Assembly (NCBI RefSeq): GCF_003583365.1
Contig: NZ_QXED01000020.1
Location: 1 to 51,763, forward strand
DNA: 51,763 nt
DNA from: Fibrisoma montanum
GTDB taxonomy: Bacteria > Bacteroidota > Bacteroidia > Cytophagales > Spirosomataceae
Direction of reading: 5' to 3'
Shown: positions 1-51,763 of the stretch, in pieces
How the letters are laid out: every line of letters starts with the position of its first letter
How positions within the stretch are numbered: position 1 is the first letter of the stretch
The notes under the pieces: generated by a model
Told to the model about the DNA's origin: nothing
The model's input: the letters and a program-made list of their open reading frames with translations, nothing else
Database searches by the model: none
Program-made: the position numbers and the translations under genes

Positions 1-111
1 CATTACAACTATGCAAGGCGTCACCGATCCCTAGACTTTATTACCCCGCAAGAAAAGTGGGAGAAAGCAGTGGTGTGTGACTCAACCGTTTTAGAAAATC
101 TGTCCAACTAA
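1..111 (+). CDS. IS3-family-like transposase, C-terminal 36 residues (partial)
   Basis: The frame starting at base 1 reads HYNYARRHRSLDFITPQEKW and continues to a TAA at 109-111. The pattern Y-N-x-x-R-x-H-x-S-L-x-x-x-T-P is the usual C-terminal end of the DDE integrase-core transposase (OrfB) of IS3-family elements, just after the catalytic glutamate helix. The catalytic residues themselves lie outside the window. The stop codon is 15 bases from the element's terminus, typical of a compact IS. Family assignment rests on this short motif only. Confidence 0.8.
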   Translation, partial: HYNYARRHRSLDFITPQEKWEKAVVCDSTVLENLSN

Positions 112-126
112 TAGGGGGCTAAGACA
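1..126 (+). mobile_element. Right-hand end of an IS3-like insertion sequence (copy 1)
   Basis: The window opens inside an insertion sequence. The element ends at base 126 with GGGGGCTAAGACA, whose reverse complement TGTCTTAGCCCCC is also the terminus at 51637. All 126 bases recur as the reverse complement at 51637-51762 with no difference I could find, so the two copies are recent or the same family member. The junction at 126/127 is inferred from where identity between the two copies stops. Only this end of the element is visible. Confidence 0.9.
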
Positions 127-127
127 A

Positions 128-2128
128 AAAAAAGACGACGTCCAGTTGACAAAAGTCCAGCGGGTAACCGTCCAGGACTCCTTCTGGAGTCCTCAATTCG
201 AGCGCTGGCGTACCACAACGGCTAACGATGTACTGGACAAATTCGAGGCTAAAAACCTGACCTCCGCCAGCGAGCAGGCGAAAAACAATGTTTTTGCCAA
301 CTTCGACGATGTCGCTAAGGGCAAGAAAGGTACGGGCCACCATGCCGGTCTGCCCTGGTTCGACGGGTTGATCTACGAAACCATACGGGGCATCGGCGAT
401 CTGCACCCCGACCCGCAGTTGATCGCGCGACTGGATAATTACATCGACCGGATTGAAGCGGCTCAAAAAGCCGATCCGAACGGATACCTCAACACCTACA
501 CCGAACTGATGGAACCTACCCACCGCTGGGGCGACAACGGTGGTTTTCTGCGCTGGCAGCATGACGTTTACAACGCCGGTATGCTCGTTGAAGCGGGGGT
601 CCATTATTACCAGGCGACGGGTAAGACCAAGCTGCTGGAGGTAGCCACCCGGTTTGCCAATCACATGACTGAACTGATGGGACCCACCCCCCGGCGCAAT
701 ATTGTTCCGGCCCATGCCGGCCCGGAAGAAGCGATGCTAAAACTGTACTGGCTGTATAAGCAACAGCCCGACCTGAAAACCAAACTAAACGTGCCGGTTC
801 GTGAGCAGGCGTATTACGAGCTAGCCCGGTTCTGGATTGAAAGTCGTGGGGCAAACGCTGGTTATCCGTTGTGGCTAAGCTGGGGGAATGAGAAGTCTGA
901 AAAATGGATAAAAGAGCAACAGTACAAAACCGATAAGCCAACGGCTCAAACACGCCCAAGCTGGGGCGATTACGCGCAGGATTCAATCTCCGTATTCAAG
1001 CAGACGACGATTGAGGGTCATGCCGTCCGGGCTACGTTACTGGCCACGGGCATCACGGCGATGGCGCTGGAAAACCACGCGCCGGCCTACGTCCAGACGG
1101 CTACCAAGCTGTGGGATAACATGGTTGGCCGTCGCATGTTTGTCACGGGTGGGGTCGGCGCTATCCACAACGACGAAAAATTTGGCCCTGATTATTTTCT
1201 CCCAACCGACGCGTATCTGGAAACCTGTGCCGCCGTAGGAGCCGGTTTTTTCAGTCAGCGCATGAACGAGCTGACCGGCGATGGTAAGTACATGGATGAG
1301 TTTGAACGGGTGCTGTATAATAACGTACTAACGGGCGTTTCTCTGTCCGGCACGCAGTATACGTACCAGAACCCCCTGAACGCCCATAAACATGCCCGAT
1401 GGAACTGGCACTCCTGTCCGTGCTGTCCGCCGATGTTTCTGAAGATGGTTTCTGCGCTACCCGATTTCATTTATGCATCAACCGCCGATAAAGTGTTTGT
1501 GAATCTGTTTGTCGGCAGCACCGCCAACGTTACACTGGCAAAAAATACCGTTGCCCTCACGCAGGAAACCAATTACCCCTGGGACGGCAAGGTAACGCTC
1601 AGCCTACATCCGGACAAAGCAGCCGCTTTTGCCGTACATCTACGCATTCCCGGCTGGGCACGGGGCCAGGAAAATCCGTATGGCCTTTACCGATCAAGCC
1701 TTACATCGCCCGTTACATTTCGGGTAAATGGTCAGTTCGTAAACGTACCCATTACCGATGGCTACGCCGTTATCAAACGACGGTGGAAAAAAGGCGATCG
1801 CATTGAAATTAGCCTGCCGATGGAACCTCGGCTGATCACAGCTACTGAGCAGGTTAAGGACCTCAAGGGGCTGGTTGCCATTGCGTCGGGGCCTATCGTG
1901 TATTGTCTCGAAAATGTAGATAACCAGCAGTTGGACAGCCTGAAGCTGGATGCGACAGCTTCCCTTATCCTGAATCACCAGGCTACTCTGTTAAATGGCG
2001 TGAACGTAATAAGCGGAATGGCCAGGGACGCCCAGTCTCGACAGGTGCCGATCAAGGCCATTCCTTACTACGCGGTTGGCAACCGGGAAGGCGAGGGCTA
2101 CAAAGTATGGCTTCCGAAAAGTCAGTAA
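128..2128 (+). CDS. GH127 (DUF1680) glycoside hydrolase, 5' end removed by IS
   Basis: This is a beta-L-arabinofuranosidase-type glycoside hydrolase of family GH127, expected to act in the periplasm or outside the cell on arabinose-containing glycans. Counting from a TTG at 146, the sequence has the family's zinc and catalytic residues: Glu359 and Cys361 in L-E-T-C-A, and Cys426-Cys427 in H-S-C-P-C-C-P-P. In characterised GH127 enzymes a cysteine of that pair is the nucleophile. The frame stays open from the IS junction at 126, with no ATG before the conserved V-x-D-S-F-W-S-P start of the domain. The signal peptide and native start are therefore missing. The catalytic domain is otherwise intact to the C-terminus. 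It is a disrupted gene unless transcription and translation start within the IS end or at the TTG. Confidence 0.9.
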   Translation, partial: KKDDVQLTKVQRVTVQDSFWSPQFERWRTTTANDVLDKFEAKNLTSASEQAKNNVFANFDDVAKGKKGTGHHAGLPWFDGLIYETIRGIGDLHPDPQLIARLDNYIDRIEAAQKADPNGYLNTYTELMEPTHRWGDNGGFLRWQHDVYNAGMLVEAGVHYYQATGKTKLLEVATRFANHMTELMGPTPRRNIVPAHAGPEEAMLKLYWLYKQQPDLKTKLNVPVREQAYYELARFWIESRGANAGYPLWLSWGNEKSEKWIKEQQYKTDKPTAQTRPSWGDYAQDSISVFKQTTIEGHAVRATLLATGITAMALENHAPAYVQTATKLWDNMVGRRMFVTGGVGAIHNDEKFGPDYFLPTDAYLETCAAVGAGFFSQRMNELTGDGKYMDEFERVLYNNVLTGVSLSGTQYTYQNPLNAHKHARWNWHSCPCCPPMFLKMVSALPDFIYASTADKVFVNLFVGSTANVTLAKNTVALTQETNYPWDGKVTLSLHPDKAAAFAVHLRIPGWARGQENPYGLYRSSLTSPVTFRVNGQFVNVPITDGYAVIKRRWKKGDRIEISLPMEPRLITATEQVKDLKGLVAIASGPIVYCLENVDNQQLDSLKLDATASLILNHQATLLNGVNVISGMARDAQSRQVPIKAIPYYAVGNREGEGYKVWLPKSQ

Positions 2129-2435
2129 ACGTGTATCCCGTACTCTCCATCTTATCGCCTTTGCCTACTTAGTTTGGCTCGGCTAACCGTTTGGCTGATG
2201 GTATTTCAGTTTAAAACAGGTTCGGATAACTACATTGTCAACGCATTTTAGGTATGAAGGACGCGTTAAACGGAGGACAGGTCGGTTCTACATACCGATA
2301 TAATCACCACCTTGAGATCCGCAGAATCATAATGGACCTGCTCTGACTGGGTAAGCCTCAGCAGCTGGTAGCGCCTGATAAACTAAGTCTGATCAGAGCA
2401 CCCAGGCGTCAAAGCCACACTACTGAATAGGCAAC

Positions 2436-2463
2436 GAGCCGCAGAGGGATCCCCCTGCGGCTC
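2436..2463. terminator. Hairpin between convergent genes; only clear signal in the 2129-2534 gap
   Basis: A GAGCCGCAG stem (2436-2444) pairs with CTGCGGCTC (2455-2463), followed on the plus strand by a weak T-rich stretch. It lies between the converging GH127 gene and the large LRR protein gene and could end transcription from either side. In the rest of the 406-base gap I see no open frame worth calling, only a distant 7-base inverted repeat GCTCTGA/TCAGAGC at about 2340 and 2393. Confidence 0.6.
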
Positions 2464-2534
2464 ATTTACTTGTTAACCTGACTGCCTGGCAAACCGCAGC
2501 CAGCGCCGACGGCCTGACCCACTAGTCACCAAGG

Positions 2535-5500
2535 CTAGTGTTTGAGCAGCTTGACGACCTGCTGGCGACTGGGCGTACTCACCCGCAGCAGGTACACGCC
2601 CCCGTTCGGACCCAGCGCCACCCGGTGCCGGCCATCGCCCTGACCGGCCGCCAACCCCTGCTCGCTGAGCACATGGCCCCGCTCATCGCTCACCACCAGA
2701 CGTACCGATTCCGAGCCCACGCCCGAAAGCGCCACCTCCATCCACTCTCCCGCCGTCGGGTTGCCCAGCACCCGCACCTGCAAGCCCGGCTCAACCGCTT
2801 CGCTAACCCCCTGACGAGCCCCGCAGGCCTGCACCGTTACGGCAATCGCCCCCGAGACGACCACCCCGCAATCGCCCGTCACCCGCACGTAGTACGGCTC
2901 ACTCTGACTCACCCGTACCAGCGTCAGACTCGCCGTCGTCGTGCCCGTCTGCCGGCTGGCGTTCTCGAACAGCTTGTTCTGATTGGCCACGCTGCCCCGG
3001 AACCACTCGTAGCGCAGGTTGCTGCCCGTGGCCTGCACCGTCAGCGTCACAGTGCTGCCCGAGCAGACCGTCTGGCCGGCCGGGTTGCTCACCAACTGAG
3101 TAGCCGGGTTAACCGTCAGCGTGAAGCTCGTCGGTACGCTCTCGCAGCCGGTGGCCGGATCGACCTGCGTCGCCGAGAAGGCATACGTACCGGGCTGATC
3201 CAGCACCACACTCGACGAGGCCAGCAACTGCCCCGTAGACTGATAGTAGCGGACCAGGTAGCTGTTGTTGGTGCGACTCACGTACTGGCCCAGGTTCACC
3301 GGTGTTGCGTCGGGACACAGCTGGCGCCGGGTGGAGGTGGGCGGGGGCGACACCGGGCGCTGGTTCACCGTCAGCACCAGCTCCCGCTGCTCCACGGTGG
3401 TGCCATCGGCCCCCGTGATGCGCACGATGTAGCGACCGGCTTTGCCCCCGTCCGTAATCTCGACGGTATAGTCGGGGGTGGTGGCCTGGATGGGTTGTCG
3501 GGGGTCGGCGCTGTTCTTGAACCAGGCGTAGGTCACGCCCTGGTCGGGAGCCACGCGCACCGAAAAGGTAACGCGGCTGCCCACGCAGGCCGTCTGGTTG
3601 GCCGGGGCCTGGACGACGGTGAACAAGCTGGAGGGCCGCACGGTGAGTTCGTAGGTGGTTCCGGTTCCGCTGCAACCGTTGGCATCGCTGGCCGTCACCA
3701 GCACCGAGTAGCTGGCGGCCTCGGTGGGTGTACCCGACAACACCCCGGCACTGGACAGACTCAGACTGGGAGGCAGACTGCCGCTGGCCAGACTGTAACT
3801 ATACGGCCCTACGCCCCCACTGGCCGTAAAGCTCTGGCTGAAGGGCTGGCCCTGAATCGCCGTCGTAACGGCCGGACTGGAAACGGTGATAAGCGTTGGG
3901 TTGGCCTGATACTCGTAAGCGCCCATATCGACGATGCCGGCCGGCGCTCCGGCGTTGCTGAAGAAGCGGGGATTGCTGGCTAAATCGGTGGTGATGCCAT
4001 TTAACCCCGTTGCGGAGCTCAGCCCGGCGTTGATGGCCGGAGAACAGGGGGTCAGCGTCAGATCAGTGGCAGACACGAAGGGCGAGACGGTAGTGGTCAG
4101 ATTATTACCATTGTCAGTGTAATTAGTAGCAGTAGCATCAATGAGGGAGTAACTAAGCCTGGGTAGACTACCGCCCGCTATTCTGATAGCAAATGTTTGC
4201 CCCCCCCCATTATTGAACAACACACAGTTAACGAATGTCGTAAAACTCGCCCTATTCCCCCCAAGTTCATAAACAGCCCCACCAGTTTCTGTGGCCCTGT
4301 TACCAGCAAACGAACAGTTCGTAAAAGTAGATGTCGTTAGTCCATCACCATCATTATTAAACATAACTCCTCCCTGTCCTCCAAAAAACGCGGTGTTATT
4401 TATGAAGGCACAGTTTGTAAACCGGGGACTGACAACACCTTCAATCCCTTGATTATAAATGGCTCCGCCCTCATAACTCCTATTATTCGCAAATAGGCAA
4501 TTAATAAAGGTAGGGCTGCTGCTACCCCGAGCTCCATCATTATACACAGCTCCCCCAAATACTGCATTATTAGCCACAAAGGCACAGTTCCGGATGATTG
4601 GATTACAAAAATTACCAGCGTCGCTGCCATCGTTAAACATAGCGGCCCCAAACCCATCTTCGCCAATCCCGTTATTGGTATCACCCCCAGTGAGCATAAA
4701 GCCATCCAGTATTGCGGTATCATTCGTTCCCGGCAGGCTGTAAACGATATGATACGTGTTACCGCTATTGTTACTGGTTAATGTGCTACTGCTGGGCGTA
4801 GTAGAGGTTATAGATGGTCGTTGACTTAGCTCGGTTTCAGTACCCAGGAAACCTCCATAAATAGCCACCCCATTCTTCATCAGAAAACTAATTCGACGAT
4901 CCGTCGTTGTCGTAGGTCGGTACACCCCAGTCGCTACCCAGATTTCGGTGAGCCCGGCCTGGCACGAATAGTTCAGGGCCGACTGCAAATCGGGGAAGGC
5001 ATCGTCCCAGTTTAGACCCGTATTGGCTCCCGCAGCATTGGCCTTTACGTACAGCCGGGAAGGCCCTCCGCTGGTTTGAATCGTGATCGATGCGCTCACT
5101 ACCGGACTGTCGCAACTGCCATTGCTCACCGTAACGGAATATACTCCTCCAACCGCCGTGCTGCTGGCAACAAAACCAGGGTTAGCTACCGCAGCCGTAA
5201 AGTTGTTGGGGCCGCTCCAGCTATAATAGGCTCCCCCGCTGGCGCTCAGACTGACCGGGCTACCCACACAGACCGTCTGGGCAGTCGGGCTGACACTGGC
5301 CACGGGACGACCCTGACAGAACGTAGCAAAATTGCCCCCACCGGGCAAACCGGGGTTGCCCGAGAAATTGACCGATACGGATTGACTGCACAAGGCCGAC
5401 AGACTGGCCGGGAAACAGCCGCTCAACTGATTTTGCTGGAAATCCAGAAATGTCAGCCTGGTCAGATTACTCAACCCTGCCGGAATACTGCCCGTCAACT

Positions 5501-6752
5501 GATTGAAGGAAATACTGAGGTAATCCAACGCTGTCAAGGCCGATAGGCTTACGGGTATACTTCCCGTGATGACGTTGTTATACAGGTTAAGATAGTTTAG
5601 GCTGGTCAGCCCGCTTAAACTCAACGGTAAGCTTCCCGTTAAGTTTCGGCCCTGCAGATCGATATAGGTCACGCGGCCGTTTTGGCATTGAACACCTGAC
5701 CAGGGGCTGCCGCCGTTGCCCGTGCAAGGGTCACAGCCACTGAGCCAGCCGGTGTTGTTGGTCCAGTTGGGACCGTTGGTGGCGTTATAGAGGTCGACCA
5801 AAGGCTGATAGTCGGGGCTACTGATTACGGTTAGACTCGTAGTGGCCGTGGCCGTCTGCCCGTTACTGCTCACCGTCAGCGTGAAGATCTGGGGGCCGTT
5901 GTCGCTGGCCGTTAGGCTCTGGCTGAAGGCGCTCGTGTTGACCGTGCCCGACAGCGGACTGCTGCCGTTGGTCAGCGTGAAGCTGTAGGGCGTCACTACG
6001 TTGCTTATCGTAGCGGTAAAGCTCACCGAACTGCCCGCACAAACCGGGTTGGGGCTGGCCGCAAAGCCGGTGATGGCAGGCCCGGCGCAGTTGGCCTCGA
6101 CCTCGGCCAGCGTCGCGCAGCCCGGCGCATTATTGCTGATATCTTTTCTGTTGGCTGGTAAGGTAGCCAGCAGCCGACAGATGGACTCGGTAGCGCAGAG
6201 ACTCAGTTGCGGGTTATCATAAATACTTAGCTTGCGCCCCACGTTGGTGAGTGACTGGACTCCGCTCAGGCTGATCAGGGCACCATTCAAGCTGATTTCA
6301 AGATCTTCCCCCACCTGTCGAAGTGCGCTCAGGCCGCTTACACTCGTTAACGAAGGATTATTGAGGATTATCAGATCATCCCCGATGCTGGCAAGTGACT
6401 CGAGTCCGCTTAGATTAGGCAGGGCAGTGTTTGAAGCAATTACGAGGCTACTCCCTACCTGACGGAGTCCACTCAGCCCACTCACGTTCGTCAGCAAGGG
6501 GTTACTGTCAATACTCAGAAAGCCCCCCACGCTGGTGAGGGATGCCAACGGACTCAGGTCTGTAATGTCAGCCCCAGAAATGGTTAAGTTACCGGGTACG
6601 ACGAAGCAGCCCGGCGGGAAGGCGTCGACCTGGGCCGGAGTGCTTAGCGTGACATCACCCGTGGGGCACTGGGCCTGTAGATGGGTCTGGCTGCTGAGCC
6701 CAATCAGGCCGAGCCACCATAAAAGACAACGAAGGAGGTAGTGATTTTTCAT
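2535..6752 (-). CDS. Large secreted LRR / beta-helix / Ig-like protein with T9SS sorting domain
   Basis: This is a surface or released protein of about 1,405 residues, probably for adhesion or glycan binding. The likely start is the ATG at 6752, because it gives a clean signal peptide (MKNHYLLRCLLWWLGLIGLS, cleaved near AQA-Q); the frame continues upstream but only through a duplicated promoter segment. Domains in rough order: receptor-L-like repeats (35-215, repeated L-x-x-L-x-x-V-G), an Ig-like domain, plant-type LRRs (315-490, L-T-G-S-I-P motifs), another Ig-like domain, a polymorphic-outer-membrane-type beta-helix (565-940, repeated N-C-x-F-x-x-N-x-A and G-G-A-x-Y-N), three or four Ig/PKD-like domains, and a C-terminal domain ending in L-L-R-V-S and Q-Q-V-V-K-L-L-K-H. 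The last matches a type A T9SS sorting signal, so export across the outer membrane by the gliding/PorSS machinery is expected. The ligand is unknown. Confidence 0.85.
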   Translation of the reverse strand: MKNHYLLRCLLWWLGLIGLSSQTHLQAQCPTGDVTLSTPAQVDAFPPGCFVVPGNLTISGADITDLSPLASLTSVGGFLSIDSNPLLTNVSGLSGLRQVGSSLVIASNTALPNLSGLESLASIGDDLIILNNPSLTSVSGLSALRQVGEDLEISLNGALISLSGVQSLTNVGRKLSIYDNPQLSLCATESICRLLATLPANRKDISNNAPGCATLAEVEANCAGPAITGFAASPNPVCAGSSVSFTATISNVVTPYSFTLTNGSSPLSGTVNTSAFSQSLTASDNGPQIFTLTVSSNGQTATATTSLTVISSPDYQPLVDLYNATNGPNWTNNTGWLSGCDPCTGNGGSPWSGVQCQNGRVTYIDLQGRNLTGSLPLSLSGLTSLNYLNLYNNVITGSIPVSLSALTALDYLSISFNQLTGSIPAGLSNLTRLTFLDFQQNQLSGCFPASLSALCSQSVSVNFSGNPGLPGGGNFATFCQGRPVASVSPTAQTVCVGSPVSLSASGGAYYSWSGPNNFTAAVANPGFVASSTAVGGVYSVTVSNGSCDSPVVSASITIQTSGGPSRLYVKANAAGANTGLNWDDAFPDLQSALNYSCQAGLTEIWVATGVYRPTTTTDRRISFLMKNGVAIYGGFLGTETELSQRPSITSTTPSSSTLTSNNSGNTYHIVYSLPGTNDTAILDGFMLTGGDTNNGIGEDGFGAAMFNDGSDAGNFCNPIIRNCAFVANNAVFGGAVYNDGARGSSSPTFINCLFANNRSYEGGAIYNQGIEGVVSPRFTNCAFINNTAFFGGQGGVMFNNDGDGLTTSTFTNCSFAGNRATETGGAVYELGGNRASFTTFVNCVLFNNGGGQTFAIRIAGGSLPRLSYSLIDATATNYTDNGNNLTTTVSPFVSATDLTLTPCSPAINAGLSSATGLNGITTDLASNPRFFSNAGAPAGIVDMGAYEYQANPTLITVSSPAVTTAIQGQPFSQSFTASGGVGPYSYSLASGSLPPSLSLSSAGVLSGTPTEAASYSVLVTASDANGCSGTGTTYELTVRPSSLFTVVQAPANQTACVGSRVTFSVRVAPDQGVTYAWFKNSADPRQPIQATTPDYTVEITDGGKAGRYIVRITGADGTTVEQRELVLTVNQRPVSPPPTSTRRQLCPDATPVNLGQYVSRTNNSYLVRYYQSTGQLLASSSVVLDQPGTYAFSATQVDPATGCESVPTSFTLTVNPATQLVSNPAGQTVCSGSTVTLTVQATGSNLRYEWFRGSVANQNKLFENASRQTGTTTASLTLVRVSQSEPYYVRVTGDCGVVVSGAIAVTVQACGARQGVSEAVEPGLQVRVLGNPTAGEWMEVALSGVGSESVRLVVSDERGHVLSEQGLAAGQGDGRHRVALGPNGGVYLLRVSTPSRQQVVKLLKH

Positions 6753-6837
6753 ACGAAAAGCGGGAATCATGGGGGGCCGTCTGGGGCCAATAAGTACCCC
6801 CACAAGTACCGCCAACAACGGGTAAATTGTTAACACG

Positions 6838-6900
6838 CTCGTTGCATTCTTTAACACTCTTGTCGCATGGACATTAAAAAAGCCCGGTTTTTCGGACTTT
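6838..6900 (-). repeat. Degenerate copy of the terminator-plus-leader segment found at 7795-7858
   Basis: The segment with CTTTAACACTCTTGTCGCAT followed by an AAAAAAGCCCGG-type hairpin closely resembles 7795-7858, which has CATTAACACTCTCGTCTCAT followed by AAAAAGCCCGGAAATCCGGG. Here the hairpin has decayed (one stem base changed, loop lengthened). Each copy sits upstream of a leftward gene and just downstream of an HTCS C-terminus, intact in one case and decayed in the other. This supports duplication of a junction rather than chance. Confidence 0.6.
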
Positions 6901-6949
6901 TTGCTCATCTAACGCGGGGGGCTGCCAGTCGCCACAGTCTTCGTTCATC

Positions 6950-7030
6950 GGTGGCAGAGCGCCGTCCAGACGGCGCGGACAACACCCCATACCGACGCTG
7001 AACCACTTTGGCAAAGTACGACAAAGCCAC
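6950..7030 (-). pseudogene. Remnant of an AraC-type C-terminus (second HTCS copy)
   Basis: The leftward frame reads VALSYFAKVVQRRYGVLSAP and then S-G-R-R-S-A. The intact HTCS encoded from 12150 ends LSYFAKVFQERYGVLPSQWG and then K-E-S-A-S-S-A. The shared L-S-Y-F-A-K-V-x-Q-x-R-Y-G-V-L is the last helix of the AraC DNA-binding domain. Upstream of the match the frame has no HTCS or AraC similarity, so only a fragment survives. The whole 6753-7221 gap otherwise holds only the degenerate terminator/leader copy. Confidence 0.65.
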
Positions 7031-7221
7031 TGGCGGGACAGTAGCCTCACCGTGGCCGCCAGGTCGGCGGCATCCAGACAACATGGGGTTTATAAACGCA
7101 CCGGGCGGGACCCTGTTCATAAGGAGCCCCGCCCGGTGGTACTAATGTATGGGTTAGGTGGTAAAGGCGTGTTCCGGCATGGTATTGCCCGTTGATTGGT
7201 ACGCGAAGGCAATGAGTGGTG

Positions 7222-7704
7222 TTAGTGTCTGAACCGTAACCGCACCGTGCAAACATCATCCGGATGGAGATCAGGCACCTGAATTTTCTTACCCAGAAGC
7301 TGACCCGTAAGTTCGTCGTTTAGTTTCCTGTTGGCCGTGTGAACCGTTACCTGCGAGACCCGGCTATCTTCGGCGATGCGGAAGGTAACCACCACGACTC
7401 CGGCGTAGTTGCCCTCCGCCATCACCTTCGGATAGGTTACGTGTGCGATCACCGCCCGGGCTAGCTGAGGCTGGGTGGTAGCCGGTCGTTTGTCGTCGCG
7501 GGGCTTGGCCATACCCGAGCCCGTTACCCCTACCAGAACGAGTGCAACGAGAATGCAGTTTAGGACGAATAACTTGTTTAACCGCGTGTGAAGCGGCCTG
7601 ACAGATGCGGTTGGCGTTGTTCTTCCAGCGCGGTCTGACTGAGGATACCCGGCAACGGTGGTGAGGAAAGAACTAGCGGGGAGGAAATAGTTTTCCGTTT
7701 TCAT
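7222..7704 (-). CDS. Small membrane-anchored protein with TonB-C-like domain
   Basis: This protein of about 160 residues starts best at the ATG at 7704 (M-K-T-E-N-Y-F-L). It has one transmembrane segment near residues 45-65 (LNKLFVLNCILVALVLVGVT), then a periplasmic domain. The pattern V-V-V-V-T-F-R-I-A-E-D-S-R-V-S-Q-V-T-V followed by a C-terminal V-R-L-R-F-R-H is that of TonB C-terminal folds (energy transducers and peptidase-associated anti-sigma proteins of Bacteroidota). There is no long proline-rich linker, so it is unlikely to be a full TonB. A similar terminator/leader segment precedes both this gene and the large LRR protein gene, so the two may be controlled alike. Function is inferred from fold only. 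Confidence 0.6.
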   Translation of the reverse strand: MKTENYFLPASSFLTTVAGYPQSDRAGRTTPTASVRPLHTRLNKLFVLNCILVALVLVGVTGSGMAKPRDDKRPATTQPQLARAVIAHVTYPKVMAEGNYAGVVVVTFRIAEDSRVSQVTVHTANRKLNDELTGQLLGKKIQVPDLHPDDVCTVRLRFRH

Positions 7705-7832
7705 AACAATCGTTGTTTTTGTTAACATGAGGTCGGCGACCTTCGCCGAATTCGACTGCTAAGTACCGGCATTGCCCACCGTTGCACTAACGCTCTCGTT
7801 TCATTCATTAACACTCTCGTCTCATTTCACCT

Positions 7833-7858
7833 AAAAAGCCCGGAAATCCGGGCTTTTT
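7833..7858. terminator. Bidirectional rho-independent terminator after the HTCS gene
   Basis: AAAAAGCCCGG pairs with CCGGGCTTTTT across an AAAT loop, giving an 11-bp stem flanked by A and T runs on either strand. It lies about 50 bases past the HTCS stop codon, in the right place to end that transcript. Confidence 0.85.
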
Positions 7859-7908
7859 TAGGCAATTATTTTGACTAAAGCGAATTTTCCAGAAGAAACT
7901 AGCGGCAA

Positions 7909-10900
7909 TCAGGCCGATGAGGCCGATTCCTTTCCCCACTGCGAGGGCAGTACACCGTAGCGCTCCTGAAACACCTTGGCGAAGTACGACAGGTTGTCGA
8001 ACCCAACCGCGTAGGCTACCTGCGTTACGCTCTGATCACCCGCCTGTAGCAGCTGGGCCGCGTGCGCCAGTCGGATGTGCCGGATAAAATCAGTGGGGGT
8101 AGTATTGGCCACGGCCCTGAGTTTGCGGTGGAGTTGCGCCCGGCTCATGTTCACCGCTTCGGCCAGGGTTTCGACCGTAAACTCGGTATTGTCGAGATGT
8201 TGCAGCACCACCGCCTTTAGCCGGTCAAGGAATTTCTGTTCGGCAGCGAGCAAGGCTGGTTTGGCGGGCTCAGGCTGCCCGGCCACAGCCCTGGTTTCGG
8301 TTGGAGCCGGGGTGGTTTGAGGGGTAGCCCTGGCAGCAAAGCGTTGAAAGAGCCGTTGACGCTGGCTAACCAGGTTCCGCACCCGCGCCTGAATTTCGGC
8401 CCGGTAGAAGGGTTTGGTCAGGTAGTCGTCGGCTCCCAGGTCAAAACCCTCGATACGGTCTTCCACCGTGGCTTTGGCCGTGAGCATTACCACGGGAATA
8501 TGGCTGGTAGCTTCCCCGGTTTTCAGGGCGCGGCAAAAGCCGAACCCATCGAGCCGGGGCATCATCAAATCGCAGATCACGATGTCGGGCAAGCTGGCCG
8601 TGGCCTTCTCCAGACCATCCTGTCCGTCAACGGCCTCGATAATCTGGTAGTCGGCGGCAAACACCGAGCGCACATAGGCCCGGATATCGTCGTTGTCGTC
8701 GATAATGAGCAGCACGTTTTCGGACGTAGAGGATAACCCATCAGGCTCCGTACTGTCGGTTTGAGGAACAGACAGGACCGGCATCCCCGAACTAATCTGT
8801 GGAGATTTTTCCGCCGGTACATTCGCGTTAGCGGGGGAAGCTGTTCCGCGAGCGGGCAATACGTCCGATACCGGCATTGTCACAATAAACGTGGTACCAA
8901 CGTTCTCTGTGCTGACTACATCGATACTGCCACCAATCACTTTCACCAGTTCGTGAACCAGCGCCAGCCCAATGCCGGTGCCTTCGTAAGGGCGCGGTCG
9001 GTATGCCGCATCACCGCCGTCGTGGTTGGTTTGCCCCTCCACCGTACGGACGGGCCCCTGGTAAAACCGCTCGAAAATATAGGGCAGGTATTGGGGCGCA
9101 ATACCGATTCCCGTATCCTCAATGGTGCACTGCAACACGCCCGACTGACCCAGACGGGGGTAATGAACCGTCATTTTGACCTCATTGCCCGAAGGAGTAA
9201 ACTTAAACGCATTCGACAGCAGATTCGACACGATTTTCTCCAGCTTGTCGCGGTCGAAAAGCGCCTGACGCTCGCTTTCGTTCTGAACGAAAATAAACCG
9301 GACCTTACGGCTTTCGGCCAGAGACGTAAACGAACTGGCCAGGATACGGAAGAAACCCGCGAGGTCGCCCGGTTCGGGTTCGGGCCGGAGCTGACCCGCT
9401 TCCAGCTTGCTCAGATCGAGGAGTTGGTTGATCAGGCTCAGCAGCCGCTGGGCGTTGCGCTGGATAAGCGGAAAACGGGCGTCGTGGGCATATTCCTGAA
9501 CGGCCTGTTCGATGGGCCCCAGAATGAGCGTCAGCGGAGTGCGGAACTCGTGGGAAATGTTGGCAAAAAACTGCGTTTTCAGCGCGTCGAGTTCGGCCAG
9601 CCGACCCGCTGCCTGCTGTTCGAAAACGACCCGCTGCTCGAGCTGCCACCGCTGTTTCTGGAACCTGTAGAACTGCCATGCAAGGGCCGTCAGGGCCACC
9701 AGATAAAACAGATAAGCCCACCAGGTACGGTAGAACGGTGGATTGATCCGAATGGCCAGTTCAACGGGTTTGCTCCAGACCTCGCCGTCAGCCGAACCCA
9801 TCACATGCAGCGTATACGTACCGTCGGGCAATTGGGCGTAATTGGCAAACCGGTTGGTGCCGGCCTCCACCCAGTTCTGGTCGATACCATCGAGCCGATA
9901 CCGAAACCGGTTTTTGGGGGCGTTGGTATAGTCCATGACGGCAAATTCAAACGTCAGGCCATTCTGGTCGTGCGCTACGTTGAGTTGCGGGATATACTCG
10001 ATCCGTTTCGTCAGAATACCATCGGCTCCCCCCACCACCAGAGGTTCGTTGTTCACCTTCAGGTCAACGATATGAACGGACGGGGCCGGACCGTTTTTAC
10101 CCGTCACCGCCCCCGGCCGGAATGCATTCAGCCCGTTTACCCCCCCAAACAGCAACTCACCCGACGCGGTTTTAAAGTATGAGCCCGTGTTGAACTCATC
10201 GTCCTGAAGACCGTCGGCTTTGGTGTAGCTGCGAAACTTGAGGGTCTTCGGATTGAACTGAGCCAGCCCCCGGTTGGTGCTCATCCACAGGTTTCCGAAC
10301 TGGTCGGCCAGCATGCCGTAGACCACTTTGTTGGGCAGCCCCTGGGCTTCGGTGAAATGCGTAAACTGGTTCGGCTGGGGGGGGCGGTCCGGCGTACCGG
10401 CCTCCCCGTCGGTACGGGTCTGTTTGTCGAGCCGTTCCAGACCTCCGCCTTTAGTACTCACCCAGAGGTAGCGGGCGGGTTCATTGGGATCATCGATCAC
10501 GCACGACACAAAATTGTTACTGAGGCTCCGTCGGTTTGTTTTCGAGTTTTTGTAGAGCGTAAAGACGGGTTTTGTAAGCGGGTTCTGGGCCCGGATAAGT
10601 CCTTTCTGGGTGCCAATCCAGAGCGTACCGGCCTGGTCGAAATAGAGGGCATAGGTCTCGGTTTCAGCTCCGCTCCGGGGCAGCAGATGCCCGTAGCTGA
10701 TTGTCTGGAAGACTTCGGTCAGCGGATCGAACCGGAGTAACTTCCCGTTGGTGGCTCCAATCCAGAGTCTTCCCTGCCGGTCTTCGATGATCTGGTTGCC
10801 ATAGTACCCAAACCCTGTGTTTGGCGGTAAGGGGTATTTTTTTAACGGTTTCCAGTCCGCCGAGTAGGTCATCAGGTAATATTCCCGCGTGAGCTGATCG

Positions 10901-12150
10901 TGGTAAGCCACCCAGAAGTTGCCCCGTCGGTCCTGCATCAGGTACCGCTGCTGCTGCTCAGGTTTTAACTCACTAAACGCCGGAATGGACTCTACACGAC
11001 CTGTTCTTCGGTCGAGGGGTACATACCGTGTAAATTGAAGGGCATACGTCCGTTGCTGCCGGTCCTGATACAGATAGCTGACCGATGCATTGAGAAAATA
11101 CGTCTGAAATTGTTTGATCCGGGGATTGAATGTACGCAATCCGTACCCGGCGGTGCCCAGCCACAGGTTACCGGTCCGGTCCTGGATCATGGCCCTCAGG
11201 CTAAACAGACCAGCGGGCATCGTCGTAAAGGCGTTCCGGGCCGTCAGGCCGTCCGTGGCCATCAGCTCGGCGGGCGACATGATCCAGAGGTAGTCGACAG
11301 TAGCCACCACTACAGTATTGGCCCCCACAAACCTGATCACCACACTGTCGTATCGTTTGGGCAGGGCAATGGTTTTATGCACACCCCGATACCAGCCGTG
11401 GATTGATTCGACCGTAGCCGAAAACCAGTAGTCGCCCTGGCTGGCATCGTCGACAATAATCCACCTGGCTGGTTCAACGGCCGGGCGATTTACGGGTCTG
11501 ATGTGGGTGGCATGCCGCCAGTTGAACGCGTACATGCCGTAGGTTGTCCCCACGATTGCCCTGCCGTCTGGTTCGAAACGGAAGTGGTGCGCCATCCCGT
11601 TTATTTTTACGCCCTGTAGCGGCAACTGGCTGAATCGTACCTGGCTGGTGAAGTTAGATTGGTTTGGGAATTCGGTTTTGAGCGGCTCGGGCAGGGTAAT
11701 CTTTATCAGTTTATCCTGATCGGTATTGACCCAGATGTTTCCGTCGGGGTCTTCGGCCAGAAATCGCACTTCGTAATTACCGGCATTGGGCGAATCGCGG
11801 TCGCTGATGTCGATGTGATAGAACCGCTGCGTCTGGGCATCGAACAGATTCAGCCCCTGGGTGAGCGTGCCGATCCAGAGTCGCCCTCCGTGATCCACCA
11901 GCAGGGCCGAGCAGGTATTGTCGGAAAGGCTGAACTCGTTGTAGGGGTCATGCGTGAATACGGTAAAATTATATCCGTCGTAGCGGTTGAGTCCATCTTT
12001 GGTCGCCACCCACATGAACCCCTTCTGATCCTGTTTGAGATCAAAAATCATGCCCTGCGACAGTCCGTCGGATATAGTCAGTTCCTGCCAGCCCTTGGGT
12101 TGAGCGAACAGAGTAAACGGTAGGAGGAGTAGTAGGTACAGAACGCGCAT
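7909..12150 (-). CDS. Hybrid two-component system sensor-regulator (HTCS)
   Basis: This is a one-protein signalling system of 1,413 residues that usually senses glycan fragments in the periplasm and activates nearby polysaccharide-use genes. Order: signal peptide (MRVLYLLLLLPFTLFAQ); two seven-bladed Reg_prop propellers (about 20-740, repeated W-x-G-T-x-x-G-L); Y_Y_Y domain (about 745-795); one transmembrane segment (about 803-823); HisKA with phospho-acceptor His867 in S-H-E-F-R-T-P; HATPase with N-L-L-S-N-A-F-K-F and G-T-G-I-G-L-A; receiver domain with phospho-acceptor Asp1194 in C-D-L-M-M-P; and a C-terminal AraC domain (about 1305-1410). All key residues are present. The regulated genes are not certain. 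Candidates are the leftward neighbours and the truncated GH127 gene. A decayed second copy of its 3' end lies at 6950-7030. Confidence 0.95.
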   Translation of the reverse strand: MRVLYLLLLLPFTLFAQPKGWQELTISDGLSQGMIFDLKQDQKGFMWVATKDGLNRYDGYNFTVFTHDPYNEFSLSDNTCSALLVDHGGRLWIGTLTQGLNLFDAQTQRFYHIDISDRDSPNAGNYEVRFLAEDPDGNIWVNTDQDKLIKITLPEPLKTEFPNQSNFTSQVRFSQLPLQGVKINGMAHHFRFEPDGRAIVGTTYGMYAFNWRHATHIRPVNRPAVEPARWIIVDDASQGDYWFSATVESIHGWYRGVHKTIALPKRYDSVVIRFVGANTVVVATVDYLWIMSPAELMATDGLTARNAFTTMPAGLFSLRAMIQDRTGNLWLGTAGYGLRTFNPRIKQFQTYFLNASVSYLYQDRQQRTYALQFTRYVPLDRRTGRVESIPAFSELKPEQQQRYLMQDRRGNFWVAYHDQLTREYYLMTYSADWKPLKKYPLPPNTGFGYYGNQIIEDRQGRLWIGATNGKLLRFDPLTEVFQTISYGHLLPRSGAETETYALYFDQAGTLWIGTQKGLIRAQNPLTKPVFTLYKNSKTNRRSLSNNFVSCVIDDPNEPARYLWVSTKGGGLERLDKQTRTDGEAGTPDRPPQPNQFTHFTEAQGLPNKVVYGMLADQFGNLWMSTNRGLAQFNPKTLKFRSYTKADGLQDDEFNTGSYFKTASGELLFGGVNGLNAFRPGAVTGKNGPAPSVHIVDLKVNNEPLVVGGADGILTKRIEYIPQLNVAHDQNGLTFEFAVMDYTNAPKNRFRYRLDGIDQNWVEAGTNRFANYAQLPDGTYTLHVMGSADGEVWSKPVELAIRINPPFYRTWWAYLFYLVALTALAWQFYRFQKQRWQLEQRVVFEQQAAGRLAELDALKTQFFANISHEFRTPLTLILGPIEQAVQEYAHDARFPLIQRNAQRLLSLINQLLDLSKLEAGQLRPEPEPGDLAGFFRILASSFTSLAESRKVRFIFVQNESERQALFDRDKLEKIVSNLLSNAFKFTPSGNEVKMTVHYPRLGQSGVLQCTIEDTGIGIAPQYLPYIFERFYQGPVRTVEGQTNHDGGDAAYRPRPYEGTGIGLALVHELVKVIGGSIDVVSTENVGTTFIVTMPVSDVLPARGTASPANANVPAEKSPQISSGMPVLSVPQTDSTEPDGLSSTSENVLLIIDDNDDIRAYVRSVFAADYQIIEAVDGQDGLEKATASLPDIVICDLMMPRLDGFGFCRALKTGEATSHIPVVMLTAKATVEDRIEGFDLGADDYLTKPFYRAEIQARVRNLVSQRQRLFQRFAARATPQTTPAPTETRAVAGQPEPAKPALLAAEQKFLDRLKAVVLQHLDNTEFTVETLAEAVNMSRAQLHRKLRAVANTTPTDFIRHIRLAHAAQLLQAGDQSVTQVAYAVGFDNLSYFAKVFQERYGVLPSQWGKESASSA

Positions 12151-12151
12151 T

Positions 12152-12185
12152 CAGGAGTGAACAGGAGTGAATTAGTTAACTAATT
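12152..12185. promoter_or_regulatory. Palindrome and tandem repeat in the HTCS 5' leader
   Basis: A perfect 16-bp palindrome, AATTAGTTAACTAATT (12170-12185), lies 20 bases upstream of the HTCS start. Between it and the start codon CAGGAGTGAA occurs twice in tandem (12152-12171). The placement suits an operator or leader element for autoregulation; no binding protein is shown. Confidence 0.4.
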
Positions 12186-12344
12186 ACGTAAAATTAGTGG
12201 CTTTCGATTTACAATTCATCGGTTTAAGTGAAGCAGATAGGCGGGCAGTGGGGTGCACCCGTCTTATTCCCGAAGCAACCTGATGGACTGGCCGCTTCGC
12301 CGAAACGTATCGCTCAGCTAACACTGACCCGTATTGATCTCAGA

Positions 12345-13166
12345 TCAGGAGCCTGACAACAGCTGTCTGATCACTTGCAGCGTCTGCGGATGGGTGAGAA
12401 TCGTTTCATGCGTTGCACCGGGCACGGCCACAAACCGGTCTTTTTGCGACAGTACCTGCTTCAATTGATACGCGGTACTATTCGGGTTGTCGGTGCTGAT
12501 TACCACCACCGACGCGGGGGCCTTCTCTACGTCCTCTTGGGTGGGAAACACAAAACCAGTTACGGAGGGCAGCGGAAAATAAAGCTTATCGGTAAACCGA
12601 TCGCTAAAGTCACCCCCCGCCGAGGCCGGGTCGATCAGCAGGGTACACTTCGGTTGATTAGTAGACGCCAGATGCGCGGCAATACGCCCGCCCAACGAAT
12701 AACCGCAGACGACAATCCTGCTTTCTTGATACCGGTGTTTCAAAGAATCGTAAACCGTTTGCGCGTCACTGTAGAAGGTTGCCAGGGAAATGGGGCCTTT
12801 GCTTTTCCCATGCTGGCGGTAATCCATCACGAGTACGTCGTAACCGAAGGGTAAAAACGTAGGAGCGATAGCCCCCCAGTTGGCTACGGTTCCCCCGTTT
12901 CCCTTCCAGAAACAAACCACGCCCTTTGACTTCGGCACCCTGAACAGCAAGCCGTTCAGCAGGCCGGCCTGTGGGGTAGATATGTTCACCTCGTCAAAGG
13001 CCTGCGGAAAGGTAAACGCGTAGTCATCCGGCAATGGGGTGGACCGGTACCGGTTTGCCTGCTGGTCTTTGCCGGCATACAGAAACAGGTAAACGCCTGC
13101 GTAACACAGTACCCCAACGGATACGCCTACCCAAAATCTTTTAGACCACCTTTGTTTGGCCGACAT
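12345..13166 (-). CDS. Membrane-anchored alpha/beta hydrolase
   Basis: This is a serine hydrolase of 273 residues in the BEM46/YfhR-like branch of the alpha/beta hydrolases. An N-terminal membrane anchor (about residues 11-30, WVGVSVGVLCYAGVYLFLY) holds it facing the periplasm. The catalytic domain shows the nucleophile elbow G-Y-S-L-G-G with Ser157, a later acidic residue in V-V-V-I-S-T-D-N, and the catalytic His in P-G-A-T-H-E-T. The stretch F-W-K-G-N-G-G-T-V-A-N-W resembles the oxyanion-hole loop of this group. Substrate is unknown; esterase or thioesterase are both possible. It lies alone, about 190 bases from the HTCS gene and 115 from the next leftward gene. Confidence 0.8.
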   Translation of the reverse strand: MSAKQRWSKRFWVGVSVGVLCYAGVYLFLYAGKDQQANRYRSTPLPDDYAFTFPQAFDEVNISTPQAGLLNGLLFRVPKSKGVVCFWKGNGGTVANWGAIAPTFLPFGYDVLVMDYRQHGKSKGPISLATFYSDAQTVYDSLKHRYQESRIVVCGYSLGGRIAAHLASTNQPKCTLLIDPASAGGDFSDRFTDKLYFPLPSVTGFVFPTQEDVEKAPASVVVISTDNPNSTAYQLKQVLSQKDRFVAVPGATHETILTHPQTLQVIRQLLSGS

Positions 13167-13281
13167 ACCAGCAGGAATTGTGAAAGCTAAAGCTACCGGG
13201 TGGTTTTAAAATCAGCGCTTTAAAAATCGTTAAATCGGTTGGCTCCTACGCGCCTGCCCACGTAGCCAACCCCAACGCCGA

Positions 13282-15942
13282 TCACTTCTTGGCCTGTAGA
13301 AACGCGAGCAGATCCCGCAGGTCATCGACGGTTAACTGGCTTTCCAGCCCCTCGGGCATGAGTGAGGTTTTGATCAGGCCGTAGTCCTGAATGTCCTTCA
13401 TTGGGAAGGTGACGAAACCGGCGGCCTGGGTGTACAGTTCAATCTCTTTCCCGCCTACGTCGATCTGGCGACCCTGATGCTCTTCGCCGTTTTTGAGCCT
13501 GATAGACCAGCCCTGCCATTCGGGGCTGATCTCCTGCGACGGTCGCAGAATGGCCTGGATCAACTGCGTTCGGGACTTCGAGCGCCCGACGTTGCTCAGG
13601 TCCGGCCCCAGATCGCCACCCCGGCCCTCGATGGCGTGGCAGGACGAACACGTAGCCTGTACCGAGTAGAATACCCGACGTCCCCGTTCCGGCATCCCCC
13701 CGGTTGCCAGCACCGACTCCCAGGCGGCTAACGACGTTGGTCGCTTTGGCGCATTACCGCCCGGAGCAGTCCCAGCCAGCGTGAGTTGCTGGGCCATCGG
13801 GCTGTCCGGATGGGTTCTGAGCGAGGCAAGGCGTGGCTGGAATAGTTTTCGGGCATCAGCGGTCGACAATCGGGTGCGCAGGTAGCGGACCGCTTCGAGC
13901 TGCACATCGGGATTCGGGTCATTCAGCAGGGTCTGTACGCCGGTCGATACGTCGGTTGGCTGGCGGGCCAGTGCCAGCAGGGCTTCTGCCCGTACCAGGG
14001 CTGGCTCGGCCCGGTTCGTTGCCATCCGCAGCAGCTGCGTTGCCACGGTCGGGTCGGACACATTGGCCAGGGCCCGTACAGCGTCCAGGCGCAATGGCGC
14101 GGCTGTTTCAGTCGTCAGCAGCGACACCAGCAACGGCCCCTGCTCAGCGGGATTTTTCAGGTGGCGAATTGCCAGAGCGCGCAGGTCGGCCGGTTTGGTC
14201 CTGTCCCCGATAAACTTTTCAATGAACCGGGGCGGCAGGGTTCGTTTGATGGATTTAGAATAAAGCTCCGAGCGGTTTTTGAACGCGTCAACAAAGTCCG
14301 GTGTCAGGTGCGCAACGGTTTCCAGATACGTATCAAACAAGGCCGGCGCCACTGGTCCGGCCGTCAGCGCCCGCTCCAGTTCCGGCTTCAACGCGACCAT
14401 ACCCACCTGTCCAATCCACATCAACGCCCGCTGCCGAACCCGCCCGTCGGGGTCCGACAGCAACCGACGGGCGATGGGTTCGGCCGGTTCGTGGCCCGCC
14501 CGGTGCAAAGCGATCAGAGCCCCTAACCGAACGGCAGGGCTGGCATCTGCCGTGGCTTTGATAAGGGGCTGGCGCAACGCTGGTTTTGTAAATGCCACGG
14601 TAGCCGCGTGTTGCCGGAACGGATCGGTGGATTGCAGATTGGTTGTTAGCTGGTCAGCATCCAGGCTGGCGTACAACTCCGTCAACGGCCTGTCGCCGTC
14701 GTTGGGGCCGGCTGCTCTGTTGGGCGATCGCGGGCGCGAGGCAGTCGTGCCGGGCCGGGCCGACAGTTTCCAGATACGGCCTTTGCCATGATTCGGGTAA
14801 TCGCGGAGTACCCAATCGGTGAAGTAGATGGCTCCGTTACGGTCCGCGGCAAAAGCGACCGGCCGAAATTCCGCCCCCCCTGCGACAATAACCTCGGGCT
14901 CACCCGTCAGCGAAACGCCGTTGGGAGTCAGCCGAATCCGAACGATCCGGCTTTCCTCCCAGATCGACGACAGCATCTGCCCCTGGTAATCCGCCGGGAG
15001 AGCCGCCAGACTGGCATTGAGCAGACCCGACGGCGCTTCGCCCAGGCCAGCGGCATAGGGTAACGTACCGGGCAGTTCGCCATTCCAGGCCGAATACGGA
15101 TGAATCCCACTACCGCCATACAGCGATTTATAGCCATAATCACCGCCCGGCACGACGTGTACCAGCCGGTTTGGTCCCCGACTGTCGGGGTCGTTGTCGG
15201 CCGCCAGGAGATGCCCTGTAGCATCGAACTTAAGATCCATGGGGTTCCAGAAGCCGGTCGCTACCTCTTCGAGCCGGGACCCATCGGGACGTGCCCGCAC
15301 GATGTTGCCCCCGTCGCCGTAGCCACTCACCGACGAGCCATCAGTGCCGACCAGTTTCCAGGCTTGCCCGCCGGTGTTACCCCGGGACACGTACATCCAG
15401 CCATCGGGTGAGAACGTAATGCCGAGCAGGGCCGCGTGCGCGTAGACGCTGGCCGGGTGCGTCAGTTCCAGAACCTTCCTGCGCTCCTCACTTACGCCAT
15501 CGCCATCCCGGTCGTACAATGTCCAGACCGCCCGGGACGTAACGGTATACAGGTGTCCTTCCGGCGAAAAGGCCAGGTTCAGCCCTTCCGTCAGGCCGTC
15601 GGCAAACACCGTGGTTCGGTCGGGTCGCCCGTCGTTGTTGCTGTCGACAAACACCTTGATGAGGTCACCGCGGGGATGCGGGTAGTCTTTGGGGGGCAGG
15701 TGCGTATGCGACTCCAGGACGAAGATCCGGCTGAGGCTGTCGATGGCGATCCCGATTGGCGTTACGATGTCCGGGTTTTCAGCAAATAGGGTCAGCTCCA
15801 GGCGGCTGTCCAGCACCCGGGGTTGGTCGCCCTCGCCCCCCTGCCGGCGAAAGGCAACTAGCAGAACCGCAGCTAGAACCGCGACGAAAGCCCAGCGCGC
15901 AGCCCTAAACCGGGTAAAGCAGGTAATCGTGTTCGTGGCCAT
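13282..15942 (-). CDS. Secreted TIGR02604-type dehydrogenase-like protein with HEAT repeats and heme c
   Basis: This exported protein of 886 residues is built like those common in Planctomycetes and Bacteroidota. An N-terminal signal anchor (about 13-30) is followed by a six-bladed propeller of the membrane-bound dehydrogenase (TIGR02604) type (about 45-395, motifs G-I-A-I-D-S-L-S-R-I-F and D-R-D-G-D-G-V). Then come HEAT-like repeats (about 425-690), and a C-terminal single-heme cytochrome c domain of TIGR02603 type with C-S-S-C-H at 765-769. The propeller is related to PQQ sugar dehydrogenases, but no substrate is proven. Its ATG is 4 bases after the stop of the isomerase-like gene, so the two are one operon. 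The likely role is extracytoplasmic oxidation of a sugar derivative with electrons passing to the heme. Confidence 0.85.
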   Translation of the reverse strand: MATNTITCFTRFRAARWAFVAVLAAVLLVAFRRQGGEGDQPRVLDSRLELTLFAENPDIVTPIGIAIDSLSRIFVLESHTHLPPKDYPHPRGDLIKVFVDSNNDGRPDRTTVFADGLTEGLNLAFSPEGHLYTVTSRAVWTLYDRDGDGVSEERRKVLELTHPASVYAHAALLGITFSPDGWMYVSRGNTGGQAWKLVGTDGSSVSGYGDGGNIVRARPDGSRLEEVATGFWNPMDLKFDATGHLLAADNDPDSRGPNRLVHVVPGGDYGYKSLYGGSGIHPYSAWNGELPGTLPYAAGLGEAPSGLLNASLAALPADYQGQMLSSIWEESRIVRIRLTPNGVSLTGEPEVIVAGGAEFRPVAFAADRNGAIYFTDWVLRDYPNHGKGRIWKLSARPGTTASRPRSPNRAAGPNDGDRPLTELYASLDADQLTTNLQSTDPFRQHAATVAFTKPALRQPLIKATADASPAVRLGALIALHRAGHEPAEPIARRLLSDPDGRVRQRALMWIGQVGMVALKPELERALTAGPVAPALFDTYLETVAHLTPDFVDAFKNRSELYSKSIKRTLPPRFIEKFIGDRTKPADLRALAIRHLKNPAEQGPLLVSLLTTETAAPLRLDAVRALANVSDPTVATQLLRMATNRAEPALVRAEALLALARQPTDVSTGVQTLLNDPNPDVQLEAVRYLRTRLSTADARKLFQPRLASLRTHPDSPMAQQLTLAGTAPGGNAPKRPTSLAAWESVLATGGMPERGRRVFYSVQATCSSCHAIEGRGGDLGPDLSNVGRSKSRTQLIQAILRPSQEISPEWQGWSIRLKNGEEHQGRQIDVGGKEIELYTQAAGFVTFPMKDIQDYGLIKTSLMPEGLESQLTVDDLRDLLAFLQAKK

Positions 15943-15946
15943 ATCC

Positions 15947-16843
15947 CTACCGTTCGTACTTATGGAACAGGTCGTACGCTTTTTGCAGGTCCTGTTCCAG
16001 CGTCTGCTGGTTCTGGGGGGGCGCCATCTCGATCAGCAGGTATCCCTTGTAGCCGTGGCCCAGCATTTTTTCGACCACCCCGGCATTGTCGGTCACGCCC
16101 TCGCCGTAGCGTACTACTTTGTGGATGCCCTTGCGCTCGGTGTCTTTCAGGTCGATGTGCAGAATCTTCGAATGGAACCGGTCAACCACCGCCATCAGGT
16201 CCACATTGGCACCGTCGAAGTGGGCGTTGTCCATGCACATACCGATTTTCGGCGAATCGACTGCGCTGAAAATACGGTCGTAATCTTCGATGGTTTCGAG
16301 GTTATTGTTGGCGTGGTTTTCCAGCAGCACCAGCATGTCCATGTCTTCGGCCGCGGGCGCCAGTTCCTTCAATACGCTGATGATCGCGTCCAGCCCGCCC
16401 TCGGTCCCGCGTCTGGCACCGGTAAACTTCACGCGTTTGCAACCCAGTTGCCGGGCCGCTTCCATATTCCAGAGCTTATGCGTTACGTCCTTGATGACAT
16501 TACCCGACGCCCCGAACGAACTGCCCTGCACGCAGATGGGCGTCAGGTTATGCTGCCGGCATCGCTCTTTAATGCTCCGGATGCCGTTGGGCGTGAGGTT
16601 ACGCCCGTACCAGCAATTGAATTCTACGTTTTTGAACGGCAGCCGGGGAATGACCGCGAAGGCTTTTTCGAAGTTTTCATCGCCGAATCCATCGCACGTA
16701 ATGGTGGCTATGGCCAGTTCAACCTGTCTGGGTTTCCCGAGGGCCTGGGCGACCTGGCTGTCGGCGATCGGCAGTAACCCCAGCCCCGCCATTGTCAGGC
16801 CGGTTGTCTTCAGGAAATCGCGTCGGCCTGTCTCCTGGTTCAT
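15947..16843 (-). CDS. Tat-exported sugar isomerase/epimerase-like TIM barrel
   Basis: This protein of 298 residues belongs to the xylose-isomerase-like TIM-barrel family (AP_endonuc_2). The N-terminus has a twin-arginine signal, G-R-R-D-F-L-K-T-T, then a hydrophobic stretch, so the folded enzyme is sent to the periplasm. Metal-site candidates are the Glu in L-L-E-N-H, the Asp-His pair in M-D-N-A-H-F-D, the His in I-L-H-I-D-L-K-D and the final Glu in L-L-I-E-M. It is the first gene of an operon with the heme-containing dehydrogenase-like protein (TAG, four bases, ATG), pointing to isomerisation or epimerisation of a sugar linked to that oxidation. The exact reaction is unknown. Confidence 0.85.
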   Translation of the reverse strand: MNQETGRRDFLKTTGLTMAGLGLLPIADSQVAQALGKPRQVELAIATITCDGFGDENFEKAFAVIPRLPFKNVEFNCWYGRNLTPNGIRSIKERCRQHNLTPICVQGSSFGASGNVIKDVTHKLWNMEAARQLGCKRVKFTGARRGTEGGLDAIISVLKELAPAAEDMDMLVLLENHANNNLETIEDYDRIFSAVDSPKIGMCMDNAHFDGANVDLMAVVDRFHSKILHIDLKDTERKGIHKVVRYGEGVTDNAGVVEKMLGHGYKGYLLIEMAPPQNQQTLEQDLQKAYDLFHKYER

Positions 16844-16967
16844 ACAAATAAGAAAAGGTATAGCATACCCTTCCTAAAGAATACAGGCTGTTTTATTCTA
16901 CTATGTTCGTTTTACAGGCCCAATCCGGTGGCCGTTTGTACGGTTTGCAGCCTGGACTTCAGCGCTG

Positions 16968-17729
16968 TTACCGCGTAACGGCCATACGGCTTTGTGGTCC
17001 CTCTACTACGGCCCGAATCGCGTCCTGTGCCTGCTGAACAACCATTTCGGGCGTTTGGCCCGCCGGCTCAATCCCCCGCAGGGCCGTACACGACAGCGAC
17101 GAAAACGAGGTGAGCGGAAACAAGCCCTTCGGCGTAAAGCGACCCGTACCCTGGATGGCAACCGGCACGATCAGCGCGTTCGGGGCCCGCTTGAGCAGGG
17201 TCGCGATTCCACCCACCGCAAACGGCTTCATCGGTCCGCTGGCCGTGCGTGTACCCTCGGGAAAGATAACGGCGGAATGGTTCCGCTCCCTGATCAGTTT
17301 ACCCAGCCGGCCGATTTCGACGATGGCCTGTTTGGCGTCTTTCCGGTCGATCAGGGCGGCCCCGCTTTTCCGCAGATTGTAGGAAATCCCGGGAATGCCC
17401 TTAGACAGCTCGATTTTGGAAATGAAGATGGGCGTGTGTCGGCGCAGAAACCAGATGATGGGCGGAATATCGAACATGCTCTGGTGGTTGGCCACGAAGA
17501 TAATCGGCCGATCCGTGGGGAGGTCGGTCTCCTGCCGGAACGTAATCCGCGTGCCGGTCATCAGCCAGCCGTAGGTAATAAAAAAGTTGAAGACATCCAC
17601 CGACTTCTTGTGGACCTGCTTCCCGAACAGGTGGAAGCAAACCACCTGAATCACGTGAAAAACAACCAGTAACAGTCCGAAATACACGACGTACACGACA
17701 CTCAGCACGTAATCCAGCAGCTTCTTCAT
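16968..17729 (-). CDS. plsC: 1-acyl-sn-glycerol-3-phosphate acyltransferase
   Basis: This is the membrane enzyme that adds the second acyl chain to lysophosphatidic acid to make phosphatidic acid. The ATG at 17729 (M-K-K-L-L-D-Y-V) is preferred over the one six codons upstream because it gives a normal start for a 253-residue PlsC. One or two hydrophobic segments occupy residues 5-35. Catalytic motif I is N-H-Q-S-M-F-D (His82, Asp87), and motif III is F-P-E-G-T-R (156-161). It lies divergent to an acyl-ACP desaturase gene, so the pair share a 230-base promoter region and a role in membrane lipid composition. Confidence 0.93.
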   Translation of the reverse strand: MKKLLDYVLSVVYVVYFGLLLVVFHVIQVVCFHLFGKQVHKKSVDVFNFFITYGWLMTGTRITFRQETDLPTDRPIIFVANHQSMFDIPPIIWFLRRHTPIFISKIELSKGIPGISYNLRKSGAALIDRKDAKQAIVEIGRLGKLIRERNHSAVIFPEGTRTASGPMKPFAVGGIATLLKRAPNALIVPVAIQGTGRFTPKGLFPLTSFSSLSCTALRGIEPAGQTPEMVVQQAQDAIRAVVEGPQSRMAVTR

Positions 17730-17958
17730 CAGGCAAATTTTTCTCAAAAATAAACAAATGCATCGCTTACACGGTCTTGCCGGGGTAATCTAATGCGCCA
17801 AACCCGTTTCGCGCGGCCTTACGGCGAACCACGGAACGGATAAATTCGGGGCATCAGTGAACCAGATCGCTCAACAGACGTTTATTAATCGGGTGTATGT
17901 CGGTTAAAATTGCGTAATTTGCGCCTTATTTTTTTACTACGCCCACTTCGAAAGACCT

Positions 17959-18933
17959 ATGGTACTATCTGACGTACGTTTGGAAGTAATGCGATATATA
18001 GAGGGGAAGCTTGATGTAGTCATGGCCGAATTCCTCAAACCAGTCGAAGAGTACTGGCAGCCGTCTGATCTGCTGCCCGACGCGACGCAGGAAAACTTTC
18101 TGGAGGAGGTAAAACTGCTCCGGGAAAGCGCCCGGGAACTTCCCTACGATCACATTGCGGTACTGGTTGGCGATACCATCACGGAGGAAGCCCTGCCTAC
18201 GTACGAATCCTGGCTGATGGACGTAACGGGCATTAATCAGCACGATCCCAGCGCCTGGACGAAGTGGGTGCGCAACTGGACGGCCGAAGAAAATCGCCAC
18301 GGCGACCTGCTGAACAAGTACCTGTACCTGTCGGGCCGGGTGAACATGCGGGCCATGGAAGTGTCGACCCAATACCTCATTGCCGACGGGTTCGATATTC
18401 AGACCGGCCGCGACCCTTACCGCAATTTTGTCTATACCTCCTTTCAGGAACTGGCGACCAACATATCGCACCGCCGGACTGCTACGCTGGCCAAGCAGGC
18501 GGGGAACGCCCAGCTTTCGAAAATATGCGGGGTGATCGCGTCCGATGAGATGCGCCACGCCAAAGCGTATAAATCCTTTGTCAGCCAGATTTTTGAGATC
18601 GACCCGACGGGCATGATGCTGGCCTTCGAGGACATGATGCGCAAGAAAATCGTGATGCCGGCCCACTTCCTGCGCGAAACCGGCGTTCAGATCGGGCAGA
18701 CGTTCTCCCACTTTTCCGACGCGGCCCAGCGGCTGGGCGTGTATACAACGCACGATTACATCAATATTCTCGATTCGCTGCTGACCGAGTGGCAAATCGC
18801 ATACATGGAAGACCTCAACGACGCCGGTCAGCGCGCCCGAGACTACCTGATGGCCCTGCCCGACCGCCTGCGCCGGGTTGCCGAACGGACCAAACTGCCC
18901 GAGCTGGACTACCAGTTCACCTGGATCGCCTGA
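17959..18933 (+). CDS. Acyl-ACP desaturase (soluble di-iron)
   Basis: This is a soluble ferritin-like di-iron enzyme of 324 residues that puts a cis double bond into acyl-ACP. Both carboxylate-histidine motifs are present: E-E-N-R-H at 110-114 and D-E-M-R-H at 196-200. Further ligand candidates are Glu76 or Glu77 in I-T-E-E-A and Glu164 in F-Q-E-L-A-T. Length and motifs fit the plant/mycobacterial desaturase family (FA_desaturase_2). The ATG at 17959 is the only sensible start. It is divergent from plsC, and a strong terminator follows. Regulation by membrane fluidity is plausible but nothing in the DNA shows it. Confidence 0.93.
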   Translation: MVLSDVRLEVMRYIEGKLDVVMAEFLKPVEEYWQPSDLLPDATQENFLEEVKLLRESARELPYDHIAVLVGDTITEEALPTYESWLMDVTGINQHDPSAWTKWVRNWTAEENRHGDLLNKYLYLSGRVNMRAMEVSTQYLIADGFDIQTGRDPYRNFVYTSFQELATNISHRRTATLAKQAGNAQLSKICGVIASDEMRHAKAYKSFVSQIFEIDPTGMMLAFEDMMRKKIVMPAHFLRETGVQIGQTFSHFSDAAQRLGVYTTHDYINILDSLLTEWQIAYMEDLNDAGQRARDYLMALPDRLRRVAERTKLPELDYQFTWIA

Positions 18934-18974
18934 CGAAGCAATCAGGCAGGGTTTCAGCAGGGGCGAAACACCAA

Positions 18975-19016
18975 CAAACACCGCAGGTCATCATTCGGCT
19001 TGCGGTGTTTGTTTTC
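18975..19016 (+). terminator. Rho-independent terminator after the desaturase gene
   Basis: CAAACACCGCA (18975-18985) pairs with TGCGGTGTTTG (19001-19011) and is followed by TTTTC. It lies about 40 bases past the desaturase stop codon. Confidence 0.85.
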
Positions 19017-19130
19017 AAGCGGTTACGGGTCCGGCTACGCCGTAGAAATTAACCCGCTCAACGCTTGTGCAAACTGGTTTGCCGAATACATTTGCAGCAT
19101 CACCGCCCCTCATCCAACCGGTCATTCACT

Positions 19131-20354
19131 GTGCGCATCGGCTATCTCCTTTTCTGGCTGCTTCCCGCGCTGGCGCTCGCGCAGAAGCCCGTTCCGCCGG
19201 CGTTTCATCCGGACCCGAAAGGGGCCCTCGGTCAATACCGCGAAAGCCTGACGCGGCTCCGGCAGGAACACCCCAGCCGCAGCGATCTGCCTGACCTGAA
19301 ATTTTTTCTGTTCGGCATGGGCGACCGGCTGAAGCTGATTTACCGCGACGGCCGGCTGCTGAACGCCCTCACGGGCAACATTGAGGAGCAATGGCGGGTC
19401 GAGCGGGCGGTCATCGTTCCGTCGGAGTACCTCGTCCACCTGACGCTGGCCGGCGAAACAGACAGTCTGTCACGAACGATTCAGATTCGGGAGGATGAGA
19501 ACGGAGTCTGGATTCTGCAGCCCGGCAAGCGCCCCAGGCTCATTCCCGGCACCCGAAGCCGGCTGTCGCTGCCCACCTTTGCCGACAAGGCCTATGGCCC
19601 GGTGCTGCGGGTGCTCCATCAGGAAGTGCTCATCAATATCATCAACGGCCGGCCAGTACCCAACTTTCTGGTGTACACCCGGCCGTGGTTCCGCGATGCT
19701 GCCCTGATGGCTATGGTCCTGCGTACGACGGATAACCTGCATCTGATCCGCGACTGGATCATGGCCATTCGCGACCCGTTCGACCGCAACAATCGCGGCA
19801 TTGCCGAAGCCGACAACCTTGGGCAGGTGCTCTTTCTGATCTCACTCGTTTCCGACAAGAGCCACCCGGCCGTTGCTACGGTGCTGGACTCCGTCAGGCG
19901 GTTCGAGAAAAACGCCTACATCGTCGGCAAGACGGATTATGCCGAGCATCCGGTGTTTCAGACGAAGTGGCTGAAATACGGCCTGAAGGCCATGAACCTT
20001 CCCGACCCCTACGTCATCCCGGCGCAGTACGACAGCTATTCAGCCCTGGTCTGGTGGGCATACCAGGACCAGCACGTAGCGGGCAAACCAGTTGACGAGG
20101 AAGCAGGCCGGAAATACCCGTATCTGGCCTGGGCGGAAGATAACTTTTATGGCCGTTCCAATGCTACGGAGAAACGCGGCCTGTTCGGTACCCTGGATTA
20201 TCCGCTGAGCTGGGAGCAGCAGGCCAGCCGTGCGCATTATCCCAGCCTGACCGTACTGGATCGCGATCTGGTGAAGCAGAAGCTGGCGTTTCCGCATACC
20301 TGGCACGCAGCCGAAATGTTTCTGTTATTAAGTCGGCAACAACTTAACAAGTAG
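19131..20354 (+). CDS. Secreted protein of unknown function, six-hairpin glycosidase-like features
   Basis: I do not recognise a named family with confidence. The GTG at 19131 is the best start because it places a typical signal peptide (V-R-I-G-Y-L-L-F-W-L-L-P-A-L-A-L-A-Q) directly at the N-terminus; the frame upstream has no such sequence. The mature protein of about 390 residues has an N-terminal beta-rich part and then an alpha-helical half. The motif L-V-Y-T-R-P-W-F-R-D-A-A-L-M-A-M-V-L resembles the (alpha/alpha)6 six-hairpin glycosidases, in which an R-D pair lies in the active site. Later motifs are W-L-K-Y-G-L and Y-D-S-Y-S-A-L-V-W-W. A glycoside hydrolase or lyase role is inferred. 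A rho-independent terminator follows. Confidence 0.65.
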   Translation: MRIGYLLFWLLPALALAQKPVPPAFHPDPKGALGQYRESLTRLRQEHPSRSDLPDLKFFLFGMGDRLKLIYRDGRLLNALTGNIEEQWRVERAVIVPSEYLVHLTLAGETDSLSRTIQIREDENGVWILQPGKRPRLIPGTRSRLSLPTFADKAYGPVLRVLHQEVLINIINGRPVPNFLVYTRPWFRDAALMAMVLRTTDNLHLIRDWIMAIRDPFDRNNRGIAEADNLGQVLFLISLVSDKSHPAVATVLDSVRRFEKNAYIVGKTDYAEHPVFQTKWLKYGLKAMNLPDPYVIPAQYDSYSALVWWAYQDQHVAGKPVDEEAGRKYPYLAWAEDNFYGRSNATEKRGLFGTLDYPLSWEQQASRAHYPSLTVLDRDLVKQKLAFPHTWHAAEMFLLLSRQQLNK

Positions 20355-20403
20355 ATTTTTGACAATTTGGTTTTCTAAGGTATCATAGGTTAGTAAGGCG
20401 GGT

Positions 20404-20440
20404 TGCGGCCGGGCGGTATTGGGTTCGGCCGCACTTTTTT
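20404..20440 (+). terminator. Rho-independent terminator
   Basis: TGCGGCCG (20404-20411) pairs with CGGCCGCA (20426-20433), followed by CTTTTTTC. It ends the transcript of the upstream secreted protein gene. Confidence 0.8.
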
Positions 20441-20578
20441 CAATACCCGTTCCGACCTCAGCGAAGCCCGCCCAACGCCCGATCCGGCCACAAACCACCA
20501 CCTGCGAAAAGACGCTCCCGGGACACAGCATCCCGCGTCGGATACCTACCTTTGCAATTCGCTTGTTCTGCTCTGACT

Positions 20579-21022
20579 ATGACGTATTTCTTTTTGCTGC
20601 TTGCCTTCCTGACCGGCATCGCCGTTACGGTTCAGGCGGGTGTGAATGCCAACCTTCGCTACATGATGGGTAATCCGGTGCTGGCGGCTGCCATCTCCTT
20701 CGGCTCCGGTTTCCTGACGCTTATACTCACTCAGCTGCTAACGGGCGGACCGCTGCCCGCCCCCGAGACCATTCGTCAGGTGAGCTGGTGGAAATGGACC
20801 GGCGGCCTCATCGGTGCCGTTTACGTAACGACGGTCATCGTGTCGGTGCCGCGGATCGGAACAGCCAACCTGGTAAGCCTCAGCGTAGCCGGACAGCTTC
20901 TCGCGGCCGTTATCCTCGACCATTACGGTATGCTGGGCTTCACGGTGCACCCGGTAAACGGCTGGCGCTTACTCGGCCTCGCCCTCATCATCGGCGGGGT
21001 GCTGCTGGTGGTCAGAAACTAA
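20579..21022 (+). CDS. DMT-superfamily transporter of the YdcZ (DUF606) type
   Basis: This is a small inner-membrane protein of 147 residues with about five transmembrane helices (near 3-22, 34-53, 70-89, 98-112, 126-145). The motifs A-V-Q-A-G-V-N-A-N-L at the start, G-G-L-I-G-A-V-Y-V in the middle and the C-terminal G-G-V-L-L-V-V-R-N are those of the DUF606/YdcZ half-size drug/metabolite transporters, which probably work as dimers. The ATG at 20579 is chosen because the upstream codons are polar and unlike the family. Substrate is unknown. A long inverted repeat follows before the next gene. Confidence 0.85.
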   Translation: MTYFFLLLAFLTGIAVTVQAGVNANLRYMMGNPVLAAAISFGSGFLTLILTQLLTGGPLPAPETIRQVSWWKWTGGLIGAVYVTTVIVSVPRIGTANLVSLSVAGQLLAAVILDHYGMLGFTVHPVNGWRLLGLALIIGGVLLVVRN

Positions 21023-21033
21023 GTTCTTGGTTA

Positions 21034-21101
21034 GTGGTTTGTAGTTAGTGGTTTGTGGTTCGTAGTTAAACCGGGCGGGGTAACCATAAACCACAAACCA
21101 C
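21034..21101. repeat. GT/AC-rich palindromic repeat just upstream of a nuclease gene
   Basis: Perfect 13-bp arms GTGGTTTGTGGTT (21048-21060) and AACCACAAACCAC (21089-21101) flank a GC-rich centre. The left side is extended by a further imperfect GTTAGTGGTTTGT repeat. The right arm ends 13 bases before the next ATG. It resembles REP-like intergenic palindromes and could form a hairpin in mRNA. Confidence 0.6.
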
Positions 21102-21114
21102 AAACCTGAAACCC

Positions 21115-21693
21115 ATGATCAAATACCGCTTTTACCCGACGTTACTCAACGTGTTCTCGCGCTACGTCAGCGGGGGAAATTTGTCTGTTCAGGCTTTGAT
21201 CGATACCATCAATCGGGTGCCGACACCCACTACCGAAGCGCAGGAACGCGGTATTTCTTTCGAAGACGCGGTTGTTAAAGGCGAAAACGAAGACCGCTTC
21301 GACCCGGACATCCTACGCAAAGTCCGGAAGCTGCTCCCCCGCCCAATCGTCGATACGCAGGTGTACTGCCAGTGGGAAATTGACGACGTACTGTTTTATG
21401 GCTACGTCGACCTGATCGGGAAGTTCAAAGCCGTCGACATCAAAACTACGGCCTCGTACCAGGCCAACCGCTACGTGCATAACCACCAGAATCTGTACCT
21501 CCATGCCCTCAAGCGCCGGGGTATCAAGCTGATGGAATACGTAATCACCGACTTTACCGATGTGTACGTAGAAAGCTACGCCCTGACCCACCCGATTGAA
21601 AAACAGATCGAGGAAATCCGGCTGTTCAAGGCATTCCTGGAAGAACACCGCCCCCTGATTACCGACAAGAAAATCTTCGCCGACGGCGATTAG
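21115..21693 (+). CDS. Stand-alone PD-(D/E)XK nuclease-like protein
   Basis: This protein of 192 residues has the core of a PD-(D/E)XK nuclease of the RecB/Cas4-like kind. The pattern is G-Y-V-D-L-I-G (Asp99), then A-V-D-I-K-T-T (Asp108-x-Lys110), and then Q-N-L-Y-L (Gln125), the helix that follows the active site in RecB-like members. An upstream acidic candidate is Glu50 in I-S-F-E-D-A-V. No cysteines are arranged as the Fe-S cluster of Cas4, and no helicase domain is present. It stands alone between two transporter genes with a palindromic repeat in front and its own terminator, so DNA repair, phage-remnant or defence roles are all open. The fold call is good; the function is not known. 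Confidence 0.75.
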   Translation: MIKYRFYPTLLNVFSRYVSGGNLSVQALIDTINRVPTPTTEAQERGISFEDAVVKGENEDRFDPDILRKVRKLLPRPIVDTQVYCQWEIDDVLFYGYVDLIGKFKAVDIKTTASYQANRYVHNHQNLYLHALKRRGIKLMEYVITDFTDVYVESYALTHPIEKQIEEIRLFKAFLEEHRPLITDKKIFADGD

Positions 21694-21736
21694 CCCCGTC
21701 GGTTGGGCTGGTAACCAAAAAATAATACCGTTCAGG

Positions 21737-21762
21737 AAGTCCCGGGGCTACGGGACTTTTTT
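21737..21762 (+). terminator. Rho-independent terminator after the nuclease gene
   Basis: AAGTCCCG (21737-21744) pairs with CGGGACTT (21751-21758), followed by a run of T. Confidence 0.85.
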
Positions 21763-21791
21763 GTTGCTGCCCAACCGGCGACCTTTGCGGT

Positions 21792-23036
21792 ATGGTACAA
21801 CAAACGCTACGCCTTTACCGGAATGCTTACCAGGGTCTTTCGCCGTCGATCTGGCTGCTGGCGGGGGTGATGCTGATCAACCGCTGCGGAACGATGGTGC
21901 TGCCGTTCCTGACGCTTTACCTGACCCAGCACCTGCACTACAGCCTGACCGATACGGGTATCGTGATGGCCATCTACGGGCTGGGCGCTTTTGTCGGAAC
22001 CTTCCTCGGCGGTCGGCTGACGGACCGGTTTGGCTTCTATTACACCCAGCTGTTCAGTCTGCTGTTCAGTGGTTTTTTTCTGCTGGGGCTTCAGTTCGTT
22101 ACGAATTTCTACGGGCTCTGCGTGAGCGTATTCACATTTACACTGCTGGGCGATGCGTTCCGGCCGGCCAACCAGGCGGCCATTGCGCATTACAGCGAAG
22201 CCGACAACCGCACGCGCGCTTTCTCGCTGAACCGGCTGGCTATCAACCTGGGCTGGGCGGTGGGGGGCGGCTTTGGTGGGCTGCTCGCCAGCGTCAATTA
22301 CAGCCTGTTGTTCTGGGCCGATGGGCTAACGTGCATCGTAGCGGGCCTGGTGCTGTGGGGCTTTCTGCCGGTTCCACCCCCAACGACCACCCAATCCCAG
22401 CCGGGGCAGGAACCCGTGCGGGTTATGTCGCCGTACCGCGACGTTCCGTTTGTGCTGTTTGTGGGCCTGTGCGCCCTGAACGGCCTGGTGTTTATGCAGT
22501 TTTTTTCGCAGCAACCCCTGTATTTCAAGCAGATGCTTGGTTTGAGTGAAGCCCAGATCGGACTGCTGATGGCACTCAACGGCATCCTGATTGTGTGCGT
22601 GGAGATGGCGCTGATCTACCGGCTGGAACAAAGCATACGGCAGAAATCCACGATTATCGCCGTGGGGGTAACGCTCATTGCCGGCTCCTTTCTGATACTC
22701 AACCTAACCGACTGGCCGGGCATAGCGGTGGTGTCGGTAGTGATCATTACGATTGGGGAGATGCTGGCCCTCCCGTTTATGCTCTCATTCGCCGTGGAGC
22801 GCGCCGGTACGGTCAACCGGGGCGAGTATCTGGCCCTGTACTCTATGGGCTGGGCCTTTGCCCAAACCGCAGCCCCGGCCTTTGGCTCGCAGGTGGTTAC
22901 ACACGCCAGTTTTGGCGCATTGTGGTTCGCCGTGACCGCCCTCGGCTTACTGGCGGCCGGTGGTTTCTGGTGGCTGGGTCGGCGGGTCGATCAGCCCGCA
23001 CCGGTGGCCAGTCTGACTACCGAAGCAGCGACATAA
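21792..23036 (+). CDS. MFS transporter, probable drug or sugar efflux
   Basis: This is a major facilitator superfamily protein of 414 residues with twelve predicted membrane helices. The loop between helices 2 and 3 carries G-G-R-L-T-D-R-F-G, the signature G-x-L-a-D-r-x-G-r-r of the family. The fourth-fifth helix region has N-R-L-A-I-N-L-G-W-A-V-G-G, as in MdtH/YceL-like exporters. The substrate cannot be told from sequence. The gene overlaps the end of the leftward esterase-like gene by 20 bases, tail to tail. It starts 30 bases after the terminator of the nuclease gene, so it has its own promoter. Confidence 0.9.
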   Translation: MVQQTLRLYRNAYQGLSPSIWLLAGVMLINRCGTMVLPFLTLYLTQHLHYSLTDTGIVMAIYGLGAFVGTFLGGRLTDRFGFYYTQLFSLLFSGFFLLGLQFVTNFYGLCVSVFTFTLLGDAFRPANQAAIAHYSEADNRTRAFSLNRLAINLGWAVGGGFGGLLASVNYSLLFWADGLTCIVAGLVLWGFLPVPPPTTTQSQPGQEPVRVMSPYRDVPFVLFVGLCALNGLVFMQFFSQQPLYFKQMLGLSEAQIGLLMALNGILIVCVEMALIYRLEQSIRQKSTIIAVGVTLIAGSFLILNLTDWPGIAVVSVVIITIGEMLALPFMLSFAVERAGTVNRGEYLALYSMGWAFAQTAAPAFGSQVVTHASFGALWFAVTALGLLAAGGFWWLGRRVDQPAPVASLTTEAAT

Positions 23037-24186
23037 CAGCCTCGTCGCCCTGAACCGCCCGCGTCGGTAGTGGATGCTCCGCCGTAAAGACCTGCAGCGC
23101 AGCGGGCTCCAGAATGGTGTTGGGGCGTTCGTCGATCTGCCCGTTCGTCAGTACCCGATTCAGGTCCAGTTGCAGGTGTCTGGCCAGAAACCGGTAGGCC
23201 GCGGCCCGCTTGGAAGGCCCGTAATCGTGTCCTTCGTCGGGGAGATGTACGTTCTCGACCTGCTCCAACGCATCATACAGCCGGTACACGCGCTGAACGT
23301 ACGGAAACTCAACCTGCGGGGTATTCTTCGTCCAGTCTTTCCCATCCGACACCAGCAGCAGGGGCCGGGGAGCGGCCAGCGCGGCAATTTCGGCATTGCT
23401 GGTTTCGTGGGTCGGGCGTTTGTGGATGGGCATACCGCTTTCGCAGGTGCAGCCGCCAAAGAAATGAGCCGATACCATCACGACCGGGGCCGCTACTTTC
23501 ACCCGCGGATCGAGGGCCGTCAGCAGAAACGTCTGCGTTCCCCCACCTGATTCGCCCGTTACGCCAACCCGACTGCTGTCGACCTCCGGCAGGCTCAGCA
23601 GAAAATCCAGCGCCCGCCGGCTGTTGATCGTCTGCAGCGTCAGCGCTTTGGGAAGCTTATGGCTGCACTGTCTGGAATCGCCGTAGCCGAGCATATCGAA
23701 GGTGAACACCACCGCCCCCATGCGGGCCAGCGTAGCGCACCGCTGCTGGACGTACTCGCGGTAGCGGGCATCCAGACTGGGCAGGTGCCCGTGCGTACAC
23801 AACACAGCCGCCCGTTTACCGCCCGTTCCGGCAGGCCGGTACAGATTGCCGGTCACAAAAAAGCCGGGCAGGCTCTCGAACGCCACGTTTTCTACGGTAT
23901 AGCCGTTCATCGACCGCACGCTATGCCGGATGGGGTTGAGCGGAGCCAGAGCCGGTTGTGCGTCAAGCGCCATGCCATCGCGGATTCCCTGCCGAATCAG
24001 AGCCGCCCGTTTTTCCCAGGCCGCCCGGTCGGGGTAGGTCCGGGCCGCTTCCCGCAGTTTTTCGGCTCCCTGCGCTTCGGAGTAATAAGCCCCCTGCCGC
24101 AGATCGGGTTTTTCCGGATTAGGCTGCGCAACAGCCTGCAGGGCGACGGCCAGGCAGATGTGGACGAGTAGAAAACGGGTCAGCAT
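23017..24186 (-). CDS. Secreted alpha/beta hydrolase, acetylxylan-esterase-like
   Basis: This secreted serine hydrolase has about 389 residues from the ATG at 24186, which starts a clear signal peptide (MLTRFLLVHICLAVALQAVA). Residues after cleavage contain the hydrolase fold: oxyanion region L-C-T-H-G-H, nucleophile elbow G-E-S-G-G-G with Ser213, and a catalytic His in D-E-G-H-D-Y-G. An unusual F-F-G-G-C-T-C-E-S-G-M-P-I-H segment is typical of a Bacteroidota/Planctomycetes esterase group related to CE7 or CE15 enzymes. It probably removes acetyl or other ester groups from plant polysaccharides; the substrate is not proven. Its 3' end overlaps the MFS gene by 20 bases. Confidence 0.8.
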   Translation of the reverse strand: MLTRFLLVHICLAVALQAVAQPNPEKPDLRQGAYYSEAQGAEKLREAARTYPDRAAWEKRAALIRQGIRDGMALDAQPALAPLNPIRHSVRSMNGYTVENVAFESLPGFFVTGNLYRPAGTGGKRAAVLCTHGHLPSLDARYREYVQQRCATLARMGAVVFTFDMLGYGDSRQCSHKLPKALTLQTINSRRALDFLLSLPEVDSSRVGVTGESGGGTQTFLLTALDPRVKVAAPVVMVSAHFFGGCTCESGMPIHKRPTHETSNAEIAALAAPRPLLLVSDGKDWTKNTPQVEFPYVQRVYRLYDALEQVENVHLPDEGHDYGPSKRAAAYRFLARHLQLDLNRVLTNGQIDERPNTILEPAALQVFTAEHPLPTRAVQGDEAVMSLLR

Positions 24187-24390
24187 ACAAAAACGGGCGT
24201 TTGAAAAAAGGCGACGACGCACCACAATGGTATGATAAGAAGAAAGACAGCCCTGCTTTTTACTGATGGTTCAGCTACCAGACAGCCTTGCCCCTGCCAC
24301 TTCACCCGGTTCTGTTTCAGCCTTTTCGTACGAATTTACCGTTCGTGTAGATTTTCCTTGGAAACCCAACGAATCGTGGTAGTATTGTGC

Positions 24391-24403
24391 TATCAATTTG
24401 ATA
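24391..24403. promoter_or_regulatory. Inverted repeat in front of the SPFH gene
   Basis: TATCAATTTGATA forms a 6-bp inverted repeat around one central base, ending 10 bases before the SPFH start codon. It is a candidate operator. The neighbouring ribbon-helix-helix protein would be the first regulator to test. Confidence 0.35.
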
Positions 24404-24413
24404 TCATAACACC

Positions 24414-25265
24414 ATGAATGAAAAACCGCTTACCTCCCTGTCAGGCTACCTGCTGCTGCTGATTGGCCTGTTGCTGCTTATTTCGTCGGCCTTCCTGTTT
24501 GTCAGAGGAGCCATTGCGCTGGCCGTTCCTACGCTGATCGTTTCACTCGTTATCCTGATGGGTATTACGGTTATCAATCCCAACGAAGCCATAGCGTCTA
24601 CGCTCTTTGGCGACTACGTCGGTACCATGAAACAAAACGGTCTGCGCTGGGTGAATCCGTTGTACAGTAAAATCAAAATCAGCCTGCGGGCCCGTAACCT
24701 GAACGGCCAGACCATCAAGGTAAACGACAAGATGGGCAACCCGATCGAGATTGCCGCCGTTGTGGTTTGGCGGGTAACGGATACGGCCAAGGCCTTATTT
24801 GAAGTGGATAACTACCAGTTGTTCGTGCAGATTCAGTCGGAAGCGGCCGTGCGGTTTCTGGCCAGTTCGCACGCGTACGACAATATGGAAGATGAGCATG
24901 AGACAGTTACGCTGCGCGACAATACCGGACAGATCAACCAGTTTCTGGAACAGGAGCTGAACGCCCGGCTGGAGCGCGCCGGTGTCGACGTAGTAGAAGC
25001 CCGAATCAGCCACCTCGCCTACGCCCCCGAAATTGCCGGGGCGATGCTGCAGCGTCAGCAGGCTACGGCCGTTGTGTCGGCCCGGAAACAGATCGTGGAA
25101 GGTGCCGTCGGTATGGTAGAAATGGCGCTGGCCCGACTGGCCGAAAAAGACGTAGTGCAGTTGGATGAGGAGCGAAAAGCGGCCATGGTTAGTAACTTGC
25201 TGGTTGTCCTCTGTGGCGAAAAATCGGTAAGTCCGGTTGTTAACGCGGGGACTCTGTACACCTAG
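24414..25265 (+). CDS. SPFH/band-7 domain membrane protein
   Basis: This is a flotillin/stomatin-like protein of 283 residues. Two hydrophobic segments (about 10-30 and 33-52) anchor it, followed by the SPFH domain (about 55-240) with I-N-P-N-E-A, L-R-W-V-N-P-L-Y and D-K-M-G-N-P-I-E-I-A-A-V-V-V-W-R-V. The helical end (Q-R-Q-Q-A-T-A-V-V-S-A-R-K-Q-I-V-E-G-A) matches the short bacterial members that lack a long coiled coil. Such proteins scaffold membrane microdomains or partner proteases. A small ribbon-helix-helix gene follows after a strong hairpin, and the pairing may reflect a shared unit. Confidence 0.92.
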   Translation: MNEKPLTSLSGYLLLLIGLLLLISSAFLFVRGAIALAVPTLIVSLVILMGITVINPNEAIASTLFGDYVGTMKQNGLRWVNPLYSKIKISLRARNLNGQTIKVNDKMGNPIEIAAVVVWRVTDTAKALFEVDNYQLFVQIQSEAAVRFLASSHAYDNMEDEHETVTLRDNTGQINQFLEQELNARLERAGVDVVEARISHLAYAPEIAGAMLQRQQATAVVSARKQIVEGAVGMVEMALARLAEKDVVQLDEERKAAMVSNLLVVLCGEKSVSPVVNAGTLYT

Positions 25266-25268
25266 TTG

Positions 25269-25309
25269 ATCGGCCGGTGAGTCACAGCTTATGTGATTCA
25301 CCGGCCGAT
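25269..25309 (+). terminator. Long hairpin between the SPFH and ribbon-helix-helix genes
   Basis: ATCGGCCGGTGA (25269-25280) pairs perfectly with TCACCGGCCGAT (25298-25309), and the loop adds an inner TCACA/TGTGA pairing. No T run follows. It may be an attenuator or RNA-stability element within a two-gene transcript rather than a full terminator. Confidence 0.6.
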
Positions 25310-25326
25310 GTTGCATAGACTATTTT

Positions 25327-25512
25327 ATGGCGAATGAAAAGAAGGCGTTCGTGCTGCGCATCAATCCCGATACGTTGAAAGAACTCGAAATATGGGCCCA
25401 GGAGGAGTTCAGGAGCGTAAACGGCCAGATCGAGTACATTCTGAATGATGCGCTCCGAAAGCGAAAAAAACGGCCTAAAGACCCTACAGACAACGAGCCG
25501 GCAGCGTCGTAG
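25327..25512 (+). CDS. Small Arc-like ribbon-helix-helix protein
   Basis: This protein of 61 residues has the Arc/MetJ-like pattern: a beta strand K-A-F-V-L-R-I-N-P-D, helix A T-L-K-E-L-E-I-W-A-Q-E-E, the turn R-S-V-N-G-Q, and helix B I-E-Y-I-L-N-D-A-L-R, with a basic tail K-R-K-K-R-P-K. Proteins of this kind bind operator DNA as dimers and are often antitoxins or autoregulators. No toxin gene is adjacent. It follows the SPFH gene by about 60 bases, a pairing that I believe recurs in bacteria, but I cannot check that here. Confidence 0.75.
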   Translation: MANEKKAFVLRINPDTLKELEIWAQEEFRSVNGQIEYILNDALRKRKKRPKDPTDNEPAAS

Positions 25513-25585
25513 ACGCTGCCCGGGCTTCGTTTTTGCGTTCCGGAACCTGGTGTTTTTGCTTACTCCCTTTCGCCCTTACCCGGCT

Positions 25586-26431
25586 TTAGTCACCTCCGTA
25601 AGTCGGCGCATAGGTTTCGGCGGCATAGCGTTGTTTCAGCAGGTGGAGCATCGATACGTTGATGTCCCACTGGCTGGCGATCGGCATGTTCGTGAACGGG
25701 ATGGTGGGCAAATAAGGCGCCGGCCCGAACTCGGTGTTGATGGTGAGTTGTTCCACCCCTTCGGCCCGCCGACGGGCCACGATGGCGTCCCACCAGCTCA
25801 GGTGCACGTCGAGGGCCGCTTTCCATTCCGGCAGGCGCGGGTCGGTTACCTGTGGCCCCTGCGAATGACCTACCCGCGAGTGGATGTGATACGCCCGCTC
25901 ACAGGCCAGCGCCACCGCTTCGGGCTGCTGCTCCAGCAGTGACTCGGATACGCAGCACCAGTGCGAAAAATCGGCGGTAATCTTCAGGCTGGGCAGCCGG
26001 TCGAAATAGTCCCGGGCCACGTGGGCCGCAAACAGCGCCTTGTTGCGGTGAGTCTCATGGTAAACGGGTATGCCGGTGGCCGCTTCCCTATCGGCGGCTA
26101 GTCCGAACAAGCGGGCATTCTGCTCCGGCGTAAAGTAATCCTTACCGGTCTGCGCATTGATCAGCACAGGCCGGGCCGACGCCAGGTGGGTAAGGTACCG
26201 TTCATACTGACGGGCGTGCTGGTCAAAATCCCGGTCGAACGACTGGTAATACTGACCGATCAGCAGCAGGTCTGACCCGGCCAGCGCGTCGAGCATCTCG
26301 GCCCGCTCCGCTTCCGAAAACGGTACTTCGGCTTCCACGCCGTCGTATCCGGCGGCTTTCACCTGCCGGCAGAAAACCGGCCAGGACAGGGCTTCACTTC
26401 CCCAGCGGGGACAAAAAAATCGAATCGTCAT
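25586..26431 (-). CDS. Sugar phosphate isomerase/epimerase-like TIM barrel (cytoplasmic)
   Basis: This protein of 281 residues belongs to the xylose-isomerase-like TIM-barrel family but has no signal peptide, unlike the Tat-exported relative at 15947. Metal-ligand candidates are Glu in Y-H-E-T-H-R-N, Asp and His in I-T-A-D-F-S-H-W, His in Y-H-I-H-S-R-V-G and Glu in T-I-N-T-E-F-G-P. The start M-T-I-R-F-F-C-P-R-W-G is directly on the first barrel strand. It is downstream of a PhyH-family gene on the same strand with a 170-base gap, so they may be co-regulated. The exact substrate is unknown. Confidence 0.8.
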   Translation of the reverse strand: MTIRFFCPRWGSEALSWPVFCRQVKAAGYDGVEAEVPFSEAERAEMLDALAGSDLLLIGQYYQSFDRDFDQHARQYERYLTHLASARPVLINAQTGKDYFTPEQNARLFGLAADREAATGIPVYHETHRNKALFAAHVARDYFDRLPSLKITADFSHWCCVSESLLEQQPEAVALACERAYHIHSRVGHSQGPQVTDPRLPEWKAALDVHLSWWDAIVARRRAEGVEQLTINTEFGPAPYLPTIPFTNMPIASQWDINVSMLHLLKQRYAAETYAPTYGGD

Positions 26432-26603
26432 TGGTTAAACCAGCGTGATGGGCGTAGGACCGGATAGCAGACACCGGACTGACTACGAATTGATTGGCCG
26501 TCAAATATAAGCCAGCATTGGTCGTCGGCAGCCAACTATCCGGTATAATCGGAAAATGACCGGTTCAGGTTACGCACTCGTCCGTTCGCAGTCCGGGCAA
26601 TTG

Positions 26604-27428
26604 CTACTGAACATTAAGGGTAATTTCCTCTTCTTTGGCGAGGAAGTCAGCCACCGAGAGCTTCTGCACTCCGCTCGCCAGTAAAGCCTCGTCGGGCACA
26701 ACGCTGATCGGCGTGATGCAGGACAGGTGTTTCTCCCGGAACGGTACGTTGTAGCTCAGGTTATACGCCGAAATGATCGACCAGCGGGGCTTATCGGACC
26801 GGTTGGCATCGGAGCGGTGGAGCAGGTTCGCGTGAAAGAACAGCACATCGCCCGGCTGCAGCGTGACGTACACCAGCTCACTGTGCTTCCTCGCTTCTTC
26901 CACAAACGCCTGATCGGCCCCCTGCTGCTCACCGACAAAGGTGTGCTCAAACCGCTGCATTCTGTGCGTACCCGGCAGCACCTGCAAACACCCGTTTTCG
27001 ACGGTTGCTTCGGTCAGGGCTACCATCACCGAGATCATCGCTTCGGGGTAGAGGAAGCCGTTCTTGTACCAGTAGCCATAATCCTGATGCCACTCCCAGG
27101 CTCCGCCCGTGTGCGGTTCTTTCTGCATCACCTTCGAGTGAAAGTGACAAACGTCGCCTGCGGGCCCGAGCAGCGTCCGGACGGCGTTGACCAGCCGCTC
27201 CGAGCGTGACATGAGCCCGAACGAATCATTGCCGGGCGTGAACCAGAGCGTCAGTTTAGTGGCCCGGCCCTCGGTGTCGGTCAGGTCCATCGAGTGCCCC
27301 GTTACGGTGTCGTCGGTGGCTAATCCGTACAACACATCAATCTCTTCGGGGCTGAAGAGCCCGCGTTTGATGAGGTAACCGTCCTGTTGATAAGCCGCTT
27401 TCTCGGCCGATGTGATGTTTTTTTCCAT
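26604..27428 (-). CDS. Phytanoyl-CoA dioxygenase (PhyH) family oxygenase
   Basis: This is an Fe(II)/2-oxoglutarate-dependent dioxygenase-like protein of 274 residues. The iron triad is visible: His114 and Asp116 in W-H-Q-D and His204 in L-L-H-R-S. An Arg in R-W-S-I (Arg215) is placed to bind 2-oxoglutarate. It has no signal peptide, so it acts in the cytoplasm. In Bacteroidota such genes often sit beside AraC regulators and sugar isomerases, as here (divergent AraC gene from 27593, isomerase-like gene on the left). The substrate is likely a small organic compound and cannot be deduced. Confidence 0.88.
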   Translation of the reverse strand: MEKNITSAEKAAYQQDGYLIKRGLFSPEEIDVLYGLATDDTVTGHSMDLTDTEGRATKLTLWFTPGNDSFGLMSRSERLVNAVRTLLGPAGDVCHFHSKVMQKEPHTGGAWEWHQDYGYWYKNGFLYPEAMISVMVALTEATVENGCLQVLPGTHRMQRFEHTFVGEQQGADQAFVEEARKHSELVYVTLQPGDVLFFHANLLHRSDANRSDKPRWSIISAYNLSYNVPFREKHLSCITPISVVPDEALLASGVQKLSVADFLAKEEEITLNVQ

Positions 27429-27522
27429 GGTAAAGGATGCCGCAGCGGGCGTTCAGGGTGACAATGTGTTCTTGCTGAATACTATACAAAGGAAACCACA
27501 CCGGCCGAGCAGTACCACCGCT

Positions 27523-27550
27523 TTTGTCGCAACTTTATCCGTTATATTTA
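27523..27550 (+). promoter_or_regulatory. Candidate Bacteroidota-type promoter for the AraC gene
   Basis: TTTG (27523-27526) and TATATTTA (27543-27550) resemble the -33 TTTG and -7 TAnnTTTG elements of Bacteroidota, about 40 bases upstream of the AraC start. The spacing of 16 is shorter than the usual 19-21, so the call is weak. Confidence 0.3.
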
Positions 27551-27592
27551 GCTTATTATTCATTCTGGCGGACTAATCGCTACAGATAGCGC

Positions 27593-28456
27593 ATGAAAAC
27601 CCTTATCCAGAAACTGCCGCTGAACCACGCATCGTCGTTTGTAGCCCGGACGTACCAGACGCCGTACTTCGAAACGCCCTGGCACCAGCACACCGAAATC
27701 GAACTGGCTTTAATCCGCGAGAGCGAGGGTACGGCGTTTATCGGCGATGCGCTGATTGAGTATCACCCTGACGATGTATACCTGCTCGGCGAAAACCTGC
27801 CGCACTGGTTTCGGAAGGCCGACACCAGCGCTGTCGGCAGTTCCATGGTGGTGCATTTTACGAAAGACTTCTGGGGACGGGCGTTTCTGGACTTACCCGA
27901 GCTGAACGCCATCAAAACCCTGCTGGAGGTTTCTGTGCAGGGCCTGCGGCTGCGGGGAGAACTTCGTTGGCGGGTAGCCGGACAGCTACGTATCATTGAG
28001 CAGCAGCAGGGGTTTACGCAGTTGGCAACCCTACTGGACTGCCTGCACCTGATCAGCCAGTCGGGGGAGTACACGCGCATTAATCAGTCGCCGGTGCTGA
28101 CGTATTCAACCACCGACCAGGCCCAGATTCATACGGTGCTGGAATACACGATGACTCATTTCCAGCAGAAGATTCGCCTAGACGAGGTCGCTGCACTGAC
28201 TCACCGCAGTGTTTCGGCGTTCTGTCAATACTTTCGGAAAAGTACGAAGAAGAGCTACGTGCAGTTTCTGACCGAAATCCGGCTGGCGCACGCCTGCAAA
28301 CTGCTGACGACCACCAGCCTGCCCGTAACGCAGATCTGTTTCGACAGTGGTTTTCACAACTGGGCCAATTTCAGCAAGCACTTCAAACAGCAGCTTGGCA
28401 TGGCCCCCAGTCAGTATCGACGGCAATACAGCGCCCCCCAACTGCCTGAAGGGTAA
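27593..28456 (+). CDS. AraC-family regulator with N-terminal cupin domain
   Basis: This transcription regulator of 287 residues has a ligand-binding cupin (about 10-120, W-H-Q-H-T-E-I-E-L and N-L-P-H-W-F) and a C-terminal pair of helix-turn-helix motifs (about 183-283). The second HTH has T-Q-I-C-F-D-S-G-F-H-N-W-A-N-F-S-K-H-F-K. It is a paralogue in architecture of the regulator at 35965. It is divergent from the PhyH gene with 164 bases between, so it most likely controls that gene and perhaps the isomerase-like gene beyond it. Its 3' end is 5 bases from that of the FG-GAP gene. Confidence 0.9.
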   Translation: MKTLIQKLPLNHASSFVARTYQTPYFETPWHQHTEIELALIRESEGTAFIGDALIEYHPDDVYLLGENLPHWFRKADTSAVGSSMVVHFTKDFWGRAFLDLPELNAIKTLLEVSVQGLRLRGELRWRVAGQLRIIEQQQGFTQLATLLDCLHLISQSGEYTRINQSPVLTYSTTDQAQIHTVLEYTMTHFQQKIRLDEVAALTHRSVSAFCQYFRKSTKKSYVQFLTEIRLAHACKLLTTTSLPVTQICFDSGFHNWANFSKHFKQQLGMAPSQYRRQYSAPQLPEG

Positions 28457-28461
28457 GCCAG

Positions 28462-29724
28462 TCACTTCATCCGGTTCTCGAACAGGTAAACGCCGTTCTT
28501 GTTTGCTACGACGATATCCGTTTTTCCGTCGCGGTTCATGTCCTGCGCCACGATGTTGAGACCCACCCCGGAATCGTTGTCGATGACATGTTCTTTGTAA
28601 TACGGGGCTTTGCCCGGCGTAAACTCAAACCACATCAGAATTGGCGGATCGCTGTCGCCGGGGTCGTTCCCGTTGTGGGCCAGAAAACGCTTGCCGGTGA
28701 TCATGTCCCGGCGTCCGTCGCCGTTCAGATCGACCATCATCGTAGCGTGGGTCTGCGACGTGGTGTTGCTCATCAGGTGCGTCCGGAAGTTGATGTTCCC
28801 CTGCTCATCGGTCACCTGCTCGTGCCACCAGACGCCCAACGCGTGCGCCGATGCACTGACGACATCGTTTTTCCCGTCGCCGTTTACGTCCAGCACCTGC
28901 ATGTGCGAACAGGGTTCGCCCAGGTTGGCCGGGTGAAACGCCCAGTTGCCCCCTGTTTTGTCGGCGGTTCCCTGAAACCAGCCTTCCCGGATCACGACGT
29001 CGCTGAAGCCGTCTTTGTTGATGTCGCCGTAGCCGATACCGTGGGAGAACATCTCCGTACCGGGCACATTCGGCTTACTCAGGGCGAAGCGTTTCCACTC
29101 CGTTTCGCCGGGTTTCGACGGGGCCTTCAGCCAGACAATCTGCTTCCGGGCTTTGTCGGCGCACAGGATATCGAGCCGACCATCGCCGTCGATATCCACA
29201 AAATTCGGCGACTCGTTGGCGATACCGACCGAATCGGCCAGGATGTGCTTTGTCCACGCGCCCGCTGCTTTGCCTTTCGGGTTTTCGAACCAGAAACCCG
29301 GCTTGCCAGGATAGTCGATGATAACCACATCGTCCCACCCGTTCTGATCGACGTCCATACCCATGCTCAGGAACGTATTGCTGTACTCCTTGCGCGGATC
29401 GAACGTACGCGACGGGGCCATTTCGTGGCGGGTCCAGTTGGGCGCTTCAAACCAGTAATAACCAGCCACGATGTCGAGCCGGCCATCTTTGTTCAGATCG
29501 ACCACGGCCGCGCCTTCCGACAGGAAATCGCCGGTTAGCTTCGTTTTCTTGAAGTCGTTTGTCGGCACGAAGGGTTTCGCCGGCGCCCGTTCGCTTGTTC
29601 CCGCTTTTTCAGCTTGCTGCTGCCGTACTTTAAGCAGGGTTTTGTCCTGGCTGTAGGCAGTGGCGATACAGCCCAAAGCCAGCAGGCCGCTTACCACATG
29701 CCGGTTCACTACGTTGATTTTCAT
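28462..29724 (-). CDS. Secreted FG-GAP/VCBS repeat protein
   Basis: This exported protein of 420 residues is made of FG-GAP (VCBS) repeats forming a beta propeller. A signal peptide (MKINVVNRHVVSGLLALGCI) ends near A-Y-S-Q. Calcium-binding loops of the form D-x-N-x-D-G-x-x-D recur: D-L-N-K-D-G-R-L-D, D-I-D-G-D-G-R-L-D, D-I-N-K-D-G-F-S-D, D-V-N-G-D-G-K-N-D, D-L-N-G-D-G-R-R-D and D-M-N-R-D-G-K-T-D. It lies just downstream of the cupredoxin-dehydrogenase gene on the same strand, separated by a perfect palindrome. It probably works with that protein in the periplasm or at the surface. No catalytic residues are recognised. Confidence 0.88.
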   Translation of the reverse strand: MKINVVNRHVVSGLLALGCIATAYSQDKTLLKVRQQQAEKAGTSERAPAKPFVPTNDFKKTKLTGDFLSEGAAVVDLNKDGRLDIVAGYYWFEAPNWTRHEMAPSRTFDPRKEYSNTFLSMGMDVDQNGWDDVVIIDYPGKPGFWFENPKGKAAGAWTKHILADSVGIANESPNFVDIDGDGRLDILCADKARKQIVWLKAPSKPGETEWKRFALSKPNVPGTEMFSHGIGYGDINKDGFSDVVIREGWFQGTADKTGGNWAFHPANLGEPCSHMQVLDVNGDGKNDVVSASAHALGVWWHEQVTDEQGNINFRTHLMSNTTSQTHATMMVDLNGDGRRDMITGKRFLAHNGNDPGDSDPPILMWFEFTPGKAPYYKEHVIDNDSGVGLNIVAQDMNRDGKTDIVVANKNGVYLFENRMK

Positions 29725-29749
29725 AGCTCTGATTACCGATTACGTTTAC

Positions 29750-29779
29750 CCCTGAAGAACGGTCGACCGTTCTTCAGGG
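29750..29779. promoter_or_regulatory. Perfect 30-bp palindrome between two operon genes
   Basis: CCCTGAAGAACGGTC is followed directly by its exact reverse complement, giving a 30-bp loop-free palindrome. It lies between the stop of the cupredoxin-dehydrogenase gene and the start of the FG-GAP gene, with no T run. It may form an mRNA hairpin that sets the ratio of the two products, or a cruciform. Confidence 0.65.
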
Positions 29780-29793
29780 ATTGGGGGTGTTCT

Positions 29794-32664
29794 TTACTCG
29801 CCCAGCACTTTGGCAAGCACCATCTGAATTTCGTGGTTCTCGTGCGAATGGTTCAGCTTACCGACACGCTCGTTCAGTTCCTTCAGCAGCTTCTTGGCGT
29901 CGTCTGTACCAATGGCCGCCACGCGCTGAATGGTGTACGGCAGGTGCTTCGGCATCTTTGACTTCTGGGCGAGAGCCAACGCCCGCTTCATGTCAATAGC
30001 GGCCAGCGGTTCGGCCGCATACCACAACATGAGCGGCAGGTTATGGTCATCCTTGTTTTCTACCTTCTGGACGAGGGCATCCAGTACGTCCCACCGCTGC
30101 GCCGGATCGATCCGTTGCATGGCAGAGGTCAGGTACAGCCGCACCAGCGCCGACCGGTCGGTCGAAGCCAGTTCGGTGAAGCGTTTCAGGGTCTCCGGCG
30201 ATACGGTTCGGTCTTCCGCCAGCAGTTGGATGGCCCAGCTTCTGACGTATTCACTCTCATCCGACAACAGCGCGGCCAGTTCCTTCTCGGTCAGGCCCTG
30301 CGTGACATGCAGTGCCCAGAGCGCCCGAAGTTTGCGGGTGGCATCGGGGTTCTTGGCCAGGATGTCTTTCAGCGCTTTATGTACTTTTTTATTCGGTCCG
30401 CGTTCCTGCAAAAGGGTTCGGGCCTGCCGCACGTACCACTCGTTGGGATGGAGCTGGTAGTTGACCAGGTCCATATCCGACGCCCTGGACAGATCCACCT
30501 GCACCCACTTGTCGTTGTCGTGCGTGATTTTGAAAATACGGCCCATCGTTTTGTTATGCACATCCGGATTCGGGCTGTGGCACTGGTTTTTGTCGTACCA
30601 GTCAATGGCCCAGACCGAGCCGCTGGCGTCGTACTTCATGTTCAGCCACTGCGACCACGAATCGTTCATGGCCAGAAAATCGGGCTTGTGCGTAACGGTG
30701 TAGCCCGAACCCTCCCGAACCGGATGGTCCTGGTTCAGCCTGGCCCCGTTGATGTTATTCATGAAAATATCGTTGCGGTACTCCTGCGGCCAGCTATTAC
30801 CGAGGTAAATCATAGCACCCGCGTGGGCATGTCCGCCCCCCGCCGACGCCGACCGGAAGTTACCCGCGTGAGGGCCCCGCTCCCCGACCCAGTGCCGGTG
30901 GTCGGCGTGGGTTTTGATGTCATCGTAGGTGTAGGGGTTGAAGTGGTTGCCGGCCTGCCGCTGGTAGCGCCCACCCTGAATCATGTGGTACATGTGCGGA
31001 ATCACGCAGGCCGTAATGAACGCGTGGCCGTAGTCGTTGAAGTCGAGCCCCCACGGATTACTGGTTCCTTCAGCAAAGAGTTCAAACTGCTTCGTAGTCG
31101 GGTGGTAGCGCCAGACACCGGCGTTAAGTTTGGTCCGTTCCGAATCCGGGGCGCCCGGTTTGCCTACGTTGGAGTGGGTAAAGACGCCGTGAGTACCATA
31201 CAGCCAGCCGTCGGGTCCCCAGCGGAGGCTGTTCAGGGTTTCGTGGGTATCGTCGGTCCCCCAGCCGTCGAGGAGTTTCTGGGGTGGGCCGAGGGGTTTA
31301 TCGTTTTTGAAATCGGCGGGAACGAACAGCAGATACGGAGCCGCTCCAAGCCATACGCCCCCCATCCCAACTTCAATACCACTGACGAGGTTTAGCCCTT
31401 CCATAAACACCTTGCGCTTGTCGAGCGTACCGTCGCCGTTGGTGTCTTCAAGGATAAGAATGCGGTCGCGGCCCTGCCCTTCGGGTGCCGGAACGGGGTA
31501 CGTATGGCCTTCAACGACCCAAAGCCGGCCGCGGGCGTCGGTCGTGAAACAGATCGGACGAACGACATCCGGCTCGGCGGCTGCGAGGGTAACCTTGAAG
31601 CCTTTGGGCGGAGTCATGGCTTTGGCCGCTTCCACGCCCGACAGGCCGGCGTTGAGCACCGGATCGAGGGGAGGCAGGATGATAATGTCTTCCCGTTTCA
31701 GCTCGTTGGGGAAGTTCGGGCGGGTCGGGTAAAAGCGAAAATCATCGAAATTGATGTGCGCCCATTTATCGTTGGGGATGTACGGAATCTGCGAAATCCC
31801 GGTCTCGTTATCGATGATCCGGATAAATATCTCCTGATTCAGATAGGGTTGCAGATCCACTACGGCCGGCTGCAGGGTAGCCCGCCCCTGCCCGGTGATG
31901 GTGTAGATAACGGTGTTGGTCCCGGCCTGCACCAGTTCGACCCGGGTGTCCTGCAAGGCCCCACCCGATACGTTAAAGGCGGCAAAGGGTTGTGTTACGG
32001 GAAACGGCGCTGAGGTCAACGTTCCGGTAAGTGTATAGTTGGCCGTTCCGCCACTGCTCAGAAAATGCTTCCCCTCGAAGCCGATCGTCATGTCTTTTTC
32101 ATGCACCGGCGACGGGTCCTGAGTAACGAGCGGTTTGGCAAACGCATCGCCCGTCGCTGTCCAGTCGGTCAGGTTGCCCGTCTCAAAATTAAGGTTCAGC
32201 GGCTGTCCGTTTTTCATCGGCAGTTGTCCGGCAACGGTAGCGTTGGAAATGACGCCGTCCACTACCTCAACGCTGCCGACCATACCGGCCGCCCGGTGAC
32301 CCGGCACCGAACAGAAATACGTATCATTTTTATCGGCGGTGAAGCTGATTGTGGTTTTACTGCCTTTCTCCTGCAGCGTCTTGCTTTTGATGCCCAGCTT
32401 TTCCAGCACAATGTCGTGCGTCATGGTTTCGCCGTTGGTGACCGTAATGCGGACCCGGTCGCCTTTGTTGACCTTCAGCGTTGGGTTGCGGGCACCGTTC
32501 GGGGCAAAATACCCCAGCATAGTTGCCTCCAGGGCGTACTCCCGGTCTACCTTGTCGGTAGTCTGCCCGGTTTTGGCCGCTTTGGCATTCTGAGCCGCGC
32601 AGTCGGGAGCGGGGAAAAGCCAGACAACAGCAAGGAAGGTTATGATTGAAGGTAATCTATTCAT
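29794..32664 (-). CDS. Cupredoxin-fused TIGR02604-type dehydrogenase-like protein
   Basis: This secreted protein has about 956 residues from the ATG at 32664, which begins a signal peptide (MNRLPSIITFLAVVWLFPAP). After it comes a blue-copper (plastocyanin-like) domain with all four ligands: His83 in M-T-H-D-I, Cys118 and His123 in Y-F-C-S-V-P-G-H, and Met128. A beta-sandwich follows (about 155-325), then the TIGR02604 propeller (about 365-700) with D-T-N-G-D-G-T-L-D and a histidine-rich H-A-D-H-R-H-W-V-G segment, and HEAT-like repeats at the C-terminus. There is no C-x-x-C-H heme site. The copper domain takes the place where relatives carry cytochrome c. It probably oxidises a sugar or related compound and passes electrons to copper; the reaction is not proven. 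Confidence 0.85.
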   Translation of the reverse strand: MNRLPSIITFLAVVWLFPAPDCAAQNAKAAKTGQTTDKVDREYALEATMLGYFAPNGARNPTLKVNKGDRVRITVTNGETMTHDIVLEKLGIKSKTLQEKGSKTTISFTADKNDTYFCSVPGHRAAGMVGSVEVVDGVISNATVAGQLPMKNGQPLNLNFETGNLTDWTATGDAFAKPLVTQDPSPVHEKDMTIGFEGKHFLSSGGTANYTLTGTLTSAPFPVTQPFAAFNVSGGALQDTRVELVQAGTNTVIYTITGQGRATLQPAVVDLQPYLNQEIFIRIIDNETGISQIPYIPNDKWAHINFDDFRFYPTRPNFPNELKREDIIILPPLDPVLNAGLSGVEAAKAMTPPKGFKVTLAAAEPDVVRPICFTTDARGRLWVVEGHTYPVPAPEGQGRDRILILEDTNGDGTLDKRKVFMEGLNLVSGIEVGMGGVWLGAAPYLLFVPADFKNDKPLGPPQKLLDGWGTDDTHETLNSLRWGPDGWLYGTHGVFTHSNVGKPGAPDSERTKLNAGVWRYHPTTKQFELFAEGTSNPWGLDFNDYGHAFITACVIPHMYHMIQGGRYQRQAGNHFNPYTYDDIKTHADHRHWVGERGPHAGNFRSASAGGGHAHAGAMIYLGNSWPQEYRNDIFMNNINGARLNQDHPVREGSGYTVTHKPDFLAMNDSWSQWLNMKYDASGSVWAIDWYDKNQCHSPNPDVHNKTMGRIFKITHDNDKWVQVDLSRASDMDLVNYQLHPNEWYVRQARTLLQERGPNKKVHKALKDILAKNPDATRKLRALWALHVTQGLTEKELAALLSDESEYVRSWAIQLLAEDRTVSPETLKRFTELASTDRSALVRLYLTSAMQRIDPAQRWDVLDALVQKVENKDDHNLPLMLWYAAEPLAAIDMKRALALAQKSKMPKHLPYTIQRVAAIGTDDAKKLLKELNERVGKLNHSHENHEIQMVLAKVLGE

Positions 32665-32808
32665 AATCGAAGGGCTTACTTCGTACAATTTGACTAAAAA
32701 ATTCAACAAAATTACAATCTATTCTGGTTTTAACCACAATCCTGCGCTGGCAGGCGTCCGTAATCGTTTGCCGTTATCCACACGGCAACTGGGCGAATTT
32801 GCTACTGG

Positions 32809-33573
32809 CTAATCAAATGTCAGCGTCAGATACCGACAGGCCACGGCTCCGCGGTTTTGAACGGTATGACCTACCCCAGACGCCAGGAACACCACATCTC
32901 CCTGCCTGGCCGGTTGTGCCACGCCGTCAATACGGGGGGTTACGACCTTATCCAGCACGATCAGCAGCTCAGTTTCCGGATGCGTGTGGGCGGGGTGGCT
33001 CGACTCGCCGGGGCCAAGCACCGTCACGGCTAACCGCATACGTTTGGCCATCAGCGTAGGTCCCTCAAACAATACGTCGTCACCCCGCTCCGCCGAGGTA
33101 GACACTGGTTTAGGGGCGTCAACCCAGACCGATTGGCCCATCAGCCGATACAGATCGAGATCGGGCACTTCGTTGGAGGTCAGCCGGATCTGGTAATACG
33201 TGAGCGGCTGCGGAGTTTTGTTTTCCAGCTTAAAGAAGTCGCCGGGCATGACCAGGACGATACGGCCGGGACCCAGCTCCCGTTGTTCCTGCCCAAGGGT
33301 AACGGTCAGACGCCCTTCCTTGACAACCAGAATAGCCTCCTCGTCCAGCTGCTGGTCGGGCTGCGCGGGGTGATTGGCCCCCAGCGTAATGGCCTGAACT
33401 GTTACGTTCGAGAAACCGTGGGTCTCCCCTTCCAGCAGCGTGCGCTCTTCATACCCGGCTGCTTTCCGAAGTACCGGTGCTTTATCCCACGCCAATACGG
33501 CCGGGGCAAGGGCTTGACCGAAACCTGAACAGGGAACAACTACGATGAGCCAGAAAAGCAGGCAAAATCTCAT
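32809..33573 (-). CDS. Secreted two-cupin protein
   Basis: This protein of 254 residues has a signal peptide (MRFCLLFWLIVVVPCSGFGQ) and two cupin domains (about 55-125 and 180-252). The second has the metal-binding set H-P-A-H-T-H-P-E-T-E and a later G-H-T; the first keeps Glu but has few histidines. The arrangement resembles (S)-ureidoglycine aminohydrolase-type bicupins, but export and context argue against purine breakdown. It is upstream of the cupredoxin-dehydrogenase gene on the same strand with 144 bases between. A sugar-binding or isomerising role is possible but unproven. Confidence 0.8.
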   Translation of the reverse strand: MRFCLLFWLIVVVPCSGFGQALAPAVLAWDKAPVLRKAAGYEERTLLEGETHGFSNVTVQAITLGANHPAQPDQQLDEEAILVVKEGRLTVTLGQEQRELGPGRIVLVMPGDFFKLENKTPQPLTYYQIRLTSNEVPDLDLYRLMGQSVWVDAPKPVSTSAERGDDVLFEGPTLMAKRMRLAVTVLGPGESSHPAHTHPETELLIVLDKVVTPRIDGVAQPARQGDVVFLASGVGHTVQNRGAVACRYLTLTFD

Positions 33574-33701
33574 GAAGGCGACGTAAACAGCGATTAGTCT
33601 ATAAAGGCGGGATGCTGTGCAACCTAACCGGTATATTCTTGATGGATTTGCTGGCGTCGGATTCCGGCTTCACCAGTATCGGTAACTGAGCTGGATCAGC
33701 C

Positions 33702-33738
33702 ACAAAAAAAAGCCCCAGCACCTGGTTAGGGCTGGGGC
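33702..33738 (-). terminator. Rho-independent terminator after the GH20 gene; only clear signal in 33574-33877
   Basis: On the minus strand GCCCCAGC pairs with GCTGGGGC and is followed by a run of eight T. It ends transcription from the GH20 gene, 140 bases past its stop codon. The remaining gap bases on the bicupin side hold that gene's promoter region but no motif I can name. Confidence 0.85.
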
Positions 33739-33877
33739 AAATCGGGCAATATGCATGCATAACGCGCCGACGGGTGTTTTATTGTGTAGTCTGAAACTAA
33801 ATCGGTACTATTTTACAAACTTTTTTTACCCGAACCATCAGTACACACAACCGACAGACGTCGACTCGACCAGTCAT

Positions 33878-35809
33878 CTAAAACATACCCATGGCTTTGT
33901 TCAGCCGCTGCTGCAGGGCCGTACGCGGCAACGTAATGAAGTGCCCAATCGGCTGGCCGTTGCGATACGGCTGTACCCGGAGCGTAATGGGTCCATCAGG
34001 CAGTTCGACCGGCTGGGCATACACGGCCGATTGGCGGTCGGGCATGGTATCGTCAAACGAATAACGCAGTTCAATACCCGGCACTTCGGTTTCCATCTCC
34101 AGCATCAGTTTGTCGCCGTTCTGACGGGTCCGGATGATGGGGTCATAGATTGCCCGCGATACGTTGATTCCGGCCTGATCGGCCCGCTCGAAGTGATTTT
34201 CCATACGCTGCACGAAACGCTCCCAGTTTTTTGCGGCTGCCGGCGACCAGTACACCTCGGCCAGGGCCCAGCCCCGCGGCCAGGTCATGTACTGAGCGTA
34301 GCGCAGCGTTGGAATCTGCTCCGTCCAGAGGTTACCCTGTCCGCCAAGAATGCGTTTGGCGTCCACCCCGGCCGGAACCGGCTCAAAACCATAGCACTTT
34401 TTCAGGCGCAGGTTGGCATAGATCGGCGGGTCGATGGTCGGCTCGCCCTGCACGTAGTCGAGGTAGGCGTAGGTTGTAGGCGTCATCACTACGTCGTGGC
34501 CCATCTGGGCCGCTTCGATGCCCCCTTTCGTACCCCGCCAGCTCATTACGGTTGCCCCCGGCGAAATGCCCCCTTCCAGAATTTCGTCCCAGCCCAGCAG
34601 CTTTTTGCCTTTGGCAGCCAGGATTTTCTCCACACGGTTCATAAAATACCCCTGCAGGTCTTCGACGTGCCGGATGCCGAGCTTCTTCATCAGCGCCTGA
34701 CAGCCGGGATCGTTCGCCCAGTAGCCTTTGTAGCATTCGTCGCCCCCGACGTGGATGTACTGGTTCGGAAACAGCTGCGCCATTTCGGTAAAGACCTTAT
34801 CCAGAAACTCGTACACCTTCTCGTCGGAGGGGTTGAGGGTATTTTCGACCTTCATCCGGAACGTACCATTGCCGTACCACTCCGAAAACGGCGTACCCGG
34901 ATTCACGCTGACCGGCTGTTTGGTACAGCTCAGCTCGGGATACGCAGCCAGAGCGGCCATGCTGTGGCCCGGTACGTCGACCTCCGGCACAATTGTTACG
35001 TTCCGGTCGCTGGCATAACGGATAATCTCGCGGATATCGTCCTGCGTGTAGAATCCACCAACCGGCGTCGGTTCGCCCGGTTTTGGTTCGGCCCGGTCGC
35101 CGAAGTGGCCGCTGCGGGCCACGCGCCAGGCCCCAACCTGCGTCAGTTTAGGCAGCGATTTGATTTCAATGCGCCAGCCGTTGTCGTCGGTCAGGTGCCA
35201 GTGGAACGTATTGAATTTGTAGCGGGCCATCTGGTCGATGTACTGCTTCACTTCATCTTTGGTAAAGAAATGCCGGCTCACATCCAGCATGATTCCCCGC
35301 CAGCCAAACCGTGGGTAATCGGTAATGCGCACGGCCGGTGCCGTCCAGACCGCCGATGCTACGCTGGGGCTCTCAACGTCTTTGGGGAACAACTGCAGCA
35401 ACGACTGCATGCCGTAGAACAGGCCCGCCGGCTGGTTGGCCGATAGCATTACGCCCTTCGGCGTTACGTTCAGCGTGTACCCTTCGCGGCCAAGGGTTTC
35501 GCTGGGTTGCGCGTTGAGCTGGAGGTGCACGCTACCCGCCTTACCGGCGCGGGGACGCAGCGCGAAACCCGTAGAGCGGTTCAGGAACTGGGCCAGCTGT
35601 CCGGCAACGGCTTCGGCAGCCTGGCCGTCGTACGTGATGGTACTGGCTTTTGTCAGCCGGAACTGGCCGGTCTGGGGCGTAAGCTCCACCGGCTGGGGAA
35701 TAAGGTGAATAGACGAGGCCCCATCCGTCCGGGTTGTGGTCGACTGGGCCAGACCAGGCTGAACAACCGTCAGCGAGGCACTAAATAAAGCAGCAATCAG
35801 AAGTTTCAT
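33878..35809 (-). CDS. GH20 beta-N-acetylhexosaminidase
   Basis: This is an exported exo-enzyme of 643 residues that removes terminal N-acetylglucosamine or N-acetylgalactosamine. The signal peptide is MKLLIAALFSASLTVVQPGL. A GH20b domain (about 30-160) precedes the catalytic barrel (about 165-520). The catalytic pair is Asp357-Glu358 in H-V-G-G-D-E, with typical L-D-V-S-R-H-F-F, H-W-H-L-T-D-D-N-G-W-R and L-G-W-D-E-I-L-E-G motifs. A short C-terminal domain follows. It is downstream of an AraC gene with the same orientation, which may control it. Chitin or host/plant N-glycan fragments are likely substrates. Confidence 0.95.
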   Translation of the reverse strand: MKLLIAALFSASLTVVQPGLAQSTTTRTDGASSIHLIPQPVELTPQTGQFRLTKASTITYDGQAAEAVAGQLAQFLNRSTGFALRPRAGKAGSVHLQLNAQPSETLGREGYTLNVTPKGVMLSANQPAGLFYGMQSLLQLFPKDVESPSVASAVWTAPAVRITDYPRFGWRGIMLDVSRHFFTKDEVKQYIDQMARYKFNTFHWHLTDDNGWRIEIKSLPKLTQVGAWRVARSGHFGDRAEPKPGEPTPVGGFYTQDDIREIIRYASDRNVTIVPEVDVPGHSMAALAAYPELSCTKQPVSVNPGTPFSEWYGNGTFRMKVENTLNPSDEKVYEFLDKVFTEMAQLFPNQYIHVGGDECYKGYWANDPGCQALMKKLGIRHVEDLQGYFMNRVEKILAAKGKKLLGWDEILEGGISPGATVMSWRGTKGGIEAAQMGHDVVMTPTTYAYLDYVQGEPTIDPPIYANLRLKKCYGFEPVPAGVDAKRILGGQGNLWTEQIPTLRYAQYMTWPRGWALAEVYWSPAAAKNWERFVQRMENHFERADQAGINVSRAIYDPIIRTRQNGDKLMLEMETEVPGIELRYSFDDTMPDRQSAVYAQPVELPDGPITLRVQPYRNGQPIGHFITLPRTALQQRLNKAMGMF

Positions 35810-35964
35810 CGGGGATTGTTTTAACTGAAACGTTACGATGTACCAGCAGAAGGATGCGCAGGCCGTAATTTACCCTTCCGGTATCGGTGTGGCCCTGCAA
35901 CAGTACGTTGGTAAATCGGGCCTGCCGGGCAAGGGTAAGCCGTGGCCGGTTCATGCCGCATGAG

Positions 35965-36858
35965 CTACGGCACCAGTTCAGGGAGTCGCGTCGGCTTCAG
36001 GTACTGCTGCTGGTACTTGAGCGGACTCATGCCCATAACCGCCCTGAAATATTTGTTGAAGTTGGAGACGGAATTGAACCCACTTTCGTAGCCTACCCGG
36101 GCAATACTGGTTTTGTTGGCCAGCAGTAGACTACAGGCTTTTCCAACCCGAAGCTCGGTCAGAAACTGGCTGTACGTTTTTCGGTTGTGCGCTTTGAAAT
36201 ACCGGCAGAACGCGTTGGGGCTCATAGTAGCTACGTCGGCGATCTGCTGTAAGGTAATGGGCCGCTGAAAATTTTCGAGGGAGTATTGCAGAATCCGGTT
36301 AATGCGTTCCGTGTCCACTTCATCGGTCGGCCGGAACAGGGTGGCCGTTGTCAGCAGGGTCCGTTCGTCCGAGTGGGCAATCTGATCGAGTATATCCAGC
36401 AGCAGAGTGATTCGTTTCAGGCCATTGGCGTTCAGCAGGAGCCGTAGTTTCCGGGCCACCGCCTTCTGCAACGCGCCGTGTAGCCGCATACCCAGCCGGG
36501 CGGTTTCGAGCAGACTCCGTACGTCGCGGCTTTCGGGTAGCTGCAGGAACGATTTACCCAGGCATTCCTCCTTGAAGTGAACGACCGTAGCAATCGCCCG
36601 GCGGGTGCTGTCCTCGGCAAAATACGCATCGTCGCAGCGCCAGTAGTGCGGCAGGTTCGAGCCAATCAGCAGCAGGTCGCCCGCCGAAAACGGCTGAATC
36701 CGATCGCCGATGAACTGCGTACCACTCCCCGCTTCCAGGTGTACCAGCTCCACATCCGGGTGGTAATGCCAGCGATTGTAGAAGTAAGGCACGATATCCC
36801 GGCGAACGCTGAACGACTGTTCGGATTTTAACGGAACGGTGAGTAGTTGAGGCTTCAC
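35965..36858 (-). CDS. AraC-family regulator with N-terminal cupin domain
   Basis: This regulator of 297 residues has a cupin domain (W-H-Y-H-P-D-V-E-L, N-L-P-H-Y-W) followed by two helix-turn-helix motifs (about 190-290; I-A-R-V-G-Y-E-S-G-F-N-S-V-S-N-F-N-K-Y-F). It has the same architecture as the regulator at 27593. It is 155 bases upstream of the GH20 gene on the same strand, so that gene is its likely target. A 12-bp palindrome lies 12 bases before its own start and suggests autoregulation. Confidence 0.9.
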   Translation of the reverse strand: MKPQLLTVPLKSEQSFSVRRDIVPYFYNRWHYHPDVELVHLEAGSGTQFIGDRIQPFSAGDLLLIGSNLPHYWRCDDAYFAEDSTRRAIATVVHFKEECLGKSFLQLPESRDVRSLLETARLGMRLHGALQKAVARKLRLLLNANGLKRITLLLDILDQIAHSDERTLLTTATLFRPTDEVDTERINRILQYSLENFQRPITLQQIADVATMSPNAFCRYFKAHNRKTYSQFLTELRVGKACSLLLANKTSIARVGYESGFNSVSNFNKYFRAVMGMSPLKYQQQYLKPTRLPELVP

Positions 36859-36870
36859 ACGTAAAAATTA

Positions 36871-36882
36871 GCAAAATTTTGC
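36871..36882. promoter_or_regulatory. Palindrome GCAAAATTTTGC between divergent regulators
   Basis: This perfect 12-bp palindrome lies 12 bases before the AraC gene start and about 150 bases before the ECF sigma gene. It is a candidate operator for either; no binding data. Confidence 0.4.
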
Positions 36883-37032
36883 CATTCAATAGCACATGAT
36901 TGGTAAAATATGAGCAAATCTGGCTAATCCGGTAGAACAGCCCTATCTCTCTTTTCGCTCAATTTGCATAGTTGGGTACGACGCCCTGCTCAACCGTTTC
37001 GGTGTCAGATGGCACTTGCTTCTAAACTCTGT

Positions 37033-37587
37033 ATGAAAAAATCCATTTCCCTACACGCATCCGTCGGCGACAAAGCCTTATGGCAGCAGACATTAGCTGG
37101 TGACAAGCAGGCGTTTGGCCAGTTATACGTACGCTTCTACCACGCATTGAAGCATTACGGTCGCCGACTCGCCGACGACGACGAGCTGATCGAGGATAGC
37201 ATTCAGGATTTGTTTCTGACGGTCTGGCAAACCCGCCAGTCGCTCAACGCCAACGCGCCCGCCGGCTACTACCTTGCCAGCGCTTTACGCCACGCGATCA
37301 ACCGGCGACTGATGAAACAGCTGACGACGGAAAGCCCCAGCGAATCATCGGTCTGGTGCCAGTCGTCGGAGGATGACTACCTGAAAGCGGAAGAAGAACA
37401 CCACCGGAAACACCTCCTCGACAAGGCTCTGCGCAGACTAAGCCCGCGTCAGCAGCAGGTACTGCACCTTCATTTTTTCGAGGCAAAATCGCACCACGAG
37501 ATTCGTCAGATCATGCAGATTTCGTCGCAGTCGGTTTATAATGCCCTGTGTCGCAGCCTGAAAACCCTGCGGGCAACCTGCGTCTGA
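37033..37587 (+). CDS. ECF-type RNA polymerase sigma-70 factor
   Basis: This alternative sigma factor of about 184 residues starts best at the ATG at 37033 (M-K-K-S-I-S-L-H). Region 2 is at about 25-90 (D-D-D-E-L-I-E-D-S-I-Q-D-L-F-L-T-V-W) and region 4 at about 125-180 (L-S-P-R-Q-Q-Q-V-L-H-L-H-F-F, then S-S-Q-S-V-Y-N-A-L-C-R-S-L). It is of the Bacteroidota ECF type usually paired with a FecR-like anti-sigma and a SusC-type receptor. No anti-sigma gene is adjacent. A shared bidirectional hairpin separates it from the converging oxidoreductase gene. Confidence 0.92.
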   Translation: MKKSISLHASVGDKALWQQTLAGDKQAFGQLYVRFYHALKHYGRRLADDDELIEDSIQDLFLTVWQTRQSLNANAPAGYYLASALRHAINRRLMKQLTTESPSESSVWCQSSEDDYLKAEEEHHRKHLLDKALRRLSPRQQQVLHLHFFEAKSHHEIRQIMQISSQSVYNALCRSLKTLRATCV

Positions 37588-37605
37588 CCCAGCCGTCAGA
37601 ACGCA

Positions 37606-37651
37606 CAGGGTCGGTTGCTGATCAATCCGAAGAGATCAACAACCGACCCTG
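37606..37651. terminator. Strong hairpin between convergent genes
   Basis: CAGGGTCGGTTG (37606-37617) pairs with CAACCGACCCTG (37640-37651), and further inside GATC pairs with GATC. It can end transcripts from both the sigma factor and the Gfo/Idh/MocA gene. Confidence 0.75.
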
Positions 37652-37671
37652 TATCCTGCACCGGCAGTCCG

Positions 37672-39021
37672 CTACGTGAGGAGCGGAGGCTCCCAGCCTT
37701 TTTCGTAATCGCGGCTCCAGAGTTTCATGGCCTTCTTGTCCTTGACATGCCCGTTGGTTTCATCAACGGCCAGGTCACTGTTGGTGCGGTAGGCGATGTT
37801 GGCCAGGTGGCAGAGCAGCACACTCTTGGCACCTTCCTCGATGGGCGAGTTCTGCTTTTCCTTGCCCCGAACGGCCTCGAAGAAGTTAACGACGTGGCGA
37901 GTCGTCATGTCGCCCCCTCCGCCAAGCGCCGTACCGGCTTCCGCCCCCTGCGCTTTGCGCTCTTTGGTCAGTTTGCCCTCGCGGCTATACAGTCTGTAGC
38001 CGTCGCGGTCAACATAAGCCGACCCGTTGGTGCCGTAGATGATTACCCCCCGGTCGGAGCCGAAGGTTTTGTAGCCGTTGCGGCACTGGCACTCCCACTT
38101 GATGACCTTATCCCCGGCGTACCGGTACGTAGCATCCATGGTATCATACATGGTCCAGCCATCGTCGGCAAAATGACGTTTGGCCGCTTCGACACTTACC
38201 TGCTGGGGGTGCTCAACCTGCAACGCCCAGCGCGCTACGTCCAGCTCGTGGGTACCGTTGTTGCCCGCTTCGGCGGTGCCGTAGGTCCAGCCATACCAGT
38301 GCCAGTTGTAATCCCAGGTATCGTGCTGATACGGTTGCCGGGGAGCGGGCCCCTGAAACAGTTCCCAGTCCAGCCCGTCGGGGACGGGAGCCGCTTTCGG
38401 AACAGGTACCGCGCCCCGGTTGGCGATGTAAAAAGCCACCGCTTTGTAGGGCTGCCCAATGGCGCCACCGTGAATCTGATTCATCAGATCGATGGACTCA
38501 ACGGCCGAACGCTGCTGGTTGCCCATCTGGATCACCTTGTTGTATTTTTTAGGCAGCATCGACAGGATTTCGCCTTCGCGGGGGTTATGGCTGCACGGCT
38601 TCTCGACGTACACGTGCTTACCGGCCTGCACCGCCAGCCAGGTCCCCGGCGCGTGCCAGTGGTCGGGGGTAGCGTTGATGAGCACATCCACGTCCTTGTC
38701 GGCCAGCACTTTGCGAATGTCGTTCTCCAGCTTTGGTTTGTAATCAATGTGCTTACCGAACTTCTGCAGGGCCGACTCCCGCTGTTTCTGCATCACGTCG
38801 CACAGATACAGCAACTCTACGTTGCTCGACTTCAGGGCGATCGGTTCGTAGTAGGCCCCCAACCGGCGGCCTAAGCCGGCGATGGCGACCTGAAGCCGTT
38901 CGTTAGCCCCAATGATCCGGTTGTAGCTGCGGGCGGTCATGCCCTTGGCCAGCCCACCTATGGCGACTCCGGCGGTACCGAGGGCGGCTGTTTTGATAAA
39001 TTCTCGGCGAGAATGCTCCAT
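37672..39021 (-). CDS. Tat-exported Gfo/Idh/MocA family oxidoreductase
   Basis: This is an NAD(P)-dependent oxidoreductase of 449 residues. The N-terminus carries a twin-arginine signal (S-R-R-E-F-I-K-T-A-A-L-G), so it is exported folded with its cofactor. The Rossmann part has V-A-I-A-G-L-G-R-R-L-G in place of the usual G-x-G-x-x-G, and the E-K-P-C-S-H-N motif supplies the catalytic Lys. The C-terminal part is the beta-sheet domain (Y-N-W-H-W-Y-G-W-T-Y-G, G-T-H-E-L-D-V-A-R-W), a form common in exported Bacteroidota members acting on glycosides. Together with the isomerase-like and dehydrogenase-like proteins in the window it may belong to a 3-keto-sugar type pathway; that is inference. Confidence 0.9.
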   Translation of the reverse strand: MEHSRREFIKTAALGTAGVAIGGLAKGMTARSYNRIIGANERLQVAIAGLGRRLGAYYEPIALKSSNVELLYLCDVMQKQRESALQKFGKHIDYKPKLENDIRKVLADKDVDVLINATPDHWHAPGTWLAVQAGKHVYVEKPCSHNPREGEILSMLPKKYNKVIQMGNQQRSAVESIDLMNQIHGGAIGQPYKAVAFYIANRGAVPVPKAAPVPDGLDWELFQGPAPRQPYQHDTWDYNWHWYGWTYGTAEAGNNGTHELDVARWALQVEHPQQVSVEAAKRHFADDGWTMYDTMDATYRYAGDKVIKWECQCRNGYKTFGSDRGVIIYGTNGSAYVDRDGYRLYSREGKLTKERKAQGAEAGTALGGGGDMTTRHVVNFFEAVRGKEKQNSPIEEGAKSVLLCHLANIAYRTNSDLAVDETNGHVKDKKAMKLWSRDYEKGWEPPLLT

Positions 39022-39311
39022 ACGTTTGTCTGCTAAATGCTTAGGTGTGCGGTTGTTCCATCAAAAGAGGAGTTTACCCCCGGAAGCAACTGCCTTTTTA
39101 CCAAAAGACAGCGACGTGCTGCTTTTACCAGCTTTCGGCCGAAAACAGATGAACTTCAGGGTAACGCCGGTATCAAACTGGTACGCCGGACCGGTTTGGG
39201 GTAACCGGTCGGTGTAGTCCCTTTACAGCCAAAAAAATCAAAAATTATATACACCTGTATTGAACTATTCCATCTGATTCGGGGTCATTAGTATACGACC
39301 TTTCTCCAACC

Positions 39312-39473
39312 ATGATGACTCAACCGCAACTTACCCAACTCGCCGACGATCCTGAACTCTTAACGCCCCTGCAACAGACGGCCGTTAACCTCATGATCCT
39401 GTTCCCGGACCTCCCCCACGACGAGGCCCTGCTTCAGGCAAAAGCGTGGGTCGGATTTTTTGCGATCGAATGA
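39312..39473 (+). CDS. Small hypothetical protein, 53 residues
   Basis: From ATG 39312 (or 39315) a frame of 53 codons reads M-M-T-Q-P-Q-L-T-Q-L-A-D-D-P-E-L and ends V-G-F-F-A-I-E before TGA at 39471-39473. Codon use looks like the neighbours: G or C dominates the third position. It fills what would otherwise be a 480-base gap. No domain is recognised; it is predicted helical and acidic. Real expression is uncertain. A small hairpin overlaps the end of the next leftward gene just after it. Confidence 0.5.
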   Translation: MMTQPQLTQLADDPELLTPLQQTAVNLMILFPDLPHDEALLQAKAWVGFFAIE

Positions 39474-39500
39474 CTCTCATGCTCCGCGTTCAGCCCTGCT

Positions 39501-41306
39501 CTACCGGGGCTGGCAGCTTTTGATCCGGTAGATTTTACCGTCCGATTTCGTGTACAGATAAAAGGCATTGTTGAGCCCCACGCCGAAACGGAGGTCGGTT
39601 TTCTGAGCGCCCGTGAGCGTCCGAAACGTGGTTACGCTATCGCCCACCGCAAGCTGCAGTTCCTCGATGGAGGCCTGTCTGCCCAGGCGTAACTGATCGC
39701 TGTCGACGTAAAAAACCCGTCCGTTCACAATGTCCCCGAAGATGTATTTACCCGTCAGCAGAGGAATGTCCGAGCCGGTGTACACAAACCCGCCCGAAAA
39801 GGCATTGCCCTCGTCGTGATCGTAGAGTGCAACGGGATAGACGTATTGAAGGGCAGCGTCATTTTCGGGCAGTGCATACACCTTATCCATTTTTCCGCGG
39901 TAGTTGATCACCAGCAGCCCTTCGCGTTCCGGCCAGCCATAATCTGCCCCGGCCACGCCCAGGTTCAACTCTTCCGCGTTGGCGTGGCCAATGTCGGAGA
40001 TCAGCATCTTGCCGTCGGGAGCCCAGGTGATGCGGTTGGGATTCCGGAAACCCCGGCAGAAAATTTCCCCCAGCGTAGCCGGGTCGTTGTCCTGCGCGTA
40101 GGGATTGCCGGGCGGAATACCGTACCGGCCGTTCTGGCTGTTCCGCCCCTGCGGATCGATCCGGAGCACCGAACTCCAGATCCGGCTCTTCGAATTACAG
40201 ATAAACGGAAAGCCGTTTTCGGTGGCTCCACCGTCGCCCACACCGATGTATAACAGGCCATAGTCCGGACTGCCCGGTTTGGCCAATGGATTGAACGTAA
40301 TCTCCTGAACGCCGTGAATGGGCGACACCATGTTCACGCGCATCAGCTCCCGGCCCGATCCGGCAAACGTCGCGCCGGCCGGGTTGGGTAGTTTCCACTC
40401 GGTCAGGACCCATTGCAGCGTTACCCGGATCGAATCGGGATACGCAAAATCGGCGGGGGCCGTGTTGGCTTTTTCCGTGTGGGTGGTGTAGAAAAGCCCG
40501 TTTTTGTAAAAGTCCGGGTGGAAAGCATAACTACCGAAACCGGTGGCGTGACCCGGGGCGTGAATGAAGTTGGGGCGCTCCTTCCGCATGTCCATGTACA
40601 CCCGGAGTTTATCATTCACGAGTTCGTAGAGCGTACCGCGCAGGTCTTCCAGAAACAGCCGATCGGTTGGACCGGGCAGCACGAGCATCTTGTTGATCCG
40701 GGCGAGCGGGGCCTTTTCAGCGCTGGCTGGTGCCGTAATGACCTCTTCCAGGCTGATCCGCAGACCTGAGCTGGCAATCCGGGCCGGAATGGGGTCCTGA
40801 ATCGGTGGGCCCAGCCGGGCAGTCTCGGCCTCCGACGGTTTCTGCTTCTGGTTGGCGCGGATGTACGACATAAGGGCCTGCACATCGCCATCGCTCAGGC
40901 TCGTAAAGGCGGGCATCGCCTGCTTGTATTCCTCAAACAGCCGGACGGCCCGGGCATCTCCGCGCTGGATTACGTCCGGGGCGTTGCGGATGAATTGCCG
41001 TATCCAGTCGGGCGATGCATGGCTGGTGACCTCCGACAAGTTGGGTCCGATTCCTTTCTGCAGAAAATTATGGCAGGCCGAGCAGTTGCTTTGAAACAAC
41101 TGCTGTCCTTTCGCCAATACCTGCTTGTCGGTAGAATACGGATTTGCGGCCGAAGCCACCCGCGCCGTCGATGTCGCCGGTTTTTGGGCAACCGGGCGCT
41201 GTGCGTTTACCGACCAGCCGCTGAGCGTCCCGAGCAAAAGTGCCAGGACCCGTATCGATTGTTTACACGTCGGAATGTTCAATGAAGGGCAGGTAGGTAT
41301 AGGCAT
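39501..41306 (-). CDS. Secreted cytochrome c - PQQ-type sugar dehydrogenase fusion
   Basis: This protein has about 601 residues from the ATG at 41306, with a delayed hydrophobic signal (K-Q-S-I-R-V-L-A-L-L-L-G-T-L-S-G-W). An N-terminal single-heme cytochrome c domain has C75-S-A-C-H79 and a distal Met candidate in Q-A-M-P-A-F. The second domain (about 180-595) is a propeller of the glucose/sorbosone dehydrogenase (GSDH) type: G-D-G-G-A-T-E-N, L-R-I-D-P-Q-G-R-N, R-G-F-R-N-P-N-R-I-T-W and D-I-G-H-A-N-A-E-E-L-N. PQQ is the expected cofactor. It should oxidise aldoses outside the cytoplasm and hand electrons to its own heme. Confidence 0.88.
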   Translation of the reverse strand: MPIPTCPSLNIPTCKQSIRVLALLLGTLSGWSVNAQRPVAQKPATSTARVASAANPYSTDKQVLAKGQQLFQSNCSACHNFLQKGIGPNLSEVTSHASPDWIRQFIRNAPDVIQRGDARAVRLFEEYKQAMPAFTSLSDGDVQALMSYIRANQKQKPSEAETARLGPPIQDPIPARIASSGLRISLEEVITAPASAEKAPLARINKMLVLPGPTDRLFLEDLRGTLYELVNDKLRVYMDMRKERPNFIHAPGHATGFGSYAFHPDFYKNGLFYTTHTEKANTAPADFAYPDSIRVTLQWVLTEWKLPNPAGATFAGSGRELMRVNMVSPIHGVQEITFNPLAKPGSPDYGLLYIGVGDGGATENGFPFICNSKSRIWSSVLRIDPQGRNSQNGRYGIPPGNPYAQDNDPATLGEIFCRGFRNPNRITWAPDGKMLISDIGHANAEELNLGVAGADYGWPEREGLLVINYRGKMDKVYALPENDAALQYVYPVALYDHDEGNAFSGGFVYTGSDIPLLTGKYIFGDIVNGRVFYVDSDQLRLGRQASIEELQLAVGDSVTTFRTLTGAQKTDLRFGVGLNNAFYLYTKSDGKIYRIKSCQPR

Positions 41307-41348
41307 CAGAATAAGGTGTTGCTTCGTGATGGAACGCGGGTTGTGCAC

Positions 41349-41711
41349 GCCCCCATCAACATCACTGTTTATCAGTTATTTATATCTTTTATTATGACTC
41401 TGACCAGAACGCGCAGTTGCCGGAAGGACTACCAACCACGTATTGAAGGCTACGGAATTAGCCATACCTTCCGTTGGTTTTTGACACCGGATGCCGCTTG
41501 TTGTCGTCACAATCAGTATCCGGCGCCGTGCTTTCTTTAAAGAGAACACAGCGCTGGTTTATAATCATGTACGCGCCAAAAAATATAGCCACGGCCCGAC
41601 TCCGCTCCTGTGTCGTACGACAAAAAAATGAGCCAGTACCTCTTTTTTGCGGTCCTTTAGCCGGTCCCGCTGGTTATGACAACGAATTAACAAAGCAGGC
41701 AGAAACAGGCT
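41349..41711. other. Gap between divergent genes; no gene seen
   Basis: This stretch of 363 bases separates the divergent dehydrogenase and lipoprotein genes and must hold both promoters. Open frames here are short and lack start context or recognisable products. I see no strong hairpin or repeat. It is somewhat richer in A and T than the genes around it. Confidence 0.5.
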
Positions 41712-42083
41712 ATGAGAATGCGTTGGATAGGATTGGTAGGACTCGCTCAGTGGCTGCTGAGCAGTTGTTCAACGGGCGTTCGGGACATCGACTTTGAGGG
41801 AAGGCGCTACTGGATAACGGTCGACGCGGATTCGGCAAAGGGCGTGGACAGCGCTCAACTGGCGCAGCTGCGTACGGTAGAAACGGTGTATGGCTTCAGT
41901 AAAAACGGTCGGGGTCGACAATATATCAGACAGGGCACGGTTTCAGAAGCTGCCCTATTCAACTGGCAGATCATCGGCGATAGCCTCCAGATCAACCAGG
42001 CTACCTTCAGCGTCGAAAAACTGGACAACGGGTTTAAGCTCAGCTCCGATTCGGTGGTGTTGTTCATGCACCAGAAACCCTGA
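41712..42083 (+). CDS. Small lipoprotein of unknown function
   Basis: This protein of 123 residues has a lipoprotein signal: M-R-M-R-W-I-G-L-V-G-L-A-Q-W-L-L-S-S-C, with lipidation at Cys19. The mature part is predicted beta-rich (strands around R-Y-W-I-T-V, T-V-Y-G-F-S, Q-Y-I-R-Q-G-T-V, F-N-W-Q-I-I-G-D-S-L-Q-I, V-V-L-F-M), like small lipocalin-type or DUF lipoproteins of Bacteroidota. No family is recognised. It converges on the FG-GAP gene with 40 bases between. Confidence 0.7.
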   Translation: MRMRWIGLVGLAQWLLSSCSTGVRDIDFEGRRYWITVDADSAKGVDSAQLAQLRTVETVYGFSKNGRGRQYIRQGTVSEAALFNWQIIGDSLQINQATFSVEKLDNGFKLSSDSVVLFMHQKP

Positions 42084-42123
42084 TTCTCATCGTCACCCAG
42101 GCAGGCCGGCAACCGCCACTGGC

Positions 42124-45100
42124 CTACCAGCTGTGCAGCACGATTCGGCCGTTGTTCGTCGCCGTCAGGATCTGGTTGCCGGAGGGTAGCCGGTACGACT
42201 TCCGGGTATCGCCCCGTAGACGCAGGCCACTCGTTTCGGGATCAACCGCGGTGAACCTACCCTTGCCGTTACCGAGCAGCAGTACGCCCTGCGACGCGTC
42301 CTGACGCCCCATGTTCACCTCGTTGGCGTAGAAATTCCCTGTTGCGATGGCATCGGGCTGACCGTCCCGGTTGAAATCATCGATGACAAAGCCGGCTACC
42401 GGGGCCTGCTGCACCGGCAGGGGTAACGGCCGAAGCCGGAACTGGCCATTACCCAAGTTTTCGGCGTAGCAGCTTTGTAATTGAGCCACCTGCCCTACCC
42501 ACGCCCCCTCCCGCTCGTCCGGCGCAAACAGGTCGGCAAAGGTTACGTCGGCGTAGTCAACGTAGCGCGGGTACTTCCGGCGGAACTGGATAATCTGCTG
42601 ATTCAGGGCGTCGCGCGGGAGGGCCGGATAGCATTGGCCCTGCAGGAAATACCCCATGATCGGGTCCATCTGCCCGTCCTGATTGAAATCCTTCGCCAGG
42701 ATTCGTACCGGTTCTTCGGCCGACGCCCGGTAAATGGTGTTCAGCCCTTCGTTGCCCAGCAGCAGGTCGGGGTCGCCGTCGTGGTCAAAGTCGGCCGCCG
42801 ATACGCAGTTCCACCAGCCGGCTGACTGAGTGAATGCGTGACTTGCTGACTGAACGAATGTTTTGCCGTTGTTCGTCAATACAATCGGTGGCATCCACTC
42901 ACCCACCAGCACCAGGTCCGTGTTGGAGTCGCCATCTACGTCGAGCGGGAGCGCGTCGCAGACCATCCCGGCCTGCAGAAGTGCCGGGGCAACCTGCCGG
43001 GTTACGTCCGCAAACCGTCCGTTGTCGTTCCGAAGCAGGTAACTGCTGGCGGGCATGGGGTACCGACCGGGAAGCTGTCGCCCGGTGATGAGCAGGTCGG
43101 CATCCCCGTCGCGGTCGTAATCAAGGGCGCGGACCGCCTGGCTGCTGACCGATAACCGGGGCATGGCATCCGGCACGGGCGTAAACGTACAACCTTCGTT
43201 TCCACGGGGACCGTTTCCACGTCGGCCGTCTCCACGGGGGCCGTTTCCACGTCGGCCATCATTTCGGTAGAGTATGGGCTGGTAGGCCTCTGCTACCGCC
43301 AGTGGCCGTTCGCTGCCCCCGCCGACCAGCAGAATGTCGAGGTCCCGGTCATTATCGGCGTCGACCAGCAGGACGTCCCCGGCTTCCATGGGGCTGTTCG
43401 TTAGCCAGACTTCCGCCCGGAAGCCGCCCCCCGCCTTTCCCCAGAACAGGGTTCCCGCGCTGCCTCGGTACGATGGACCGACTACTACGTCGGTTAGACC
43501 ATCGCCGTTCAGGTCGCCCACGCCAACGGCCGGGCCGCTCCGCGACAGCATCTTGTGGAGGGCCGGGGTCGTTTTGAAATCTACATAATCCGATTCCTGG
43601 TGGACGAACTGAAACTGGCCGGTATCCGCCCGAAAAAGCGGTTTCGGCGGTGAAGCCGGGGCCGATGGTGCCGGACGGCTGTCGGCTTGCCGAAAAAGCA
43701 GCCGCTGGTTGACGGTCACCCGGTAGCGCGTTTCCACCCGCCCATCGGGCCAGCGTACCTGCACTGAATCGAGGGATGGGGCCGTGCCGGTACCGATGAC
43801 CAGCCCCGGCTCGACCGACGACAGGTACCCGCGTACCGGCTGGTTTTCGTAACGTTGTTTCTGGCCCTTCTGCCAGACGGTCAGCGTAGCGCCCAGACCG
43901 GTTCGGTTGCCGGTTTCGCCCGCAAAGGAAACGGCCAGAAAGCCGCGTTGCCCCTGTTCGCGGCTTGTGTTGCGAAAGATGGAGGCCTCCTGGTCGATGT
44001 TGTTCACAATCAGGTCGAGGTCGCCATCCCGGTCGAGATCGGCGTAGGCGGCTCCGTTGGCATACGACAGTTCGTCGAGACCCCACGCGGCCGATACGTC
44101 CTGAAACGCCAGCGTACCGGCCGAGTCGCCCATGCGGTTCCGAAAGGCAAAATTGCGAAGCTTTACTTCGGGGATTTTGTCCAGCAGTTTCGCCCGCCGT
44201 TGCTGCCGGGCCGAGTCGGTACCGAACAGGTCAAAGTCTTCGGTGAAGTTGATAAAATCGCGGTCGGTGACGTTTTTGCGGTACCCGTTGGTAATGAACA
44301 CGTCGCGGTGACCGTCGAGGTCAAGGTCGGCCAGGAGCACCGACCAGCTCCAGTCCGTGCGGGCCAGTCCGGCCAGCAGGCCCACTTCGCTGAACATCGG
44401 CAGGCCGTTGTGATTGCCGGTATTGAGTTGCAGCGTATTGCGCATGTACTGCAACTGGTAGCCGTACTGTGGTCGAAGGCTGAGCTCTTTCCGGTCAAAA
44501 TCCTGCCCGGCCAGCATCTGTTTCAGCCGCTGGTTCGACTCGGGCAGCATATCGAGTTGCAGCAGGTCGGGCCGGCCGTCGTTGTTCAGATCGCCCGCGT
44601 CGATACCCATGCCGTAGAGGCTGGTGTGGGCCGCGGCTTCCCGAACCACGTTTCTGAACGTACCGTCACCCTGATTCAGGTACAGTATGTCGCTGCTGAG
44701 AAAATCGTTGGAGCAGTAGATATCGGGAAAGCCGTCGCTGTTCAGGTCCGAAACGACAACCCCCAGCCCCAGCCCCTCAAACCGGACCCCGGCTTCTTTC
44801 GACACGTCCGTAAAAAGGGGCAGGGGTTGCAGGGATGGCGGGGGTTGCCTGGTCCCCTGCACACCGTGCAATCCCTGCAACCCCTGCTTCCTTTCTACCG
44901 TCATGTTCCGGTACAACCGGTCGGTTGAGGGATACGTACCGTCGTTGATGGCCGGGCGCAGGTAGTTGGGATTCTGGACGTCCGGGGCCGTATTGAGCAG
45001 AAAACAGTCCAGGTCGCCGTCGCGGTCGTAGTCAACGAAAGCGGCCTGGGTAGTAAATCCGTCATAATCGAGACCATAGCGGGCGGCTTCCTCCCGGAAC

Positions 45101-45642
45101 GTAGGCCGGGCAGTTCGCTGGTTGATGAACAGCAGGTTGCGCGTGTTTTTGAAGCGGGGGTGAGCCGCAACCCCGACGTAGATGTCGTCCCAGCCGTCCT
45201 GGTTGATGTCTACCACCGAAACCCCCGTACACCAGCGGTCGGTGGTTACCCCGGCGGCTTCCGTAATGTCCTGAAACCGCAGGGCGGTGGAATCACTCTG
45301 ATTGAGGTACAACCGGCAACTGACCTGATTGCCGGAGAAAAACAGATCGGGCCGACCGTCGCGGTTGAAGTCGCCGACGCCGACGCCCCCGCCGTTGTAG
45401 AAGTTGGTAAACGTGAACGCATTCAGCGTATCGCTTGCGGTGATGGTGTTGGTAAAGGAAACGCCCGAATCGTCGGGATCAACTTGTTCAAAAAGCCGTT
45501 GCCGTCCATCCCCACAGCCTGTCAGGCACAAGCCCGTGAGCAAAGGAATGAACCGCAAAGACGCCAAGCAAAAACGCAAAGAGCGCGAAGTTTCCTTTGC
45601 ACCCTTTGCGTTCGTCAATACACGTTTTACTGTCACAATCAC
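42124..45642 (-). CDS. FG-GAP/VCBS repeat lipoprotein with ASPIC/UnbV domain
   Basis: This is a large surface or periplasmic protein of 1,172 residues, the third gene of a SusC-SusD operon. It starts at a GTG (45642) two bases after the SusD stop. A long basic leader precedes the lipobox L-T-G-C with Cys43. FG-GAP repeats with D-x-N-x-D-G-x-x-D loops fill about 80-560 and 740-1170. An ASPIC/UnbV domain (about 590-690, L-G-A-T-L-T-V-W, V-R-W-P-D-G-R-V-E-T) divides them. Such proteins often accompany SusC/D pairs in Cytophagales and probably help bind glycans or peptides. Three odd DNA insertions lie within the gene: a repeat in the leader, a palindrome at 44821 and a 30-base tandem at 43201. 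All keep the frame. Confidence 0.88.
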   Translation of the reverse strand: MIVTVKRVLTNAKGAKETSRSLRFCLASLRFIPLLTGLCLTGCGDGRQRLFEQVDPDDSGVSFTNTITASDTLNAFTFTNFYNGGGVGVGDFNRDGRPDLFFSGNQVSCRLYLNQSDSTALRFQDITEAAGVTTDRWCTGVSVVDINQDGWDDIYVGVAAHPRFKNTRNLLFINQRTARPTFREEAARYGLDYDGFTTQAAFVDYDRDGDLDCFLLNTAPDVQNPNYLRPAINDGTYPSTDRLYRNMTVERKQGLQGLHGVQGTRQPPPSLQPLPLFTDVSKEAGVRFEGLGLGVVVSDLNSDGFPDIYCSNDFLSSDILYLNQGDGTFRNVVREAAAHTSLYGMGIDAGDLNNDGRPDLLQLDMLPESNQRLKQMLAGQDFDRKELSLRPQYGYQLQYMRNTLQLNTGNHNGLPMFSEVGLLAGLARTDWSWSVLLADLDLDGHRDVFITNGYRKNVTDRDFINFTEDFDLFGTDSARQQRRAKLLDKIPEVKLRNFAFRNRMGDSAGTLAFQDVSAAWGLDELSYANGAAYADLDRDGDLDLIVNNIDQEASIFRNTSREQGQRGFLAVSFAGETGNRTGLGATLTVWQKGQKQRYENQPVRGYLSSVEPGLVIGTGTAPSLDSVQVRWPDGRVETRYRVTVNQRLLFRQADSRPAPSAPASPPKPLFRADTGQFQFVHQESDYVDFKTTPALHKMLSRSGPAVGVGDLNGDGLTDVVVGPSYRGSAGTLFWGKAGGGFRAEVWLTNSPMEAGDVLLVDADNDRDLDILLVGGGSERPLAVAEAYQPILYRNDGRRGNGPRGDGRRGNGPRGNEGCTFTPVPDAMPRLSVSSQAVRALDYDRDGDADLLITGRQLPGRYPMPASSYLLRNDNGRFADVTRQVAPALLQAGMVCDALPLDVDGDSNTDLVLVGEWMPPIVLTNNGKTFVQSASHAFTQSAGWWNCVSAADFDHDGDPDLLLGNEGLNTIYRASAEEPVRILAKDFNQDGQMDPIMGYFLQGQCYPALPRDALNQQIIQFRRKYPRYVDYADVTFADLFAPDEREGAWVGQVAQLQSCYAENLGNGQFRLRPLPLPVQQAPVAGFVIDDFNRDGQPDAIATGNFYANEVNMGRQDASQGVLLLGNGKGRFTAVDPETSGLRLRGDTRKSYRLPSGNQILTATNNGRIVLHSW
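43201..43260 (-). repeat. In-frame 30-bp tandem duplication
   Basis: Two 30-base units (43201-43230 and 43231-43260) differ at only a few bases. They encode two copies of a ten-residue Gly-Arg-Asn-Pro-rich unit (G-R-R-G-N-G-P-R-G-x) in a loop of the FG-GAP protein. Confidence 0.8.
44821..44886. repeat. Palindromic insert inside the FG-GAP/UnbV gene
   Basis: CAGGGGTTGCAGGGAT (44821-44836) and its exact reverse complement (44871-44886) flank a 34-base centre that contains related CTGCA motifs. The insert encodes a Gln-Gly-Leu and Pro-rich linker (K-Q-G-L-Q-G-L-H-G-V-Q-G-T-R-Q-P-P-P) between two FG-GAP repeats and keeps the frame. Confidence 0.75.
45550..45625. repeat. CGCAAAG-type palindromic repeat at the start of the FG-GAP gene
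   Basis: On the plus strand AACCGCAAAGACGCCAAGC, ACGCAAAGAGCGC and then CTTTGCACCCTTTGCGTTCG form an imperfect palindrome. CGCAAAGACGC repeats of this kind are usually intergenic. Here the repeat codes for the basic first part of the lipoprotein leader. Confidence 0.6.
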
Positions 45643-45644
45643 CG

Positions 45645-47183
45645 TTAATACCCTGGGTTCTGGTCTTTGATATCGAGCGCCGGGCTGTTGTCGATTTCCT
45701 GCTGCGGAATGGGCAGCAGTTCGTGCTTATTAGCCTGGAAGTACGTCAGCGGCTCCGTTTTCAGCTTCTTGTTCTTCCGCCACCGAACGATGTCGAAGTT
45801 GCGAATCTGCTCAGCTGCCAGTTCAACCATGCGCTCGTGTACAATTGCATCGAATACCTGGTCTTTGTTGGCAACCGGGTAATTTTTGGTCGGGTACGGC
45901 GGCATGGCCACGCTCTTCCGCGCCCGCACCTGGTTCAACAACGAGATCGCTGCGGGCGAGTTGCCGAGTTCGTTCTCGCACTCGGCCATCAGCAGCAGCA
46001 CGTCGGCATAGCGCATGATCCGCATGTTGATGCCACTCTGCTGGTTGGCGGCATTGGACTTGTACATCAGGGAGTATTTCCGCCAGCTTACCTTGAGCGT
46101 TCTGCCGTTCACCGTCGAGGTATTGCCCTGCACCATGGTAGACGTCAGGACGGTGGTGCCATTGTTGAACATGTCTCCTTCCGACCAGTACGAAAACGCG
46201 TAGCGCGGATCATCCTTGGTATCGCCTTTCGCTGTCATTTCGTATTCGTTCAGAATCCTGTTGGACGGGATCACGTTGCGCCACGCAATGGCCGCGTATT
46301 CCTGCGACCGAACGGTTTCTTCCTGCACGGCTGCTCCATCGCTGTCGGCACCCCAGTTGTAAGCCCCTCCCGATGGCGCATACACCACCTCGAAGATTGA
46401 CTCGGCGTTGAACTCCCCTTCTTCGGTGGTTATGTCCACGTAGTTGTCCACCAGCCGGTACAGCCCCGAGTCGATGATCTTTTTCAACTCCGTCCGGGCG
46501 TTGGTGTAGTCACCCATTTGCAGGTAGATGCGGGCCATCAGCAGTTGGGCGGCCGATTTGGTAGCCCGGCCCAGGTTAGCCCCCGAATAGCTGGCGGCCA
46601 GCCCTTTTTCGGCTTCTTTCAGGTCGGCAATCGCAAAATCGTAGACGTCTTTCTGCGGAGAGCGGGGCAGTGAGCCGTTCACGGACTTAACGAATTCCTT
46701 GTAGAGCGGAACGCCCCCGAAGAACGTAGCCAGTTCGTAGTACGCCCAGGCCCGCAGGAACCGCGCTTCGCCCAGCAGCCGGTCACGGGCAGCCGCCGGT
46801 ACACCCTGCACCTGAGACCCTTTTTCCAGCACGACGTTAGCGCGGTGGATGGTCCGGTACCAGCCCTGCCAGATGTTGTTTACCAGGCCGTTGCCGGTAT
46901 CATGCACCCCGATAAGCAACTGGTTGCGGGGTGTTTCGAGCTGCCCACCCCCCGACGCCATCTCGTCGCTACGCAGATCGTGGGTGAAGAACCACTCCCG
47001 CGACACCAGGCTGTTGGACTGAACCAGGGCGTAGATGCCGTTCACACCCGCCGTCAGTTCGCTCTCGTTGTTAAAATACGTATCGAACGTAACGCCGTTC
47101 GGGTTTATCTTATTCAGTTCGTCGTCGCTGCAGCTTACGGCCAGGCCAATCGACAGCGCACTTAGTAACAGTACCTTTTTCAT
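45645..47183 (-). CDS. RagB/SusD family nutrient-binding outer-membrane lipoprotein
   Basis: This surface glycan-binding partner of SusC has 512 residues. The lipoprotein signal ends A-V-S-C with Cys18. The SusD_3-like N-terminal domain and TPR scaffold are visible (W-Q-G-W-Y-R-T-I-H-R-A-N, E-A-R-F-L-R-A-W-A-Y-Y-E-L, A-A-Q-L-L-M-A-R-I-Y-L). The C-terminal RagB domain has M-R-Y-A-D-V-L-L-L-M-A-E-C-E-N-E-L and E-R-M-V-E-L-A-A-E-Q-I-R-N-F-D-I-V-R-W. It starts 18 bases after the SusC stop and is followed after two bases by the FG-GAP gene, so all three are one operon. Confidence 0.95.
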   Translation of the reverse strand: MKKVLLLSALSIGLAVSCSDDELNKINPNGVTFDTYFNNESELTAGVNGIYALVQSNSLVSREWFFTHDLRSDEMASGGGQLETPRNQLLIGVHDTGNGLVNNIWQGWYRTIHRANVVLEKGSQVQGVPAAARDRLLGEARFLRAWAYYELATFFGGVPLYKEFVKSVNGSLPRSPQKDVYDFAIADLKEAEKGLAASYSGANLGRATKSAAQLLMARIYLQMGDYTNARTELKKIIDSGLYRLVDNYVDITTEEGEFNAESIFEVVYAPSGGAYNWGADSDGAAVQEETVRSQEYAAIAWRNVIPSNRILNEYEMTAKGDTKDDPRYAFSYWSEGDMFNNGTTVLTSTMVQGNTSTVNGRTLKVSWRKYSLMYKSNAANQQSGINMRIMRYADVLLLMAECENELGNSPAAISLLNQVRARKSVAMPPYPTKNYPVANKDQVFDAIVHERMVELAAEQIRNFDIVRWRKNKKLKTEPLTYFQANKHELLPIPQQEIDNSPALDIKDQNPGY

Positions 47184-47201
47184 GTTTTTTCTGTGAATGG
47201 A

Positions 47202-50200
47202 TTAGAAACCAAGATTTAAACCAACAATAAGCGTACGGGCCTGCGGGTAGTTAGCGTAGTCGATCCCATTGTTGAGGAGGTTACCGCCCCGGGTTGCAAT
47301 TTCCGGGTCATAGCCCGTGTACTTCGTAAAGGTGAGCAGGTTGTTGCTCGACACGTACACCCGAAGCCGGTTCATGTAGCCGCGGGTCGTTTTGCTGAGC
47401 ACGGCCGACGGCAGCGTGTAGCCGATGCTCAGGTTTTTCAGCCGCAGGTAGGAGCCATCTTCGAGAAAGCGGTCCGATGTGCGCGAGTTCTGGTTGGGGT
47501 CGCCACTGATCGAGCGCGGCACATCCGTATTGGTATTCTGCGGAGTCCAGGCGTTCAGTACGTCGGTGGTGGCGTTGAACAGCCGGAGCTGGCCCTGACC
47601 GATTACCTTCGTCCCGTTGTAGATCTTGTTGCCGGCTACGCCCTGGAAGAACACGGTAAAGTCAAAGTTCCTGTAATTACCGGTCAGGTTGAGGCCGTAG
47701 TTGAACTTGGGAATGTAGCTGCCCAGGTACGTCCGGTCGTTGGCGTCGATCCGGCCGTCGCCGTTCAGGTCGCGGAACCGGATGTCGCCGGGGGCGGTCC
47801 GGTCGTTCTGGTAGAACGTAGCGTTATTCCCATCGATCGCGTTGGCGGCTTCGATCTCGCCCTGGTTCTGGAAAATACCATCGACCACCCACCCGTAGAA
47901 CGACTGGATCGGCTGCCCAACTTCGGTCCGGGTGATATCAAACCCGCCAAAGTCGGCATTGGACCCCGAGTTGATCGTCGCGTTGGGCGTGGCCAGGTTC
48001 AGCACCTTGTTCCGCACCAGGTCGAACACGCCCGTTGCCGACCACTGGAAGCTCTTGCCGGTGTGGTTGTAGCCCAGGGCCAGTTCCAGCCCCCGGTTGC
48101 GGATGCTGCCCACGTTGGCCAGCGGGCTGTTTGAGTACCCCAGCGAGTTGGCCAGCGGCACCCGCAGCAGCAGGCCGTCGGTCTGCCGCTCATACACATC
48201 GGCCGTCAGGCTGATCCGGTTGTTCAGCAGCGACAGGTCGAAGCCGACGTCGGTCGTGTTGTTGATCTCCCAACTCAGATCGCTGTTGCTCAGTACGTTG
48301 ATGTAGGAGCCCAGCTGCGTTGCGTTGTTGAATGGATAGAGGGTGTTGTTGGCCAGCACCAACGCCTGCCATTCGTAGTCGCCGATGGCGTTGAAGCCGG
48401 TCCGACCGTAGCTGGCCCGCAGCTTCAGTTCGGAGATCAGCGGCACATTCTTCATGAACGTTTCCTCGCTGATACGCCAGCCGACTGAAGCCGCCGGGAA
48501 CGTACCCCACTTGCGGCCGGGTGCGAACTTCGACGACCCGTCGCGACGAACCGACGCGCTCAGCAGGTATTTGCCGCCGTACTCGTAGTTGATCCGCCCT
48601 ACGTACGAAATGAGCAGGTTTTCGTTGAGTGAGCTGTTGCCGTTGGGGTTCGATACGCCCTGAATGACCTGGATGTTGTTGTCGGGGCGCTGACCACTGG
48701 CCGATATGCTCCGCGATTCCGCCGACTGCCGCTCGGCAATGGCCGTGGCGTTGATGTAGTGCTTACCAAAGGTTTTGTCGAAGGTAAGCTGGTTGGTCAG
48801 CAGCAGCGAGAAGAAGTTGTTGCGGTTTTCCGATACGTTGGCAATCAGGCGGCTGCGGTTGCCGTCGCTGTAGATGGGCAGGAATCCGTTGAAGCGCGTC
48901 GTCGCGAAGTCGGCTCCGACCGTGAATTTGTAGCGGAGCCAGTCGGCAAACCGGATTTCGGTGAACACCGTACCGAGGAGTTTCACGCCCCGGTCGGTCT
49001 GGAACTGCTGTTCCTGTTCGGCCACGCGGAGGGGGTTTTCGGGGTCGGTAGCGTCGAGGCCCTGGGCCGTGGTGCTGAAACCACCGATCTTGGTCGGGTC
49101 CCGGACGGGCCAGTACGGGGTCATCCGCATGATGTTCATCACGAGGCTGCGGCCACCGCCATCGCGTTCGAGCCGCCGGAAATCCGTCGACGCCAGCAGC
49201 GTCTGGCCCACGGTCAGAAACTTACTGAACTTATGGTCGGAGTTGATCCGGAAGCTCTGCCGGTTGTAGTCCGTAAAGGGCAGGATACCCTGCTGGCTGA
49301 AGTGCCCCACCGACATATAGAAGCGCGACTGGGCATTTCCGCCCGTGATGGACAGCTGGTTGTCAGTGATGGGGGCGTTGCGGAACATGACATCCTGCCA
49401 GTCGGTATCGGTCTGGGCAAACGTCTGCGTAGCGCCATCGTAGATCGGCGTATTCAGGTTATTGAAACGCCCCGGCACCGGCTGCCCGGAAGCCGTCAGC
49501 AGGGCCGTACCGTAGCGGATGTACTCGTCGCGGTTGAGCAGATCGAGCGTGCGCCAGGCCGACTGCGTACCGTAATACGAGTCTATGTTGATGTTGATCT
49601 TGCCGTTGTTGGATCCTTTTTTGGTCGTGATCAGGATCACGCCGTTGGCCGCCCGCGAGCCGTAGATGGCCGCGGCACTGGCGTCTTTGAGGACCTCCAG
49701 CGACTCGATATCCTTGGGGTCGATGTTGTTCAGGCCCCCGGCCGGTACGCCGTCGATGACGTAGAGCGGGTTTGGGTTCAGGCTGATGGAGCCAACCCCC
49801 CGCACCCGCACGACGGGCTCAACCCCGGGGCTGCTGTTGTTGACAATAGAAACGCCCGGTACGCGTCCCTGCAGCGCCTGCTGGGGACTGATAACGGGCA
49901 GGGCTTTGAGTTCCTTGGGCGTTACGGTCGACACGGCCGCCGTCAGCGACGATTTCCGCTGGGTACCGTAGCCGACCACGACCACTTCGTTCAGTGCCTG
50001 CTGATCGTCGGCCAGTTGAATGCTGATGGTCGACTGGTTACCAACGGAAACCTCCTGACTGACGTACCCAATATAACTAAACACGAGGGTTGCCGACGAG
50101 TTGGCATTGATCGTATAGCGCCCATCCCGGTCGGTAGCCGTACCGCGATTGGTACCTTTAACAACCACGTTAACGCCGGGCAGAGGCCCACCCTGGCTGT

Positions 50201-50327
50201 TGGTTACGGTACCGGTCACCTGCTGGGCAAATGCAGTGCCAACGGCCAGAAAAAAGAAAAGGATTAGTGTACCAAATGGCCGCATCAGAGTGGCAGTAAC
50301 GGGCCGTGAACAGGTAGAATGCTTCAT
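47202..50327 (-). CDS. SusC/RagA family TonB-linked outer-membrane receptor
   Basis: This is a TonB-dependent outer-membrane transporter of 1,041 residues. A signal peptide (hydrophobic core F-G-T-L-I-L-F-F-F-L-A-V-G) precedes a carboxypeptidase-regulatory-like domain (about 36-115, V-T-N-S-Q-G-G-P-L-P-G-V-N-V). Then come the TonB-box/plug region (E-V-V-V-V-G-Y-G-T-Q-R-K-S-S-L, plug about 130-240) and the barrel. The last residue is Phe, as expected for a barrel protein. A second ATG at 50285 could also be the start. Paired with SusD, it imports oligosaccharides or other nutrients. Its specificity is unknown. Confidence 0.95.
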   Translation of the reverse strand: MKHSTCSRPVTATLMRPFGTLILFFFLAVGTAFAQQVTGTVTNSQGGPLPGVNVVVKGTNRGTATDRDGRYTINANSSATLVFSYIGYVSQEVSVGNQSTISIQLADDQQALNEVVVVGYGTQRKSSLTAAVSTVTPKELKALPVISPQQALQGRVPGVSIVNNSSPGVEPVVRVRGVGSISLNPNPLYVIDGVPAGGLNNIDPKDIESLEVLKDASAAAIYGSRAANGVILITTKKGSNNGKININIDSYYGTQSAWRTLDLLNRDEYIRYGTALLTASGQPVPGRFNNLNTPIYDGATQTFAQTDTDWQDVMFRNAPITDNQLSITGGNAQSRFYMSVGHFSQQGILPFTDYNRQSFRINSDHKFSKFLTVGQTLLASTDFRRLERDGGGRSLVMNIMRMTPYWPVRDPTKIGGFSTTAQGLDATDPENPLRVAEQEQQFQTDRGVKLLGTVFTEIRFADWLRYKFTVGADFATTRFNGFLPIYSDGNRSRLIANVSENRNNFFSLLLTNQLTFDKTFGKHYINATAIAERQSAESRSISASGQRPDNNIQVIQGVSNPNGNSSLNENLLISYVGRINYEYGGKYLLSASVRRDGSSKFAPGRKWGTFPAASVGWRISEETFMKNVPLISELKLRASYGRTGFNAIGDYEWQALVLANNTLYPFNNATQLGSYINVLSNSDLSWEINNTTDVGFDLSLLNNRISLTADVYERQTDGLLLRVPLANSLGYSNSPLANVGSIRNRGLELALGYNHTGKSFQWSATGVFDLVRNKVLNLATPNATINSGSNADFGGFDITRTEVGQPIQSFYGWVVDGIFQNQGEIEAANAIDGNNATFYQNDRTAPGDIRFRDLNGDGRIDANDRTYLGSYIPKFNYGLNLTGNYRNFDFTVFFQGVAGNKIYNGTKVIGQGQLRLFNATTDVLNAWTPQNTNTDVPRSISGDPNQNSRTSDRFLEDGSYLRLKNLSIGYTLPSAVLSKTTRGYMNRLRVYVSSNNLLTFTKYTGYDPEIATRGGNLLNNGIDYANYPQARTLIVGLNLGF

Positions 50328-50359
50328 ATAATTAAAGAGGGTATAGTGATTGGTAAACT

Positions 50360-50392
50360 TAAGTATATGCAGATATAATTTAATTATTCAAA
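50360..50392 (-). promoter_or_regulatory. Candidate promoter of the SusC operon; main signal in the 50328-50717 gap
   Basis: On the minus strand TTTG (50389-50392) and TATACTTA (50360-50367) are 21 bases apart, near the Bacteroidota -33/-7 spacing, in an AT-rich stretch about 35 bases before the start codon. The -7 element matches the consensus at four of six fixed positions. The rest of this gap holds one inverted repeat and no believable gene. Confidence 0.35.
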
Positions 50393-50491
50393 GGTATTGT
50401 ATTAAACGAGAAATCAAAGTGTTAGCGATATTTTGTACAATCAGACTTGTTATAAGGATTTTTTCTAGGCAGTCGGGTGAGATCAGAGTAT

Positions 50492-50516
50492 TATACACGT
50501 TTTCGGAGCGTGTATA
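50492..50516. promoter_or_regulatory. 8-bp inverted repeat between the SusC promoter and the CRISPR array
   Basis: TATACACG (50492-50499) and CGTGTATA (50509-50516) face each other across a 9-base spacer. It could be an operator upstream of the SusC operon or a hairpin in the CRISPR trailer. No T run. Confidence 0.35.
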
Positions 50517-50717
50517 CATTGACTGAACAGCGGGGAGAGCGGCACCGTTGGCCGGGTGGGAAACTAGTGCAAGAAGGGGGAATTTGGCCCCGCCGGCCGG
50601 GGTACGTATCGACTTTAGTTAGAGGATTGACGGAGGCCGGGTTGAGTAACCAAAGCCCCCGTTTATCTGGCTTCGTTTGAAGTAAAACAGCAGACGTATA
50701 GAAAGCACTGTTAACCA

Positions 50718-51636
50718 CTTTTTATTCTTATTCTTCTGGAAGTGGTACTCTGACCCTTCGCCAAAATGAAGGAACGCGGGTACGTGTGGGAGTCTTAATC
50801 CTTATTCTTCTGGAAGTGGTACTCTGACCCCTAACGAACAGATGGAACAGACACCCGAACAGCAGTAGTCTTAATCCTTATTCTTCTGGAAGTGGTACTC
50901 TGACTCAGCGTGGGCGAAGGCGAAGGCCGTAAGCAGTGGACCGTGTCTTAATCCTTATTCTTCTGGAAGTGGTACTCTGACCTATAAGGATCGCTATGGA
51001 ACCCGACTTCTGGAGCTACTTGTCTTAATCCTTATTCTTCTGGAAGTGGTACTCTGACACCTTCGTCTGGAACGGCACCAACTACGAACTAATGTCTTAA
51101 TCCTTATTCTTCTGGAAGTGGTACTCTGACACAACGTAACCGTCACGGACGGTACTGCAACGGGAATTTCAGGTCTTAATCCTTATTCTTCTGGAAGTGG
51201 TACTCTGACCGGGCTGAATACGCCGAAGTTGTCGACATAAAGGATGCGTCTTAATCCTTATTCTTCTGGAAGTGGTACTCTGACGATAAGCAGACCGGCT
51301 TATGTGAGTTGCACGAAAAAGTCTTAATCCTTATTCTTCTGGAAGTGGTACTCTGACTATGTCCCTTAGCGCGCTACTGGGGGAAGAAAACATGTCTTAA
51401 TCCTTATTCTTCTGGAAGTGATACTCTGACGAGGGCGGCATTGTCGCAGTGGTTGAGTTCTGCCTGTCTTAATCCTTATTCTTCTGGAAGTGGTACTCTG
51501 ACTGATTTAAATGTGGCTAAAATTAAATATGAAGTCTTAATCCTTATTCTTCTGGAAGTGGTACTCTGACACTATGAAACCCGACCGCGAATGCACCCGC
51601 TGCGGAGTCTTAATCCTTATTCTTCTGGAAGTGGTA
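50718..51636 (-). CRISPR. CRISPR array: 13 repeats of 37 bp (last cut at 30), 12 spacers, no cas genes in window
   Basis: Repeats start GTCTTAATCC and end CTCTGAC on the plus strand. They begin at 50718, 50792, 50868, 50945, 51022, 51094, 51173, 51248, 51321, 51394, 51466, 51534 and 51607. Spacers are 31-42 bases. The first repeat has four changes at its left end, as expected for the leader-distal end. The tenth has one G-to-A change. The last stops at 51636, where the IS begins. Read on the minus strand, the repeat ends ATTAAGAC, like the 8-nt 5' handle (ATTGAAAC) of type I and III crRNAs. Transcription right to left is therefore likely, with the leader beyond the IS. The type cannot be fixed without cas genes; a type I or III repeat is favoured. 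Confidence 0.95.
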
Positions 51637-51763
51637 TGTCTTAGCCCCCTATTAGTTGGACAGATTTTCTAAAACGGTTGAGTCACACACCACTGCTTTC
51701 TCCCACTTTTCTTGCGGGGTAATAAAGTCTAGGGATCGGTGACGCCTTGCATAGTTGTAATGG
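51637..51763 (-). mobile_element. Right-hand end of an IS3-like insertion sequence (copy 2, inverted)
   Basis: The IS terminus TGTCTTAGCCCCC begins directly after base 30 of the last CRISPR repeat. Bases 51637-51762 are the reverse complement of 1-126. The element points inward from outside the window, so its transposase is read right to left. The target duplication cannot be seen. Confidence 0.9.
51652..51763 (-). CDS. IS3-family-like transposase, C-terminal end (partial, copy 2)
   Basis: The minus-strand frame reads the same 36 C-terminal residues as copy 1 (H-Y-N-Y-A-R-R-H-R-S-L-D-F) and stops at the TAA complementary to 51652-51654. The start and catalytic core are outside the window. 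Confidence 0.8.
   Translation of the reverse strand, partial: HYNYARRHRSLDFITPQEKWEKAVVCDSTVLENLSN

Follow-up and report, generated by a model that had tools for sequence, protein, structure and literature searches.

Do the spacers of a CRISPR array record the places where messages begin? The question is raised by an array at 50718-51636 of contig C12 of Fibrisoma montanum (Spirosomataceae). The entire contig, 51,763 nucleotides of a 7.79 Mb, 39-contig genome that is 99.98% complete, was analyzed and is referred to as the window. In this array a 37-nt repeat occurs 13 times, interspersed with 12 spacers of 31-42 nt. An earlier note on this DNA had described six of these spacers as resembling the starts of messages and had proposed RNA-targeting immunity of a type III-like kind or spacer capture from RNA by an RT-Cas1. 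The array is very probably the leader-distal part of a type III-A array of the ordinary kind, which shows the strand bias known for type III and in which the start-codon pattern arose by chance. The features of the locus are collected in Table 1.

Table 1. Features of the window array and the adjoining insertion sequence (positions in the window).
Feature	Position	Strand	Remarks
Degenerate repeat that closes the array at its leader-distal end	50718..50754	-	Starts with CTTTTTATTCTTATTC instead of GTCTTAATCCTTATTC; remainder matches the consensus
Twelve spacers and 11 complete internal repeats	50755..51606	-	crRNAs predicted on the minus strand; orientation from the two conserved leaders on C20
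Last repeat, 30 of 37 nt left, truncated by the insertion sequence	51607..51636	-	
Insertion sequence: terminal inverted repeat; the opposite strand holds the 3' end of a transposase-like frame	51637..51763	+	Contig ends within the element; based on ten exact element ends in the genome, their flanks and frames

The crRNA-sense form of the repeat is GTCAGAGTACCACTTCCAGAAGAATAAGGATTAAGAC, from which the copy at 51394 differs by one change. The spacer letters had been read correctly in the earlier note. Twelve spacers are present, and ATG lies at positions 12, 14, 15, 2, 9, and 4 of spacers 1, 2, 4, 9, 11, and 12, respectively. Spacer 4 has AAGGA five bases upstream of its ATG, spacer 11 has TAA immediately 5' of it, and spacer 12 is translated as MKPDRECTRCG. 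Over all spacers, ATG occurs 10 times on the plus strand and 3 times on the other. In four of the six spacers (1, 2, 4, and 12) the frame upstream of the ATG likewise has no stop, and spacer 9 has no codon upstream of its ATG, so that a start is indistinguishable there from an internal methionine. A different frame is open over the full length of spacer 11 (DLNVAKIKYE) and of spacer 4 (YKDRYGTRLLELL).

Elsewhere in the genome, the repeat (up to three mismatches to its 30-nt core) is found only on a second contig, C20, which carries two arrays. Array B has 6 spacers. Array C has 23 spacers, 18 of them distinct, and its last repeat, near the contig end, is truncated by the opposite end of the same insertion sequence. 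The leaders of arrays B and C are identical at 84 of 93 nt and both lie at the GTCAGAG side of the repeat, which fixes the direction of the window array. As the earlier note had suggested, the window array is predicted to be transcribed from right to left, and its crRNAs would be the reverse complement of the plus strand. Array C (L022:6040-7770) also contains two duplicated blocks of spacers, one of three spacers in tandem and one of two repeated after a single other spacer. Slippage or unequal crossing-over could have produced them, and Cas1 is not detectable in the genome. A lone repeat with two mismatches to the window repeat is present in a relative, G280 (L054:1501-1537), and no array was detected within 20 kb around it (L088).

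The insertion sequence, presumably IS3-like, is present in multiple copies, with ten exact ends in the assembly, five of each type. Only two of the ten are flanked by the repeat, the right type on C12 and the left type on C20. Array C therefore most likely continues, at its leader-distal end, into the window array, and the element interrupts it. The flanks on the two contigs share 19 nt of repeat. This overlap exceeds the typical target duplication of a simple insertion and is too long for the join to be one clean event. It would result from two insertions and a later recombination in which the units between them were lost. Both ends of the window consist of the same right-hand end of the element (101-126 and 51637-51662).

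The cas locus on C20 is type III-A (Csm), judged by its gene content. Upstream of array B are cas6, cas10/csm1, csm2, csm3, csm4, csm5, a DUF3368 gene, a Csx1/Csm6-like gene, and a RecD-like helicase gene, and a WYL regulator gene sits between arrays B and C. The Cas10/Csm1 signature is present. The first 561 residues (L043:13619-15301), with an HD-like N-terminus, match Cas10 (3e-79) and Cas10a/Csm1 (9.7e-64), and the frame continues into L021. Family matches are also found for Csm2 (3e-21), Csm3 (6e-62), Csm4 (4e-42, above the NCBIfam cut-off), Csm5 (1e-27), and Cas6 (8e-51). The Csx1/Csm6-like product is a CARF-HEPN protein and putative cOA-responsive ribonuclease (Csx1 3e-21, Csx1/Csm6 8e-21) that has no Pfam match at 0.001. 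The window array shares an identical repeat with this locus, and the repeat is on no third contig. The type III system proposed in the earlier note is thus borne out by a III-A gene set, Cas10 included, beside the same repeat.

The locus resembles other type III-A (Csm) systems in this set of cas6, cas10/csm1, csm2-csm5, and a Csx1/Csm6-like protein, in its 37-nt repeats with the end ATTAAGAC, in its spacers of 31-42 nt, and in crRNAs antisense to a message-like strand. Unlike them, it belongs to a genome without a Cas1 match, its array is truncated by an insertion sequence, and genes for a DUF3368 protein, a RecD-like helicase, and a WYL regulator adjoin. The helicase (PADLOC PDC-M16A, L021:7836-9248) and the DUF3368 protein (PDC-S70, L021:5434-5913), which we take to be PIN-like, are encoded between the III-A genes and array B. 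A helicase ~29% identical to it is found near the arrays of L077 and L079. Between the arrays, L022:2017-5917 has three reading frames, two of which (424 and 287 aa) have no Pfam match. The third contains DUF7017 and a TOTE-type S1/CSD-like domain. The three frames are a possible ancillary defence module.

Comparison arrays with related repeats were extracted from relatives. They were sorted into type III and type I-B by repeat sequence, and cas type was established by tblastn for only part of them. The csm4 gene was found in 20 of 390 genomes of the order, and all 19 besides the genome studied here were sampled. Duplicate spacers were merged (23 to 18 in array C). For L077, L079, L081, and L091, the repeat consensus used to extract the spacers was derived from the loci. 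L085 and L113 were classed as III-A because csm4 is found elsewhere in the same genome. The orientation of L100 (8 spacers) comes from a weak score, 5 vs 4. The counts leave out L109 (9 spacers, orientation unclear), the 30-nt-repeat arrays of another class in L112 (53 spacers) and L074 (5 spacers), one stretch with too short a consensus in each of L074, L100, and L101, and L060-L073 apart from a stretch of G111 that is counted as L113.

The strand orientation of the window spacers fits the known type III coding-strand bias. In 10 of the 12, the purine-rich strand is the crRNA complement, i.e., the plus strand. The same lean is observed outside the window. The crRNA complement is the purine-rich strand in 152 spacers vs 70 (8 ties, binomial P 4e-8) of the III-A set with arrays B and C (n=230), in 284 vs 122 of all other type III spacers (n=429, 24 of them from this genome), and in 183 vs 74 of a pool with type III-like repeats (277 distinct spacers). 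Two of the 11 relatives' arrays in the III-A set, of 5 and 8 spacers, lean the opposite way. The type I-B-like repeats of relatives (n=870) give 425 vs 399 with 46 ties.

Purine counts by themselves cannot separate transcript targeting from invader base composition, in which purine-rich message or replication strands alone would produce the lean. To tell the two apart, a three-position reading-frame score was used, in which the shuffling of each spacer corrects for its composition, and which is expressed as the excess for the crRNA complement. The excess is 1.34+-0.48 in the window, 1.16+-0.24 in all 36 spacers of the genome, 0.36+-0.13 in 206 III-A spacers of relatives, and 0.42+-0.10 in the 429 other type III spacers. 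Held-out gene fragments used as controls score 0.49+-0.06 in the sense direction and 0.02+-0.06 on a random strand. The I-B spacers have an excess of 0.10+-0.07. Their summed score is above all 100 shuffles, though it amounts to little per spacer. A signal that survives correction for composition, is about as large as that of true sense gene fragments, and is small in the I-B arrays of relatives makes base composition as the sole cause very improbable.

The crRNA complement thus carries both the purine and the frame excess, at a size like that of sense gene fragments, and most type III spacers sampled here are probably antisense to coding sequence. This conclusion is drawn from composition and frame, with no convincing protospacer. 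It agrees with the earlier note, in which the crRNAs were expected to be antisense to messages. According to Vink et al. 2021 (PMC8482600), type III spacers favour the coding strand, and in Thermus the strand bias is described as arising by selection for working guides (Artamonova et al. 2020, PMC7515739). The type III spacers here appear, as in these accounts, to be placed so that crRNA can pair with mRNA. The targets were mapped in the published work and are inferred here from composition and frame. A coding-strand preference is likewise described for I-B in PMC8482600, whereas the I-B arrays sampled here have at most a weak trend.

The start-codon pattern was examined as the number of early open ATGs, defined as an ATG within the first 15 bases of a spacer with the frame open to the spacer's end. 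The cut-off of 15 was set by the data, since the most distal of the six window ATGs lies there. The ATG count of the window by itself is at chance level, with 10 observed where mononucleotide shuffles average 6.6 (P 0.11) and dinucleotide shuffles 8.0 (P 0.20). The imbalance of 10 vs 3 between strands has P 0.036 in mononucleotide shuffles, 0.35 in dinucleotide shuffles, and 0.02 against gene fragments. The early open ATGs, 6 of 12, do exceed their expectation, which is 1.75 in mononucleotide shuffles (P 0.0037), 2.06 in dinucleotide shuffles (P 0.0060), and 1.74 in random sense fragments of 23 own reading frames (P 0.003). A scan over cut-offs 1-40 and both strands leaves P 0.023, uncorrected for the choice of motif and array. 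By the permutation test proposed in the earlier note, the placement of the ATGs is nominally above chance and their number is not.

These values favour the view that the window spacers were preferentially acquired from, or selected at, the translation starts of transcribed genes. So do the 36 spacers of the genome taken together, where 12 early open ATGs are found vs 5.2-6.0 expected (P 0.004-0.007), the six of the window included. A precedent exists as well. In the review PMC9048733, the type III-A spacers of Streptococcus thermophilus are described as enriched on the coding strand in a zone ~10-50 bp downstream of the start codon (Zhang et al. 2021), so that a start bias, even if true, would not be without parallel. 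The likeness lies in the coding strand and the nearness to gene starts; the difference from that account is that the enrichment is absent, by the ATG test, from the wider III-A sample here. One cause could be, for instance, that type III-A adaptation favours as its substrate the coding strand displaced near a start.

The pattern is not replicated outside the window. Arrays B and C have 6 early open ATGs in 24 spacers vs 3.5-3.9 expected (P 0.13-0.17) and 7 on the other strand, and their ATG count is 15 vs 18 on the other strand. The stronger nominal excess of open ATGs in these arrays is also on the other strand (smallest P 0.013, scan-corrected 0.095). The III-A relatives have 32 in 206 spacers vs 28.3+-4.6 (P 0.24). 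Adding arrays B and C, still without the window, gives 38 in 230 vs 31.8+-5.3 (P 0.14), with 33 on the other strand and ATG totals of 135 vs 141. All type III spacers outside the window give 68 in 429 vs 59.4+-6.9 (P 0.14), with ATG totals of 269 vs 228, and their ATGs are distributed over the spacer quarters as 65, 64, 76, and 64. In the 277-spacer pool the ATG totals of the strands are 176 vs 128, and the shuffle mean of 189 is higher than observed.

The point estimates for early open ATGs in the pools are 14-20% over the shuffle mean, and the independent sets all lean slightly upward. By a rough estimate, a general excess of up to perhaps a third is compatible with these data and a threefold one, as in the window, is excluded. 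The test reaches only spacers that contain ATG, and the published enrichment downstream of the start would often omit it. A start bias is not supported outside the window, and inside it a stop in the same frame precedes the ATG in just one of the six spacers (spacer 11). Preferential sampling of translation starts is accordingly unlikely. The start-codon pattern is real in the letters, yet chance in a small sample is its most likely origin. Arrays of the same repeat, which the earlier note held would speak against its idea if they lacked ATG or strand bias, have no ATG bias and retain the strand bias.

This genome seems no longer to possess adaptation genes. Neither Cas1 (PF01867) nor reverse transcriptase RVT_1 (PF00078) has a match in it, and the positive controls matched 9 and 3 of 14 genomes, respectively. 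The Cas1 of a III-A relative (L089) likewise matches nothing in the genome, in a weak search that had no positive control. This Cas1 of 321 aa matches only the Cas1 family in Pfam, i.e., it is a plain Cas1. The arrays are probably frozen except for internal duplications. Given the cut by the insertion sequence and the apparent loss of adaptation genes, expression and growth of the window array may both have ceased.

Spacer uptake from RNA by an RT-Cas1 fusion, the other route considered in the earlier note, is compatible with the antisense orientation of the crRNAs. It is contradicted by the missing Cas1 and RVT_1 matches in so complete a genome, unless such a gene falls into a gap of the assembly or disappeared once the array had been made, and the plain Cas1 of the relative does not favour it either. 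In addition, RT-active systems are described in PMC9048733 as having no strand bias at genes other than rRNA genes. Such capture is hardly credible here. It is also distinctly improbable that a lost adaptation module once drew spacers from the displaced coding strand at starts and that the window array, as the oldest part, keeps this record best. A CRISPR-associated primase-polymerase is annotated next to cas1-cas2 (L075:16370-17449) on a Runella plasmid with type III-B genes.

The search of the spacers against phage and plasmid sequences that the earlier note had called for yielded no convincing protospacer, either for the window or for array C. The window array has no match in phages, and in plasmids it matches two Runella CRISPR arrays and has eight weak matches (E 0.8-10). 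One of its plasmid matches, in Microvirga, is outside an annotated gene and is regarded as chance. Array C has a single weak phage match (E 6) and, in plasmids, matches the same two Runella records and one of Vogesella. The Vogesella match, by spacer C6 (28/30 nt, E 0.1), is the best-scoring non-repeat plasmid match of array C and is taken as chance. It lies ~1.6 kb inside a gene, with a sense opposite to the antisense reading.

Viral contigs and family genomes likewise gave no convincing protospacer for the window spacers. Wobble-degenerate patterns of seven of the 12 (spacers 12, 5, 1, 4, 9, 2, and 8) were not found in viral contigs, nor was that of spacer 12 in genome contigs. The frames of these patterns were chosen by the analyst, and divergent targets escape such patterns. 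Among 222 family genomes, 220 have some match to the window array at E <=10, with at most two candidates scored per genome, and the strong matches among those listed are CRISPR repeats. Spacer 5 matches 21/22 nt of L071, in a frame that by eye resembles a host protease with a PDZ domain, and AT-rich spacer 11 matches 20/21 nt in L072 and 19/20 nt in L068. All three are taken as chance. A Runella type III array matches 29 phage records, and the 20 that were listed all match at one place, L075:11507-11542 (query 6414-6449). This segment is ~90% matched to phage DNA, with a tRNA annotation in 8 of the 20, and is perhaps a tRNA-derived spacer. The remaining nine records include Streptococcus.

As an ordinary type III-A array, the window array would have been transcribed from right to left, and Cas6 would have cleaved the precursor. 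With a crRNA as guide, the Csm complex would find the complementary transcript of a phage or plasmid, after which Cas10 and the Csx1/Csm6-like ribonuclease would act, to judge by the functions predicted from the gene set. Published work suggests that only crRNAs antisense to coding sequence would work and that selection would keep them. The coding-like sequence would then hold ATGs both as methionine codons and by chance, and that they crowd at the left ends of the spacers in this one array is most likely an accident of the small sample. The array would later have been interrupted by the insertion sequence, with the adaptation genes apparently lost.

The locus is a III-A system with no detectable Cas1 and an array apparently split by an insertion sequence. 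A striking start-codon pattern in a small sample gives way to a clearer result on strand. In type III arrays of this order, a strand signature is readable from the spacers alone, without protospacers, and it is barely seen in the type I-B arrays that were sampled from the same family. The signature could help to separate RNA-targeting from DNA-targeting arrays and to give their orientation where the phages of the host are unknown.
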